Part shown: positions 1 through 55,302 of the stretch, piece after piece
Layout of the letters: every line of letters begins with the position of its first letter
Numbering within the stretch: position 1 is the stretch's first letter
Assembly (NCBI GenBank): GCA_012729475.1
Contig: JAAYDB010000043.1
Coordinates: forward strand, 1 to 55,302
Length of the DNA stretch: 55,302 nucleotides
Source of the DNA: Bacteroidota bacterium
GTDB taxonomy: Bacteria > Bacteroidota > Bacteroidia > Bacteroidales > VadinHA17
Direction: 5' to 3'
Made by a program: the position numbers and the translations under genes
Notes under the pieces: generated by a model
Seen by the model: the letters and a program-made list of their open reading frames with translations, nothing else
Database searches by the model: none
What the model was told of the DNA's origin: nothing

Positions 1-733
1 AGAAGGGATACGTTTTGATTATCTGCTCTCTGACAGTTGGTTTACCTGTACCGATATAGTGAGGTTTATCAAATCCAGACATGTCAGGTGTCATTTTCTG
101 GGTATGATCAAGATGGCCAAAACCAAGTACTCTTATGAAGGGAAGATGAAAAGTGCCAAAGAGATGGTGAAACTTCTTCAGACAAGGAAGGAAATCCGCT
201 ACAGCCGACGCCTGAAATGTTACTACGGGCAGGCTGGAGTGGAACTCTCCGGCATAAAGGTTAAACTCTTCTTTTGCAGGCGTGCGAGAAATGGAGACTG
301 GACGGGACTGATGACCACCAACACTAAACTTGATTTCTTCGAAGCCTATCATGTTTATTCAATGAGATGGTCCGTCGAAGTATTTTTCAAGGAAGCAAAG
401 AGCCTGCTTGGCCTGGGGAAATCGCAATCCAGAGACTTTGCCTCCCAGATTGCCAGCATCTCCATTACGGTGCTCCAATACAACATTCTTGGAACCGTCA
501 AGCGCTTTAAATCCTATGAAACCATTGGAGGACTTTTCCATCAAGCCACTGACGGAGTTGTTCAGCTTTCGGTTACAGAACGAATATGGGGGATCCTGCA
601 GGAACTGGTCAGGATCATAGCTGAGGCGTTCCAAATAGACGATGAAAGAGTGATGGATACCCTGATTAATCGTAGTGAAACTTTTAAGCATTTTTTAAAT
701 TTTGATAATCTCGAACTCAAGCAAGCGGCCTAA
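1..733 (+). mobile_element. IS4-type insertion sequence, right part only
   Basis: The left side of the element lies outside the window, so its ends and target duplication cannot be defined. The transposase reading frame is open from the first bases. Its stop is only 41 bp from the stop of the convergent MFS gene, so the right terminal repeat, if intact, must lie in about 734-774. I could not recognise it without the other end. Confidence 0.7.
2..733 (+). CDS. IS4-family DDE transposase, 5'-truncated by window edge
   Basis: Catalyses cut-and-paste movement of an insertion sequence through an RNase H-like DDE active site. The frame is open to base 2, so the true start is upstream; the GTG at 59 is internal. 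The second catalytic Asp is in a YLLSDSWF stretch (codon 32-34). The IS4 signature Y-2-R-3-E-6-K is complete, with Tyr at 356, Arg at 365, the catalytic Glu at 377-379 and Lys at 398. The first Asp must lie outside the window. The C-terminal part looks intact and ends at a normal stop, so the copy may be functional, but completeness cannot be judged here. Family assignment rests on the signature; subgroup is not determined. Confidence 0.85.
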   Translation, partial: EGIRFDYLLSDSWFTCTDIVRFIKSRHVRCHFLGMIKMAKTKYSYEGKMKSAKEMVKLLQTRKEIRYSRRLKCYYGQAGVELSGIKVKLFFCRRARNGDWTGLMTTNTKLDFFEAYHVYSMRWSVEVFFKEAKSLLGLGKSQSRDFASQIASISITVLQYNILGTVKRFKSYETIGGLFHQATDGVVQLSVTERIWGILQELVRIIAEAFQIDDERVMDTLINRSETFKHFLNFDNLELKQAA

Positions 734-774
734 AATCACTTGCGAAACTTAAATAAATAATTACCACCTTTTTG

Positions 775-2340
775 TCACGAGGGTCTTTGCCCTGAAGGAA
801 GTTCCAGTCCGTAACCCTGTTTCTTGTCTGCCTGCCTTAGTTTATAAGCAAGGAAAATAGAAACTACTCCGCATAGCACCAGTATAAGAATAGGGATAGT
901 GTAATTATAGGTCATTTCCCCTGCTCTGATAGCTTCAAGGTCATTTTTGTTTGCAAGGTCAAGTACTGCTCCTATTCCCCAGAAGAATAAACCCAGGCCC
1001 CAATTCTGAACTGTGAACATTGAAGCATAAGCTGTTCCCAGCCGGTTTTCTGCTACTATTTTAGCAACGGAAGGCCACATGGCTGCAGGGACAAGGGAAA
1101 ATGCTATGCCAAGACTTAGCAGGCCTGTATAGGCCAGTATCCTAACACTGAAAAGTGAAAGAGAGAGATGTGCAAAGATTAGCAAGAAGGATCCAAGTAT
1201 CATTAATGAAGCTCCTTTCCCTTTCTTGTCGACATAATTCCCGAATATTGGAGTGAACAGGATGGTTCCAAGTGGTATCAGGGATGCTGTCTTTGGACCA
1301 TTGGAAAACCATATCCGGAAAGTATCCTTAAGCAGGAAACAAAATCCAAGAAAAAGGGCCAGTATAATCAGCATTGATAAATTTTTATTGGCTCTGGATT
1401 TAATGTTTGAAGGTACCAGGGAAAATGCCAGTCCGAAAAGGAACAACAGAATATATATACTTGAATTACCTAGTGCTTTGCTCCCAAAGAGAATTACGTT
1501 ACTATTCGGATCATCAGGAAGATTATATGTAAAACCAAATTTATTAACGAGCATATCGGGTGCATACTGAATAAAAGGGAAGACTGCAGCATAGAAGGCT
1601 ACACAGAGAAGTGCTATATATATAAATGAAGGATTTGTAGCCAGTTTGATAAGATCTGCAAAGCGGAATTCTTCTTCTTCGACTGCATTTTCTGCCAGTC
1701 CGGATTTTTGTTTATCAATTTTTAAATCAAAGAAGGTATAGATAATAAACAATATCAATCCTATACCAATCAAAGTGGCTGCGAAAGTTACTGCAGGAGC
1801 CACATGCCCATTGGCAATATCGGGTGATACTGCTATCCCAAGGGCAGAGCCCAGTCGACCAAACCCCACATTCACTGCCATGGCCAAAGCCATCTCATAT
1901 CCTTTGAACCATTTTACTATTGTACGGGTTGCAACGACACAGGTTATCTCCAGACCAATACCAAACATAACACGACCTGCTATCATCATTGTCAGCATGG
2001 TATTATGATCATTCCCAAATACTCCTGCTGAGGCCATTGCAGTAAGTGCTCCACCTATGGCAGCCAGACCTCCAAAAACAATACCGGCCAATCTTATTCC
2101 CCACTTATCAAGAACAATACCTCCGACTATTATCATGCCAAACATATTGGCTATTGTAGTCAGTCCTATTAACCTGCCAAACTCTTCACTGGTAAAACCA
2201 AGTTCTGATTCCATCAGACCTTTTAATCCGGAAAAGAAATCCTGAAACCAGTAAGTAGAAAACATCAGAGCACTTAAGAGTACAAGTATAAGCCACCTTA
2301 GTGCAGCAGAGTCGCGTAACGATTTATTTTTAGCATCCAT
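775..2340 (-). CDS. Major facilitator superfamily transporter
   Basis: Integral inner-membrane carrier of about 521 residues with roughly twelve hydrophobic segments. The first helix pair is followed by a loop containing LDKWGIRLAG, matching the MFS loop 2-3 signature (D-x-x-G-x-R). A charged linker (KIDKQKSG...EEEEF) separates the two six-helix halves. An upstream in-frame start at 2406 would add 22 residues with no membrane character; the ATG at 2340 (MDAKNKSLRD) is preferred because the first helix follows directly. Substrate is unknown; the overall look is of the organic-anion/sugar-phosphate or nitrate-type MFS groups, without decisive residues. It is monocistronic and converges with the transposase, 41 bp apart. 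Confidence 0.8.
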   Translation of the reverse strand: MDAKNKSLRDSAALRWLILVLLSALMFSTYWFQDFFSGLKGLMESELGFTSEEFGRLIGLTTIANMFGMIIVGGIVLDKWGIRLAGIVFGGLAAIGGALTAMASAGVFGNDHNTMLTMMIAGRVMFGIGLEITCVVATRTIVKWFKGYEMALAMAVNVGFGRLGSALGIAVSPDIANGHVAPAVTFAATLIGIGLILFIIYTFFDLKIDKQKSGLAENAVEEEEFRFADLIKLATNPSFIYIALLCVAFYAAVFPFIQYAPDMLVNKFGFTYNLPDDPNSNVILFGSKALGNSSIYILLFLFGLAFSLVPSNIKSRANKNLSMLIILALFLGFCFLLKDTFRIWFSNGPKTASLIPLGTILFTPIFGNYVDKKGKGASLMILGSFLLIFAHLSLSLFSVRILAYTGLLSLGIAFSLVPAAMWPSVAKIVAENRLGTAYASMFTVQNWGLGLFFWGIGAVLDLANKNDLEAIRAGEMTYNYTIPILILVLCGVVSIFLAYKLRQADKKQGYGLELPSGQRPS

Positions 2341-2445
2341 GTAATCGTGATTTTGAGTTGTAAATGTAAAAAATTTTATGAATGAATCTGACTCACCCGA
2401 ATACAATTAATGAACCAAACTGTATTTTTATTGTTTAAAATTATG

Positions 2446-2477
2446 ATTGTATAAAACATAATTATTTTATACTATTG
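2446..2477 (+). promoter_or_regulatory. Candidate Bacteroidota housekeeping promoter
   Basis: ATTG at 2446-2449, a 20-base spacer and TACTATTG at 2470-2477 resemble the Bacteroidota TTTG-N19/21-TAnnTTTG promoter with one mismatch in each box. Transcription would begin near 2484 and give a leader of about 25 bases before the ATG at 2510. Confidence 0.4.
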
Positions 2478-2509
2478 AAAAAAGTTAAAAACAATGTTTA
2501 AGAAAGATT

Positions 2510-3055
2510 ATGAGAAGATTAATAATTATACTTATTAGTACTGTAGCAATTGTTTCTACACATGCCCAGGCTTCATCGGCGAGTAAAAACGAAAAGGTTA
2601 AATGGCTCAGCATAGAGGAAGCAGAAAAACAGATGAAACAATCACCAAAACCTCTCTTTATAGACACCTATACTGACTGGTGCGGATGGTGTAAAAAAAT
2701 GGACCAGGACACTTTCAGCAACCCCGTTATATCTGATATTCTGAATAATAAATTTTATCCTGTTAAGTTCAATGCAGAAAGCAAGGAGGAAATAACATTT
2801 CTCGGACAGACTTTCGTTAATGATGGAAAAGCCGGCAATGCTCATCAACTGGCAGTGGCTCTTCTAAGAGGAGAATTATCATTTCCTACTGTTGTATTTT
2901 TAACCTCTGAAGAAGAAAAAGTATATCTGACTCCTTTAAAAGGTTACCGGGACGCCAAAGAGATGGAACTATTGCTTGGCTATTTCTCAGAAGAGATGTA
3001 CAAAACAAAAAGTCTTGAAGAATATCAGAAAGAATTTACAAGCAAAATAAAGTAA
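2510..3055 (+). CDS. Periplasmic thioredoxin-fold protein (thioredoxin_7-like)
   Basis: A 181-residue protein with an N-terminal signal peptide (hydrophobic residues 4-16, cleavage probably after THAQ-A) and a thioredoxin fold. The redox motif WCGWCKK places the cysteine pair at Cys58 and Cys61. A cis-proline is expected in the SFPTVVF strand. The N-terminal PLFIDTYTDWCGWC arrangement is typical of the DUF255/thioredoxin_7 group of exported disulfide reductases rather than cytoplasmic TrxA. It probably reduces or isomerises disulfides in the periplasm; the partner is unknown. It converges with the DUF4831 gene, with 15 bp between stops. Confidence 0.8.
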   Translation: MRRLIIILISTVAIVSTHAQASSASKNEKVKWLSIEEAEKQMKQSPKPLFIDTYTDWCGWCKKMDQDTFSNPVISDILNNKFYPVKFNAESKEEITFLGQTFVNDGKAGNAHQLAVALLRGELSFPTVVFLTSEEEKVYLTPLKGYRDAKEMELLLGYFSEEMYKTKSLEEYQKEFTSKIK

Positions 3056-3070
3056 TACAAATTACAGCTT

Positions 3071-4189
3071 TTATCTTCCGAGAATGTAGTTTGAAGGAAG
3101 TTGCATAATCTCTCCAAACTGATAAATAAGTTTTCGGGATTTATAAAGAAGTTCCTCTTCGAATCCGGCATTAACATTAACAACATCCGGCATCCTGTAA
3201 AATAATTTGTCATAGACAGGAACTATGGGTGTTGTCTGTGTTTTTTTCAATACCGTGATATCTTTCAGTTTTTGTTCCGGAATAAATTCTATAATAAAAG
3301 ATTTGCCATTACTGTCTGTAAAATTATCCGGGCCAGTCAATTCCGAAAAATTGAATAGAGAAATTCTTTTTCCTCTGTCATCAGGTCTTGGAATAACCTG
3401 ATATGTAAATACTTTTGTTTCTGTAAAAGAACGTCCGGTAAACAGAGCAGTGTACTCTTCCTCCATTCTGTTAAGTTCATTTATTGCTGCCACATCCTGG
3501 GGAAATACATTTGCTTCCCCTATCAAAACCATAAATTTCCCTTCTCTGAGGTCCATCAGTCGTTTTGCAGCTCTCTCTGCCAATTGCTCTGTAGTCAATT
3601 TATTTTTCCGGTCAACAGTATACGGTATTCTGATATATTGTTCATTCATTTTTATCCTCTGAAAAGCAGTATCTGTGGATGTCCGGTAGTATTCATCGGA
3701 TCCTAGATCAAAAGAATGGAATTGTGAAAAATCCAATTCTTTGTCATTTACCAACATACCATCATACTGATTCAATGCAGGTCCAATATCAAGGATCAGT
3801 CCGCTCTCTTTCAAGGCCAGTATGTTAGTTTGCTGCAATGTATTGCTTTCGATAACATAAAACTCTGAAGGATCAACTTCCTCATGAGAATGGATTTTAA
3901 TATCCTTTACAGACCAGTATTCATCTTCATGCATTATCACATTTTCAAGTCCAAGAAGTTCTTCAGCATACCTGGCATATGGGCCTGGTATATCAATAGT
4001 TCTTTCCATCTCTACACTGACAGTAAAAACAGTCAAGGGAAGTGCATAAATAATTGTTCCAGGCCTCAGGCTTACAGTATCTGAAAGCGGAGTGATAAAG
4101 GGTACTTCTGTCTGTTGTTTTTTGAAAGAAGCACATGAAGCTGCAAATAAAGTGAGCATTAATAAAATAACTGGAAATAGTTTTTTCAT
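3071..4189 (-). CDS. DUF4831 family lipoprotein
   Basis: A 372-residue protein beginning with a lipoprotein signal peptide: basic start, hydrophobic stretch and lipobox AASC, making Cys19 the probable acylated residue. The body (PGTIIYALPLTVFTVSVEMER near the start, later a GRSFTE strand and a conserved-looking FIIEFIPE strand) matches what I remember of DUF4831, a Bacteroidota-restricted family of surface or periplasmic lipoproteins without assigned function. The gene is alone on its strand. Nothing in the sequence indicates an enzymatic activity. Confidence 0.7.
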   Translation of the reverse strand: MKKLFPVILLMLTLFAASCASFKKQQTEVPFITPLSDTVSLRPGTIIYALPLTVFTVSVEMERTIDIPGPYARYAEELLGLENVIMHEDEYWSVKDIKIHSHEEVDPSEFYVIESNTLQQTNILALKESGLILDIGPALNQYDGMLVNDKELDFSQFHSFDLGSDEYYRTSTDTAFQRIKMNEQYIRIPYTVDRKNKLTTEQLAERAAKRLMDLREGKFMVLIGEANVFPQDVAAINELNRMEEEYTALFTGRSFTETKVFTYQVIPRPDDRGKRISLFNFSELTGPDNFTDSNGKSFIIEFIPEQKLKDITVLKKTQTTPIVPVYDKLFYRMPDVVNVNAGFEEELLYKSRKLIYQFGEIMQLPSNYILGR

Positions 4190-4345
4190 CCTTTCAGAAT
4201 TTTTATGAATAAAACGCAGATACCGACAACATCATTATATCTGATGAATGTTGTAATAAAATACTATACTGTTTATTTCAATTATAATAAGCATACAATA
4301 TAACCCCTTTTACTATGGTTTTATTATTTCAACAGACTATGTCTT

Positions 4346-5857
4346 TCACCTTCGTATTTTTTTAAAGGCTTCTCCGACAGAATCAACTATATCAGAAGCA
4401 ATGAGGGACTCTCCGGATATTCTTTCTGCAGCAATATCGCCTGCCAGTCCATGAATAAAAACACCGGTTAATGCTGCTGCAAGGGCATTGTATCCCTGTG
4501 CCAGGAAAGAAAGTATCATTCCTGTAAGAACATCTCCACTTCCTGCAGTTGCCATTCCCGGGTTTCCAGAACTGTTAAACCAAACCTTTCCACCGGGAGA
4601 AGCCACTGAAGTGTAAGCTCCCTTGAGCACCACAATACACTTGTATTTTTGTGCAAATTCCATCTGTTTCATCAGGCGGGCATAACCGTCAGATGAACTT
4701 CCTGCCAGCCGTTCAAATTCTTTCGGATGAGGTGTCAGCACGGCTTCATGAGGCAGCTCAAAAAACCAATCCTTGTTCATTGAGAGTATATTAAGGCCAT
4801 CAGCATCTATAACGATTTTTTTTTCGCTCTGTTTGATCATTTCATGAAAGACCTCCTGTGTTTCCTGTTCGGTGCCCATTCCCGGACCAATACCAAGAGC
4901 ATTATATCTATCTGTAACAATCTTTTCTGTTATAATTTTATCCGATTTATCATTGATAACCATTGCTTCAGGGATATATGTCTGGAGAATAATATTACCG
5001 GAAGAAGGGATGTGACATGATAAAAGACCTGCTCCGGTACGTAATGCAGCTTTTGCTCCCAGTGCAATGGCTCCTGTTTTACCATATGAACCACCGGTAA
5101 GCAGTGCATGGCCATAATTACCCTTGTGGTCAAATTTATTCCTTTTTTTAATAAAGGGAAGGACTATATCCTTATCAATAAATATCCATGGCGTATCCAT
5201 CCTGTTAATAACATCCTGATGAAGACCTATAGGGAGGACAGCCCATTCTCCTGTATATTTTTCGTTTTCAGGGAACATAAAAGATAATTTCGGGAACTGA
5301 AAGCTAAGAGTATAATCTGCTTTAATGATATTTTCCGGAATACTCACAGAATTATCTTCACCAAATAAGCCGGAAGGAATGTCAACTGAAATGACTGTTG
5401 CACCTGTATGGTTAATTTTACTGACAACTTCACCGGCAAGACCTTCAACAGGTCGTGTGAGGCCTGATCCGAAAATAGCATCTATTATAACTTCTCCCTT
5501 ATTAATTCCGGGAAAATCCTGTATTCCTTTTATCACACTGAAAGGTACATTTGTTTCATTTATCAGCCTATCCTTTTTGTTTTTCCAGACAGGTGATATA
5601 CTTCCACCAATATCGACATAAAAGACTTTGGGTTTATATGATTTGTCCGCCATAATTCTGGCAAGTGCAAGACCGTCTCCGCCGTTATTTCCTGGTCCGG
5701 CAAACAGATAAACGGGAACAGCTACCGGAAACCTTTTTGCATACCACTCAAACAACTTTGAGGCAGCCCGTTCCATCAGATCTTCAGGAAGAACAGGTTC
5801 ATGTTTGACAGTGTATTCATCTATTTTTTTTACTTCTGAACTCCGGAATATTTTCAT
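4346..5857 (-). CDS. nnr: Bifunctional NAD(P)H-hydrate epimerase / ADP-dependent dehydratase
   Basis: Repairs hydrated NAD(P)H: the N-terminal domain epimerises R- and S-NAD(P)HX and the C-terminal domain dehydrates the S form using ADP. Residues 1 to about 215 form the YjeF_N epimerase (GPGNNGGDGLALAR nucleotide loop, DAIFGSGL, SVDIPSGLFGED). Residues about 225-503 form the ribokinase-like dehydratase (KGNYGHALLTGGSYGKTGA, GIGPGMG, VIDADGLN, LTPHPKEFERL, and the catalytic NPGMATAGSGDVLTGM). Its 503-residue length is normal for the fused form. The ATG at 5857 directly precedes the family start (MKIFRSSEVKKIDEYT). It is divergent from the POT transporter gene and cytoplasmic. Confidence 0.95.
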   Translation of the reverse strand: MKIFRSSEVKKIDEYTVKHEPVLPEDLMERAASKLFEWYAKRFPVAVPVYLFAGPGNNGGDGLALARIMADKSYKPKVFYVDIGGSISPVWKNKKDRLINETNVPFSVIKGIQDFPGINKGEVIIDAIFGSGLTRPVEGLAGEVVSKINHTGATVISVDIPSGLFGEDNSVSIPENIIKADYTLSFQFPKLSFMFPENEKYTGEWAVLPIGLHQDVINRMDTPWIFIDKDIVLPFIKKRNKFDHKGNYGHALLTGGSYGKTGAIALGAKAALRTGAGLLSCHIPSSGNIILQTYIPEAMVINDKSDKIITEKIVTDRYNALGIGPGMGTEQETQEVFHEMIKQSEKKIVIDADGLNILSMNKDWFFELPHEAVLTPHPKEFERLAGSSSDGYARLMKQMEFAQKYKCIVVLKGAYTSVASPGGKVWFNSSGNPGMATAGSGDVLTGMILSFLAQGYNALAAALTGVFIHGLAGDIAAERISGESLIASDIVDSVGEAFKKIRR

Positions 5858-6027
5858 AACGTCAAATACAATGAACTACAAAATTAATCTCTTCAGCCAT
5901 TAATAAAAAAAGATTAATATATTTGTTCACTATCAGTTATCAGTTCGTCCTGAAGAAGGTAATTATTACATTACAGATCAGACATGTAACTGACCTGTTA
6001 TTTATTTATAAACTAATACAATACTCA

Positions 6028-7557
6028 ATGTTCAAGAATCATCCTAAAGGACTGCTGGCCGCAGCGCTGGCAAATATGGGAGAGCGGTTTGGCTTCTATA
6101 CGATGATGGCAATACTTGTATTGTTTTTACAGGCCAAATTTGGATTAAGCGGTACTGATGCCGGCTTAATATATTCCATATTTTATTTTTCCATTTACAT
6201 ACTGGCTTTTGCCGGTGGATTGATTGCTGACCGTACAAGAAAATATAAAACCACTATTCTTGCCGGTCTCATTATTATGGCAACAGGCTATTTAATAATA
6301 GCTTTCCCTACTCCTACTCCTGTGCCTAATAAGACATTGTTCCTCATTCTTTCATGTTTTGGCCTTTTGACTATTGCCTTTGGAAATGGTATGTTTAAAG
6401 GCAACCTTCAAGCTGTTGTCGGACAAATGTATGACAATGAAACTTATGGAAAAATGAGAGATTCTGGTTTTTCCATTTTTTATATGTTCATTAATGTAGG
6501 AGCACTTTTTGCTCCGCTTATTGCTATTGCAATAAGGAATATATGGCTTGCCAGGTTTGGATTTGAATACAATGCAACACTCCCGGAATTATGTCATTCA
6601 CATCTTTCCGGAACATTAACTCCGGAAGCAGGAGAAAGACTTGCCATGCTTGCTGAACGAGTTTCAGGGGCTCCTCTCACAGATATTACTACTTTCGCCA
6701 ATAGTTATCTTGACGTCTTTACCAAAGGTTTCCATTATGCCTTTGGAGTATCGGTATTGGCAATGCTTATTTCTCTTGCTGTATATGTTTTTAACAAAAA
6801 CAGAATGCCAAATCCTGCACCAGCAAAAGTAAAATCTGTTGATCCTTCTGCTGTTGAAATGAATTTGAAAGAAATACGTCAAAGGCTGTATGCCTTGTTT
6901 GCAGTTTTTGGAATAGTTATCTTCTTCTGGTTCTCATTCCATCAAAATGGTCTTACTCTTACTTACTTTGCGAAAGACTATACAGATCTTAGCGGCATCA
7001 GTATAAATCTCGGTTTTGTAGTGATAGAAGGTGCCGAGATCTTCCAGTCTATAAATCCTCTCTTTATAGTCTTACTTACACCTGTCATAATGGCAATCTT
7101 CGGGTACCTCAGGGCTCGTGACAAAGAACCCTCCACTCCAAGAAAAATTGCTATTGGTATGTTCATTGCAGCATTAGCCTATGTTGTAATGACACTGGGA
7201 TCCCTGAATCTTCCGTTAAAACAGGAAGTAGACGCTATGGGTGGTCTTCCTGATGCACAACGCGTTACCCCTTTTCTGCTTATAGGTACTTACTTTATTC
7301 TGACCGTTGCTGAATTGTTTATAAGCCCACTGGGAATATCATTTGTTTCAAAAGTTGCACCACCTCAATTCCAGGGAATTATGCAGGGAGGATGGCTTGG
7401 CGCTACAGCAATAGGAAATCAGTTATTATTTATCGGAGCCGTACTATACGATAATGTTCCGATATGGCTTACATGGTCTGTTTTTGTTATTGCCTGTATG
7501 CTTTCAATGTTTACAATGTTGTTTATGGTAAAATGGCTTGAAAGAGTCGCCAAATAA
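6028..7557 (+). CDS. POT/PTR family proton-dependent oligopeptide transporter
   Basis: Imports di- and tripeptides by proton symport across the inner membrane. The N-terminus carries the family's ERFGFYTMMAILVLFL motif (E-x-F-x-Y-Y-like), helix 4-5 carries the PTR2 signature (FSIFYMFINVGALFAP), and about twelve to fourteen hydrophobic segments are present. I chose ATG 6028 (MFKNHPKGL) because the family begins just before the ER motif; an earlier in-frame start at 5923 would add 35 residues through an AT-rich leader. Length from 6028 is 509 residues, typical for bacterial POT proteins. A TATATTTG box lies at 5918-5925 but lacks a clear -33 partner. Confidence 0.9.
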   Translation: MFKNHPKGLLAAALANMGERFGFYTMMAILVLFLQAKFGLSGTDAGLIYSIFYFSIYILAFAGGLIADRTRKYKTTILAGLIIMATGYLIIAFPTPTPVPNKTLFLILSCFGLLTIAFGNGMFKGNLQAVVGQMYDNETYGKMRDSGFSIFYMFINVGALFAPLIAIAIRNIWLARFGFEYNATLPELCHSHLSGTLTPEAGERLAMLAERVSGAPLTDITTFANSYLDVFTKGFHYAFGVSVLAMLISLAVYVFNKNRMPNPAPAKVKSVDPSAVEMNLKEIRQRLYALFAVFGIVIFFWFSFHQNGLTLTYFAKDYTDLSGISINLGFVVIEGAEIFQSINPLFIVLLTPVIMAIFGYLRARDKEPSTPRKIAIGMFIAALAYVVMTLGSLNLPLKQEVDAMGGLPDAQRVTPFLLIGTYFILTVAELFISPLGISFVSKVAPPQFQGIMQGGWLGATAIGNQLLFIGAVLYDNVPIWLTWSVFVIACMLSMFTMLFMVKWLERVAK

Positions 7558-7982
7558 CAGCATTTAAAAAAACAGAAAAATCTCTCGGAAGACACAACAG
7601 GATTAGTTCTGGCAGACAGTTATTTTTTACTGTCAGTGTCAGTTCAGTTGGTAGCGATTTGTACTTATAAACTATAAAATTGACATACAATTGCTTAGAA
7701 AGACTCCTTCTTGTTAAGATCATTATTATAGAGAGTCTGTTATTTATACTTGCATGGAATTTGGTTATACTATTAATTAAATATAGCCAGTAACCAAGTC
7801 TGTCTTGATTTTTATTACTTTTGCACCTTTGTTGAGAATGTCTTAAAAGCGGTTTAATTACTCTTCATCCATTAATCGATAATGGGGTATGCAAGTCATT
7901 CTGTAATACCTGACATTAAAGATAAGGTGGAAAAGTATAAGGGACAATTGAGACAGTCTCTTTAAGTAAAAACTCTTAAAAA
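7558..7982. other. 425-bp region upstream of the threonine operon
   Basis: It holds a small hairpin (GACAGT 7615-7620 with ACTGTC 7629-7634, T-run in the loop, so not a standard terminator), a TACTTTTG -7-like box at 7816-7823 without an obvious -33 element, and the short ORF listed separately at 7882-7965. I see no tRNA, riboswitch or long pseudogene. Confidence 0.4.
7882..7965 (+). CDS. Possible 27-codon leader or upstream ORF of the thr operon
   Basis: An ATG at 7882 opens a 27-residue frame (begins MGYASHSVIPD, then a Lys-rich helix-like part, ends GQLRQSL) that stops 17 bases before the thrA ATG. It follows a TACTTTTG box by about 58 bases. It is not rich in threonine or isoleucine, so it does not look like the classical E. 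coli thr attenuator peptide. It could be a translated uORF, a small protein, or chance. Confidence is low because only position supports it. Confidence 0.3.
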   Translation: MGYASHSVIPDIKDKVEKYKGQLRQSL

Positions 7983-10415
7983 ATGAAAGTTTTAAAATTC
8001 GGAGGTACATCAATAGGTAATCCTGATATGATTCTCAGGGTAAAAGGCATTATTGACTCCCTGAATCTCCCATGTGTTATTGTTGTTTCTGCTTTCGGCG
8101 GAGTTACAGACAAGCTATGCAGGATATCTGAACTTGCTTCTTCAGGTAATAATGAATACAAGACCCTTCTTGAGGAAATAAATGAAAAACACAGGCAATT
8201 TGCCATAAAGCTTATCGGGGATAAGACTATTCAGAAGAAGGTTCTTGACGCTGTGGAAAATATTTCGGCTGAACTTAGGGAGATATACAAGGGTATTTAT
8301 CTACTTCGTGAGCTTACGAAGCATTCTTCTGATCAGGTTCTTGCCAGCGGCGAAAGAATATCATCCCTTATTGTAAGCAGTTTATTCCCTGAAGCTGAAT
8401 ATATTGATGCACGTGAGATCATTATAACCGATTCACGAAATCAATCCCCCCTTATTGATTTTAATAAAACTGAAAAGCTCATTAAGCAGAGAATATCGGG
8501 AAAAAAACAGCTCACTATCGTTCCCGGTTTCATAGGAAGCAACAATAAGGGAGAAACCACTACACTCGGCAGAGGAGGATCAGATTATACTGCTGCAATA
8601 CTTGCTGCTGCTCTTAATGCAGAGGTACTTGAGATATGGACTGATGTAGATGGTTTTATGACTGCTGACCCAAAGAAAGTTGAAAAAGCCTACACTATTG
8701 AAAGCCTGACATATTCGGAAGCCATGGAGCTTTCGCATTTTGGTGCAAAAGTAGTTTATACACCTACTCTTCGTCCGGTTTTTAAAGCCAATATCCCGGT
8801 AGCAATTCATAATACTTTTAATCCGGAAGCCAGTGGCACAATTATAAGTCATAAGTCTTCAGACGACAGTCGCAGTCCGATAAAAGGGATATCTTCCATT
8901 GATCATATTGATCTCATAACCCTGCAGGGGCCTGCCATGGTTGGAGTAACAGGCACATCGTCAAGACTTTTTGGCGCACTGGCCAAAAATGAGATAAACA
9001 TTATACTCATCACACAGGCATCATCGGAATATTCCATCACATTCGCAGTGAAGCCCGAAGCTTCAAATGCTGCTTTTGAAGCCATCAGTGATGAGTTCGA
9101 AAGAGAAATAAGACAAAACAGCGAGTTGAAGATTACTGTCGAGAAAAATATGTCAATAATTGCGATTGTAGGAGAAAAAATGAAAAACACTCCGGGTATA
9201 TCAGCCACTCTCTTTAAATCGCTCGGGAGAAACGGTATTAATGTAGTAGCTACTGCACAAGGGTCATCGGAATTGAATATTTCTGTTGTCATAAAGAACA
9301 AGAACCTTAAAAAAGCCCTAAATGTAATCCACGATGGATTTTTCCTTTCTGCCTACAATGAAATGAATATTTTTATTGCAGGGACAGGACTTGTAGGATC
9401 CAGCCTGATAAAGCAACTTCAGCAACAGTACAAAATTCTTTTTTCAGATCATAACCTTAAAGTCAACCTGAAAGGAATAACCAATTCCAGCAGAATGCTT
9501 ATCAGCTCAGGAGATTTAACTTTTGATTCCTGCAAAGAATCACTGAAAGAAGAAGGTATAAAAGCTGATATTGCCACCTTTGTCCAGGAGATAAAGAAAA
9601 TGAATCTCAGAAATTCTGTTTTCATCGATTGCACGGCTGATGCGAAGGTTGCATCACAATATTCAGAACTATTGTCAGGTTATGTTTCAGTAGTAACAGC
9701 AAATAAAATAGCTTGTTCCTCTGCTTATGAGTATTACTTACGTTTAAAAAATATAGCAAGTGTAAAAGGAGTACGTTTCATGTATGAGACCACTGTAGGT
9801 GCAGGCCTTCCGATTATCAAAACGATCAGTGATCTGATATTGAGTGGTGACAAAATACATAAAATTGAAGCTGTACTATCTGGCACACTGAATTTCATCT
9901 TTAATGAGTTAAGCAGCGAATTACCTCTTAGTAAAGCTATACGCAAAGCAAGAGAAAAGGGATATTCAGAACCTGATCCCAGGATAGACCTGAGTGGCAC
10001 CGATGTGGTAAGAAAAATACTGATCCTGTCACGCGAAGCAGGTTACAAAATAGAACAAAAAGATGTTGAAGTCATCACTTTCCTCCCGGATGAATGTTTC
10101 GAAGGTGATTTGAATGAGTTCTACGAAAGTGTTGCCAGGCTTGACGATGATTTTGAAAAGAAGAGAAAAGATCTCATTAAACAAAATAAAAAATGGAGAT
10201 TCACTGCTACTTTGGAAGACGGGAAGGCTAAGGTTGGACTGATTGCTGTCGACCACGACCATCCTTCCTATAATCTGGAAGGAAGTAATAATATTGTTCT
10301 ACTAACTACCGAAAGATACAAAGAGCTTCCAATGGTCATCAAGGGGTACGGAGCAGGTGCAGATGTCACAGCTGCAGGCGTTTTCGCAGACTTAATGAGG
10401 GTTATGAATGTATAA
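7983..10415 (+). CDS. thrA: Bifunctional aspartate kinase / homoserine dehydrogenase
   Basis: Catalyses the first and third steps from aspartate to threonine and methionine. Residues 1 to about 300 are the aspartokinase domain (VLKFGGTSIGNP nucleotide motif; TTLGRGGSDYTA substrate motif). Two ACT regulatory domains follow at about 310-455. The homoserine dehydrogenase part starts at Met461 with the Rossmann motif IAGTGLVGSSL and contains VTANKIACS, YETTVGAGLP, LSGTLNFIF and the catalytic stretch YSEPDPRIDLSGTDVVRK. The 810-residue length matches the fused ThrA form. It is the first main gene of thrA-thrC-thrH, 36 bp from thrC. Feedback control by threonine through the ACT domains is expected from the family. 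Confidence 0.95.
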   Translation: MKVLKFGGTSIGNPDMILRVKGIIDSLNLPCVIVVSAFGGVTDKLCRISELASSGNNEYKTLLEEINEKHRQFAIKLIGDKTIQKKVLDAVENISAELREIYKGIYLLRELTKHSSDQVLASGERISSLIVSSLFPEAEYIDAREIIITDSRNQSPLIDFNKTEKLIKQRISGKKQLTIVPGFIGSNNKGETTTLGRGGSDYTAAILAAALNAEVLEIWTDVDGFMTADPKKVEKAYTIESLTYSEAMELSHFGAKVVYTPTLRPVFKANIPVAIHNTFNPEASGTIISHKSSDDSRSPIKGISSIDHIDLITLQGPAMVGVTGTSSRLFGALAKNEINIILITQASSEYSITFAVKPEASNAAFEAISDEFEREIRQNSELKITVEKNMSIIAIVGEKMKNTPGISATLFKSLGRNGINVVATAQGSSELNISVVIKNKNLKKALNVIHDGFFLSAYNEMNIFIAGTGLVGSSLIKQLQQQYKILFSDHNLKVNLKGITNSSRMLISSGDLTFDSCKESLKEEGIKADIATFVQEIKKMNLRNSVFIDCTADAKVASQYSELLSGYVSVVTANKIACSSAYEYYLRLKNIASVKGVRFMYETTVGAGLPIIKTISDLILSGDKIHKIEAVLSGTLNFIFNELSSELPLSKAIRKAREKGYSEPDPRIDLSGTDVVRKILILSREAGYKIEQKDVEVITFLPDECFEGDLNEFYESVARLDDDFEKKRKDLIKQNKKWRFTATLEDGKAKVGLIAVDHDHPSYNLEGSNNIVLLTTERYKELPMVIKGYGAGADVTAAGVFADLMRVMNV

Positions 10416-10451
10416 TTAGTGAATAATAAAAATACTGAAACATAAATATCC

Positions 10452-11825
10452 TTGGAAAAAGATTCAATAAAATACTATTCAACGAACAGAAAAGCTCCGG
10501 AGGTTAGTTTCGGAGAAGCTCTCCTGAAAGGACTTGCACCGGACGGTGGCTTATATGTGCCCGACATTATTCCTTCACTTGGAAAAGAAGATATAGAGAG
10601 CTTGTTTTCTCTTGATTATCCACATGTTGCATACCGCATATTAAATAGCTTTCTATCCGGTGAAATTGAGAGTAAAAAATTACTTGAACTATGTCTTGAT
10701 GCTTACAATTTTGATATCCCGGTCGAAAAAATCTTCGACAGAACATATATTCTGAGGCTGGACCAGGGTCCTACACTATCGTTTAAGGATTTTGCTGCCA
10801 GGATGATGGCCAGACTTATGAGTTATTATATATCAATTGAAAACCGTCATTTCACTATACTCACAGCAACTTCAGGAGATACGGGAAGTGCGGTGGCAAA
10901 TGCCTTTTACGGAATAAAGAATATAGATGTCATTGTGTTATTCCCTGCGAAAGAAATAACTGGTTATCAGCGAAAACAAATGACAACTCTTAATAAAAAC
11001 ATTAAAGCTGTTGCGATAAATGGAAAGTTCGATGATTGTCAGCGACTGGTCAAAAAGGCGTTTCTCGATGTGTCTCTTTCAGAATGTTGCCTGACATCTG
11101 CCAATTCTATTAATATTGGCAGATTGCTTCCTCAGTCGGTTTATTATTTCTATTCCTGGTCAAGAATTGCTGCAAATACCGATGACTCTGTTATTTTCAG
11201 TGTTCCTTCAGGTAACTACGGTAATCTTATGGGGGGGATACTTGCCAGAAACATGGGGTTGCCCGTTAAAAAATTCATTATATCTGCTAACGAAAATGAT
11301 GAAGTGCCGAAATATTTGCAGAGTGGTATTTATAATATTATTGATCCGTCAATAAATTGTATCTCCAGTGCAATGAATGTTGGACATCCCAGTAATATGG
11401 CCAGAATAATTGCGTTATACGGTGGAATGATGAACAGGGAAGGTGAAATTACGGAGAGTCCGGATTTTAGCAATATGATCAGAGATTTTGCAGGTTTCAG
11501 CATCACAGATGAAGAGACACGTAAAACAATTGCAGCTTTTTATAAGAATTATGGACGCATAATTGAACCTCATGGGGCAGTTGCCTGGAGAGGAATGGAA
11601 ATGTTCCGGGAGAAGGCCGGTGCATCTGAGACAGACAGCACTATATACATCTCTCTTGAAACAGCACATCCCTCAAAATTCAGGGACGAAATCGTAAAAA
11701 TCCTGGGAATATCACCTGACATACCGGTTCAGCTAAGCAGAATCGAAAACATTGAAGAGAATTTTACTGAACTTGAGAATGATTACAGTGAACTCAGTAA
11801 TTTCATCCTGAAACAAAAAAAATAA
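10452..11825 (+). CDS. thrC: Threonine synthase, TTG start
   Basis: A PLP enzyme converting O-phosphohomoserine to threonine and phosphate in the cytoplasm. The PLP lysine is Lys112 in GPTLSFKDFAARMM; TATSGDTGSAVANAF and SVPSGNYGNLMGG bind substrate and phosphate. Length 457 is typical for the fold-type II, Bacteroidota/E. coli-like form, and the N-terminal YYSTNRKAPEVSFGEALLKGLAPDGGLYVP matches the family start. No ATG exists near that start: TTG at 10452 is the only suitable codon, so low initiation or the 36-bp spacing after thrA may limit expression. Twelve bases separate it from thrH. Confidence 0.95.
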   Translation: MEKDSIKYYSTNRKAPEVSFGEALLKGLAPDGGLYVPDIIPSLGKEDIESLFSLDYPHVAYRILNSFLSGEIESKKLLELCLDAYNFDIPVEKIFDRTYILRLDQGPTLSFKDFAARMMARLMSYYISIENRHFTILTATSGDTGSAVANAFYGIKNIDVIVLFPAKEITGYQRKQMTTLNKNIKAVAINGKFDDCQRLVKKAFLDVSLSECCLTSANSINIGRLLPQSVYYFYSWSRIAANTDDSVIFSVPSGNYGNLMGGILARNMGLPVKKFIISANENDEVPKYLQSGIYNIIDPSINCISSAMNVGHPSNMARIIALYGGMMNREGEITESPDFSNMIRDFAGFSITDEETRKTIAAFYKNYGRIIEPHGAVAWRGMEMFREKAGASETDSTIYISLETAHPSKFRDEIVKILGISPDIPVQLSRIENIEENFTELENDYSELSNFILKQKK

Positions 11826-11837
11826 CACCAGATAAGT

Positions 11838-12449
11838 ATGTATATTTTATGTTCTGATCTAGAAGGAGTATTTGTCCCCGAAATCTGGATAAATGTAGCA
11901 CTGGCTACGGGTATAGAAGAATTAAAGCTCACTACACGAGACATCAATAACTATGATGTACTGATGAAAGGAAGGCTGGATATTCTTCGTCAAAACAAGC
12001 TTACAATTCACGATATTCAAAAAGTGATTAAAGGTATTGATCCTTTACCTGGTGCTGTGGATTTTATCTCCTGGATCAAAAAAAGAACAGGGCTGATAAT
12101 AGTATCGGATACTTTTATTGAGTTTGCTGATCCTTTAATGGAAAAACTGGGTCGTCCCACTCTCCTATGTAATTCTCTTACTATTGACCAGGACGGTAAT
12201 ATCACAAATTACAATCTGCGGCAGAGCGATGGTAAAAGGAAAGTCACAGAAGCATTACATAATCTTAACTATAAAGTCGTTGCAGTAGGAGATTCGTATA
12301 ACGATATATCCATGCTACGGAATTCAGATGCAGGCATACTTTTCAGGCCTCCGGAAAATGTGATAAAGGACAATAGTGATCTGCCGGTCACCAGAACGTA
12401 TGAAGAGCTAAAGGAAATTATCTCATCAAAAGAGCATCTTTTACAATAA
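11838..12449 (+). CDS. thrH: ThrH: phosphoserine phosphatase / homoserine phosphotransferase
   Basis: A 203-residue HAD-superfamily protein. The first motif is CSDLEGVFVPEIW (Asp7 nucleophile, with Glu rather than Asp two residues on), which is the ThrH form of motif I. It is followed by TTRDI-NYDVLMKGRL, the motif II Ser in IVSDTF, and motif III/IV VGDSYNDISML with AGILFRPPENVI. These match the Pseudomonas aeruginosa ThrH I remember nearly motif for motif. ThrH can move the phosphate of phosphoserine to homoserine, giving the substrate of ThrC. Its place as last gene of the thrA-thrC operon, where a kinase gene would be expected, supports that role. A housekeeping SerB role is the alternative. 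Confidence 0.88.
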   Translation: MYILCSDLEGVFVPEIWINVALATGIEELKLTTRDINNYDVLMKGRLDILRQNKLTIHDIQKVIKGIDPLPGAVDFISWIKKRTGLIIVSDTFIEFADPLMEKLGRPTLLCNSLTIDQDGNITNYNLRQSDGKRKVTEALHNLNYKVVAVGDSYNDISMLRNSDAGILFRPPENVIKDNSDLPVTRTYEELKEIISSKEHLLQ

Positions 12450-12536
12450 GTAAGACCAAAATCTGCATTTTTTGTATATTTATCAATGATCACAGTCTTA
12501 TATGTCTGTGCATTGTATTGTAATGATTTATGTAAA

Positions 12537-14078
12537 ATGAACAGTTTATTTTCAAGAAATAAACCCATCCCTGTCCTAATAGCATTTTTGAGAATAATTC
12601 TGGGATGGCATTTTTTATATGAGGGTTTAATAAAGTTATTAAATCCTGACTGGTCAGCCAGACCTTATCTGGAAGGGTCGAGATGGATTTTTGGTGATTT
12701 ATTTCGCAGGATGGCTGAAAGTGATATCATTTTACAGATTGTTGATTCACTGAACGCATGGGGACTGACACTCACCGGCTTTGCCCTGATGGTCGGTTTT
12801 TTTACCAGGATTGCCTCCTGGACAGGAATAGCTATGCTTCTTTTATATTATTTAGCCTATCCCCCTTTGGGTGATTATGCCTATGGTGCGATCACTGATG
12901 GCAATTACCTGATAGTCAACAGAAATCTCATTGAAATATTTTGTCTGCTTCTCATTGCTTTTTCCAGATCGGGACAATTTCTGGGTCTGGACAGATTATT
13001 ATTCAGCAATGACATGAAAGGATCTGCTGAATCAGAAGAAAAGGAGCTTTTATCTACAGGAAACAGTACAAGAAGAGAATTACTTAAAGGGCTGGCTGGC
13101 TTACCCTTTCTTGCAGGTTTTGCTGGTGCTTTCTTAAAAAATTCTCCGGAACCCGGTGTTGATGCTGTATCAAGTGCAACAATGCCAAGGGTTACCTTTA
13201 AGCGCATTCAGGATCTGAAATATGAATTACCAAAAGGCAGGATAGGAGATATGGAGATAAGTAAACTGATCATGGGATGTAATCTTATCAGCGGATATGC
13301 TCATTCCCGGGATCTCATTTATGCAAATACCCTGTTCAAGGCCTACAATACTGACCAGAAAATTCTTGAAACATTTCATCTCGCGGAAATGGCTGGTATT
13401 AACACTGTTTTTCTCACTACACAGAACTATCCTCTTTTCAATAAATACCTTAAACTTTATAATGGCAGGATGCAGTCAATATGCCAGACTGATCTGAGGG
13501 TAAGTGATTTTTACGGTGACATCAACAGAGCCATTGACTCAGGAGCTACATCTCTGTATATACAAGGAGGTTACGCTGACCGTTATGTAAGAGATGGTAA
13601 GATTTCGCAGATTGCAACTGCTGTCGAATACATTAAAAATAAAGGATACCTTGCTGGTGTTGGCTGCCATGCTATTGAGGTCATCGAAATATGTGAAAAA
13701 GAAAAAATACCAAACGACTATTATGTAAAGACTTTTCACCACGACAACTACTGGTCAGCTCATCCTGTTGAAAACAGAGTACCATTTAGTGTAGATATTA
13801 AGAAATCAGTTGACCATAATATGATCCATGACAACATATTCGATCTTTTTCCTGAAAAGACAGCTGAAACAATGGCAAAAGTAAAAAAGCCATGGATAGC
13901 CTTTAAGGTGCTGGCAGGTGGTGCTATTGCTCCTAAAGGGGCTTTCCGGTTTGTATTTGAAAACGGCGCTGATTTTATTTGTGTTGGTATGTTCGACTTC
14001 CAGATAATAGATGATGTAAATATTGCATGTGAAATCCTGTCTCAGCCGGGAAAGCGGACAAGACCCTGGTATTCCTGA
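12537..14078 (+). CDS. DoxX membrane domain fused to aldo/keto reductase-like barrel
   Basis: A 513-residue two-part protein. Residues 1 to about 150 form a DoxX-like four-helix membrane domain (LRIILGWHFLYEGLIKLLNP; GFFTRIASWTGIAMLLLYYLAYPP; NLIEIFCLLLIAFSRSGQFLGLD). A charged linker leads to TRRELLKGLAGLPFLAGFAGAF at about residues 175-200, a twin-arginine-like segment with a hydrophobic stretch. The C-terminal ~290 residues look like a TIM barrel related to aldo/keto reductases (KGRIGDMEISKLIMGCNLISG start; VGCHAIEVIEICEK; FKVLAGGAIAPKGAF). The start at 12537 follows an alternative at 12486 that adds only a poor leader. The barrel is probably outside the membrane. It converges with the DUF6599 gene, 4 bp between stops. 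Activity is unknown. Confidence 0.7.
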   Translation: MNSLFSRNKPIPVLIAFLRIILGWHFLYEGLIKLLNPDWSARPYLEGSRWIFGDLFRRMAESDIILQIVDSLNAWGLTLTGFALMVGFFTRIASWTGIAMLLLYYLAYPPLGDYAYGAITDGNYLIVNRNLIEIFCLLLIAFSRSGQFLGLDRLLFSNDMKGSAESEEKELLSTGNSTRRELLKGLAGLPFLAGFAGAFLKNSPEPGVDAVSSATMPRVTFKRIQDLKYELPKGRIGDMEISKLIMGCNLISGYAHSRDLIYANTLFKAYNTDQKILETFHLAEMAGINTVFLTTQNYPLFNKYLKLYNGRMQSICQTDLRVSDFYGDINRAIDSGATSLYIQGGYADRYVRDGKISQIATAVEYIKNKGYLAGVGCHAIEVIEICEKEKIPNDYYVKTFHHDNYWSAHPVENRVPFSVDIKKSVDHNMIHDNIFDLFPEKTAETMAKVKKPWIAFKVLAGGAIAPKGAFRFVFENGADFICVGMFDFQIIDDVNIACEILSQPGKRTRPWYS

Positions 14079-14082
14079 TCAG

Positions 14083-14928
14083 CTATTTCAGAATAGCAGA
14101 TGTATATATATCAGCTATATCGGCCTGATCTTTTGCAAGATCTGAAATAACTACCATCATATCACCTTTCCAGGCAATAAAAATATTACCGTTATATCCA
14201 TCTGAAAAAGCAAACTTGCCGCTCTCTTCACTTTCTGTTTCTATTCCTGCTGAAGACAAATATCTACTGGCAGTTTCGTATGTTTCTCCAGCCGATCTGA
14301 ATTTGAAGAGATAAACTCCGAAAACATCATTACCTGTCTGATAAAGGGCCTTGAATGCATTATTCAAGAATGAATGTCCCAGAACACTTTCATTAATATA
14401 GTTCTCTTCATTTATTTTTTTCCCTTCATCCGGAAACAATGAGAGCAATTCAGGCATTTCATCAGAACCGTCCAGCATTGTCTCCACTCTTCGTGCCAGT
14501 GTTTCCACAGCATCAATAATTTTGGATTTATCTGAGAAAGTCCTGATTTTAACATAGTAATTACCTTTAAAGAAATTCACAGAACCTTCAGTCTTATAAC
14601 CCTGCGCTCCAATCTTTATGAAATCATAGGAAGTAGTCCTTTCAGAGGCATATATACCAAAGGCCGATGTATGATCACTATGACGATAAACTTCAAGCTT
14701 AATTATATCTTTTCCTTTTTTATATTCCGCTACATGCAGATCAATGAATCCCAGTTCAAGGTATCCATTAGCTGCACCATTAATAAAATCCCATAAGGTC
14801 TCTGCTGTGTAAACAGGGTACTTTGTAAGCTTTCGGAATCCCTTAAGCTCAGGTAATACAATATCTTCAGCCAGCAGGCCGGAGGAATAAAGCATTAACA
14901 GAACACTAATAAGAATTTTGTTTTTCAT
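14083..14928 (-). CDS. DUF6599-like exported protein
   Basis: A 281-residue protein with a signal peptide (hydrophobic residues 5-18, cleavage near LLAED). The pattern TAETLWDFINGAANGYLELGF followed by EVYRHSDHTSAFGIYASER is what I recall of DUF6599, a periplasmic family without assigned function. The tail contains YNGNIFIAWKGDMMVVISDLAKD. It starts 25 bp after the Tat-type aldo/keto reductase gene on the same strand, so the two are probably co-transcribed with the reductase first. A supporting role for exported redox enzymes is an inference from position only. Confidence 0.65.
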   Translation of the reverse strand: MKNKILISVLLMLYSSGLLAEDIVLPELKGFRKLTKYPVYTAETLWDFINGAANGYLELGFIDLHVAEYKKGKDIIKLEVYRHSDHTSAFGIYASERTTSYDFIKIGAQGYKTEGSVNFFKGNYYVKIRTFSDKSKIIDAVETLARRVETMLDGSDEMPELLSLFPDEGKKINEENYINESVLGHSFLNNAFKALYQTGNDVFGVYLFKFRSAGETYETASRYLSSAGIETESEESGKFAFSDGYNGNIFIAWKGDMMVVISDLAKDQADIADIYTSAILK

Positions 14929-14953
14929 ATATTTATTTTATGTCGTGTGCTTT

Positions 14954-16141
14954 TCAGGCGAGGAAATCATAGGGTATATCTACAAGCCTGGTAATATCAC
15001 TTATCTTGTCTTTTACAGCAAAATTTCTTGTACATTCCACTGTACAAACATCACAATCGCCACATGGATTATTTTTAATTTCCATTTGGTTGAGTAAATC
15101 TTTTGCCATTGCCGGATTAGCATATCCGTATGCATACATATAAGCTCTCATAAGATAAGGTATATCAACGTTTTTCGGACATTCCTCAAGGCATTTTTTG
15201 CATCCGGAGCACAACAGACCTGGTGTGGCATTTGATGCCACCAGATCATTTTTCTCCTGATCTGTAAGTGTAATATCCTGCATCACCTTTGCATTTTCTT
15301 CCAGTTCATCAAAATTGGTCATTCCGGGGATCGTAGTATGAATATCAGGATTTGAGAGAACCCATTTAAGGGCAGCAGTTGTATTCATGCGTTGCTTCCT
15401 CTCTCTGTCCAGAAACCCACCTCCTGCCATAGTTTTCATTGCTACAATACCTATTCCCGCTCCTGCGGCTTTTTTTATGGCATTTTGTAATTCAGTAAGA
15501 TAAGACAGCCGGTAATTATATTGCGTCAGTATAACGTCCCACATATCATAATTTGCTGCGGCATCAATCACTTGTGCCTCATTCCTGTGAGTAGAAAAAC
15601 CTATGAATTTAATTCTACCATCTTTTTTAAGTTTTTTAACAGTTTCCATAATCGGCTTATAATCAAATAACACAGGGTTAGTGATATCATGGACATATAG
15701 TATATCGACATAATCCAGTTTCAATCGCGACATACTGATATTAAAAAGTTCAAGGAATTTTTCAGGGGTTGTATCATTAGTGGGTTCTCCGTTCTGTCCC
15801 GTACCTGGTTTAACTTTTGTAGAGATTAGGAATGAATCACGGGGGTAATCCTTAAAGAGGTTTCCCAGCATAGTTTCGCTGTTTCCTCCGAGGTATCCGT
15901 TGGCAGTGTCAAATAATTTCATTCCTTTGTCGTGAGCTGCCCTGCATAAATTCGGGTTATCTGATCTCATGACTCCAAAACTGACCACAGGTATTTTAAG
16001 TCCGGTTTTTCCAAGAGTTCTGTATATTATATTCCTTTCATCTGCGGCAATTGTTGATGCAGTCAATACAGGAGAAACAGCCAGTGCTCCGGCTCCGGCT
16101 ATTCCTTTCCGGAGAAATCCTCTTCGCGATATTTGTTTCAT
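14954..16141 (-). CDS. Tat-exported aldo/keto reductase with C-terminal Fe-S cluster domain
   Basis: A 395-residue oxidoreductase. The N-terminus has a twin-arginine signal (ISRRGFLRKGIAGAGALA), so it is folded with cofactors and exported. The aldo/keto reductase barrel begins at YRTLGKTGLKIPVVSFG and keeps the catalytic set: Asp in LFDTANGY, the Tyr of that motif, Lys in ISTKVKPG and His in ILYVHDIT. After about residue 305 a ferredoxin-like domain contains LCSGCKKCLEECPKN and a second cysteine group CGDCDVCTVECTRN, suggesting two clusters or one cluster plus structural cysteines. It is likely to exchange electrons with a membrane partner. The DUF6599 gene follows 25 bp downstream. Confidence 0.88.
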   Translation of the reverse strand: MKQISRRGFLRKGIAGAGALAVSPVLTASTIAADERNIIYRTLGKTGLKIPVVSFGVMRSDNPNLCRAAHDKGMKLFDTANGYLGGNSETMLGNLFKDYPRDSFLISTKVKPGTGQNGEPTNDTTPEKFLELFNISMSRLKLDYVDILYVHDITNPVLFDYKPIMETVKKLKKDGRIKFIGFSTHRNEAQVIDAAANYDMWDVILTQYNYRLSYLTELQNAIKKAAGAGIGIVAMKTMAGGGFLDRERKQRMNTTAALKWVLSNPDIHTTIPGMTNFDELEENAKVMQDITLTDQEKNDLVASNATPGLLCSGCKKCLEECPKNVDIPYLMRAYMYAYGYANPAMAKDLLNQMEIKNNPCGDCDVCTVECTRNFAVKDKISDITRLVDIPYDFLA

Positions 16142-16249
16142 AATATTTAGTTTTTGTTATTATCGGGTTTTAAAAATGTGTCCACCAAGCAAAAAGACAA
16201 AAATAATAGTTTTTATTTTATCTCTGTGAGCAATCTGTCTGCACAATTA

Positions 16250-16981
16250 TTATTGAAGGTTTCTTATCCTCACCTCTATACTGTTGTCTTTAAGCAACTT
16301 AACCAGTTCATCGGTATTAGTATTACTGTAATGATATGGGTAAAGGATGTGTGGTTTAAAAGCAAGGGCTGCATCAGCAACCATTTCCGGAGTCATTGTA
16401 TATGGCAGATTCATGGGAAGGAAAGCTACATAAATATCTTTTAAAGCTTTCATTTCCGGTATATTCTCTGTGTCTCCGGCTATATAGATCCTCTTGTTGC
16501 CAATTGTCAGGATATACCCGTTACCCACCCCCTTTGGATGAAAAGGCTGCCCTGGTGAACGCATATTTACAATATTATAGGCAGGCACAGCTTCAACAAT
16601 GATATCATTGATATTTTCCACATCTCCGGCCTCCAAAGCTTTTGCTCCCTTTACACGAGAAGCTGTATTCTTATTAACCATCACAATGGTTCCGGGTTTT
16701 CTCAGATCTTCTATGAGTTCCGGATCAAGATGATCGGAATGTTCGTGAGTAACCAGAATCAGATCAGCCTTCTTAGAAATGTCATAATTTCCTATTGACC
16801 TCACCGGATCAATATATATACGAAAATCATTGACCTGAAACATCAGCGATCCATGCCCAATAAAATGCATTTCAACATCTCCTGCATCCGTACTGATTAT
16901 ATCAACAGCAGGATGATCTTGCGAAAAAGCCTGTGTTGTCATAGCAAAAAGAATAAAACTCAGTATCTTAATAATTATCAT
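16250..16981 (-). CDS. Exported metallo-beta-lactamase-fold hydrolase (UlaG-like)
   Basis: A 243-residue protein with a signal peptide (ILSFILFAMTTQAFSQ). The fold motifs are IGHGSLMFQ, the zinc motif THEHSDHLD (His79, His81, Asp83, His84), IAGDTEN (bridging Asp) and the last His in YPYHYSN. This ordering fits the UlaG/RomA-like branch of zinc- or manganese-dependent hydrolases. A TTG 33 bases upstream would extend the frame; the ATG at 16981 gives a proper signal peptide and is preferred. Substrate unknown. It is 108 bp downstream of the reductase start on the same strand and may be transcribed separately. Confidence 0.85.
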   Translation of the reverse strand: MIIIKILSFILFAMTTQAFSQDHPAVDIISTDAGDVEMHFIGHGSLMFQVNDFRIYIDPVRSIGNYDISKKADLILVTHEHSDHLDPELIEDLRKPGTIVMVNKNTASRVKGAKALEAGDVENINDIIVEAVPAYNIVNMRSPGQPFHPKGVGNGYILTIGNKRIYIAGDTENIPEMKALKDIYVAFLPMNLPYTMTPEMVADAALAFKPHILYPYHYSNTNTDELVKLLKDNSIEVRIRNLQ

Positions 16982-17244
16982 GACATAAAGATAAGCTTTT
17001 CTGTTTTTAATCAAAAAACCTTACAGCATAAAAAATAACTTCTATATCACTCATGGATAATAATATGATTGTTTTTGCTGAACACTGTCAGTATCTATAA
17101 GCGGAAAAATCAGGTACTAAAACAATATGTCAGACAGTATATATGTCTTACTGGTCAAATATATTCGTCGTATCTGCGTTTTAAAAATAAAAATTTATAA
17201 CTTGCCGCAGGTATTTAGGTTACAGCGTTACTTTATTAACACTG

Positions 17245-20200
17245 ATGGGTTCAGGGAAAGATAAACAAGCCGGATTACTTATCATTCTTCTTGGTTTATC
17301 GCTATATGTAAATTGCCAGCCAGCAGCAAATCACAGGTTTCATTTTGAAGGAAACCGGGCGGTTAACCAGATAAGACCTTCTGTTAATTCTATTAAGATC
17401 AACTACTCAATATCTGATCTGGATTTGGAAGTATTATCAAATGAACAAGGAAAGTATTTCCGTATCAGTATACCAGGGCATGTTCCGACTACGGAAATTG
17501 GTCAGCCTGAATTGCCGGTATTTTCACGTCTGATTACCATTCCTGATAATTTCTCCTGTAAAATAAGGATTGCAGCAATAAGGTCAAAAACCATTGTTCC
17601 CCGCAAAAGTAATATTGAAGGCATCCTATACCCTGCACAGGAAGGAGATACTAAAACTCCCCGTGATAAAAAGCCATTTGTAATTGATGAAACAACATAT
17701 TCAATCCGGGGCTTGCTTAACCCGGATACGGTAAAAATAGAGCCAGCAGGCAGGGTAAGAGGAAAAAATCTGGCAAATCTTATGGTGTTTCCGATAAGAT
17801 ATGATCCCCGGAAAAATCTTCTGGAGGTTATTACCTCCATGGAAATAGAAATCATCTTTACCGGCCCGGAACAATATTTACCTGAAACTATTGCTTTCAG
17901 TGGAATTTTAAGTAAAGGCTTATCAAATTATTACCAGTCAGATTTTATCACCGGATATTCTGACCAACCCGTGAGGATGATAATCCTTACTGATACTTCA
18001 TTCTCACAATCACTTGATCCACTGATCAGATGGAAAAGACAAAAAGGATTCGATCTTGATATCCTGTACAGAGGTTCAGAATATGCAGGTGTCAGCTTTA
18101 GTGAAATAAAAACCACTATTACAGATATCTATAATTCCTCAGGAGAAAGGCCTCCTCCCGATTACCTGTTAATAATAGGAGATGTTTCAGTAATACCTTT
18201 GTCAGATGGTTCAACAAATATTACAGATCTTTATTATGCGGAATTTGATGGTAATGGTGATTACATTCCGGAAATGTTCGTGGGAAGGCTTCCGGTAAAA
18301 GACACATCAGAATTGAAATCTGTTGTTAAGAAAATTATACAATACGAAAAATTTGAATTTGCCGACACAAACAACTTTTATTCCAATAGTCTGGCAACAA
18401 CCGGTTATGACGCCAGTTATGCAAGCTTTATGAACGGGCAGGTCAGATATGCGGTAACTAATTACCTGATACCGGAAAACAATATAAATGAATATCATTT
18501 TTATTACCCTCAAAAAGAACAGGAACATAAAGATTCTGTAATAAAAATAATAAACAGAGGCATATCATTCATGAATTACTCGGGCCACGGCTCACCTACC
18601 GGGTGGTTACATATTGGCATCGACACATCAGATATCTCAAAACTCACTAATAATGATATGTATCCCTTTGTTGTCAGTAATTCCTGTTTTACCTCCAGGT
18701 ATAATATGACCTCATTGGGGAACCGGATGGTTGTTTCGAAAGATAAAGGTGCTATTGGATTTATTGGTTGTTCAAGTGATTCATACTGGTTTGAGGATTA
18801 TTACTGGTCAGTTGGTGTAGGAACGCCTTCAGAAAATCCGACATACGAGACAACAGGTCCTGGCTTTTACGACCGCTTGTTTCACACCAACGGAGAAAAA
18901 GCATCTGACTGGTATTTTACAATGGGCCAGGTTAATTATGCAGGTAATCTTGCAGTTACCTCAAGCACAAGTTCAAGAAAAAAATATTACTGGGAAACCT
19001 ATAATCTGGTTGGTGACCCAAGTCTGATACCATTCATTGGTACTCCCGGACAGTTTTCAATCGCATTACCTGACCATTTACCTGAAGATATTACTTCCTG
19101 GTCATTCATTGCAGAACCATTTTCTTATTTGGCTGTATCCTCTTTTGATACTCTATGGGATGCATCACATGCCAGTCCCTCAGGTTCCATAACCCTTGAC
19201 CTTCCTGCTGATAAAGGAGATTCTTGTCTGATAGTTATTACAGGACAGAATAAAAAACCTCTTACAAAAGTTATCTATTTTTCAGAAATAAATGAAGAAT
19301 TCATAAGTCTCACAAATACAGAGATCAATGATATCAAAGGAAATAATGATGGTAATGCTGACTATGGTGAACAGGTTTATCTGAATCTGACTATCAAAAA
19401 TTTCGGATCAACGGATGCTACCAATCTGACTGCCCGCATAACTTCAACATCAGAGTGGGCCTATATAATCAACGGTACTGCTTTTATAGGGACACTTGAA
19501 GCAGGAAATGAAATTACTGTCAGTGACATTCTTGAATTTCACGTTACTGAAGAGATTCCTGACAATGGTATAATAACCTTTGACCTTATTCTGGAAGATA
19601 CCTATACTGAAAAAACATACAAGATTGATATAGAAACACATGCTCCTGTTCTTGACATATTAAGCTGTATCATCAATGATACAGAAACAGGGAACGGAGA
19701 TTTCATTGCTGATGCCGGAGAGACCTTCAAACTTGTTTTCAGGGTGCGCAATAACGGCAGCAGTCATATTTCAGGAGATTTGGTTATCAGCAGCTCTGAC
19801 GCCGGTTTTACAATACTTGAACCAACCAAAAATTCAGGTGATCTTCTTCCCGGTGAAATATCCGATGTAGCTATTCTTGTCAGATTATCTTCCTTTATCA
19901 ATTACGGAACAACTATATCTTTTGATGCTTCTCTGGACTGTGATCCATACTTTTCCAACAAAAGATTTTCTTTCAGAACAGGACGTGTAAGAGAATCTTT
20001 TGAATTAGAATCGTTTACCCTGTTCCCATGGATCAATATCAGTTCAGTTCCATGGATAATAACTGAATCAGGCACTGTTGACGGAATAATGGCTGCCAGG
20101 TCGGGAATAATTTCTCATAACAACTCCTCATCACTGATAATGAAAACATGGTACCAAATGGATGATTCTCTTAGTTTTTCCTATAAGGTTTCTTCCGAAA

Positions 20201-20997
20201 AGAATTGTGATTACCTGATCTTTAAACTAAATGATGTAGAGGTGTTCCGGAAATCAGGAGAAACAGGATGGGAGAAAAAAACCATTGGAATACCTTCAGG
20301 ATTTAACAAGATGGAATGGATTTATAGCAAAGATATATCAATATCAGAAGGAAATGACTATGCTATGATCGACATGATAGACTTTGCAAAGACAAGCACA
20401 GTACAATATATTGAAAAAGATTTAATAACAGGTAGAATAGTGTCTCCTGCCCGGAAAGATAATTTAGGACGGGAAAATGTAACAGTCAAAGTACTGAATA
20501 TTGGTCCTGATACAATATATGGTTTTAATCTTGCATACAGGCTCAATGACGGACCTGCTACAGAGCAGCATTTCAATGAAATTCTTTATCCTTCATTCGA
20601 TTCTATATCTGTCACTTTCAATACTATGGTAAATATGTCCAGATATGGGAAATACAGTTTAGTTGTCTATTCATACAATAATAATGACGAAAACTTCCTG
20701 AATGATACTTTGTCGGTGGTTATTGAAAACAATGTTGCTGACGAAGCGGTCATTGCATATCCCAATCCTTTTAGTGATGAACTGAATCTTGTGATCAATT
20801 CCGAAATTGATGATATTGCCCGGATAAGTCTTATTAATTCAACAGGTAATACTATTTATGAAATGGAATTACCTGTTACTTCCGGTATGAATGAAACAAT
20901 TATCAGGAACAGATGGCTCGTTCCGGGTATTTACTATCTCAGACTGACAATTCAGGGAAAATCAAAAACTATCCCGGTAATAAATATGAGAAAATAA
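17245..20997 (+). CDS. Gingipain-like C25 cysteine peptidase, type IX secretion cargo
   Basis: A 1250-residue secreted peptidase. A signal peptide (residues 8-24) and a propeptide-like region (to about 230) precede the C25 domain. The catalytic dyad is visible: His448 in NYSGHGSPTGW and Cys481 in VSNSCFTS, 33 residues apart, the same distance as in RgpB. Two Ig/CARDB-like beta domains (repeated NNDGNADYGEQVYLNLTIKN and ETGNGDFIADAGETFKLVF patterns) and a beta-rich region follow. The last ~85 residues (AYPNPFSDELNL ... PGIYYLRLTIQGKSK) are a type A type IX secretion sorting domain. PorU, the related sortase, has its dyad much later in the chain, so a cargo peptidase is more likely. Confidence 0.9.
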   Translation: MGSGKDKQAGLLIILLGLSLYVNCQPAANHRFHFEGNRAVNQIRPSVNSIKINYSISDLDLEVLSNEQGKYFRISIPGHVPTTEIGQPELPVFSRLITIPDNFSCKIRIAAIRSKTIVPRKSNIEGILYPAQEGDTKTPRDKKPFVIDETTYSIRGLLNPDTVKIEPAGRVRGKNLANLMVFPIRYDPRKNLLEVITSMEIEIIFTGPEQYLPETIAFSGILSKGLSNYYQSDFITGYSDQPVRMIILTDTSFSQSLDPLIRWKRQKGFDLDILYRGSEYAGVSFSEIKTTITDIYNSSGERPPPDYLLIIGDVSVIPLSDGSTNITDLYYAEFDGNGDYIPEMFVGRLPVKDTSELKSVVKKIIQYEKFEFADTNNFYSNSLATTGYDASYASFMNGQVRYAVTNYLIPENNINEYHFYYPQKEQEHKDSVIKIINRGISFMNYSGHGSPTGWLHIGIDTSDISKLTNNDMYPFVVSNSCFTSRYNMTSLGNRMVVSKDKGAIGFIGCSSDSYWFEDYYWSVGVGTPSENPTYETTGPGFYDRLFHTNGEKASDWYFTMGQVNYAGNLAVTSSTSSRKKYYWETYNLVGDPSLIPFIGTPGQFSIALPDHLPEDITSWSFIAEPFSYLAVSSFDTLWDASHASPSGSITLDLPADKGDSCLIVITGQNKKPLTKVIYFSEINEEFISLTNTEINDIKGNNDGNADYGEQVYLNLTIKNFGSTDATNLTARITSTSEWAYIINGTAFIGTLEAGNEITVSDILEFHVTEEIPDNGIITFDLILEDTYTEKTYKIDIETHAPVLDILSCIINDTETGNGDFIADAGETFKLVFRVRNNGSSHISGDLVISSSDAGFTILEPTKNSGDLLPGEISDVAILVRLSSFINYGTTISFDASLDCDPYFSNKRFSFRTGRVRESFELESFTLFPWINISSVPWIITESGTVDGIMAARSGIISHNNSSSLIMKTWYQMDDSLSFSYKVSSEKNCDYLIFKLNDVEVFRKSGETGWEKKTIGIPSGFNKMEWIYSKDISISEGNDYAMIDMIDFAKTSTVQYIEKDLITGRIVSPARKDNLGRENVTVKVLNIGPDTIYGFNLAYRLNDGPATEQHFNEILYPSFDSISVTFNTMVNMSRYGKYSLVVYSYNNNDENFLNDTLSVVIENNVADEAVIAYPNPFSDELNLVINSEIDDIARISLINSTGNTIYEMELPVTSGMNETIIRNRWLVPGIYYLRLTIQGKSKTIPVINMRK

Positions 20998-21036
20998 AGT
21001 TTATGTTTTTCTGCAATTTTAATACCAGTTACTGAT

Positions 21037-21588
21037 ATGAAACAAAATACGCCGGATAGGGAATCAGCTTTAGAATTATTAAAGAAATACAACAAATCCG
21101 AAAGTCTTTTAAAGCATGCTTTTGCAGTGGAAGGTGTAATGAGATATATGGCAGGGAAGCATGGAGAAGATAAAGAAAAATGGGGTTTGATAGGATTGAT
21201 ACATGATCTGGACTATGAAAAATATCCTGACCAGCACTGTGCTATGACAAAAAAAATTCTTGAGGAAAACAAATGGCCGGAAGAATATATCCGGGCTGTC
21301 ATGAGTCATGGATGGGGTATTGTAACTGATGTTGAACCTGTTACTTTGCTTGAAAAAACATTGTATGCCATAGATGAGTTGACGGGACTTGTTGTTACCA
21401 GTGCTTTGGTCAGACCATCCAGGAGTGTAATGGACCTTGAAGTAAGGTCGGTTAAGAAAAAATGGAACGACAAGAGGTTTGCTGCTGGTGTTGATCGCTC
21501 AGTAATAGAAAAAGGGGCTTCCATGCTGGGCGTGAGTCTTGATGAATTGATCCAGGATTGCATAATGGGAATGAGGGAAGTTGCATAA
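21037..21588 (+). CDS. HD-domain metal-dependent phosphohydrolase
   Basis: A 183-residue cytoplasmic protein with an HD domain: His27 in LLKHAFAVEGVM, the His56-Asp57 pair in LIHDLDYEKYPDQH, further His residues in MSHGWG, and a late Asp in YAIDELTGLV. This is the metal-binding layout of small HDIG/YedJ-like hydrolases. The natural substrate cannot be deduced. It starts 39 bases after the peptidase stop and may be read through from it or transcribed alone. Confidence 0.85.
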   Translation: MKQNTPDRESALELLKKYNKSESLLKHAFAVEGVMRYMAGKHGEDKEKWGLIGLIHDLDYEKYPDQHCAMTKKILEENKWPEEYIRAVMSHGWGIVTDVEPVTLLEKTLYAIDELTGLVVTSALVRPSRSVMDLEVRSVKKKWNDKRFAAGVDRSVIEKGASMLGVSLDELIQDCIMGMREVA

Positions 21589-21771
21589 GAAAGTTGTTAT
21601 CATAGCCTTAAAAGACAACCAAAAGATATCCGGATTACTGAAGTTTATATATCAGTAAAACTAAGCACTCACCCTCAATCGTTTAAAACGCAGTAGGCCG
21701 AATATATATAATATATGTTTTTTTGTTCAATAGATAAGAAATAGAAACTGCAGGTATTCAGACAAGTCAGT

Positions 21772-22506
21772 TTATAATTCTTTTATTTTTATATTTCTAT
21801 ACCAGACCTCAAAACCATGATCCTGCAGACCTATATGGCCTTCTTTGGGAAGATTAACAAACCATTCCCAGTCTTTAAATTTAGAGTTGGCACACAGTTG
21901 TCTCCACTCATCGGTTCCTATGGTAAAAGAAACAACATTTTCGCCATTCTGTCTGAAGACAACATTTCCCTGGTCAACTCTTATCACCACCTGATTCCAT
22001 TCTCCAACAGGTTTGGCGTTTTGCGGTACTGCGGGTATCATATCGTATAATGAACCTGCCTGCCTGTTCCCATCAACACCCATCTTTGCATCAGGATGCT
22101 TTACATTATCCAGAACCTGCATTTCCGGAGCAGTCATATATATTGGCGTTTCAGGAATTTCGCGGGCAAAGATAAAGATCCCGCTGTTTCCACCCTCTGA
22201 TATCTTCCACTCAAGCGATAATTCAAAATTACTATATTTCTTTTCTGTAATAATGTCTGTATTTGTCATATTCCCGTTCCCGATTCCGCGACAATGAAAA
22301 CAACCATCCACAATTTCCCAATAGGCATTGGGAAAAGCCGGAGCATTATAGCCTCTCCATCCTGAAGCTGTTGTGCCATCAAAAAGAGAAACCCAGCCAT
22401 TATTATCATTAGCTGCTGCTTCTTTTGGAGCATTTCCCCCGGATCCGCAAGAATTAAGCAATCCCAGGATCATTAATAAGAATATTAAATTTTTTACAGT
22501 ATTCAT
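21772..22506 (-). CDS. 3-keto-disaccharide hydrolase-like lipoprotein (DUF1080)
   Basis: A 244-residue lipoprotein: signal peptide with lipobox LLNSC (Cys20). The body is a LamG-like beta sandwich of the DUF1080 family: GWVSLFDGTTASGWRG, then NYWEI-like strand, SNFELSLEWKISEGGNSGIFI, PEMQVLDN, GSLYDMIPA, and a final GHIGLQDHGFEVWYRNIKIKEL. Members have been shown to hydrolyse 3-keto-glycosides made by Gfo/Idh-type dehydrogenases. The neighbouring Tat-type Gfo/Idh gene, on the same strand 101 bp upstream, suits such a pair: oxidise a sugar ring, then cleave the glycoside. The exact sugar is unknown. Confidence 0.85.
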   Translation of the reverse strand: MNTVKNLIFLLMILGLLNSCGSGGNAPKEAAANDNNGWVSLFDGTTASGWRGYNAPAFPNAYWEIVDGCFHCRGIGNGNMTNTDIITEKKYSNFELSLEWKISEGGNSGIFIFAREIPETPIYMTAPEMQVLDNVKHPDAKMGVDGNRQAGSLYDMIPAVPQNAKPVGEWNQVVIRVDQGNVVFRQNGENVVSFTIGTDEWRQLCANSKFKDWEWFVNLPKEGHIGLQDHGFEVWYRNIKIKEL

Positions 22507-22607
22507 AATTACTTATTTTTTTAATATTTGAGGAATACTAAACATATATAATTTTAATTGGCATCCAGGAAGCCTTTAAGCCTCCTATTCAATTAACCAC
22601 ATAACAT

Positions 22608-24089
22608 TTATGCCGGCATATCAGGCAGTGACCATCCCTCTCTGTATATATGCCGGATCATTTCGTTCGCAAAAGCCTTTGCATTAATTGTAATATTTGG
22701 TCTGTCAAATTTGGGATCTCCATCAATAATTGTAAAATTATCTGACAAAGTAAGTCTTACATTATCAGAATCGCTGATATTTGTGAACTCCATTTTTTCT
22801 CCGTCCCATTGCAGTTCCTTATTTAGTCCCTGTAATCTTACTGCCAGTACTCCCATAACAACCATTTCGTTGAAGGGTCCTGCTTCCGAAAAGTCTGATT
22901 TGGCAGGTATTCTGTTTTCAGGGTTTTCTTTACACGCACGAACCCAGTCCATTTCATGACTCAGTTCCACCCTTCTTTCTGTTTGCGGGACTGATGGGAC
23001 ACGTCCGGACAATAGCCAGGGATCACGACCGTAGCAACCGCACACCAATGTATCTTTTGAACCATGGAACAATACACCTCCCCCATTGTTATTCATATCT
23101 TTTCCCGAAGGCCAGCCTTCTGGTTTTAATGGTTGCAGCCCTCCGTCATACCATATCACTTCAAGCTCAGGATATTTAATCTTTGAGCCTCTTGGAGCAA
23201 CTCTTTCCGGGTAAGTAAGCTTAACCATCTGTGCATTAGGAGCGCAATCAGTCAACAGTAAAGTTGAGCTACCCTGAGCTCTTACAGGATACTGTAATCG
23301 CATACTTTCAAAAACTGGATGAAGTATGTGGCAGGCCATGTCGCCCAGGGCTCCGGTTCCAAAATCCCACCATCCGCGCCAGTTCCAGGGTGTATATAAA
23401 CTGTTGTAGGGACGCATTTTTGCCGGACCGACAAAGAGATCCCAGTCAAGAGTGTCGGGAACCCATTCTCCTTTTGGCACATTCAAGCCCTGGGGCCATA
23501 TTGGACGATCAGTGAATGATTCTATTTTTCTTACCTCACCTATCTCTCCATTCTGTATCCATTCTTTTATCAGGTTAACACCTTCTCCGGAAGCACCCTG
23601 GTTACCCATTTGCGTAGCGACCCTGTGCTTTTTAGCAAGACGTGTCAGTAATCGTGATTCATATACAGTGTGAGTCAATGGTTTCTGAACAAAAACATGT
23701 TTCCCCATTGTCATAGCTGTAGCTGCTATCATCGCATGAGTATGATCGGCAGTAGCAACAATAACAGCATCAATCGAACTGCCCATCTCATCAAACATTT
23801 TCCGCCAGTCCCAATAAGCCCTGGCGTCAGGATTTTCTTCAAAAACATGTTTGGAATAAGCCCAGTCAACATCACATAATGCAACAATGTTTTCTGTTTC
23901 TCTTACAGCCTTAAGGTTTGAATTACCCATCCCCCCTATTCCGACAACAGCAATATTCAGTCTATCACCCGGAGCTTTTTTTCCAATACCACTTACCACA
24001 GACCCGGGCAGAATAGTAAACCCGGCAGCTAAAGCACCAGCGGTTCCGATAAAAGAACGACGTGAAACTTTCTTAGATTTATTTCCCAT
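22608..24089 (-). CDS. Tat-exported Gfo/Idh/MocA family oxidoreductase
   Basis: A 493-residue NAD(P)-dependent sugar dehydrogenase-like protein. The N-terminus has a twin-arginine signal (VSRRSFIGTAGALAAGFTIL). The Rossmann motif is NIAVVGIGGMGNSNL; the family motif is HVFVQKPLTHTVYESRLL, with the conserved Lys of xKP. Next come ATQMGNQGASGEG and DWDLFVGPAKMRPYNSLYTPWNWRGWWDFGTGALGDMACH, which is characteristic of the exported subgroup. The C-terminal substrate domain carries the usual EMDWVRACKENP. With the adjacent DUF1080 hydrolase it probably forms a periplasmic 3-keto-glycoside route. The cofactor must be bound before export, as known for Tat-type members. Confidence 0.9.
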   Translation of the reverse strand: MGNKSKKVSRRSFIGTAGALAAGFTILPGSVVSGIGKKAPGDRLNIAVVGIGGMGNSNLKAVRETENIVALCDVDWAYSKHVFEENPDARAYWDWRKMFDEMGSSIDAVIVATADHTHAMIAATAMTMGKHVFVQKPLTHTVYESRLLTRLAKKHRVATQMGNQGASGEGVNLIKEWIQNGEIGEVRKIESFTDRPIWPQGLNVPKGEWVPDTLDWDLFVGPAKMRPYNSLYTPWNWRGWWDFGTGALGDMACHILHPVFESMRLQYPVRAQGSSTLLLTDCAPNAQMVKLTYPERVAPRGSKIKYPELEVIWYDGGLQPLKPEGWPSGKDMNNNGGGVLFHGSKDTLVCGCYGRDPWLLSGRVPSVPQTERRVELSHEMDWVRACKENPENRIPAKSDFSEAGPFNEMVVMGVLAVRLQGLNKELQWDGEKMEFTNISDSDNVRLTLSDNFTIIDGDPKFDRPNITINAKAFANEMIRHIYREGWSLPDMPA

Positions 24090-24216
24090 TTCAGGTAGAT
24101 TTATATGGTAATATCTTATAAATTTAAGAAAATCATTTCTATTACTGCCTTAATCAGCGGATAAAAAATTCATATCTTGCCAGACAGAATGATCACAGCT
24201 TTATCTGAACTACATT

Positions 24217-24681
24217 ATGGAGAAAACTATTATCTTCCTTGATCCGAAAGAAAACCCATTGACAATAAGGATTATCCAGATCATTTTTGGTTTAACATGC
24301 ATAGGAGTATCAGTTTTCTGGATTATTTACAACCTTAAAGCCTCAGATGCTGACAAAACATTATGGATAACTTCATTATTGCTATTCGGTTTTGGTTTTT
24401 ACCAGATATTATCGGGAATGGGAAAAACAAAAAAGTTTATTGAAATAAACAATGATACAATAATACTCAAAAAAAGCTCCCTTCTTCCTAAATACATTAT
24501 GAATCACACTGATATTAAAAAGATTGAGTCATATCCCCTTAATATCAATTTTTATACTGGTGCCAGAAGAAAAACAGCGCTTCGTTTTGGTATTACCTAT
24601 ACAGAGATAATCAAGACAGTTAAAGCCAGGATAAAGGAATTTGCAGCAAGTAACAATATCCCTTACGAAATAAAAGAATAA
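24217..24681 (+). CDS. Small membrane protein with PH-like C-terminal domain
   Basis: 154 residues. Two membrane helices (about 18-40 and 49-66) are followed by a beta-rich soluble part: KKFIEINNDTIILKKSSLLPKYIMNHTDIKKIE, then a helix KTVKARIKEFAASNN. This is the layout of bacterial PH-like (YdbT/PH_9-type) membrane proteins, but no exact family is recognised. The gene stands alone between the divergent Gfo/Idh gene and a convergent aminotransferase gene. Function unknown. Confidence 0.6.
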   Translation: MEKTIIFLDPKENPLTIRIIQIIFGLTCIGVSVFWIIYNLKASDADKTLWITSLLLFGFGFYQILSGMGKTKKFIEINNDTIILKKSSLLPKYIMNHTDIKKIESYPLNINFYTGARRKTALRFGITYTEIIKTVKARIKEFAASNNIPYEIKE

Positions 24682-24786
24682 GACTTTTAATTACCTGTTT
24701 AATAACAACATACCCTTAACAGATATTAGTAATTTCAAGTAAAAGCTGTCCTGTTCTGTGCAGTTCTTAAACCAACAAAGTAGACT

Positions 24787-24844
24787 CTTCAACTCCACTC
24801 AGATTTCAGAATGACTGTGAAACAATAGTTGAGCGAAGTCGAAG
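24787..24844. repeat. Imperfect fold-back (hairpin) element
   Basis: CTTCAACTCCACTCA (24787-24801) and TGAGCGAAGTCGAAG (24830-24844) are inverted copies differing at three positions, each of which gives a G-T or A-C pair on folding. The inner TTTCA/TGAAA pair continues the stem. Elements of the form CTTCGACTCCGCTCA...TGAGCGGAGTCGAAG are common in intergenic regions of this phylum. It lies 3' of two converging genes and could act as a transcription end or RNA stabiliser. Confidence 0.6.
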
Positions 24845-24930
24845 CATATATATGAGTGTTGACTGAACCAGCACAGGACACAAAGGATTTGGGAGTCGGA
24901 CAGGCAGGAGTGTAATAATTATTTATGTAA

Positions 24931-25764
24931 TTATATCCTTTCAGATCTGAACATTTCCATACTTTCTTCAGCTTTAACAACATACAGCCTCCTCAATTCA
25001 GAAATCAGAGGTATATTAACCTTAAATGGAGTAGTGTCTACAACATAAAAAGGTAAGACCATCGGAGAAGTTCCTGTCATAAACACTGCGTCATAAGCTG
25101 TAATTTCATCAACATGAACACATTCCTGTCTTATACTGATATTATTTTCCTTACAAATATCCAGAATATATTTCCGGGTTATTCCATTTAAAATAAGACC
25201 ATCAGGGGCTGTAACAAGTGTATCATCTTTCAGAAAGAAAATATTCGACCTGCTGCCTTCTGTAATCTCTTCTTTCTCGTTGACCAGCAGAGCTTCATAA
25301 GCACCTTCAATTATCAATTTATGAAATATTGATGATCGTAATTTATGATTTATGACTTTTGCCTCAGGATCTTTTCTTTCAGCATTAACCAGGATAGCTT
25401 TAACACCATCCAGATATTGCTTTTCTGTAGGATAGACAGGTTCAATAAAATATACAAGGTAATTAAGCTTATCCCCGTTATAATTAAATACTATTTTCAG
25501 ATTCAGTTCTTTTTTCTTTTCACTCTTTGCAAGATGCATAATATCTTTTTTGAGAGTGTGATAATCAGCCAGCATATCTTTCATTTGCATTTTTACGCTC
25601 TGAGCCAGCCTTTCCATATGATCATGAAAAAAAACAGGAATGCCTTTTATCATTCTTATCACCTCGTATATAGAATCTCCGTCATATACAAGTGAATTAT
25701 CAAAGAAATCAGAGTTCTCTGTTTTTCCGTTCAAAATGTATTTTTTGCCGTAACACTCATTCAT
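24931..25764 (-). CDS. Class IV PLP aminotransferase / ADC lyase-like enzyme
   Basis: A 277-residue fold-type IV PLP enzyme. It has the N-terminal YDGDSIYEVIRMIKGIPVFFHDHMERL motif, the PLP lysine Lys141 in VINHKLRSSIFHK, the EITEGSRSNIFFLKDDTL motif and the late MTGTSPMVLPFYVVD motif. The length and D-aminotransferase/PabC-like profile do not separate branched-chain aminotransferase, D-amino acid aminotransferase and aminodeoxychorismate lyase; no pab genes are nearby. The gene is divergent from the nuclease gene with only 4 bp between the two listed start codons. Confidence 0.8.
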   Translation of the reverse strand: MNECYGKKYILNGKTENSDFFDNSLVYDGDSIYEVIRMIKGIPVFFHDHMERLAQSVKMQMKDMLADYHTLKKDIMHLAKSEKKKELNLKIVFNYNGDKLNYLVYFIEPVYPTEKQYLDGVKAILVNAERKDPEAKVINHKLRSSIFHKLIIEGAYEALLVNEKEEITEGSRSNIFFLKDDTLVTAPDGLILNGITRKYILDICKENNISIRQECVHVDEITAYDAVFMTGTSPMVLPFYVVDTTPFKVNIPLISELRRLYVVKAEESMEMFRSERI

Positions 25765-25768
25765 AATT

Positions 25769-27235
25769 ATGGTATTTAAAACAAAAATAGTAACAAATAA
25801 GCTCTCTGCGCACTTTTCTGATTATATTCGCAACAGAAGAATACCCAGGATCTATACTGAATTGTATGCAATAACTGACATTGAGACTACAGGTGGCAGC
25901 GCCAGGGCAGAAAGAATAACAGAAATAGCCATTTACCTTCATGATGGTCACAATATCACAGGTGAGTATATTTCGCTTGTTAATCCTGAAAGGAATATTC
26001 CATATTTCATAACAAATCTTACCGGCATTACCAATGAGATGGTTGAGGAAGCTCCAAAGTTTTATGAGATTGCCCGCACTATTGTAGAACTCACTGAAGG
26101 AAGAATAATTGTAGCTCACAATGCCAGGTTCGATTATTCATTCATAAGGCAGGAGTTTAAATCGCTGGGATATAATTTTAAACGGAAAACAATTGATACT
26201 GTAGCCCTAAGCAGAAAACTCTTTCCCGGATATAATTCTTACAGTCTTGGCAATATATGTCACAATCTCAATATTGACATCAAAGGAAGGCACAGAGCTG
26301 CGGGAGATGCCTTTGCAACAGTGAAGCTATTCGAGATGCTTCTTGAAAAAGACAGGGCAATAAACGAAAGATATTCATATCTGATCAGAGATACAAAGAT
26401 ATCCAAACTACATTCCAAACTTGATCCCTCAAAAATTGAGGACATACCTGACCAGCCTGGCATCTACTATTTTTATAATGAAGAAGGTGATCTGATATAT
26501 ATAGGTAAAAGCAGGAATCTGCAACAAAGGATCGAAAGCCATCTCTCAAATAACAGCACCCGAAAAGCTATGGAAATGCGGGATAATATAGCTGATATTA
26601 ACTGGGAACTGACAGGCAGTGAGCTTATTGCTCTCTTAAGAGAGTCTGCTGAAATAAAAGAAAACAAACCTGTTTATAACAGGTCACAAAGGAGGTCCGG
26701 ATTTCACTGGGGTATTTATTCTTTTACCGACGGGAGTGGATATATCAATTTTCGTTATGCTCCAACCGGATCTGACGATATTCCTCTTTCGGTCTTTTCA
26801 TCAAGAGAAAAAGCCAGAGCTAAATTGAATTCACTTGTTGAATCATATTGTCTCTGTCAAAAGCTTTGCGGTTTGTATGAAGGAGGAAAGGGACCCTGCT
26901 TCCATTATCAGGTAGGTATATGTAAGGGTGCATGCTGTGGACAGGAGAAAGTATCAGAGTACAACAAACGGGCAACAAAAGCTTCTGCGGAATTCATTTT
27001 TGCCACAAATAATTTTTTTATTATTGACAAAGGAAGATATGAACAAGAAAGAAGTGCCATAAAGATAATGAACGGAAAATATACTGGCTATGGTTACTTC
27101 GACATTAATGACCTTGGTTTTGGCCTGTCTGCCCTTCATGAATGTATCAGGCCGGAAAAAGATAATCGTGATATACAATCCATACTGAAAACATACCTGA
27201 AAAGAAACCGTATTGAAAAGATATTATACTTCTGA
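25769..27235 (+). CDS. DnaQ-type exonuclease fused to GIY-YIG (Cho/UvrC-like) endonuclease
   Basis: A 488-residue two-nuclease fusion. Residues about 32-195 are a DEDDh 3'-5' exonuclease: AITDIETTGG (first Asp and Glu), IVAHNARFDYSFI, and the final HRAAGDAFATVKL. Residues about 222-310 are a GIY-YIG domain: PGIYYFYNEEGDLIYIGKSRNLQQRIESH with the catalytic Glu expected in ALLRESAEIKENKP. The rest resembles Cho/UvrC C-terminal parts, including a cysteine-rich CLCQKLCGLYEGGKGPCFHYQVGICKGACCG segment that could bind metal. It probably acts in excision repair. The ATG at 25769 is the only ATG before the exonuclease core, but a later non-ATG start is possible. Confidence 0.88.
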   Translation: MVFKTKIVTNKLSAHFSDYIRNRRIPRIYTELYAITDIETTGGSARAERITEIAIYLHDGHNITGEYISLVNPERNIPYFITNLTGITNEMVEEAPKFYEIARTIVELTEGRIIVAHNARFDYSFIRQEFKSLGYNFKRKTIDTVALSRKLFPGYNSYSLGNICHNLNIDIKGRHRAAGDAFATVKLFEMLLEKDRAINERYSYLIRDTKISKLHSKLDPSKIEDIPDQPGIYYFYNEEGDLIYIGKSRNLQQRIESHLSNNSTRKAMEMRDNIADINWELTGSELIALLRESAEIKENKPVYNRSQRRSGFHWGIYSFTDGSGYINFRYAPTGSDDIPLSVFSSREKARAKLNSLVESYCLCQKLCGLYEGGKGPCFHYQVGICKGACCGQEKVSEYNKRATKASAEFIFATNNFFIIDKGRYEQERSAIKIMNGKYTGYGYFDINDLGFGLSALHECIRPEKDNRDIQSILKTYLKRNRIEKILYF

Positions 27236-27295
27236 ATCAGGAGAAAAATACCTCTGATAAAGGTAATTTAGTTCATAAATCATTGATATTGTTAC

Positions 27296-27326
27296 ATTGT
27301 TAATTTTTTAAATAATCATACTTTTG
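27296..27326 (+). promoter_or_regulatory. Candidate Bacteroidota promoter for the phosphate transport pair
   Basis: ATTG (27296-27299), a 19-base spacer and TACTTTTG (27319-27326) match the Bacteroidota -33/-7 pattern with one mismatch. The start point would be near 27333, about 20 bases before the ATG at 27353. Confidence 0.55.
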
Positions 27327-27352
27327 AATATATTAACGTTCATATAAAGAAT

Positions 27353-28003
27353 ATGGCTCTATTTACACGGACAACCAGGAATCTGATCCTGAAAATCGAC
27401 GAGTTTTTTGATAATATTGAAATCGGGCTGGTTGTTTTCAGAGAAGGCATCAAATCGTATCTTGAAAAGGATCATGAGGTATTTTTAAGACACATTCAGA
27501 AGCTTGAAACTTTGGAAAGCAATGCTGATAAACTTCAGAGGTTAATAGAAAATGAAATGATCACACATTCCATATTACCTCAGCACCGTGAAGAAGTAGT
27601 TATGCTCATTGATGCACTTGATGAAATAATGGATGTGTTAAAAAAATCACTGGATGAATTTAATATTGAATTACCCGAAATTCCGGAATCTCTTAATAAA
27701 CATTTCATTAATCTTACCGATGCCTCTCTTTCTGCAGCCGAAGAGCTTATGCCTGCTGCAAGGGCTTATTTCAGAGCTCCTCATACAGTAAGGGAAAAGC
27801 TATTAAAAGTTTATTATTATGAAAGTGAGACTGATAAAATATCGCGAAATATCAAAACCACAATTTTTCACGAAATGAATGATCTGGATCTTGCCGCCAA
27901 GGCTCACCTCAGATACATTATCCATCATGTTGAGAATATCTCTGATCTGGCTCAGAAAGCAGCCGACCGTCTTTCTGTAATGTCAATTAAACTGGACATG
28001 TAA
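27353..28003 (+). CDS. DUF47 (PhoU-like) phosphate transport regulator
   Basis: A 216-residue all-helical protein of the DUF47/TIGR00153 family. The helix LEKDHEVFLRHIQKLETLESNADKLQRLIENEM and the later YYYESETDKISRNIKTTIF helix carry the paired acidic metal-binding residues seen in PhoU-like bundles. It lies nine bases before the pit gene, the usual arrangement, and is thought to modulate PiT-type uptake. It is cytoplasmic and not a member of the pst/PhoU regulon here. Confidence 0.9.
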   Translation: MALFTRTTRNLILKIDEFFDNIEIGLVVFREGIKSYLEKDHEVFLRHIQKLETLESNADKLQRLIENEMITHSILPQHREEVVMLIDALDEIMDVLKKSLDEFNIELPEIPESLNKHFINLTDASLSAAEELMPAARAYFRAPHTVREKLLKVYYYESETDKISRNIKTTIFHEMNDLDLAAKAHLRYIIHHVENISDLAQKAADRLSVMSIKLDM

Positions 28004-28012
28004 TTACTGCTG

Positions 28013-29245
28013 ATGATACTCTTTTTTTTAACAAGTGGCCTTTTCCTTGGCTGGTCTCTGGGAGCGAATGATGCTTCCAATGTATTCGGATCAGCAGTCG
28101 GATCGCGGATGATATCTTTCCGGAAAGCTGCAATAATATCCTCTATCGCTGTAATTTTTGGCGCTGTAATACAAGGTTCAGGAGCATCTCAGACTCTGGG
28201 TGACCTGGGAGCTGTAAATGCTTTGGGAGGTTCTTTTACTGTTGCCCTGGCAGCAGCTGTTACAGTCTTTGCAATGACAAGGTTTTCTCTTCCTGTTTCA
28301 ACAACACAGGCCGTAGTAGGAGCTATTATAGGCTGGAATTTCTTCACAGGCAACAAAACTGATTCAGCCACTCTTATAAAGATTGTTTCAACCTGGGTAA
28401 CCGGTCCTGTAATAGGTGCATTGTTCGCCATCATTCTTTTCCGGATGATCAGCCTGCTGAAAAAGAAATCAAATATTCATCTTATCAAATTTGAATCCCG
28501 GATACGGACAGGTCTTCTGCTGGCAGGAGCATTTGGAGCCTATAGTCTGGGTGCCAATAATATAGCAAATGTCATGGGCGTGTTTGTTCCTGCATTTAAC
28601 CTACAGGAACTTGATCTGGGATTTTTTTCCCTGTCTTCTAACCAGCAACTGTTCCTTTTTGGAGGGATTGCAATAGCAGCCGGAATTATAAGCTATTCAA
28701 AAAGAGTTATGCAGACTGTCGGAGCAAATATTATGCAGTTATCTGCAGAAGCGGCATTGGTTGTTGTTCTTGCTCATTCTCTTGTACTATTCATTTTTTC
28801 ATCAAGCAGCCTGTCAGCAATGTTTACGAAAGCAGGGCTTCCTGCAATACCTATGGTACCTGTTTCAAGCACACAGGTAATTCTGGGATGTATCATTGGT
28901 ATAGGACTTTACAGAGGTGTTCATAATATTAATTTCAGACTGGCAGGAGAAATCGCACTGGGATGGATAATAACTCCTGTCATTTCAGGTGTAATAAGCT
29001 TTTTCTCCCTGTTTTTTGTTAAGAATATTTTTAGTATTAATGTCGGGAATAAAGTGCCGGATAATATCGCTTCAGATAATATACAAATTATTGCAGACGA
29101 AAATATATCTTTGATATTCAGACATCTTTTATCAGGTGTCATAATAATTCTTATTGTAGCATTTATTTTATACATACTTCTGGAGAATAAAAAAGCCCGT
29201 GAAATGAAGAAATCGGAAGAAAAATTCTGGCATAGTATTAAATGA
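28013..29245 (+). CDS. pit: PiT family inorganic phosphate transporter
   Basis: Imports phosphate, often as metal-phosphate, by ion symport. The 410-residue sequence has two inverted PHO4 halves, each with the family signature: LGWSLGANDASNVFGSAVG near the N-terminus and YSLGANNIANVMGVFVPAF in the middle. LPVSTTQAVVGAIIGW and VPVSSTQVILGCIIGIGL are the matching second motifs. About ten to twelve membrane helices are visible. It starts nine bases after the DUF47 gene and shares its promoter. The ATG at 28013 overlaps no other frame. Confidence 0.95.
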   Translation: MILFFLTSGLFLGWSLGANDASNVFGSAVGSRMISFRKAAIISSIAVIFGAVIQGSGASQTLGDLGAVNALGGSFTVALAAAVTVFAMTRFSLPVSTTQAVVGAIIGWNFFTGNKTDSATLIKIVSTWVTGPVIGALFAIILFRMISLLKKKSNIHLIKFESRIRTGLLLAGAFGAYSLGANNIANVMGVFVPAFNLQELDLGFFSLSSNQQLFLFGGIAIAAGIISYSKRVMQTVGANIMQLSAEAALVVVLAHSLVLFIFSSSSLSAMFTKAGLPAIPMVPVSSTQVILGCIIGIGLYRGVHNINFRLAGEIALGWIITPVISGVISFFSLFFVKNIFSINVGNKVPDNIASDNIQIIADENISLIFRHLLSGVIIILIVAFILYILLENKKAREMKKSEEKFWHSIK

Positions 29246-29300
29246 AGTATTATTCAATTTATTGATCAGACAATTATCACCTCCATAAAATAATATTAAT

Positions 29301-30992
29301 ATGATAAAAAGAGTAGTAATAATAGTACTAATGCTAGCGGTCATCTTTCCAGTCTGGTCTCAGGACAGGCTGACCGGACATGATTTTGCAAGCCGGTCGG
29401 AGGTCATAGCCATGAACGGAATGGCTTGTACCAGTCAGCCTCTTGCCACCCAGGCAGCACTGGATATATTGAAAAGAGGAGGAAATGCTATTGATGCAGC
29501 TATAGCCGCCAATGCTGTTCTGGGTGTTGTTGAGCCTACCGGATGTGGTATTGGGGGAGATCTTTTTGCCTTGATATGGAGTGCTGAAAGAGAAAAACTA
29601 TATGGTCTTAATGCCAGCGGACGATCACCGCGATCTCTTAAAATGGAATATTTCAAGGAAAATGGTTATGATTTTATCCCTCCTTACGGACCATTACCTG
29701 TATCAGTACCCGGGTGTGTAGACGGATGGTACGAGATGCATGAAATGTTTGGCAGACTACCGATGAAAGATATTTTGCAGCCTGCAATAAACTATGCCAG
29801 AGAAGGCTTTCCTGTTACTGAACTGATAGCATTCTATCTTAATGCAGGTACAAGAAGATTGATGGAATATCCAAATATTAAGGAAGTATATATGCCTGAA
29901 GGAAGAAGTCCATCCAAAGGAGAGGTCTTTCGTAATCCCTTACTGGCATCCACACTTGAAAAAATAGTTAAAGGAGGAAGAAATGAGTTTTACCGGGGCA
30001 GTATAGCACGAACTATTGCGGCTTTCATGAAATCGCAAGGTGGTTTCCTGACATACGACGACATGGCCAGGCATCATTCAGAATGGGTGGAACCGGTTAG
30101 GACCTCATACAGAGGATATGATATCTGGGAGTTACCTCCTAACGGACAGGGTATTGCAGCTCTCCAGATGCTGAATATCCTTGAAGGATTTGATATTGCT
30201 GGCATGGGATTCGGATCTGCAGAATACATACACCACTTCACGGAAGCTAAAAAACTGGCTTTTGAAGATCGGGCAAAGTATTATGCCGATCCTTTATTTA
30301 CAGAAGTGCCTGTATCACAATTATTATCAAAGCAATATGCTGCAGAGAGGCGCAAACTTATCCGGTCTGACAGAGCCGGAAGAGTCTATGATGCCGGGAA
30401 AATTGAAGCTGGAAACACTATTTATCTGACCGTTGCCGACAGGCAGGGTAATATAGTTTCTCTTATACAGAGCAATTACAGAGGTATGGGATCAGGAATG
30501 TGTCCTACAGGTCTGGGATTTATATTACAGGACAGGGGTGAAATGTTCAGTCTGGCTCCCGGACATGCAAACGAATATGCGCCCGGGAAAAGACCTTTCC
30601 ATACAATCATTCCCGCTTTCATTACCAAAGATAATAAACCATGGATAAGCTTTGGGGTTATGGGCGGCGATATGCAACCTCAGGGACATGCACAGATAGT
30701 TATTAATCTCATCGATTTTAAAATGAATCTTCAGGAAGCCGGAGATGCCCCTAGGATATACCATAGCGGTTCCTCTGAACCAACAGGACAACACATGACC
30801 GATGGAGGTCTGCTGCATCTTGAAAGTGGTTTCAGAACTGAAGTAATACAAAAATTAATGTCTATGGGACATACTATCCAATGGAACCTGGGAGGTTATG
30901 GAGGATATCAGGCAATCATGCGGGATGAAATAAACAAAGTATGGTATGGTGCCTCAGAATCAAGGAAAGATGGACAGGCAGCAGGATACTAA
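29301..30992 (+). CDS. ggt: Gamma-glutamyltransferase
   Basis: A periplasmic or secreted N-terminal nucleophile hydrolase that removes or transfers the gamma-glutamyl group of glutathione and related peptides. A signal peptide spans residues 1-21 (ending FPVWSQ). Typical motifs are MACTSQPLATQAALDILKRGGNAIDAA, VEPTGCGIGGD, the cleavage and catalytic threonine Thr373 in AGNTIYLTVADRQGN, and GLGFILQDRG. The large/small subunit boundary is therefore before Thr373. Length of 563 fits the proenzyme. Note that residue GN instead of the E. coli T-T-H context is common in the YwrD-like branch. It converges with the glycosyltransferase gene, seven bases apart. Confidence 0.92.
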   Translation: MIKRVVIIVLMLAVIFPVWSQDRLTGHDFASRSEVIAMNGMACTSQPLATQAALDILKRGGNAIDAAIAANAVLGVVEPTGCGIGGDLFALIWSAEREKLYGLNASGRSPRSLKMEYFKENGYDFIPPYGPLPVSVPGCVDGWYEMHEMFGRLPMKDILQPAINYAREGFPVTELIAFYLNAGTRRLMEYPNIKEVYMPEGRSPSKGEVFRNPLLASTLEKIVKGGRNEFYRGSIARTIAAFMKSQGGFLTYDDMARHHSEWVEPVRTSYRGYDIWELPPNGQGIAALQMLNILEGFDIAGMGFGSAEYIHHFTEAKKLAFEDRAKYYADPLFTEVPVSQLLSKQYAAERRKLIRSDRAGRVYDAGKIEAGNTIYLTVADRQGNIVSLIQSNYRGMGSGMCPTGLGFILQDRGEMFSLAPGHANEYAPGKRPFHTIIPAFITKDNKPWISFGVMGGDMQPQGHAQIVINLIDFKMNLQEAGDAPRIYHSGSSEPTGQHMTDGGLLHLESGFRTEVIQKLMSMGHTIQWNLGGYGGYQAIMRDEINKVWYGASESRKDGQAAGY

Positions 30993-30999
30993 ACAATTG

Positions 31000-32139
31000 T
31001 CATAGTAGAATATTTTTATAAAAACTGTAAATCTTCTTGCTTTCATTTTCCCAGTTAATTTTTTCTGAGGCTATACGGGAATTTTTCTTCAAATCATACA
31101 ATAACTGCCGGTCGTCTCTTAATATCTTAATACTCCTGCTTATTTCTTCCGGTGAGCTAGTATTCAGAACAATTCCACATCTGTTGTCTTCCACCATTTT
31201 TTTTACTTCCGGCAAGGCACTGGTAATAACAGCTAATCCTGCTGAAATATATTCGAACAACTTATTTGGTAAGCTGAAATAATAATTGAGATTTGTATCC
31301 TTATCAATACTGATTCCAACATCAGCACCCTTTGTGTATCTCATCATATTTTCCCATGACAACTTTGGAATAAAGATCACCCTGTCGGATATATTATTTT
31401 CCATAACTTTCTGTTTCATCACATCCAGGATATCACCGGACCCTACAACAAATAAAGTTACTCCCGGTGTTATAGAGATTGCATCAATAAGCTCTTCTCC
31501 TCCCCTGTCAATATTTAATCCGCTCCCCTGAAATATCAGGATCAGATCCTCCGGTTTTATTCCCAGTTCGTAGCGGGTGTATCCTGTAATTGATTCTGAA
31601 TTCCTGGCTAAATTGCGAATAACGACAGGACTTATATCATATTCCGACTTATATTTTTCAGCTATTGAATCACTCACAGTGATAACATATTTAAGCCGGG
31701 GAAGTATCCAGCGCTCAATGGATTTCCAGGTATTTTTGATAAAAGGACGATTGACAAGTTCCGGAACACCGGTAAAGTATTCATGAGAATCAAAGACGAG
31801 AGGTTTTTTTTTCAGTCGCGAGACAAGGTAATTTGGAAGAAGGGTATCAAGATCATTGGCAACAAGAATATCATATTTATTAAAAAGCAGATATAAAAAC
31901 AGGCGTAAATTAATGCAGGCATAAAAAAGAAAGCCCTTTTTAAAAAGCATTGTAAACCTTTTTGTTTTGAAAGGAACCAGATTTTTTTTGCAACAATCGC
32001 CAAGCTTCCTTCCTGTTATTGTAACATCACAACCCATTTCACGTACAGCATCGGCCATTTTCATAACCCGCTGATCGAAACAGATACAATTAGTTACCGA
32101 AAAAGCTATTGCTTTTCTATTTTTACCTTCCTGTGACAC
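31000..32139 (-). CDS. Family 4-like glycosyltransferase
   Basis: A 379-residue GT-B glycosyltransferase. The N-terminal domain has VTNCICFDQRVMKMADAVREMGCDVTI and DILVANDLDTLLPNYL; the C-terminal nucleotide-sugar domain has LILIFQGSGLNIDRGGEELIDA, FVVGSGD, FIPKLSWENMMRYTKGADVGIS and the PNKLFEYISAGLAVITS motif with the acceptor Glu. Cytoplasmic and probably membrane associated, making surface polysaccharide or a glycolipid. The start is GTG at 32139; no better ATG exists. It stands alone rather than in a polysaccharide cluster. Confidence 0.85.
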   Translation of the reverse strand: MSQEGKNRKAIAFSVTNCICFDQRVMKMADAVREMGCDVTITGRKLGDCCKKNLVPFKTKRFTMLFKKGFLFYACINLRLFLYLLFNKYDILVANDLDTLLPNYLVSRLKKKPLVFDSHEYFTGVPELVNRPFIKNTWKSIERWILPRLKYVITVSDSIAEKYKSEYDISPVVIRNLARNSESITGYTRYELGIKPEDLILIFQGSGLNIDRGGEELIDAISITPGVTLFVVGSGDILDVMKQKVMENNISDRVIFIPKLSWENMMRYTKGADVGISIDKDTNLNYYFSLPNKLFEYISAGLAVITSALPEVKKMVEDNRCGIVLNTSSPEEISRSIKILRDDRQLLYDLKKNSRIASEKINWENESKKIYSFYKNILL

Positions 32140-32282
32140 ATAGTAAAAATAGAAAAAACCTTTATATAATTTTCAGGAAAAGGATTACAGTTTATGCTTA
32201 TAAAACGTGTATTTATTAATTCCTGTTCTCAGGAAATCATACTCCCCTGATTTAATTTTTCTACTTTTACATAAAAAAGCAG

Positions 32283-33302
32283 ATGTGGATATACCGTAAT
32301 ACTTCACTCAGAAATTACAACACTCTGGGGCTTGATTACCTTACTGATTATCTTGTAAAAATAAGAACAGAAAAAGAAGCCTTCGAATTTTTCCGTAAAG
32401 GCAATACATGGAAAAAACCTGTAAAGATTATTGGGCAGGGCAGCAATATTCTTTTCACAGAAGATTATAAAGGGACTATCCTTTGTATAGGTCTTGGTGG
32501 TATCAGAAAAGAAAAGGTCAAAGGGAACGAAGTTATAATCTCTGCTGCTGCCGGTGTTTTGTGGGATAAGCTTGTCGAATGGACTGTATCAAGGGGTTTA
32601 TGGGGTCTGGAAAATCTTTCGCTGATCCCTGGACAGACAGGTGCTGCAGCTGTCCAGAATATTGGCGCATACGGGGCAGAAGTAAAGGATTCAATTATCA
32701 AAATTAAAACCGTTTCTGCAATTGACGGATCAATAAAGTATTTCGACAGGGATGAATGCCGCTTTGGGTACAGAAAATCAATCTTCAAGACATCAGAAAA
32801 AGGCAAATATCTTGTCACAAGAGTATATTTCAGATTATCAGCCGAACCTGTTATGAGACTTGAATATGGTTCACTTAGAAATGAACTGAAAAAAGGTTTC
32901 AAACCCGATCCGTCAATAGTAAGAGAAGCTGTTATCCGCATCAGGAGAAATAAGCTACCTGACCATGAACTGATTGGCAATGCAGGGAGCTTCTTCAAAA
33001 ATCCTGTTTTAAAATCCGCTGAAGCTGCAATAATAAAGAAAAAATTTCCTGATCTACCCTGTTACACTGAACCAACAGGTGACATAAAACTGGCTGCTGC
33101 CTGGTTAATAGAACAAACGGGTTGGAAAGGAAAGCGGCTGGGTGATGCCGGCGTATATGACAAACAGGCACTGGTATTAGTTAACCATGGCAACGCATCA
33201 GGGCAACAGATATTCGATCTTTCTGAAATGATAAGAAAATCAGTATACGAGAAATTCGGAATCAGGCTTCAAAGAGAAGTGGAAGTAGTCGGGCTCCATT
33301 AA
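32283..33302 (+). CDS. murB: UDP-N-acetylmuramate dehydrogenase
   Basis: Reduces UDP-GlcNAc-enolpyruvate to UDP-MurNAc with FAD and NADPH in peptidoglycan precursor synthesis. The FAD-binding motif is KIIGQGSNILF; LSLIPGQTGAAAVQNIGAYGAEVKD gives the second motif; the catalytic Ser region is IGNAGSFFKNPVL; the end is QREVEVVG with the Glu that assists proton transfer. YRKSIFK in the middle identifies the type I (E. coli-like) form. 339 residues is normal. The ATG at 32283 is close to the family start NTSLRNYNTLG. Confidence 0.95.
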   Translation: MWIYRNTSLRNYNTLGLDYLTDYLVKIRTEKEAFEFFRKGNTWKKPVKIIGQGSNILFTEDYKGTILCIGLGGIRKEKVKGNEVIISAAAGVLWDKLVEWTVSRGLWGLENLSLIPGQTGAAAVQNIGAYGAEVKDSIIKIKTVSAIDGSIKYFDRDECRFGYRKSIFKTSEKGKYLVTRVYFRLSAEPVMRLEYGSLRNELKKGFKPDPSIVREAVIRIRRNKLPDHELIGNAGSFFKNPVLKSAEAAIIKKKFPDLPCYTEPTGDIKLAAAWLIEQTGWKGKRLGDAGVYDKQALVLVNHGNASGQQIFDLSEMIRKSVYEKFGIRLQREVEVVGLH

Positions 33303-33384
33303 CCGGCTTACTTATTTACTCAAATTAATTCTGGTGATTTCTTTGTCATTACTGACCTGTCAGCAATTATTATTCAGATAAAAT

Positions 33385-34410
33385 TTACCTGTATATTCTT
33401 CTTCTGTTGAGTTCTCTTCTGTATTCGGCGGCATATCTGTTATGTTCAGACAAGGTTTTTGAAAAATAATGATACCCGGAGAAGTCGGCTTTAGCTACAA
33501 AAAATAAATAATCATGTTTTTCTGCATTCAGCACAGCATCAATACTTTCTATTGAAGGACAATTGATCGGACCGGGTGGTAATCCTTTATATTTATAAGT
33601 ATTATAGGGAGATTCAACAAGCAGATGTTTCGAAAGGACCCGTGACAGGCTAAAATCATTTACTGCAAATTTAATTGTTGGATCTGCCTGTAAAGGGATT
33701 CCTCTCTTAAGCCTGTTAATATAAACTCCGGCTATTCTCGGCTTCTCATCTGCTTTTGTGGCTTCTTCCTCAACAATTGAAGCAAGAACAGATACTTCAT
33801 GCGGATCAAGATTTTTATCTTCAGCCAGTTTTAATCGTTTTTCATTCCAGAAATTCCTGTATTCTCTGAGCATTCTGTTATAAAGCCCTGATGCACTGGT
33901 ATTCCAGTAAAGTTGATATGTATCAGGAATAAAAATAGATATTATTGTTTCAATGCTAAAGCCATCATCAGCATAGTTTTCTTCATTATTCAGAAAATCA
34001 ATTATTTCAGTAGAATCAGCTTCAATTCCCCCCCCTATTTTTCCAGCCAGATCATTAAGAGTCCTGATATTGTTAAAAGTTATATTTACAGGCATCTGCC
34101 GGCCTGACCTAAGCAGATTTATCAACTCATTATAGCTCATTTCTTTTCCAACCAGGTAACGACCTGATTTTACCAGAGAAGGATATTTTTTCTTTTCAGC
34201 AATAAATCGCAATATTTTTTCATTTTTAACATCAAGATTGGCCATGACTGTATCCATAGCTCCTGAATAGTCTGATCCCTCGGGAATATAAATTACGGTT
34301 GACTCCTGTCCTGGTCTGACATTCATTCCAAAAAAGGATCTGTACATAACAAAGAATAAAAGCAGGAATGCTGATACAAGTAAAAGATATATAGTTGTTT
34401 TCCTTTTCAT
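33385..34410 (-). CDS. mltG: Endolytic murein transglycosylase MltG
   Basis: A membrane-anchored lytic transglycosylase that cuts nascent glycan strands and sets their length. One N-terminal helix (TIYLLLVSAFLLLFFVMY) anchors it; a LysM-like region follows and then the YceG domain with VLASIVEEEATKADEKPRIAGVYINRL, containing the catalytic Glu, LQADPTIKFAV and SPYNTYKYKGLPPGPINCPS. Residues 1 to end give 341 amino acids from the ATG at 34410. An upstream ATG at 34428 overlaps a near-perfect promoter -7 box, which argues for 34410. It is convergent with murB, another cell-wall gene. Confidence 0.93.
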   Translation of the reverse strand: MKRKTTIYLLLVSAFLLLFFVMYRSFFGMNVRPGQESTVIYIPEGSDYSGAMDTVMANLDVKNEKILRFIAEKKKYPSLVKSGRYLVGKEMSYNELINLLRSGRQMPVNITFNNIRTLNDLAGKIGGGIEADSTEIIDFLNNEENYADDGFSIETIISIFIPDTYQLYWNTSASGLYNRMLREYRNFWNEKRLKLAEDKNLDPHEVSVLASIVEEEATKADEKPRIAGVYINRLKRGIPLQADPTIKFAVNDFSLSRVLSKHLLVESPYNTYKYKGLPPGPINCPSIESIDAVLNAEKHDYLFFVAKADFSGYHYFSKTLSEHNRYAAEYRRELNRRRIYR

Positions 34411-34425
34411 TGTAAAAAAGCGCAT

Positions 34426-34457
34426 CAAATTTACAGATATTGTTTTGTTATGCCAAA
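34426..34457 (-). promoter_or_regulatory. Bacteroidota-type promoter of mltG
   Basis: On the minus strand TTTG (34457-34454), a 20-base spacer and TAAATTTG (34433-34426) match the TTTG-N19/21-TAnnTTTG pattern exactly. The start point would be near 34419, nine bases before the ATG at 34410. This is the best promoter match I noticed in the window and decides the mltG start. Confidence 0.65.
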
Positions 34458-34619
34458 TTCTTCAAACAGACAATAAAAATTTGCTAACCAATATGTTACA
34501 AAAGCAAATAATTGCATTGTTACTTCTGCTGTTTTCTCTTTTATGAATAATATTCTTCAGTTTTATTCATATTTTTACACTTTATATCTTCAGAAATAAT
34601 TAATTAAATACATAATAAA

Positions 34620-34988
34620 ATGTCTGTAACAACATTACTAATTCTGCTTGTCGTCGGAACGATCACGGGCATAATGGCAGGTATGCTGGGTATTGGAGGA
34701 GCTGTTATCATGGTACCAGCTTTGATATACATTTTAGGTTTTTCTCAACACATGGCACAGGGTACAAGTATGGCTGTTATGCTTCCTCCTATAGGCATAA
34801 TTGCTGCATATAATTACTGGAAAGCGGGGCAGGTTAATATAAAATTTGCTCTTATTCTTGTGGTGACATTCTTAATAGGATCTTATTTTGGTTCTAAATA
34901 TGCACTTACTCTGCCACAGGCTGTTCTCAAAAAGATTTTTGCAATACTTTTAATTATTGTTGCAGCAAAGATGCTCCTGTCGAAATAA
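34620..34988 (+). CDS. Half-size TauE/SafE family membrane protein
   Basis: A 122-residue membrane protein with four hydrophobic segments. The motif GIMAGMLGIGGAVIMVPALIYILG is the repeated signature of TauE/SafE sulfite/organosulfonate exporters, and ALILVVTFLIGSYFGSKYAL is the second helix pair. Full-size family members have two such halves (about 250 residues), so this protein probably acts as a dimer. The frame begins at a good ATG and ends at TAA with no sign of a second half downstream, so it is not obviously a truncation. The substrate is unknown. Confidence 0.8.
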   Translation: MSVTTLLILLVVGTITGIMAGMLGIGGAVIMVPALIYILGFSQHMAQGTSMAVMLPPIGIIAAYNYWKAGQVNIKFALILVVTFLIGSYFGSKYALTLPQAVLKKIFAILLIIVAAKMLLSK

Positions 34989-35070
34989 AATCTGATGCTT
35001 TATTTATTATGGCTTCTGTTCATTCAATTGACGCGGTACAATACATCTTATCATTCCTTCCAGGAACTAT

Positions 35071-35104
35071 AAAAAAGAGAGGGTGACATATAAGACACCC
35101 TCTC
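35071..35104 (-). terminator. Intrinsic terminator of the outer membrane barrel gene
   Basis: GAGAGGGTG (35077-35085) and CACCCTCTC (35096-35104) form a perfect nine-base stem with a ten-base loop; on the minus strand it is followed by six T residues (35076-35071). It lies 23 bases after the stop at 35128. Confidence 0.9.
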
Positions 35105-35127
35105 ATGCATAATCATATAACATTCAC

Positions 35128-35742
35128 TCAGAATAAGATTCCCACACTCAGAGTAAATGAAGGTTGGCGGTCATCAATTGCAAAATTCTGTTCGCCAATA
35201 GATACAGATTCTCCGAATTTTTTACTAAGACTGCCGTTGTATCGTGCATCCACAGTCAGTCTGTTGAAGAGATCAAGGCCAAGACCAGCAGTATAGCCAT
35301 AAGTAGCACTTCTGTACATTTCTTTGAAATCAGGATCATCAAGCAGAGCTTTCGGAGTCCCTATGAGAATAGTTGCAGAAGGACCAGCATTAATGTGCAA
35401 AGCGCCGAATTTCATACCTGCCAATAAAGGTATTTCAAGTCTGTCAAACTGTTGTTTAACAGCTTCTGTAGCATCTATTGTTTCAACATGGTATTCATAT
35501 GTATTTGATGCAAAAAGGACTTCCGGCTGAACAAAAAAAGAACCTATTCCTACCCTCAGTAGAGCTCCTGCCTGAAAACCCCAACCTGCATCTTTTACAG
35601 CTTCAATATTATTATCTCCGTTTGAAACATCATAAGTAGGTACAGTTGTAGTTGTTGCCCCCACTTTAAGACCAAACTTTACCTGAGAAAATAAAGGCGC
35701 TGTAAATATTGCTGCTAAAAGGAAAACTAATAGTCTTTTCAT
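35128..35742 (-). CDS. Outer membrane beta-barrel protein (PorT-like fold)
   Basis: A 204-residue exported protein. The signal peptide (MKRLLVFLLAAIFTAPLFSQ) is followed by alternating strands typical of an eight-stranded barrel: VKFGLKVGATTTT, GWGFQAGALLRVGIG, FFVQPEVLFASN, LEIPLLAGMKFGALHINAGPSA, TYGYTAGLGLDLF, LTVDARYNGSL, ending in the outer membrane insertion signal LSVGILF (C-terminal Phe). Members of this porin-family/PorT-like group are common in Bacteroidota and mostly uncharacterised. It has its own terminator. Confidence 0.85.
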   Translation of the reverse strand: MKRLLVFLLAAIFTAPLFSQVKFGLKVGATTTTVPTYDVSNGDNNIEAVKDAGWGFQAGALLRVGIGSFFVQPEVLFASNTYEYHVETIDATEAVKQQFDRLEIPLLAGMKFGALHINAGPSATILIGTPKALLDDPDFKEMYRSATYGYTAGLGLDLFNRLTVDARYNGSLSKKFGESVSIGEQNFAIDDRQPSFTLSVGILF

Positions 35743-36079
35743 AATAAATAGTTTTAAAATACACTAAATCAATACATTAAAATCACAGACAATTAAATCA
35801 CATTGTTTATAACGATTAAACAGGAAAAAAGTTACATCTGTTGGCTATAAAATATCTGCCTGCAGGTAATTAAAGAATTACTAATCCTCCTCCAGCAGAC
35901 TAAAGATTACTTCTTTCATCCTGTCGAACTCTTCTCTTCCCTTCACTGAACATGATTATAGCTAAGCCAAATATTTTCTTCATAGTTTTTATATCTTTAA
36001 GATGTTATAAAAATAATTATCTAATTTACGTTTTAATAAGTGACCTGTTTAACAGGTCTTTGAAATAAAATGTTCAATA
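35743..36079. other. 337-bp AT-rich intergenic region
   Basis: It separates the divergent barrel and M28 peptidase genes. It contains the palindrome listed at 36042-36058 and, on the minus strand at about 35881-35983, two short overlapping frames (one starting MKKIFGLAIIMF, one ending MKEVIFSLLEED) that look like a frameshifted remnant of a tiny protein gene; this is too short to call. Confidence 0.3.
36042..36058. promoter_or_regulatory. 17-bp perfect palindrome upstream of the M28 peptidase
   Basis: GACCTGTT-T-AACAGGTC, centred 30 bases before the ATG at 36080. Perfect eight-base arms around one base suit a dimeric repressor or activator site; no regulator gene is adjacent. As RNA it would be a tight hairpin with no T-run behind it, so a terminator is unlikely. 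Confidence 0.4.
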
Positions 36080-37678
36080 ATGGAAAAAAAAATAATTTTT
36101 ACTCTGCTTATATTACTATCAGCAGGCCAGATTGGATTCACCCAGGAAGAATCCATTGAAAAAGGATTGCAGGCAATTACGACGGATGCCATAAAAGCCC
36201 AGCTTGGATTTCTTTCATCAGACTGGATGGAAGGAAGAGAGGCAGGCAAGAAGGGAGAACTTCTTTCAGCTGATTATATTGCCAGTATGCTCCAATTATA
36301 CGGAGTTAAGCCTGCAGGTGATTATCTGAGAGGAAGAGACTTTGAAAACAGTCTGACCGGCACCAGATCATATTTTCAGAATTTCGTTATCCTGAAAAGC
36401 TTAGAAGGAGATAAAAATATCCTCAGGCTTAAAACGACTAAAGGGCCGGGCCAGATCACCTATGAATTCATTCATGACCTCGACTTTACAATCAACACAT
36501 CATTTCATCCGGTTGAAACGGAAGCACCAGTAATATTTGCAGGATATGGGTTCCTGAACAAAAAAACCAATTATAATGATTTCGGCACTATGGATCTTAA
36601 TGGAAAATTTGTTCTAAAAATGAGTGGCTATCCTGCCTGGGCAGACAGGCTACTTACAATGCAGGAGATCAATGAATCAATCATGGATTCTGAAAGGTAT
36701 ATGATAGAAGCCGGTGCACTTGGAGTTATTGAATTCAATCCTTCAGACAGAGTGATAGTTCAAGTACAGGACAATGTTCTTCCCGATCCCTCTCCTAATG
36801 AACGCATACCTCAACCGGATATCTATAATGCCAGATATTCATTACCGGGTTCATCTTTCCCCGGAAAATTTCTCAGGGTTAACATATCAGCCCGGGCAGC
36901 AGAAGAAGTATTGTATGGTACGGGTATCAATATTCCGGAATATATTAAAAAAGCGGATCCTGACCATCCTTTTTCATTTCCTGAGATCATTCCCAAATCC
37001 TTGTATTTAAAAACTGATGTTAAGGTGAGCCGGGTAATGGTAAGGAACATCATCGGAGTAATAGAAGGGAAAAATAATAACGAGATAATTGTGGCAGGTG
37101 CACATTACGATCATGTTGGAAAGGGTAATGGATATATCTGGAATGGAGCTGACGACAATGGATCAGGCACGGTAGGAATTATGACACTGGCTAAAGCTTT
37201 TATGGCAACAGGTCTGAAACCTGAAAAAACCATTGTTATAGCATTATGGACTGCTGAAGAAGTAGGATTGCTGGGATCCCGGTATTTTGTTCAAAATCCC
37301 TCATTTCCTCTTAAAAACATAAAGCTCAATCTGAATTTTGATATGATATCAAGATATATTTCAGAAACAGAAAAGAAAGGAGTTGTGATGACTTACAACA
37401 AGTCTCATCCTTTTTTCAGAGAGATAACTGAAAAGAACCTGAAAGAATATAATATTGATCTTGATGTTGACTACCAGCCTTCAGATGATCCTCCGGGAGG
37501 AACAGATCACAGATCATTCGTTGAAGCAGGAATTCCTGTAATGAGATTTAAGCCCGGACACAGGGAAGAATATCACACTCCTTTTGATGAGGCAGGCACT
37601 GTTGACTGGGATATCATGGAAAAAATTATCAGGATCAGTTTTACCAATTTATGGGATCTGGCAAACAATAATTTTTAA
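36080..37678 (+). CDS. M28 family zinc aminopeptidase with PA domain
   Basis: A 532-residue exported peptidase. A signal peptide (IIFTLLILLSAGQIGFTQ) and an N-terminal helical region lead to a protease-associated insert at about 150-290. The zinc site is His342 in GAHYDHVG, Asp358 in NGADDNGSG, the Glu pair in LWTAEEVGLLGS, an Asp in NFDMISRY and His in GGTDHRSFVEAGIP. All expected ligands are present, so it should be active. It probably trims peptides in the periplasm, feeding importers such as the POT transporter. It converges with the zinc-ribbon gene, eight bases apart. Confidence 0.92.
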   Translation: MEKKIIFTLLILLSAGQIGFTQEESIEKGLQAITTDAIKAQLGFLSSDWMEGREAGKKGELLSADYIASMLQLYGVKPAGDYLRGRDFENSLTGTRSYFQNFVILKSLEGDKNILRLKTTKGPGQITYEFIHDLDFTINTSFHPVETEAPVIFAGYGFLNKKTNYNDFGTMDLNGKFVLKMSGYPAWADRLLTMQEINESIMDSERYMIEAGALGVIEFNPSDRVIVQVQDNVLPDPSPNERIPQPDIYNARYSLPGSSFPGKFLRVNISARAAEEVLYGTGINIPEYIKKADPDHPFSFPEIIPKSLYLKTDVKVSRVMVRNIIGVIEGKNNNEIIVAGAHYDHVGKGNGYIWNGADDNGSGTVGIMTLAKAFMATGLKPEKTIVIALWTAEEVGLLGSRYFVQNPSFPLKNIKLNLNFDMISRYISETEKKGVVMTYNKSHPFFREITEKNLKEYNIDLDVDYQPSDDPPGGTDHRSFVEAGIPVMRFKPGHREEYHTPFDEAGTVDWDIMEKIIRISFTNLWDLANNNF

Positions 37679-37686
37679 CCATACGC

Positions 37687-38052
37687 TCATTGATAATCGA
37701 GGTAACGGCTATTCTCCTTTAATTCCAGGAAATCATCCTCTGTTTCGCAATAACCATATTCAAAACAATAATGGAATATTTCACCTCCGGTTGATTCAAT
37801 TATATGTGTAAAAAAGCTGAAATTATAACCCAGGGCAAAAAGAGCATCCTTATGAACTCTTGTTTTTCCGTCGTTATACAGATCAGCAATTATTCTTCTG
37901 TTTTTCCTGAGTAATCCGTGAACGTTTCTTATGTAATTATTGGTATTGCGGTTAAGTCGGTTATTGTAATTATTCCTGCACTGATCAGAACAGAATTTCT
38001 TATCGGTCCGGCCACGGATTATCCTACCGCAATCGAGACATTTTTTTTCCAC
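37687..38052 (-). CDS. Small zinc-ribbon protein
   Basis: About 121 residues. The N-terminal zinc ribbon has KKCLDCGRIIRGRTDKKFCSDQCRNNYNNR (two CxxC-type pairs; the second is C-x3-C). It is followed by RNVHGLLRKNRRIIADLYNDGK and a mixed alpha/beta tail rich in aromatic residues. I know similar Bacteroidota hypothetical proteins but no function. The GTG at 38052 places the start directly before the ribbon (VEKKCLDCG); a TTG at 38079 would add nine residues, and neither is an ATG. Confidence 0.65.
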   Translation of the reverse strand: MEKKCLDCGRIIRGRTDKKFCSDQCRNNYNNRLNRNTNNYIRNVHGLLRKNRRIIADLYNDGKTRVHKDALFALGYNFSFFTHIIESTGGEIFHYCFEYGYCETEDDFLELKENSRYLDYQ

Positions 38053-38218
38053 AGCACTAAAGTTTTGATAAATATACAAAAAAACATTTTTAAACGCTTA
38101 CAAGCGTCTATAAATGATTTCCGGAAGAGAGTAAATGGTTAAATACCGGGTCATTTTACGCATGAGGTTTATTTTTGTCGTGTAAATGTTTTATATGTCT
38201 CACTTAAATACAAAAGTC

Positions 38219-38578
38219 ATGAACTCATTAAGAAACAAAGTAATGCTGGTTGGAAATCTTGGTCAGGATCCGGAAATCAGAACTCTTGAGACCGGGAATA
38301 AAGTGGTAAACTTCACACTTGCCACAAAGGATAATTATAAAAACTCCGAAGGTCAAAAGATAAATGAGACCACCTGGCATAATATTGTAGCCTGGAATGG
38401 CCTGGCAGAAATTGCTTCCAGATATCTTAAAAAAGGCAATGAGGTATTTGTGGAAGGGAGGATAGTGTACAGGACCTATGAAGATAAGAAAGGCACTACC
38501 CGTTATGTAACAGATATAGTGCTGAATGATCTTCTTTTGCTCAGATCAGGCAGAGCTAGTGCAAAAGGAGATGAGTAA
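38219..38578 (+). CDS. ssb: Single-stranded DNA-binding protein, short form
   Basis: A 119-residue OB-fold protein binding ssDNA in replication and repair. LRNKVMLVGNLGQDPEIRTLETGNKVVNFTLATKD is the first half; TTWHNIVAWNGLAEIASRYLKKGNEVFVEGRI and TRYVTDIVLNDLLLL complete it. The C-terminus ends RSGRASAKGDE and lacks the acidic DDDxPF tip that recruits partner proteins, so this may be a second SSB paralogue rather than the main one. ATG 38219 matches the family start; an earlier in-frame ATG at 38186 is less likely. A TATTTTTG box at 38170-38177 may be part of its promoter. Confidence 0.9.
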   Translation: MNSLRNKVMLVGNLGQDPEIRTLETGNKVVNFTLATKDNYKNSEGQKINETTWHNIVAWNGLAEIASRYLKKGNEVFVEGRIVYRTYEDKKGTTRYVTDIVLNDLLLLRSGRASAKGDE

Positions 38579-38604
38579 TCCTGTCTGCTGTATCTTCCCG
38601 TGTA

Positions 38605-38635
38605 AAAATAGGCTGTCTTTCAGGCAGCCTATTTT
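38605..38635. terminator. Bidirectional terminator between ssb and iorB
   Basis: AAAATAGGCTG (38605-38615) and CAGCCTATTTT (38625-38635) form a perfect eleven-base stem with a nine-base loop. A and T runs on the two arms let it act in both directions. The iorB stop codon (38634-38636) overlaps the right arm. Confidence 0.85.
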
Positions 38636-39215
38636 AAATTTTTGTGACTGCAAAATCACGTCCGGCTTTTAGAGCTTTAAGATTCATTTGTACAATATCT
38701 TCACCTTTTCTCCCGAACAGTTTACGTAAACCGCTTTCAAGGCTTTCATAAGGGATGTCAATAAAAGGGGATGCAGCACCCAGAACGACAATATTTTCTG
38801 TTCTTGCAGAACCGGCTTCTTTTGCTAAATAACCGGCATCAATAATGATACTGTTATTTATACTGTTAATTTCTTCATAAATATTTTCTACAGGCGGATA
38901 ATCAGGTATATTAATAAAAGGTGAGGAGTTTGTTATAATCCAACCATCCGGGGACAGCCATGGCAGGTATCTGAGTGCTTCCATCGGTTCTACAGAAATT
39001 ATAAGATCGGCTTTCCCAAGTTGAATAAGATCTGAATCAACAGGTTTTCCGGAAATTCTCAGGTGTGACTGTACATCTCCGCCCCTTTGACTCATTCCAT
39101 GGACTTCAGATTGCTTCAGAAAGAAGTTGTTTTCAACAGCTGCCAGTCCAATAACTGCAGCAATGGATAAAATACCCTGTCCTCCCACTCCTGATAATAT
39201 AATATCATTCTTCAT
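38634..39215 (-). CDS. iorB: Indolepyruvate oxidoreductase subunit beta
   Basis: The gamma-type 2-oxoacid oxidoreductase subunit of 193 residues. The N-terminal motif LSGVGGQGILSIAAVIGLAA and QSEVHGMSQRGGDVQSHLRIS are those of the IorB/KorC family; ADLIISVEPMEALRYLPWL and ENIVVLGAASPF follow. With IorA it oxidatively decarboxylates aryl pyruvates from aromatic amino acid breakdown to aryl-acetyl-CoA. It lies 114 bases downstream of iorA on the same strand, making one unit. Confidence 0.92.
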   Translation of the reverse strand: MKNDIILSGVGGQGILSIAAVIGLAAVENNFFLKQSEVHGMSQRGGDVQSHLRISGKPVDSDLIQLGKADLIISVEPMEALRYLPWLSPDGWIITNSSPFINIPDYPPVENIYEEINSINNSIIIDAGYLAKEAGSARTENIVVLGAASPFIDIPYESLESGLRKLFGRKGEDIVQMNLKALKAGRDFAVTKI

Positions 39216-39329
39216 TATTATTGTTAATTTATTTTATTATTCAGTCTGATAATACACATTATTTGAAAAGTATTCTTTTCATTAAAACTGTTTATTTACA
39301 ATCCACCGGTATGTTTTTGCATATAGTCA

Positions 39330-40943
39330 TTAATGATCCTTAATTGTGTTTTTCTTCCTTCTGGAGGCAGTCTGTATACATTCTCTTGCCGATATTATGA
39401 CAGATACGCCCCTGTATTCCAATTCCTCTTTCATTACAGTAACATTTTCCTCATGGTTTTTTTTCAGGGGAACTATATTTCTTATATGTGCGGGATCAAC
39501 ACCTAAACCGGTACATATATTTTGCAATCTGCCTGTGGCTTGTGAATCCTGGCCGCCGGTCATACCTGTTGTCATATTATCTGAAATAATTATTGTAACC
39601 GGGGAGTTTTTACTGACAGCATCAAGTAATCCTGTCATTCCGGAATGAGTAAAAGTAGAATCTCCTATTATTGCTACAGACGGGAAGAGACCGGCATCGG
39701 CAGCTCCGACAGCCATCGTTACCGAGGCACCCATGTCGACACATGAATTAATGGCATTATAAGGAGGCAGGGCTCCGAGAGTATAACACCCTATATCGGA
39801 AAAAACCTTTCCTGGTCCGTATTGCTTTATTGCCTCTATCAGTGCATTAAAAGTATCAGCATGTCCACAACCTTTACAAAAAACAGGAGGTCTTGTTTTC
39901 ACTACCCCTGGTACTTCTCTGATATCAGTCGGGGGCATTCCAAGAGCCTTTGCCACTATAGAAGGGTTCAATTCCCCAACGCGTGGTATCGTTCCATCCA
40001 TTCGGCCATATACCTTAATGCCATTATCAAGTATCCCGCGCAGTTTATCCTCAATTAGCGGATACCCTTCTTCAAGAATAAGAATTTCTTTACAACGATC
40101 TGTTATTTCCCTGATAATATCATTGGAGAAAGGGTACGCAGATATTTTAAGTACCGGATACCTTAATGATCTGTTATTAATATTTTCCATGAGATAATTA
40201 TATGCTATCCCGCAGGTTATTATTCCAAGATCTCTTTTTCTGTCATCTCTGAAAGAATTATATTTCGATATTCTGACATCAAGTCTGACTGTCTCATAGG
40301 AAGACAAAAGTGTTTTGTATTTTTTTCTTGCAATAGCGGGGAGCAGGACAAACTGCAGGGGGTCATCCGGCAATTTTATTTTCTTTTGTGGTTCTGCCTC
40401 AGCCTTCATATCCACTCCTGCTCTTGAATGGGCCAGGCGTGTAGTTATTCTCATCATTACCGGAACATGGTATTTTTCTGACAGTTCAAAAGCATCCGAT
40501 ACCATATCATATGCTTCCTGCTGACTGGCAGGTTCGAAACATGGAACAAATGCAAAATGGGAATAACACCTTGAATCCTGTTCATTCTGTGAAGAATGCA
40601 TTGACGGGTCATCGGCTGACACTACTATTAATCCTCCATTTATTCCGGTAATGGCTGAATTAATAAAACTATCTGCAGCCACATTTAGTCCCACATGTTT
40701 CATCGCCACCATAGCTCTCTTCCCTGTATATGACATTCCGAGAGCCGCCTCCATAGCCGTTTTTTCATTGGTTGACCATTCCCTGTGAATATTCCGTTCC
40801 TGTGCCACAGGTGATATACGGACATATTCCATTATTTCTGTAGAAGGAGTCCCGGGATAAGCATAAATGCCGCTTAAACCTGCATCTATTGCTGCCTGAG
40901 CTATTGCCTCATCACCCAATAATAGCTTTCTTTTCTTCTTCAT
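39330..40943 (-). CDS. iorA: Indolepyruvate oxidoreductase subunit alpha, without ferredoxin domain
   Basis: The TPP-binding catalytic subunit of 537 residues. Domain I/pyrimidine-binding: LLLGDEAIAQAAIDAGLSGIYAYPGTPSTEIMEY; VAMKHVGLNVAADSF; DDPSMHSSQNEQDSR. TPP motif: IGDSTFTHSGMTGLLDAVSKNSPVTIIISDN with the GDS start and the N. PVFCKGCGHADTFN gives the typical CxxC. The C-terminus ends VIISARECIQTASRRKKN soon after the barrel; the usual 8-cysteine ferredoxin tail of archaeal-type IorA is absent and not encoded downstream. Electrons must pass to an external carrier, or the enzyme works differently. Transcribed before iorB. Confidence 0.9.
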   Translation of the reverse strand: MKKKRKLLLGDEAIAQAAIDAGLSGIYAYPGTPSTEIMEYVRISPVAQERNIHREWSTNEKTAMEAALGMSYTGKRAMVAMKHVGLNVAADSFINSAITGINGGLIVVSADDPSMHSSQNEQDSRCYSHFAFVPCFEPASQQEAYDMVSDAFELSEKYHVPVMMRITTRLAHSRAGVDMKAEAEPQKKIKLPDDPLQFVLLPAIARKKYKTLLSSYETVRLDVRISKYNSFRDDRKRDLGIITCGIAYNYLMENINNRSLRYPVLKISAYPFSNDIIREITDRCKEILILEEGYPLIEDKLRGILDNGIKVYGRMDGTIPRVGELNPSIVAKALGMPPTDIREVPGVVKTRPPVFCKGCGHADTFNALIEAIKQYGPGKVFSDIGCYTLGALPPYNAINSCVDMGASVTMAVGAADAGLFPSVAIIGDSTFTHSGMTGLLDAVSKNSPVTIIISDNMTTGMTGGQDSQATGRLQNICTGLGVDPAHIRNIVPLKKNHEENVTVMKEELEYRGVSVIISARECIQTASRRKKNTIKDH

Positions 40944-41070
40944 TCTTTATCTTTTTTTAAGCCTTTTAATTTATTAAAATTTACATAAATTATTTAGTCT
41001 TGTGCTCTTTTATGTTTATTTTGCAGACTTGAAGGGAACAAATTACGTTATAAAAATGTAAAGGTCACTA

Positions 41071-41772
41071 TTGAGCAGATACTTTTATACAGTTGCCCTG
41101 TGCATCATTTGTTTTGTTTCAGCCGGAGCTCAGGATGTGGAAGCTCAAAAAGCTGAGAGATTTGTACAGGTGAGCGGAATAATAACCGATGAGTTGTTCA
41201 GGCCGGTACAGGGCGTAGCTGTTGTTTCGAAAAAGCTTCGAAGGGGTATTATAAGTGAAAAATCTGGTATCTATTCCATAGCGAGCACTCCGGGTGACAC
41301 TATTTATTACAGAGCTCTGGGATATAAAAGATATCACACCATTATCCCTCCTTCATACAGCAGCAAGCATTGCATGGTTGATATCATTCTGGAGGCAGAT
41401 ACGATACCTATCGAAGAAGTAACAATACTTCCATGGAAGACATACGGAGAGTTCATCAGGGATATGACAAAAGAACAACCCGTTGATCCTCTTGAAGAAA
41501 ATATGAATGAGAATCTGGCATCTATATATGTGGCAATCACCAGTGATGCCAATATAAGTGTTACACCTGAAGCAGGTTTCAGATACTCCCAGGAACAACA
41601 TTTTTCATCAATGGCCACACGTGGTCAATATCCGGTGAACAATCTTTTGAATCCTTTGGCATGGTCAAAATTCATCAATTCACTTAAAAATGGATTGCTG
41701 AGAAATAATCCTTCAAAAAGACCTCAGGCTGCAAAAGTTGTGAAGAAAAGAAAAAGAAATACAAAAGAATAG
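41071..41772 (+). CDS. Exported protein with carboxypeptidase-regulatory-like domain
   Basis: A 233-residue exported protein: signal peptide (VALCIICFVSAGAQ), then one CarboxypepD_reg-like beta domain (VQVSGIITDELFRPVQGVAVVSKKLRRGIISEKSGIYSIASTPGDTIYYRALGYK), an acidic helical part and a basic tail (KVVKKRKRNTKE). The domain is the same as the plug-preceding domain of TonB-dependent receptors, here as an isolated protein. The start is TTG at 41071: an in-frame ATG at 41056 is followed at once by TAA. It is followed after 70 bases by the TonB-like gene. Confidence 0.7.
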   Translation: MSRYFYTVALCIICFVSAGAQDVEAQKAERFVQVSGIITDELFRPVQGVAVVSKKLRRGIISEKSGIYSIASTPGDTIYYRALGYKRYHTIIPPSYSSKHCMVDIILEADTIPIEEVTILPWKTYGEFIRDMTKEQPVDPLEENMNENLASIYVAITSDANISVTPEAGFRYSQEQHFSSMATRGQYPVNNLLNPLAWSKFINSLKNGLLRNNPSKRPQAAKVVKKRKRNTKE

Positions 41773-41842
41773 TTTACCTGTAATGGTTAAGGTAATCATT
41801 TATCGGTACTGCCTCGGGGAATAATTTATAATTTTGTGCAGT

Positions 41843-42589
41843 ATGAAAAGAAGAGACGGCAGACTGGTTGGAATTCTGGGAACAATAATAGTCCATCTTG
41901 TTGCTGCCATAATATTTATGTCATTTAAGCTCCGGTCTGTAAAAAGAGAGATACGGGACGAATTTGTTGTGGAATTCATGCAGACAGACAGCCCTGATGA
42001 AGACACAGAAGATCTTATTGAATTACCTGTGTCAGGTATAGAAGAAATACTAAGAGGTGATGAAGAGATGCTCAATATTGCCAGAAATCTGGCTAATCGT
42101 CCGGATATAGAAATTGATCCGGCCGAATATATCGATCAGGTCAGGGAAGAATTGATAGAAAAAGGTATCCTGGATCCTGATAATTATATAGATGAAGAAC
42201 TAAGGCCTGATAATAACGATACGGAAGAAAACCTTGCTTTTGAAGACAAGAATTTTTCTGAAAAAGAAGAACTTACTGAATCACAGGAAATGGCTGCTAA
42301 TTATCAGGGACCCACACGTATATATTACGATCTGGAGGGTCGTAATCATTTATATCTTCCCGTTCCGGTATATAAATGTCCGGGTTCGGGGAAAATTGTA
42401 TTATCCATCCAGGTCAATCAGAAAGGTATTGTAGAATCAGCCCGGATAGATGGTACACAGAGTTCATCATCTGACCCCTGTCTTACTGAAACAGCTGTTG
42501 CCAGCGCTTTGATTTCGCGATTCACACCTGACATCAGCGCCCCTAAGTTACAGACAGGGACACTGACTTTTATTTTTGTGGCCCAGTAA
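41843..42589 (+). CDS. TonB-like energy transducer homologue
   Basis: About 248 residues with one N-terminal membrane helix (LVGILGTIIVHLVAAIIFMSF), a long acidic periplasmic stalk (many Glu/Asp instead of the usual Pro/Lys) and a TonB C-terminal-like fold at the end: KCPGSGKIVLSIQVNQKGIVESARI and TAVASALISRFTP, closing in GTLTFIFVAQ. The ATG at 41843 is preceded by TTG 9 bases earlier; ATG is chosen. The acidic stalk is unlike a canonical TonB, so it may be a specialised transducer or scaffold. Part of a likely unit with the preceding gene. Confidence 0.7.
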   Translation: MKRRDGRLVGILGTIIVHLVAAIIFMSFKLRSVKREIRDEFVVEFMQTDSPDEDTEDLIELPVSGIEEILRGDEEMLNIARNLANRPDIEIDPAEYIDQVREELIEKGILDPDNYIDEELRPDNNDTEENLAFEDKNFSEKEELTESQEMAANYQGPTRIYYDLEGRNHLYLPVPVYKCPGSGKIVLSIQVNQKGIVESARIDGTQSSSSDPCLTETAVASALISRFTPDISAPKLQTGTLTFIFVAQ

Positions 42590-42651
42590 AGAAGTGTTGC
42601 TTAGAGTTTAACAGATATAATCCTTTCCGAAGGAACAATATTTATCTTGTT

Positions 42652-45600
42652 TTATTTTCCGCTTTTATCCGGAAAAGGAGGTATTGGAGGTACTTTCTCA
42701 GCTTCTGTTTTTAATTGTTCAAGAATAACACTTATTGCTTTATCCAGCTGATCGTCAATCCCCAGATATTCCCTGTGAGGGTCATTATCAATGACTATAT
42801 CCGGATCGACACCATATCCTTCAATAATAAATTGACTTCCATCGGCGGCATAAGGAGCCCAGGATGGTGTATTAATACTACCTCCGTCTATACATGGCTG
42901 AGGCCCTGATATACCCACCACTCCTCCCCAGGTACGGGTTCCTATGAGTGTACCGATCTTATTGTACTTAAACCTGTAAGAAAACAGATCTCCATCAGAG
43001 GCGGAATATCTGTCGCAGAGGGCGACCTTTGGACCCAGATGCGTTGCTTCCGGATTAACATCGCCTGTTGGTGCATTTGTAGTCATGGTAACATAGGTCA
43101 TATCCCGCATCAGACGTTCGATTATCTGAGGAGACACATTTCCTCCTCCGTTTCCTCTGTCATCAATGATTAGAGCCTCTTTGGACAGTTGAGGATAATA
43201 ATATTCAACAAACTGGTTCAGACCGGCAACCTGCATATCAGGAATATGTATATAACCAACCCTGCCATCAGTGGCCTCACTAACTCTTTTAATATTTTCC
43301 TGAACCCAGTTATAGTAATAAAGTGATGATTCTGTTTCGATTGGCTTAACGACAACTTTCCGGCTATTTTCAAAAACCGGTTTATTACCTACAGTGAGTT
43401 CAACCAGTTTACCAGCCTGACCAGCAAGCAATTCATAAACATTTCTGACCTTGTTTACAGGATTATCATTTACTGCGAGAATATAATCACCGTCGTTCAC
43501 ATTGACTCCTATTTCCTTTAGAGGTGATACAAGGGTCTGGTTCCAGTTAGCACCATCAAGTATTTTTTCTATCCTTGCATAACCTGATTTATCCATTACA
43601 ATTTTTGCACCCAAAAGACCCATTTGTATTCTTACAGGCATAGGACGCTCTCCGTTTGCAACATAGGCATGACCAACACTTAATTCTGCTATCATCTCTC
43701 CTATCAGGTATGTCAGATCTGTTCTGTGAACCACATGTGGCACCATAGCAAAATATTTCTCATGAATCTTTTTCCAGTCAAGGCCATGCATCCCGGGATC
43801 GTAAAAGAAATCTCTCATCTGTCTCAATGATTCATTGAAAATATTGGTCCACTCTTCCTTAAGATCTATCCACACTTTCATGTCGGCAGTGTTTATTGTT
43901 TCTTTGATTTCAGCTTTCCCTGCCGGAACAGGGATTATAGCATATTTATCACCCTGCCGTGCAAGCATTTTATCTCCTCCAGCTGTCTTGAGAAGAGTAA
44001 GCCGCTGTCCTACTTCCACCTCTTTCTTCTCTTTAAGATCAAAATATTTTGTTACCGGGCCAGTATCACTGCCACTAGTATTCATTATATAGAATATTTT
44101 TTCACCAACCGGCTGAAGATTAGAATAATTAGAGGGTTTTACAGGTAATGACACTATTCTGTCCATTATTCCTTCCGGATCAACCCTTATTTCATTTTCT
44201 CTTTCGTCGCTATCCTGTTGTTTTACATCTTCTTTGTTTTTGTCTGATCCGTCTTTAAGTGAGCTTTTATCATTGGCATCAGCCTCCAGCACTTTGTCAT
44301 CAGTAAAGGCCAGAGGTGAAGGAGTATCTTTTGCAAGTGTGATAAGATATATCCTTTCCATATTCAGATATGCATGGTTGAACTCTGTCTGACTATAGAC
44401 AGGATTGAAATCACGTTGAGACACAAAGAAGAGGTATTTACCGTCATCGCTGAAAACCGGGTTCCCGGACGAATATCTGTTGGCAGTTATTTCGGATGAC
44501 TTCTTTTTTTCAAGATCATACAACCTTATTACAGGAAAGGTAATCTCCTGACGTACGAAAGCTATCCATTTACTGTCAGGAGACCAGCTTGCATCATACC
44601 AGGGGCTTCTGGGTGATTTATCAACTATCACAATTTTACCATTATCAATATCAACATACCGTAAATCATTCTTTTTTGTGATATACATAATTTTCTTACT
44701 GTCTGGAGACCAGTCGAGATCAAAAATATATGTATCCTGATTCTTCGTGACCTGTCTGGGTGGCTCTGATCTGTCAGCATCCTGTATCCATATTTCAAAT
44801 TCTCCGCTCTTATCAGATATCCATGCAATATTTTTTCCATCAGGTGACCATTTGGCATTACGCTCATGGACACCTGAAGAAGCAGTAATATTTCTTGTTA
44901 CTCCTTCTTTGGAAGGAAGATTAAAAATATCACCGCGGGCACTGAAAACAACTCTTTCTCCATCCGGTGAAGGACTGGCGTCGGTTATTCTTTCTGAAGC
45001 ATCTTTTCTCACTGTTATTACAGCTTCAGAATCATCAGCTATGAAAATATCCAGTTTCTCTGTCTTGCGACTTTTAATATCAGTCTTGTATATGTATCCA
45101 CCATTTTCAAATACGATAGTCTCAGTACTGTGTGAGGGGAACTTAATATCATAATTATCGAAATCTGTTACTTTTTCAGTGTTTTTTGTTTTTGTATTAT
45201 AAACAAACAGGTTCATTATCCTTTCCCTGTCAGACAGAAAAAAAATCTCATCACCAATCCACATTGGGATAATATCCTGAGCTTTATTGTCTGTGATCTT
45301 TTCTGTTTCTCCTGAACTGAAATCAAATATTCTAAGGTCATCAGCCATTCCACCCTCATAGTATTTCCAGGTACGAAATTCACGAAACACCCAGTTGAAA
45401 ACCAGCTTTTTCCCATCCGGGGAATAGGAACAGAAACCTCCTTTGGAAAGTGGAATCTCAGTTGATGTTCCTCCTTCAGCCGGTACAGAGAACAACTGTC
45501 CTGTAAAATCATTAAAAGTATTTCTTCTTGAGCGATACACAATATTCTTTCCATCAGGAGTCCATGTCATCACAATATTGTTTGGTCCCATTCTGTCTCC

Positions 45601-45939
45601 GGGATCATCTCTTGACAAAGTAGCAGTAAAAGTCACTCTTTCTGGTTTTCCTCCTTGACTGGGGATAACAAAAACTTCGGTATTCCCTTGATATTGACCT
45701 GTAAAAGCTATTCTTTCTCCATCAGGAGAAAAGCGTGGAAACATTTCATATCCGGTATCAGTTGTAAGTTTTCTGGCCAGGCCGCCGTCACTATTGACAG
45801 AATACAAATCGCCGCCATAGGAAAAAACGATCTGATTTCCGTAAATGGCAGGGAAACGCATAAGCCTTGCCTCCTTCTGTGCAGATACAACCATACACAC
45901 GGATAATAACAGCAATGATATTTTAAACCTTATATTCAT
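42652..45939 (-). CDS. Tricorn-like S41 protease
   Basis: A 1095-residue exported protease. A signal peptide (ISLLLLSVCMVVSAQ) is followed by two blocks of WD40/TolB-like propeller repeats (FSPDGERIAFTGQ, WTPDGKNIVYRSRR, YSPDGKKLVFNW, WSPDSKKIMYIT, WSPDSKWIAFV), a charged insert at about 555-590, a tricorn core, a PDZ domain (GVNVNDGDYILAVNDNPVNKV) and the S41 catalytic part: LIIDDRGNGGGNV and CDRYSASDGDLFSYRF, where the Ser after SA is the nucleophile. Tricorn homologues degrade peptides from larger proteases. It is alone on its strand and probably periplasmic. Confidence 0.9.
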   Translation of the reverse strand: MNIRFKISLLLLSVCMVVSAQKEARLMRFPAIYGNQIVFSYGGDLYSVNSDGGLARKLTTDTGYEMFPRFSPDGERIAFTGQYQGNTEVFVIPSQGGKPERVTFTATLSRDDPGDRMGPNNIVMTWTPDGKNIVYRSRRNTFNDFTGQLFSVPAEGGTSTEIPLSKGGFCSYSPDGKKLVFNWVFREFRTWKYYEGGMADDLRIFDFSSGETEKITDNKAQDIIPMWIGDEIFFLSDRERIMNLFVYNTKTKNTEKVTDFDNYDIKFPSHSTETIVFENGGYIYKTDIKSRKTEKLDIFIADDSEAVITVRKDASERITDASPSPDGERVVFSARGDIFNLPSKEGVTRNITASSGVHERNAKWSPDGKNIAWISDKSGEFEIWIQDADRSEPPRQVTKNQDTYIFDLDWSPDSKKIMYITKKNDLRYVDIDNGKIVIVDKSPRSPWYDASWSPDSKWIAFVRQEITFPVIRLYDLEKKKSSEITANRYSSGNPVFSDDGKYLFFVSQRDFNPVYSQTEFNHAYLNMERIYLITLAKDTPSPLAFTDDKVLEADANDKSSLKDGSDKNKEDVKQQDSDERENEIRVDPEGIMDRIVSLPVKPSNYSNLQPVGEKIFYIMNTSGSDTGPVTKYFDLKEKKEVEVGQRLTLLKTAGGDKMLARQGDKYAIIPVPAGKAEIKETINTADMKVWIDLKEEWTNIFNESLRQMRDFFYDPGMHGLDWKKIHEKYFAMVPHVVHRTDLTYLIGEMIAELSVGHAYVANGERPMPVRIQMGLLGAKIVMDKSGYARIEKILDGANWNQTLVSPLKEIGVNVNDGDYILAVNDNPVNKVRNVYELLAGQAGKLVELTVGNKPVFENSRKVVVKPIETESSLYYYNWVQENIKRVSEATDGRVGYIHIPDMQVAGLNQFVEYYYPQLSKEALIIDDRGNGGGNVSPQIIERLMRDMTYVTMTTNAPTGDVNPEATHLGPKVALCDRYSASDGDLFSYRFKYNKIGTLIGTRTWGGVVGISGPQPCIDGGSINTPSWAPYAADGSQFIIEGYGVDPDIVIDNDPHREYLGIDDQLDKAISVILEQLKTEAEKVPPIPPFPDKSGK

Positions 45940-46062
45940 ATATATTCATATTTTAATTTGAAAGCAATTTATAAAAACAGATTAACTTTTACACTGTTAT
46001 TTATCAGAAAACAATCATTGAGAAAAGACAAAAAATAATTATTTGCGACAGTATATAGTTTC

Positions 46063-46132
46063 CTGTTTTGTGCGAAAGACACCCAAAATAAATTTTATAT
46101 AATTATTCCTGGAATTTAATGCTGTGCAAAAC
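46063..46132 (+). repeat. Dispersed repeat family 1, copy A
   Basis: Core CTGTTTTGTG-CGAAAGACACCCAAAATAAA followed by TATAATTATTCC-GGAA and GTGCAAAAC. The same core occurs at 46386-46440 and, with changes, at 48596-48666. Confidence 0.75.
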
Positions 46133-46151
46133 ATTGATTCTTTTTTTCCAT

Positions 46152-46196
46152 GACACCGGAGGTGTCAACATCCAGTAGCCCGGGTTCCACCCCGGG
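46152..46196. repeat. Double-hairpin palindromic unit
   Basis: Two hairpins lie side by side: GACACC-GGA-GGTGTC (46152-46166) and CCCGGG-TTCCAC-CCCGGG (46179-46196). The GTAGCCCGGG-hairpin form resembles REP-like intergenic palindromes. A third small hairpin, CAGCCC-TCC-GGGCTG, lies at 46357-46371. Confidence 0.6.
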
Positions 46197-46275
46197 AAAG
46201 GTGCATTCATCATAACAACAACACTGGAGGGGTTGACTTCAAAATGACATCCTGACTGACGGTAGCTTTTCCCCG

Positions 46276-46307
46276 GTTGAAAAAGTTGAAGAAGTTAAAG
46301 GGGGTTG
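46276..46307 (+). repeat. Dispersed repeat family 3, copy 1
   Basis: GTTGAAAAAGTTGAAGAAG followed by TTAAAGGGGGTTGA. A close copy is at 46722-46757. Confidence 0.55.
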
Positions 46308-46385
46308 AAACGGTTTTATTGCCACTGCCCCGGTGGAACCTGTACTATTGGAAGTCCAGCCCTCCGGGCTGAAGAACTTTCTGTG

Positions 46386-46440
46386 CTGTTTTGTGCGAAA
46401 GACACCCAAAATAAATTTGATATAATTATTAACTGAATTC
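46386..46440 (+). repeat. Dispersed repeat family 1, copy B
   Basis: Same core as copy A over the first ~45 bases (CTGTTTTGTGCGAAAGACAC, then CCAAAATAAATTTGATATAA); it diverges after AATTATT. Confidence 0.75.
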
Positions 46441-46603
46441 CTATAAACCGGAATTTACGCTTCACGCTGTTCAGCTTCAATCTCTGCTTCACTTTATTCC
46501 CATACGAGCTACAAACTTCCTGCCATTTTCCTGTCTGTCCGACTCCTGAACCCACTGTACCTGTTCTGACCCCTAAATCCCCTGTGCTATTTCTGACCCC
46601 CTA

Positions 46604-46634
46604 CCCCCTAAAGGGGGTTTAACAGACTGTATGA
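46604..46634 (+). repeat. Dispersed repeat family 2, copy D
   Basis: CCCCCTAAAGGGGG is a short hairpin, followed by TTTAACAGACTGTATGA. Related copies lie at 46670-46698 and 48691-48720. Confidence 0.7.
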
Positions 46635-46669
46635 TAGGGTTTTATGTTTATATCATGTCCGACTCCAAT

Positions 46670-46698
46670 CTCCCAAAAGGAGGCTTAACAAGCAGTCA
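46670..46698 (+). repeat. Dispersed repeat family 2, copy E
   Basis: CTCCCAAAAGGAGG hairpin followed by CTTAACAAGCAGTCAT. The hairpin arms changed together relative to copy D, suggesting that base pairing is kept. GTCCGACTCC precedes it at 46657-46666, a string also seen before other repeat units and, inverted, near 24890. Confidence 0.65.
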
Positions 46699-46721
46699 TT
46701 CAGGGTTATGATATAGGTTGC

Positions 46722-46757
46722 GTTGAAAAAAGTTGAAGAGGTTGAAGGAAGTTTAAT
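46722..46757 (+). repeat. Dispersed repeat family 3, copy 2
   Basis: GTTGAAAAAAGTTGAAGAGG followed by TTGAAGGAAGTTTAA, matching the unit at 46276. Confidence 0.55.
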
Positions 46758-47184
46758 AGGTAGCGCCTTTATGGCCTGTGTAGCGGGCGTACAAACAGGG
46801 TGTGGAGGGGCAAAAGAACGAACATAATAATAAAAAGAATATATATAAAGGGAGCAAACCTTTTAAAGACACCGATATTTACAAGAAAAAAACACACTTT
46901 TAGTTATAAATCTGTTGGTTGGCATTTTGGAGGCCTGTAAACCGCACAAAACAAAAAAAGTCTTAAACACATACTGTCAGGCTATATTATTGAGTTTCAA
47001 ACTATGGTTTTAATTTTTTTTATGTTAAAAAATCCTTATTATTGTCATTATTGAGAAAATAGTTCTATAAAATGCAGGGAATCCTTCAAAAAGATTATTA
47101 TTTTTGGTTTTTATCATTATCTGCAGGATCATAATGAGAGTATTATTTCAGGGATAACTTATATACCAAATTAAACTTAACGAT

Positions 47185-48483
47185 ATGAAAAACATTTCGA
47201 GACGTAGATTCATTCACCATTCAGCTGTTGGTGCCACAGGATTGGCGCTGATGCCTATTTTACAGGGATTCAGGCCGGGTCCTAACGACACAGTCAGACT
47301 GGGGTTCATTGGACTGGGCCAGCAGGCAATGAACCTGTTGAACGGTATGAGCCGTATTCCCGGAGTTGATGTTGTTGCCGGTGCTGATCTCTACGGTATC
47401 AAAAGAGAGAGATTTGAACAAAGGGTTAAGGAATATGCAAAAGCTAACAACAAAGAAGCTTCTGTCACTACTTATTCCGATTACAGGAAAGTACTTGACC
47501 GCAACGATGTTGATGCCGTTGTTATTGCAACTCCCGACCACTGGCATGCCATGATAGCTATTGCCGCCTGCAGGGCCGGTAAGGATATCTATCAGGAAAA
47601 ACCTATTACTTTCACTATAAAAGAAGGTATAAAGGTTGCAGAAGAAGTGAGAAAGAACAATGTCATTTTTGCCACAGGAAGCCAGCAGAGATCTGACAGC
47701 AACTATCAACACGCTGTCAATATGGTCCACAGAGAAGCTATCGGGAAACTTGAAAAAGTATGGGCTTACGTAGGCCCGGGTCCCGATCCCTATGACCTGC
47801 CAGAACAACCTGTTCCAAAAGATCTTGACTGGAGAACATGGATTGGTCCGCTTCCGTATATACACTACAACGAAAGACTCAATCCTCCCATCTCACTCAG
47901 ACCTGTTAAGAATGAAACTTACTGGGGTGCATGGCGCTATTACAAAGAGACCGGTGGCGGATATACCTGCGACTGGGGTGCTCATAACTTTGATATCGGT
48001 CAGTGGGGACTTGGTAAAGACCACAGTGGTCCGGTGAAAATCATCCCTCCGGGATACCAGGATACACAATACCTGACCTATGTCTATGACAACGGAATAG
48101 AAATGATCAACCAGCCTTATGATGACAGAAAGACTCTCGGAATAAAATTCTGGGGATCTGACGGCTGGATAAGCGTATCCAGAGGACAGATAGATGCTTC
48201 CGACCCATCACTTCTGCCTCCGGCAGGTGAAAAACCCGATCCGGGACTCTATGAAAGAAGCTCATCGCACGTCGAAAACTTCATTCATGCAGTTAAAACA
48301 CGTCGCGATCCCGTTGCTCCCGTAGAAGTTGGAATGAGAACATGCACAGCCTGTATCCTTGGTAACATAGCTATTGAACTTGCCAGACCTGTTTACTGGT
48401 CACCGGTAGTCCAGTACTTCATCAACGATCCTGAAGCTGAAGTTCATTTCCACAGAGAATATCACAACGGATACCAGTTGTAG
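47185..48483 (+). CDS. Tat-exported Gfo/Idh/MocA oxidoreductase (second copy)
   Basis: A 432-residue protein with a twin-arginine signal (ISRRRFIHHSAVGATGLALM). Rossmann motif LGFIGLGQQAMNLLNG; catalytic-Lys motif IYQEKPITFTIKEGIKVAEE; ATGSQQRSDSNYQHAVN; WIGPLPYIHYNERLNPP and GAWRYYKETGGGYTCDWGAHNFDIGQWGLG are the exported subgroup signatures. It is a clear paralogue in architecture of the gene at 22608-24089, though sequence differs strongly. It stands between two repeat-rich stretches, followed by a strong terminator, and is transcribed alone. Substrate unknown, probably a sugar or glycoside. Confidence 0.9.
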   Translation: MKNISRRRFIHHSAVGATGLALMPILQGFRPGPNDTVRLGFIGLGQQAMNLLNGMSRIPGVDVVAGADLYGIKRERFEQRVKEYAKANNKEASVTTYSDYRKVLDRNDVDAVVIATPDHWHAMIAIAACRAGKDIYQEKPITFTIKEGIKVAEEVRKNNVIFATGSQQRSDSNYQHAVNMVHREAIGKLEKVWAYVGPGPDPYDLPEQPVPKDLDWRTWIGPLPYIHYNERLNPPISLRPVKNETYWGAWRYYKETGGGYTCDWGAHNFDIGQWGLGKDHSGPVKIIPPGYQDTQYLTYVYDNGIEMINQPYDDRKTLGIKFWGSDGWISVSRGQIDASDPSLLPPAGEKPDPGLYERSSSHVENFIHAVKTRRDPVAPVEVGMRTCTACILGNIAIELARPVYWSPVVQYFINDPEAEVHFHREYHNGYQL

Positions 48484-48526
48484 ATTATACTTTCTTTTAA
48501 AGGAAGAATAATAACTTAATAATCAT

Positions 48527-48567
48527 AAACCTGCAACAGAACATTGAGGATCTGTTGCAGGTTTTTT
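48527..48567 (+). terminator. Strong intrinsic terminator of the Gfo/Idh gene
   Basis: AAACCTGCAACAGA (48527-48540) pairs perfectly with TCTGTTGCAGGTTT (48551-48564) around a ten-base loop, followed by a T-run to 48567. Confidence 0.95.
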
Positions 48568-48595
48568 GTTTATTCGCCTGTTTATACCTAACATT

Positions 48596-48666
48596 CTGTT
48601 TTGTATAAAAAACACCCAAAATAAAATTTGATATTATTATTCCCGGAACTTTTTGCCGTGCAAAAC
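48596..48666 (+). repeat. Dispersed repeat family 1, copy C
   Basis: CTGTTTTGTATAAAAAACAC then CCAAAATAAAATTTGATATT and a shared end CCCGGAACTTT...GTGCAAAAC. It matches copy A along its full length with substitutions. Confidence 0.7.
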
Positions 48667-48690
48667 TCCATGTATGTCCAAGCCCTAAAC

Positions 48691-48720
48691 TTCCTAAAAG
48701 GGGCTTAACAGGCAGTATGA
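48691..48720 (+). repeat. Dispersed repeat family 2, copy F
   Basis: TTCCTAAAAGGGG then CTTAACAGGCAGTATGA, matching copies D and E; here the hairpin arms are partly mismatched. Confidence 0.65.
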
Positions 48721-48829
48721 CAACGATATGCGCTCTCTGTCTGTCTAACCCCTCAGGCTTATTAACTTAAAAAAAGGAAATTATTTAATCCGCCTTCGCA
48801 TAAAGCTATGACAGAGGCGAGAGTCAGTT

Positions 48830-49300
48830 TTAATTCCTCAGTGTTGCAATTAACCTGTTCTCATTGGTTAACAGGGATAAGGCATCAATGATACTGGTGC
48901 ATATTATTTGTACATTGTTTATGATCTGCGAGTATGCACCTTCTGCCTGTATTACACCAATACTAAGTGCTGATCCTTTAAGCATAAGAATATCATTTCT
49001 CCCATTTCCTATGGATATAACCTTATCAGGACCGAGATCAGTAACATAGTTCAGCTTCTGACTGGCCTGATTCTCTTTCTCTATAACCTGAAGAATAACA
49101 GGAATTCCCCTTAGCTCCTTTTCTGCTGTTCCAAATGTATCAGCTGTCAGAACATGTACCCGGATAACAGAACTTAACTTTTTCAGCCTATCCGCAACAC
49201 CCTGTATAATACAGCCATCAACTGCCAGTGTCCCGTTATAATCAAGAACAAGATGTTCTGCCTCGACAGGTTTACGACCCGGAATATCAAGTGTTAGCAC
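48830..49300 (-). CDS. Small HAD-family hydrolase (soluble P-type ATPase-like)
   Basis: A 156-residue HAD protein. Motif I is HLVLDYNGTLAVDG (Asp nucleophile; D-x-N rather than D-x-D), motif II Thr in VLTADTFG, motif III/IV VISIGNGRNDILML. This matches the small proteins annotated as soluble P-type ATPase-like phosphatases, which lack membrane parts. The start is GTG at 49300 (MLTLDIPG), with no ATG nearby. Its first 20 codons and upstream bases are duplicated in decayed form at 52808-52885. Substrate unknown. Confidence 0.8.
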   Translation of the reverse strand: MLTLDIPGRKPVEAEHLVLDYNGTLAVDGCIIQGVADRLKKLSSVIRVHVLTADTFGTAEKELRGIPVILQVIEKENQASQKLNYVTDLGPDKVISIGNGRNDILMLKGSALSIGVIQAEGAYSQIINNVQIICTSIIDALSLLTNENRLIATLRN

Positions 49301-49317
49301 GATAATGTATATTGTTT
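49241..49317 (-). repeat. Direct repeat 1: 5' end of the HAD gene
   Basis: By hand alignment about 65 of 77 bases match 52808-52885 with one single-base gap. It covers the first codons of the HAD gene (through the AEHLVLD region) and about 17 bases upstream. Both copies have the same orientation and bound a 3.5-kb segment. Confidence 0.75.
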
Positions 49318-49493
49318 TTCAAATGCATACTGATTTGCTATATCTGAAGCACTTACAGTAAAATGGCCGCTTTTTATAATGATATACAAAAATACTGAAA
49401 ATTACTACAAGAATTTAATCTAGTTATTATAAAAGATTGTCATATCGAACTTTGTTTTAATGGTATGACAGCCCGACGAGCTTATCATGAGCA

Positions 49494-49540
49494 CCCACAT
49501 GTAAGTGATTATTAACATATTGGATATTTAATCATGTGGG
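49494..49540. repeat. Inverted repeat upstream of the SusD remnant
   Basis: CCCACATG (49494-49501) and CATGTGGG (49533-49540) are perfect inverted copies 31 bases apart, ending 14 bases before the ATG at 49555. It may be a regulatory hairpin of the former gene or a remnant end of a mobile element. Confidence 0.4.
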
Positions 49541-49554
49541 GTTCACAAACAACC

Positions 49555-49795
49555 ATGATTAAAAAAGTATATGTGAAAGTAAATCTGTACCTTATCCTGC
49601 AATCAGGACGATTTTCTTGAAACCACGGACAGATCGAAGCTGACCGATACCACAATGTGCGTAATTGAGGAGAATGCCGATGTATACCTTAATGACTGTT
49701 ATAGTGAACAGTTTGTACTACCCGGGGGATTGTCTGTTGTGACAAAACCCCAGGAAACAAAACCGGGGCTACTGACAATGACCTCCTGCCTGTGA
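49555..49795 (+). pseudogene. SusD/RagB-like outer membrane lipoprotein, N-terminal remnant
   Basis: An ATG at 49555 gives a signal-peptide-like start (MIKKVYVKVNLYLIL). At about 49592-49600 the coherent sequence shifts frame and continues as LSCNQDDFLETTDRSKLTDT and then EENADVYLNDCYSEQF before a stop at 49793-49795. This is the classical SusD start: lipobox Cys, N-D-FL-x-T-x, then the first helix with DCY. A further shifted frame continues after it (VIRYDTVYAGCG...). Only about 80 of the usual ~500 codons remain. No susC is adjacent, so a polysaccharide utilisation locus has been lost or left behind here. Confidence 0.6.
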
Positions 49796-50081
49796 TCAGG
49801 TATGATACCGTATATGCCGGATGCGGGGACCCAGTATCTGAACAACTGTTGACATTGACGCAAAAAAAGATCCAATTCTTACAGAAGTATAACAACATGA
49901 TGTTTTTCTCATCGAAAAAAGTTCTGAAAAAACCGCTGTCAGGTTTATTTTTTCTACCAATTAATTATTAGTCAAATTAACGAGATAAAGATCCGAAGAA
50001 TCTGACTATTAGTTAAGATTGTGTGTGCACATTATTATTTTTGTACAATAACAATATGAGAAATGAATCCTTTATGGATAA

Positions 50082-50315
50082 TTAACTATATATAATTGTT
50101 ATGTTATAAATACTCATATTCAATACTACTCAGACAGAAAGGCAGGCTTGAAAAGCAGAAGCCAGGCAACTACCCATAACAGGCTTGTAGCTGAGTTTTT
50201 TGTTATCAGGTCGGGCTGGATACAGGAGATACAGGCTGTTATTGTCAACCGATCTGACGAACTGCCAACCGGATGGGAACCAGATTACGGACCAGACCGT
50301 GCGGTGGAAAAATGA
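50082..50315 (+). pseudogene. Probable 3' remnant of a small exported/NTF2-like protein gene
   Basis: A frame open from just after TAA at 50079 to TGA at 50313 has no ATG, but its end reads VAEFFVIRSGWIQEIQAVIV then NRSDELPTGWEPDYGPD. This resembles, from memory, the C-termini of SnoaL/NTF2-like proteins (V-R-x-GKI-x-EI-x-AV ... PSGWE). It ends 57 bases before the lipoprotein ATG. The identity is uncertain. Confidence 0.3.
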
Positions 50316-50371
50316 GGTAATAAAATTTAAAATATATAAGTATTTTTAGATATCATTAAACTGTTTCAAAA

Positions 50372-52804
50372 ATGAAAAGATCAGTGTATTTTGTAATATC
50401 AGGCCTGGTAATGTTGCTTCTGGTCTCATGTAGCCAGAAAAAAGTAAGTCTGGGTGATCTGCAATCAGGATCAAATGTTTCTTTCGTTCCGGATACCAGC
50501 GGATCATGGGGTATTGAGATAACAGGCAACACTGTTCCGGTGCTGATCAACCGCCAACCCGCACAAATCGAAATTTTCGAAAGCGAAGAGAATGTAACCC
50601 GAATTACTGCTGGTTATCAGTCAGTTAAGAAAAAGGGTGGTGTATTGACAGCAGTTGCACATTTAACCGGAACTAACGGAGCAGAGTTTGAAGTTGAAGA
50701 TAAGTGGAGTATTTCAGGTGATGTATTGTCGCTCAAAAGAAAAGTGTCAGTTACAGGAAGTGAAGAGAATGCCGGATTTCTTTCAGCTATCCGGTTTTCA
50801 ACCACGCCGGATATTAAATGGGAGGATATAAGTTATTTTTCTCCTGATGTGCTCTACGGCGATCCCACTTACGACGGAGAGACCTCACCCGGAGGCACAC
50901 TGGCTTACGATGCAAAATGCTTTTCTATCCGGGAGGATTATATTTCTGCACCACTGTTTGGTCTATCATTTAAGAACGGAAACTGGGCCGCAGTATTAGA
51001 TCTCGCGCCGGATGGTGCCACAACGATGGAAGAAACTACTGCTCAGGCCACTACTCCCGTGATTGATGAACGAATTCAGTTCGGGGCAGTCGGCGCCAGA
51101 GAGACCCCGGATGGAGGTGTAGAATTTGGGTTCTGGATTCCGGGTACCATAAATGAATTTAGTGGTCGCTTTGGTTTTGGTGGAAATACAACAACTCCGA
51201 CCCAGGTAGTAAGACGACGTTATCATCCTGTAAAAGATGGATTTGTCCAAAATTACCAGGTAGGTTTTCGCATCAGCCATGGAGAATCCTTTAACTCACT
51301 TGTGCGTGATGCCTGGCGCTGGGCCTGGGAAAGCCTTAAGCCACAGGTAACACCCATAGATATAGAAGTCGCCCGAACTGCAATGATCGATCATCTGGCA
51401 GACCATGTACTTGTTGTTGGTGATATGGCAGGTGTCGGATTCCTGTATGATGCTGTTACCGGTAACCCGGGCTCTTATCGCAGATCGACCATGCCCCGGC
51501 CGGCAGGAATGCCGGTCAGACCGGAACCACCAAGACCACCTCATCAGTCCAACCAGTCGACTCAGACCCGTCCTATATTAGGTGATACAGGGCGTTCAGT
51601 TCCTACTCCTGAAGAACTGGTAAAAATGCAGGCTCTGGCCCGTACCCTGGGGGTTAAGTTTGATCCGGAAGCATACGAGCTGGCACGCTGGACAAAAATA
51701 TTGATGGGATTCGTTTCAAAAGGTATCGAATCGGCCGATCAATTACTGATTGAAGGAGACCGCGATCAGGGTTCCCGGGGCCAGAGAATGAGGGAACTGG
51801 GTCTGAAGATAATAAACAGTTTCGTACATCTGGTACCAATGGCGCCTCCTGCCGGTACCGGGTTCAATCTGTTGACCGGCAAACCGGACAGCCAGTCGGA
51901 AGGAGCAGTTACAATAAGAGAGCCATCGGAAGGTATCCGCATACTGATAGATGTAATCCGCCGCGAGAGAAAATCAGGTCGTGAACATCCCGAATGGATG
52001 GAATGGTGCCAGCAGTTCGGTGACTGGCTGATCACTCAGCAAGGAGCCGACGGGTCTTTCCCAAGAGCCTGGTATGCAGGTCTGGGCACTCCCCTGCAAG
52101 AATCAGGGACAACCAGTTGTATTCCGGTACCTATGCTGGTAAGGCTGAGCGAAGAGACTGGCCGGCAAAAATATATCGAAAGTGCCATCCGTGCTGCTGA
52201 ATATATATGGAATACTTATGGCAGCAGGGATATTTTCATCGGCGGTACAACCGATAATCCCAATATGACTGATAAGGAAGCCGGTATGCTCGCTCTGGAA
52301 GGGTATCTGTCCCTTTATGAAAATACAAAAGATGACAAATGGCTTGAAAGAGCAAAGGCAGCTGCCAATTTTGCGGAGAGCTGGATATGGATATGGAATG
52401 TACCAATGCCTGTGGATGCTGATCCTGCTTCCCTTGCATGGAAACCGGGTGTGCCTACAACAGGAGTCAACGGGATTACAGCCCGTGGATCAGGTGTGGA
52501 CCAATATATGGCCTGGTCTGTTCCTGCTTATGCCAAGATGTACAGGTATACCGGTGATGAGCACTACCTTGACGTTGCAAGGATACTTTTATTGAATACA
52601 AAGGCAATGCTCGCTATTCCCGGACGTACGTATGACCTTCTCGGACCAGGCTGGCAACAGGAAAACTGGAGCATGGGGAGAAACAGGGGTAACGGTTCTC
52701 ACCGGAGCTGGCTGCCCTGGGTCTCTGTTAACCATCTGCACGGTATCACAGGCCTTGAAGAATTCGACCAGGATCTGTATCAGCAGCTGATTAACGGAAA
52801 CTGA
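50372..52804 (+). CDS. Large lipoprotein with helical-barrel C-terminus, family not recognised
   Basis: An 810-residue lipoprotein: signal peptide with lipobox LLLVSC (Cys21). Residues about 30-330 are beta-rich, like the sandwich domains that precede sugar-active barrels (VTRITAGYQSVKKKGG; FSIREDYISAPLFGLSFKNGNWAAVLD). A Pro/Arg/Ser-rich linker occupies about 372-415. The C-terminal ~400 residues have repeated helix pairs with aromatic-rich loops (WMEWCQQFGDWLITQQGADGSFPRAWYAG; AAEYIWNTYG; NFAESWIWIWNVPM; ARILLLNTKAML) like a six-hairpin glycosidase or polysaccharide lyase toroid. Candidate carboxylate residues are visible but none is assignable. It probably acts on a polysaccharide at the outer membrane. 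Sequence is more GC-rich than its neighbours, suggesting transfer. Confidence 0.6.
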   Translation: MKRSVYFVISGLVMLLLVSCSQKKVSLGDLQSGSNVSFVPDTSGSWGIEITGNTVPVLINRQPAQIEIFESEENVTRITAGYQSVKKKGGVLTAVAHLTGTNGAEFEVEDKWSISGDVLSLKRKVSVTGSEENAGFLSAIRFSTTPDIKWEDISYFSPDVLYGDPTYDGETSPGGTLAYDAKCFSIREDYISAPLFGLSFKNGNWAAVLDLAPDGATTMEETTAQATTPVIDERIQFGAVGARETPDGGVEFGFWIPGTINEFSGRFGFGGNTTTPTQVVRRRYHPVKDGFVQNYQVGFRISHGESFNSLVRDAWRWAWESLKPQVTPIDIEVARTAMIDHLADHVLVVGDMAGVGFLYDAVTGNPGSYRRSTMPRPAGMPVRPEPPRPPHQSNQSTQTRPILGDTGRSVPTPEELVKMQALARTLGVKFDPEAYELARWTKILMGFVSKGIESADQLLIEGDRDQGSRGQRMRELGLKIINSFVHLVPMAPPAGTGFNLLTGKPDSQSEGAVTIREPSEGIRILIDVIRRERKSGREHPEWMEWCQQFGDWLITQQGADGSFPRAWYAGLGTPLQESGTTSCIPVPMLVRLSEETGRQKYIESAIRAAEYIWNTYGSRDIFIGGTTDNPNMTDKEAGMLALEGYLSLYENTKDDKWLERAKAAANFAESWIWIWNVPMPVDADPASLAWKPGVPTTGVNGITARGSGVDQYMAWSVPAYAKMYRYTGDEHYLDVARILLLNTKAMLAIPGRTYDLLGPGWQQENWSMGRNRGNGSHRSWLPWVSVNHLHGITGLEEFDQDLYQQLINGN

Positions 52805-52807
52805 AGG

Positions 52808-52885
52808 ATCAGGAACAAGATGTTCTGCTTTGACACGTTTTACGACACGGAAAATCAAGTAGCAGCACAGTAATGTGTATTGTTT
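52808..52885 (-). pseudogene. Decayed 5' fragment of a HAD gene (direct repeat 2)
   Basis: Aligned with the start of the HAD gene at 49300: on the minus strand it reads a GTG start, a related LLLDFP start, and, after a one-base shift, RVKAEHLVPD against PVEAEHLVLD. The match begins three bases after the lipoprotein stop and ends 12 bases before the mscS end at 52898. The rest of that HAD gene is missing. It is either the leftover of a tandem paralogue or one end of an insertion. Confidence 0.65.
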
Positions 52886-52897
52886 GCTAAAGCAAAT

Positions 52898-53722
52898 TTA
52901 TTTATTACCCTCAATATGTACATCCATTTGCGGGAAAGGTATATTGAGCTGGTAATCGCTGAATTGTTTATAGACTTTTTCATTCATATCAAAAAATACA
53001 CCCCAGTAATCTTCACTGTTAACCCAGGCTCTTACGGCAAAATTTACTTAACTGTCTGCAAGCTCTGAAAGACCAATAAATCTCTCCGGTTCTTTCAGAA
53101 TCCTTTCATCCTCATCCAAAAACTTATTAATGGCCTTCCTGAAATTCTCAACATCATCCCCGTAAGCTATCCCGAATGTCCAGTCAACACGGCGCTGTGG
53201 TTCAGCTGAATAATTTGTCAGAGAATTATTTGCAAGAGAAGCATTGGGAATAATAATTCGTTTTTTATCCGGTGTATTTAAAATTGTTGTAAAAATACTG
53301 ATTGATATTACAGTTCCCATATAGCCTTCAGCTTCGATAAAATCTCCTACCTTAAATGGTTTAAAAATAAGGATCATCACCCCTCCGGCAAAATTCTGAA
53401 GTGTACCCGACAATGCCATACCTATTGCCAGACCGGCAGCACCCAGAACGGCAATAAAGGATGTCATCTGAATACCGATCATTCCCATAACAGAAATGAT
53501 GAGCATAACTTTTAGCAGAATATTTGTAAGACTCTTCAGAAAAGGTGTCAGGGAGGGATCTATCTTAGATTTTGACAACGATTTCGCAACTCCTCTGGTG
53601 ATCAGCTTAATAATCCAAAGACCCAGGACAAGTACCAATATTGCCCCAAGAAGTTTTGGACCATATTCTATTCCAAAATCAACTATCTTATCGATATAAT
53701 TAACTGCATTTAATTCATTCAT
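52898..53722 (-). pseudogene. MscS-family mechanosensitive channel with in-frame stop
   Basis: The intact reading would give 274 residues plus one extra codon. Three N-terminal helices (about 20-40, 60-80, 85-110) include the pore helix FIAVLGAAGLAIGMALSGTLQNFAGG, then the beta domain VGDFIEAEGYMGTVISISIFTT, NTPDKKRIIIPNASLANN and the start of the C-terminal vestibule. A TAA at 53050-53048 stops it after GLSELADS; beyond it the same frame continues with a normal MscS end ([20 protein letters not shown] ... [15 protein letters not shown]) to a second TAA at 52900. One base change, for example TCA to TAA, explains it. A shortened 224-residue channel may still be made. Confidence 0.85.
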
Positions 53723-53727
53723 GTGTT

Positions 53728-53733
53728 ACCTCC
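53728..53733 (-). promoter_or_regulatory. Shine-Dalgarno-like site before mscS
   Basis: GGAGGT lies five bases before the ATG at 53722. Such strong sites are rare in front of genes in this phylum, and I did not notice another as good before the other genes here. Confidence 0.5.
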
Positions 53734-53900
53734 AATTTTATATTTATTAAATCTGTTATATATCAAGGCTAATAAATATAATAAAACATACCCGGATATA
53801 AAAATTGAAGGATCAGAGAATCTTGTTTCAGATATTATTAATGACATTTAATATGTCACGTCCGGAAGGAACTAACAGGACAAACAAATCTAGTTTTTTG

Positions 53901-53975
53901 TGGGGCGTACTGGATTCGAACCAGTGACCTCTTGCCTGTCAAGCAAGCGTTCTGAACCAACTGAACTAACGTCCC
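53901..53975 (-). tRNA. tRNA-Val (GAC anticodon)
   Basis: On the minus strand the cloverleaf folds: acceptor GGGACGT/ACGCCCC, D arm GTTC-AGTTGGTTCA-GAAC, anticodon stem CTTGC/GCAAG with loop TTGACAG (anticodon GAC, reading GUC and GUU), T arm ACTGG-TTCGAAT-CCAGT. The discriminator is A and CCA is not encoded. One A-C mismatch (position 4 with 69) is present in the acceptor stem. The rest of 53734-54101 around it shows no other gene. Confidence 0.9.
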
Positions 53976-54101
53976 GTTTTGTTCTGCAAAAATAATATTT
54001 AATTTCTATCTTTTGACATATGGCATTTTAATAGTAAATTAGATTAGTCAATCAAATTGAAAAACAAAAAATCCAGGAGAGGCTCATTTAACGTCAAGGT
54101 A

Positions 54102-55238
54102 TCAGGAAAAATCAAATCCTGATATATAGGCGGGAACATCATAGAAACGGTCTTTTTCTTCATCAGACAGGTTGATGAATTTTGAATAAACAAGGCCGGG
54201 CTTTGCATTAAGCATCCTGTTAAGAGCTCCCATTTTAACTACAGTACGTATCTTATCGTAAAGAGTACTTCTGTCATCAAGCCATGTAAGTCCTGTATTA
54301 TAACCTTCCATGGCACAGGCTGTCTCAAAGAGACCGGCCAGGACTTTTTCTTTTCCTTTTCTGCAATAGATGGCATCAAAAACAAGGTATCTGAATTCTT
54401 CCGGACTGAACAACCTTCTGAAAAAGGGAGTTCCGGGAAGCACTTTCATCATTACCCACCCCCATACACCCGGTATATTGTATATTTTATAAGCTGAAGG
54501 AATAGCACACACCCCTGCGATTATTTCATTACCTTCTCTCATGACGTAATATCTGTTTTTGTCAAAAGCATGTTCTGCCGTGAAAAAAGAATAGTCCCTG
54601 TAAAAATCACTCAACAGTTTCTTCATCACAGGTTTTTCTTCCTCTGAAAGCTTTGACACTCTCTTATCGGGTTTGGGGTTAAAGCGGCTGAAGGCAAGAG
54701 TAAGAAAAGACCGGATATATTCATAGCCAGCCTTATGAACAAGGTTTTTGGAACGTTCATTCATGCTCTCTATAAAAGCATACATTATATGTTTTCCCGT
54801 TTCAAACACTTCCGGCAGATCGAGCAGATAAGGTTTACTAAATATTTCGAGGGTTCTCTGTTTAAAAGAATCATCGTGTTCATGATGAATATAATCCTTC
54901 TTCTCTCCTTTCCGGTTCATATCAGACTGATAAACCGACTGAAAAGCCAGATATCGTATATGTGTTGTGGGATAACACAAGGCCCCCCGGCCTGATACAC
55001 GGAAACATGCACCTACAGTACCTGTTATCTTATTGTTTTTATAAAGAGATACAAACCTGATCCGGTTCCCGTATTCTTTTATCCGCTCTTCAATATTCTG
55101 AAGCTGGAACCGCATCCCTCCTTCAGAACCCTGAACAGCACGGTTGAGAATACCCAGTATCCCGTCATGAGCATGATCGGATACCCTTACTTCAAGTCCC
55201 CTGTATTTAATAATGGTTGTCTCAGGCATACCTGTCAT
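54102..55238 (-). CDS. GNAT-like acetyltransferase of unknown role
   Basis: 378 residues. The N-terminal third fits a GNAT fold (IRFVSLYKNNKITGTVGACFRVS beta strands, then YLAFQSVYQSDMNRKG) and a second half-like unit appears later (RYYVMREGNEIIAGVCAIPSAYKIYNIPG and LVFDAIYCRKGKEKVLAGLFETACAMEGYNTGL), as in tandem GNAT proteins. NERSKNLVHKAGYEYIRSF in between matches the end of a GNAT domain. Substrate unknown. The start is ATG at 55238; an ATG three codons later is also possible. The 64 bases beyond it hold nothing that I recognise. Confidence 0.6.
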   Translation of the reverse strand: MTGMPETTIIKYRGLEVRVSDHAHDGILGILNRAVQGSEGGMRFQLQNIEERIKEYGNRIRFVSLYKNNKITGTVGACFRVSGRGALCYPTTHIRYLAFQSVYQSDMNRKGEKKDYIHHEHDDSFKQRTLEIFSKPYLLDLPEVFETGKHIMYAFIESMNERSKNLVHKAGYEYIRSFLTLAFSRFNPKPDKRVSKLSEEEKPVMKKLLSDFYRDYSFFTAEHAFDKNRYYVMREGNEIIAGVCAIPSAYKIYNIPGVWGWVMMKVLPGTPFFRRLFSPEEFRYLVFDAIYCRKGKEKVLAGLFETACAMEGYNTGLTWLDDRSTLYDKIRTVVKMGALNRMLNAKPGLVYSKFINLSDEEKDRFYDVPAYISGFDFS

Positions 55239-55302
55239 ATAGTTAAACCTTTCAGTACGCAGTTTTATTGTCCAGTGATCCGAAGACTTTCTGAAGAAGA
55301 GG

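Follow-up and report, generated by a model that had tools for sequence, protein, structure and literature searches.

Two copies of the 5′ end of a HAD-like hydrolase gene, one belonging to an intact gene and the other a decayed fragment beside mscS, bracket a mosaic segment of lipoprotein-gene DNA and gene remnants in the Bacteroidota window studied here (the whole stretch of DNA analysed, 55,302 nucleotides). Our preferred reading, to which we give a probability of roughly 0.55, is that DNA bearing the lipoprotein gene was inserted into an mscS-HAD gene pair within an accessory region and that the HAD start was partly duplicated in the process. The feature is ordinary genome flux, a record of gene gain and decay of an already known kind rather than a new system. 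It provides a single documented case of accessory carbohydrate genes entering a Bacteroidales chromosome beside a tRNA gene and being worn down there. It also carries a warning for annotation, as neither the truncated mscS nor the HAD-start fragment should be called a working gene. Coordinates are given in Table 1.

Table 1. Features of the gfo-to-tRNA-Val interval and its flanks (window positions)
Feature	Position	Strand	Evidence or details
Gfo/Idh/MocA-type oxidoreductase gene (gfo), conserved left flank	47185..48483	+	Pfam; 87% amino acid identity and syntenic in G041
HAD-like (soluble P-type-ATPase-like) hydrolase gene, intact, GTG start, 156 aa	48830..49300	-	Pfam/NCBIfam; full-length alignment with 16 relatives
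Copy 1 of repeat	49241..49317	-	First 20 HAD codons and 17 nt upstream
Mobile-element remnant, left end of a repeated element, first 27 nt missing	49312..49407	+	Matches 3 copies in G014 and 19 in G009
Intergenic hairpin repeat, decayed (ACCCACATGT...CATGTGGGGT)	49455..49547	+	Matches 3 places in G021 and 1 in G068
SusD 5′ remnant	49595..49707	+	70-75% DNA identity, five genus members
3′ remnant of secreted-protein gene, last ~55 codons	50139..50302	+	77% DNA identity, G041
Glycoside-hydrolase-like lipoprotein gene, 810 aa, intact	50372..52804	+	Weak GH76/GH127 Pfam matches
Copy 2 of repeat, decayed 5′ fragment of HAD gene	52808..52885	-	One inserted base
mscS, internal TAA at 53048-53050	52898..53722	-	Native stop 52898-52900
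tRNA-Val (GAC), edge of variable interval	53900..53975	-	Similarity to G041 begins at 53897
Right-flank gene, acyltransferase-like by reading, no Pfam/NCBIfam match	54102..55238	-	55/62 genus genomes; syntenic in G041

The two copies of the HAD 5′ end (first 77 bases) have the same orientation and are 83% identical with one indel, and the decayed copy lies between the lipoprotein gene and mscS, exactly where an earlier reading of the sequence without database searches (the sequence-only reading) had placed it. Their local alignment scored 90, compared with a maximum of 30 among 30 mononucleotide shuffles, and a BLASTN search showed these to be the only two sites in the 2.97-Mb assembly (copy 2, E = 4.9e-16). 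Similarity past the 77 nt was not significant when a gapped extension to 49337 and 52904 (~97 columns) was assessed by shuffling (about 0.12). The lipoprotein gene stops at 52804 and mscS at 52898, and copy 2 takes up nearly all of the space from one to the other. Judging from coordinates, 29 nt separate the native stop of mscS from the copy 2 start codon behind it, an operon-like arrangement, as if copy 2 were the second gene of a pair.

The inserted base in copy 2 is a frameshift. Over the 60 shared coding nucleotides there are also nine substitutions, distributed 4/3/2 over codon positions 1/2/3. These alter copy 2 at I6, G8 and L19, all of which are retained in copy 1; among 17 HAD proteins, I6 is invariant, G8 nearly invariant, and position 19 holds L or M with few exceptions. 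Because all codon positions are affected and conserved residues are hit, copy 2 appears to have drifted as a fragment free of coding constraint, as far as so few changes (n = 9) can indicate. The probability of two or fewer third-position changes among nine is 0.38 when unconstrained and about 0.07 at a third-position share of 0.52, an assumed value set from comparisons of copy 1 with its relatives. The aligned copies have diverged by 17%, less than the flanking genes have done between the window and a relative, G041 (20% for gfo and 25% for the right-flank gene). This suggests that the duplication is probably younger than the split from G041, with a wide error, a small sample and unequal rates.

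The variable DNA extends well beyond the repeat. Among the relatives found, G041 alone keeps both flanks, with gfo, tRNA-Val and the right-flank gene (75% amino acid identity) in the same order. The interval from gfo to tRNA-Val measures 5.3 kb in the window vs 3.2 kb with three unrelated genes in G041, and DNA similarity between the two ends just after gfo and 3 bp beyond the tRNA-Val 3′ end. The HAD gene, the segment and mscS are all missing from the syntenic G041 locus; hence, the accessory unit is the entire 5.3-kb interval, HAD and mscS included. The 3.5 kb between the HAD copies had been proposed as an accessory segment, and its accessory nature holds, but the unit is the whole interval. 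The genes beside tRNA-Val differ again in other genus members, and no relative was found with an empty site (the interval without the insert). A tRNA-targeted genomic island was considered and rejected: no duplicate of the tRNA-Val 3′ end was found as a far boundary in 46000-53890, where the best match was an 18-base stretch at chance level. Separately, the intact tRNA-Val of G013 and that of G011 each have a second, partial or degenerate copy nearby, as would be seen at an integration site (L298 7946-7987 and 8289-8364; L297 8037-8112 and 8131-8206). At the other end of the window, the contig starts inside a gene that reads as transposase-like (1-733), so the assembly probably broke at a repeat there.

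The remnants between the copies were identified through DNA comparison with the genus; scanning the reading frames of 49301-50371 against Pfam gave nothing usable. The mobile-element remnant (alignment score 42, shuffle maximum 19) directly abuts the HAD start, and TTGTTT is common to both at the junction. This element end, like the internal TAA of mscS, had been missed by the sequence-only reading. Matches to the element in G009 and G014 often lie near contig ends, as expected of repeated mobile DNA. The element starts with CCTGAATTATTCATAA, and its matches comprise 19 in G009 (L216-L234) and others in G014 (L215, L218, L220); some of these copies are apparently short and without a transposase. 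We claim no family for it, as only its left end is readable in those genomes and several copies look short. The genome to which the window belongs contains no full copy, the element DNA matching the remnant alone there, and a search with DDE_Tnp_1_4, a guess at the kind of element, returned one sub-threshold match elsewhere. An intergenic repeat that contains an inverted repeat (ACCCACATGT...ACATGTGGGT; conserved side TTCATCAT..TAATTTTAATGGTATGAT) was also seen, often beside a gene start (L121 1009-1076, L125, L130, and L124 around 1501).

Two gene remnants had been predicted in the segment, and both are borne out by related DNA. In G074 (L119), the only one of the five genus members whose genes were read, the DNA matching the SusD remnant opens an intact SusD gene with SusC in front of it. 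The other, which had been left unnamed, is the end of a secreted-protein gene whose G041 counterpart is intact and encodes 308 aa. The lipoprotein gene is richer in GC than its surroundings, as had also been remarked (up to 0.52 vs 0.35-0.40). Its best relative (79% amino acid identity) is in G041, within a carbohydrate-enzyme cluster whose genes, judged by reading the neighbor sequences, resemble those for GH43, GH127 and esterase. The next gene in G041 overlaps the lipoprotein stop codon, whereas the HAD fragment in the window begins 3 nt after that stop, which indicates that the original downstream gene was lost. No integrase, transposase or mobility gene occurs among the open reading frames of 48500-53900.

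The distribution of the intact HAD gene is scattered across the order. It was found in 9/116 other family genomes and, within the genus, in only two other of 61 members, G053 (61% amino acid identity) and G004 (57%). This type of mscS is common in the order, but no closely related mscS was found in the other genus members searched (best matches 22-32%, to other MscS proteins). The in-frame TAA of mscS sits 50 codons ahead of the native stop; the rest of the frame is open and conserved, and 46 relatives align through the position of the TAA codon. Either mscS became a pseudogene recently or the assembly is wrong at the TAA. The idea that mscS normally adjoins HAD in relatives was not upheld: mscS was close to HAD at 0/121 HAD loci, and HAD close to mscS at 0/50 mscS loci, counting all loci gathered. 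Flanks were at least 1.4 kb on each side at 97 HAD loci and at least 7 kb on each side at 35, and with these limited lengths the case against a distant HAD-mscS linkage is weaker than that against adjacency.

The decayed repeat, the remnants, the conservation of both flanks and the unrelated interval in G041 are observations, from which we infer an ancestral mscS-HAD pair, its disruption by an insertion, possible mechanisms and an order of events. The gfo-to-tRNA-Val interval would be an accessory region specific to the lineage, where genes turn over and where a minus-strand pair once stood with HAD 29 nt behind mscS. Lipoprotein-gene DNA, accompanied by pieces of mobile elements and of a Sus-type cluster, may then have entered at the HAD start, so that HAD stayed intact at one end while its first ~77 nt were duplicated next to mscS. 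This geometry could arise through end joining with templated repair or through a single crossover with a circular molecule. The HAD fragment would subsequently have drifted without function, and mscS now appears to be decaying as well. The segment is a mosaic, and more than one event is therefore needed. Several results count against this history, namely that an adjacent mscS-HAD pair is found at none of the 121 and 50 loci, that searches recovered neither an empty site among relatives nor an integrase or transposase in the segment, and that the codon-position pattern comprises nine changes.

An insertion that split or duplicated the HAD locus, or the loss of a tandem paralogue, had both been suggested from the sequence; insertion is still the best reading. 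In the latter case, two full HAD genes would have stood behind mscS, and the mscS-proximal one would have died and been truncated when the lipoprotein segment joined it, by insertion or deletion. This scenario fits nearly as well as an insertion into an mscS-HAD pair, and we regard it as possible though rather unlikely. The start codon and upstream bases of copy 2, placed as in a gene following mscS, agree with it, and elsewhere one contig does carry a pair of HAD loci separated by 5 kb (L191). Nonetheless, the remainder of copy 2 leaves no trace, the changes do not favor third codon positions, and more than one HAD match was found in none of the 117 family genomes searched. A relative with the same gene order and two intact HAD paralogues, which would point to simple gene decay, was also sought without success. 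It is improbable that the mscS-side fragment and the intact HAD gene arrived independently from different donors, with no duplication in this genome. The whole interval is accessory, as such arrivals would predict, but the nearest other HAD genes share only 57-61% of their amino acids with the intact one, compared with 83% DNA identity between the copies; because the copies are so much closer to each other than to other HAD genes, it is unlikely that both arrived independently at the same site.

If a site-specific integrative element had inserted at the HAD 5′ end and brought a replacement 5′ end with it, as SXT/R391 elements do at prfC, the copies would be its attachment sites, and the expected geometry is the one seen here: direct repeats containing a gene start, with the gene intact on one side of the segment. 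We consider such an origin highly unlikely, however, as the segment is a 3.5-kb mosaic of remnants without an integrase or mobility gene, the second copy is decayed, and a HAD gene present in so few genus members makes a poor target. The candidate attachment sites are direct repeats with 83% identity. Still more doubtful, to the point of being barely credible, is an undescribed small Bacteroidales integrative element specific for the gene starts of this HAD family, which uses HAD 5′ ends as attachment sites and carries polysaccharide-degrading cargo. The ends of a transposon insert would show short identical duplications and terminal inverted repeats; here, no inverted repeat pairing the segment ends was found, and the repeat is 77 nt long and diverged.

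Among known systems, SXT/R391 elements integrate at the 5′ end of prfC (PMC2791158). The locus resembles them in having a gene 5′ end as its site and matching sequences at both junctions, but differs in its small mosaic segment without an integrase or element backbone, its decayed repeat, and a target that is not conserved in the genus. The SusD remnant and the CAZyme-like lipoprotein, whose relatives lie in carbohydrate-enzyme clusters, recall the Sus-type polysaccharide utilization loci of Bacteroidota. Unlike those loci, which are recognized by a SusC-SusD pair, the segment holds a scrap of SusD alone, no SusC and a single surviving enzyme gene. Regions whose content shifts between constant flanks, frequently lacking mobility genes, have been well documented, and half of the chromosomal hotspots in the study by Oliveira et al. 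(2017) had no evidence of mobile elements (PMC5635113). Such hotspots were defined statistically within species, whereas here both flanks are seen in one syntenic relative, G041. Like these gene-turnover hotspots, the interval has no mobility gene inside, holds unrelated content in two relatives, and is bounded by conserved flanking genes with a tRNA gene at its edge.
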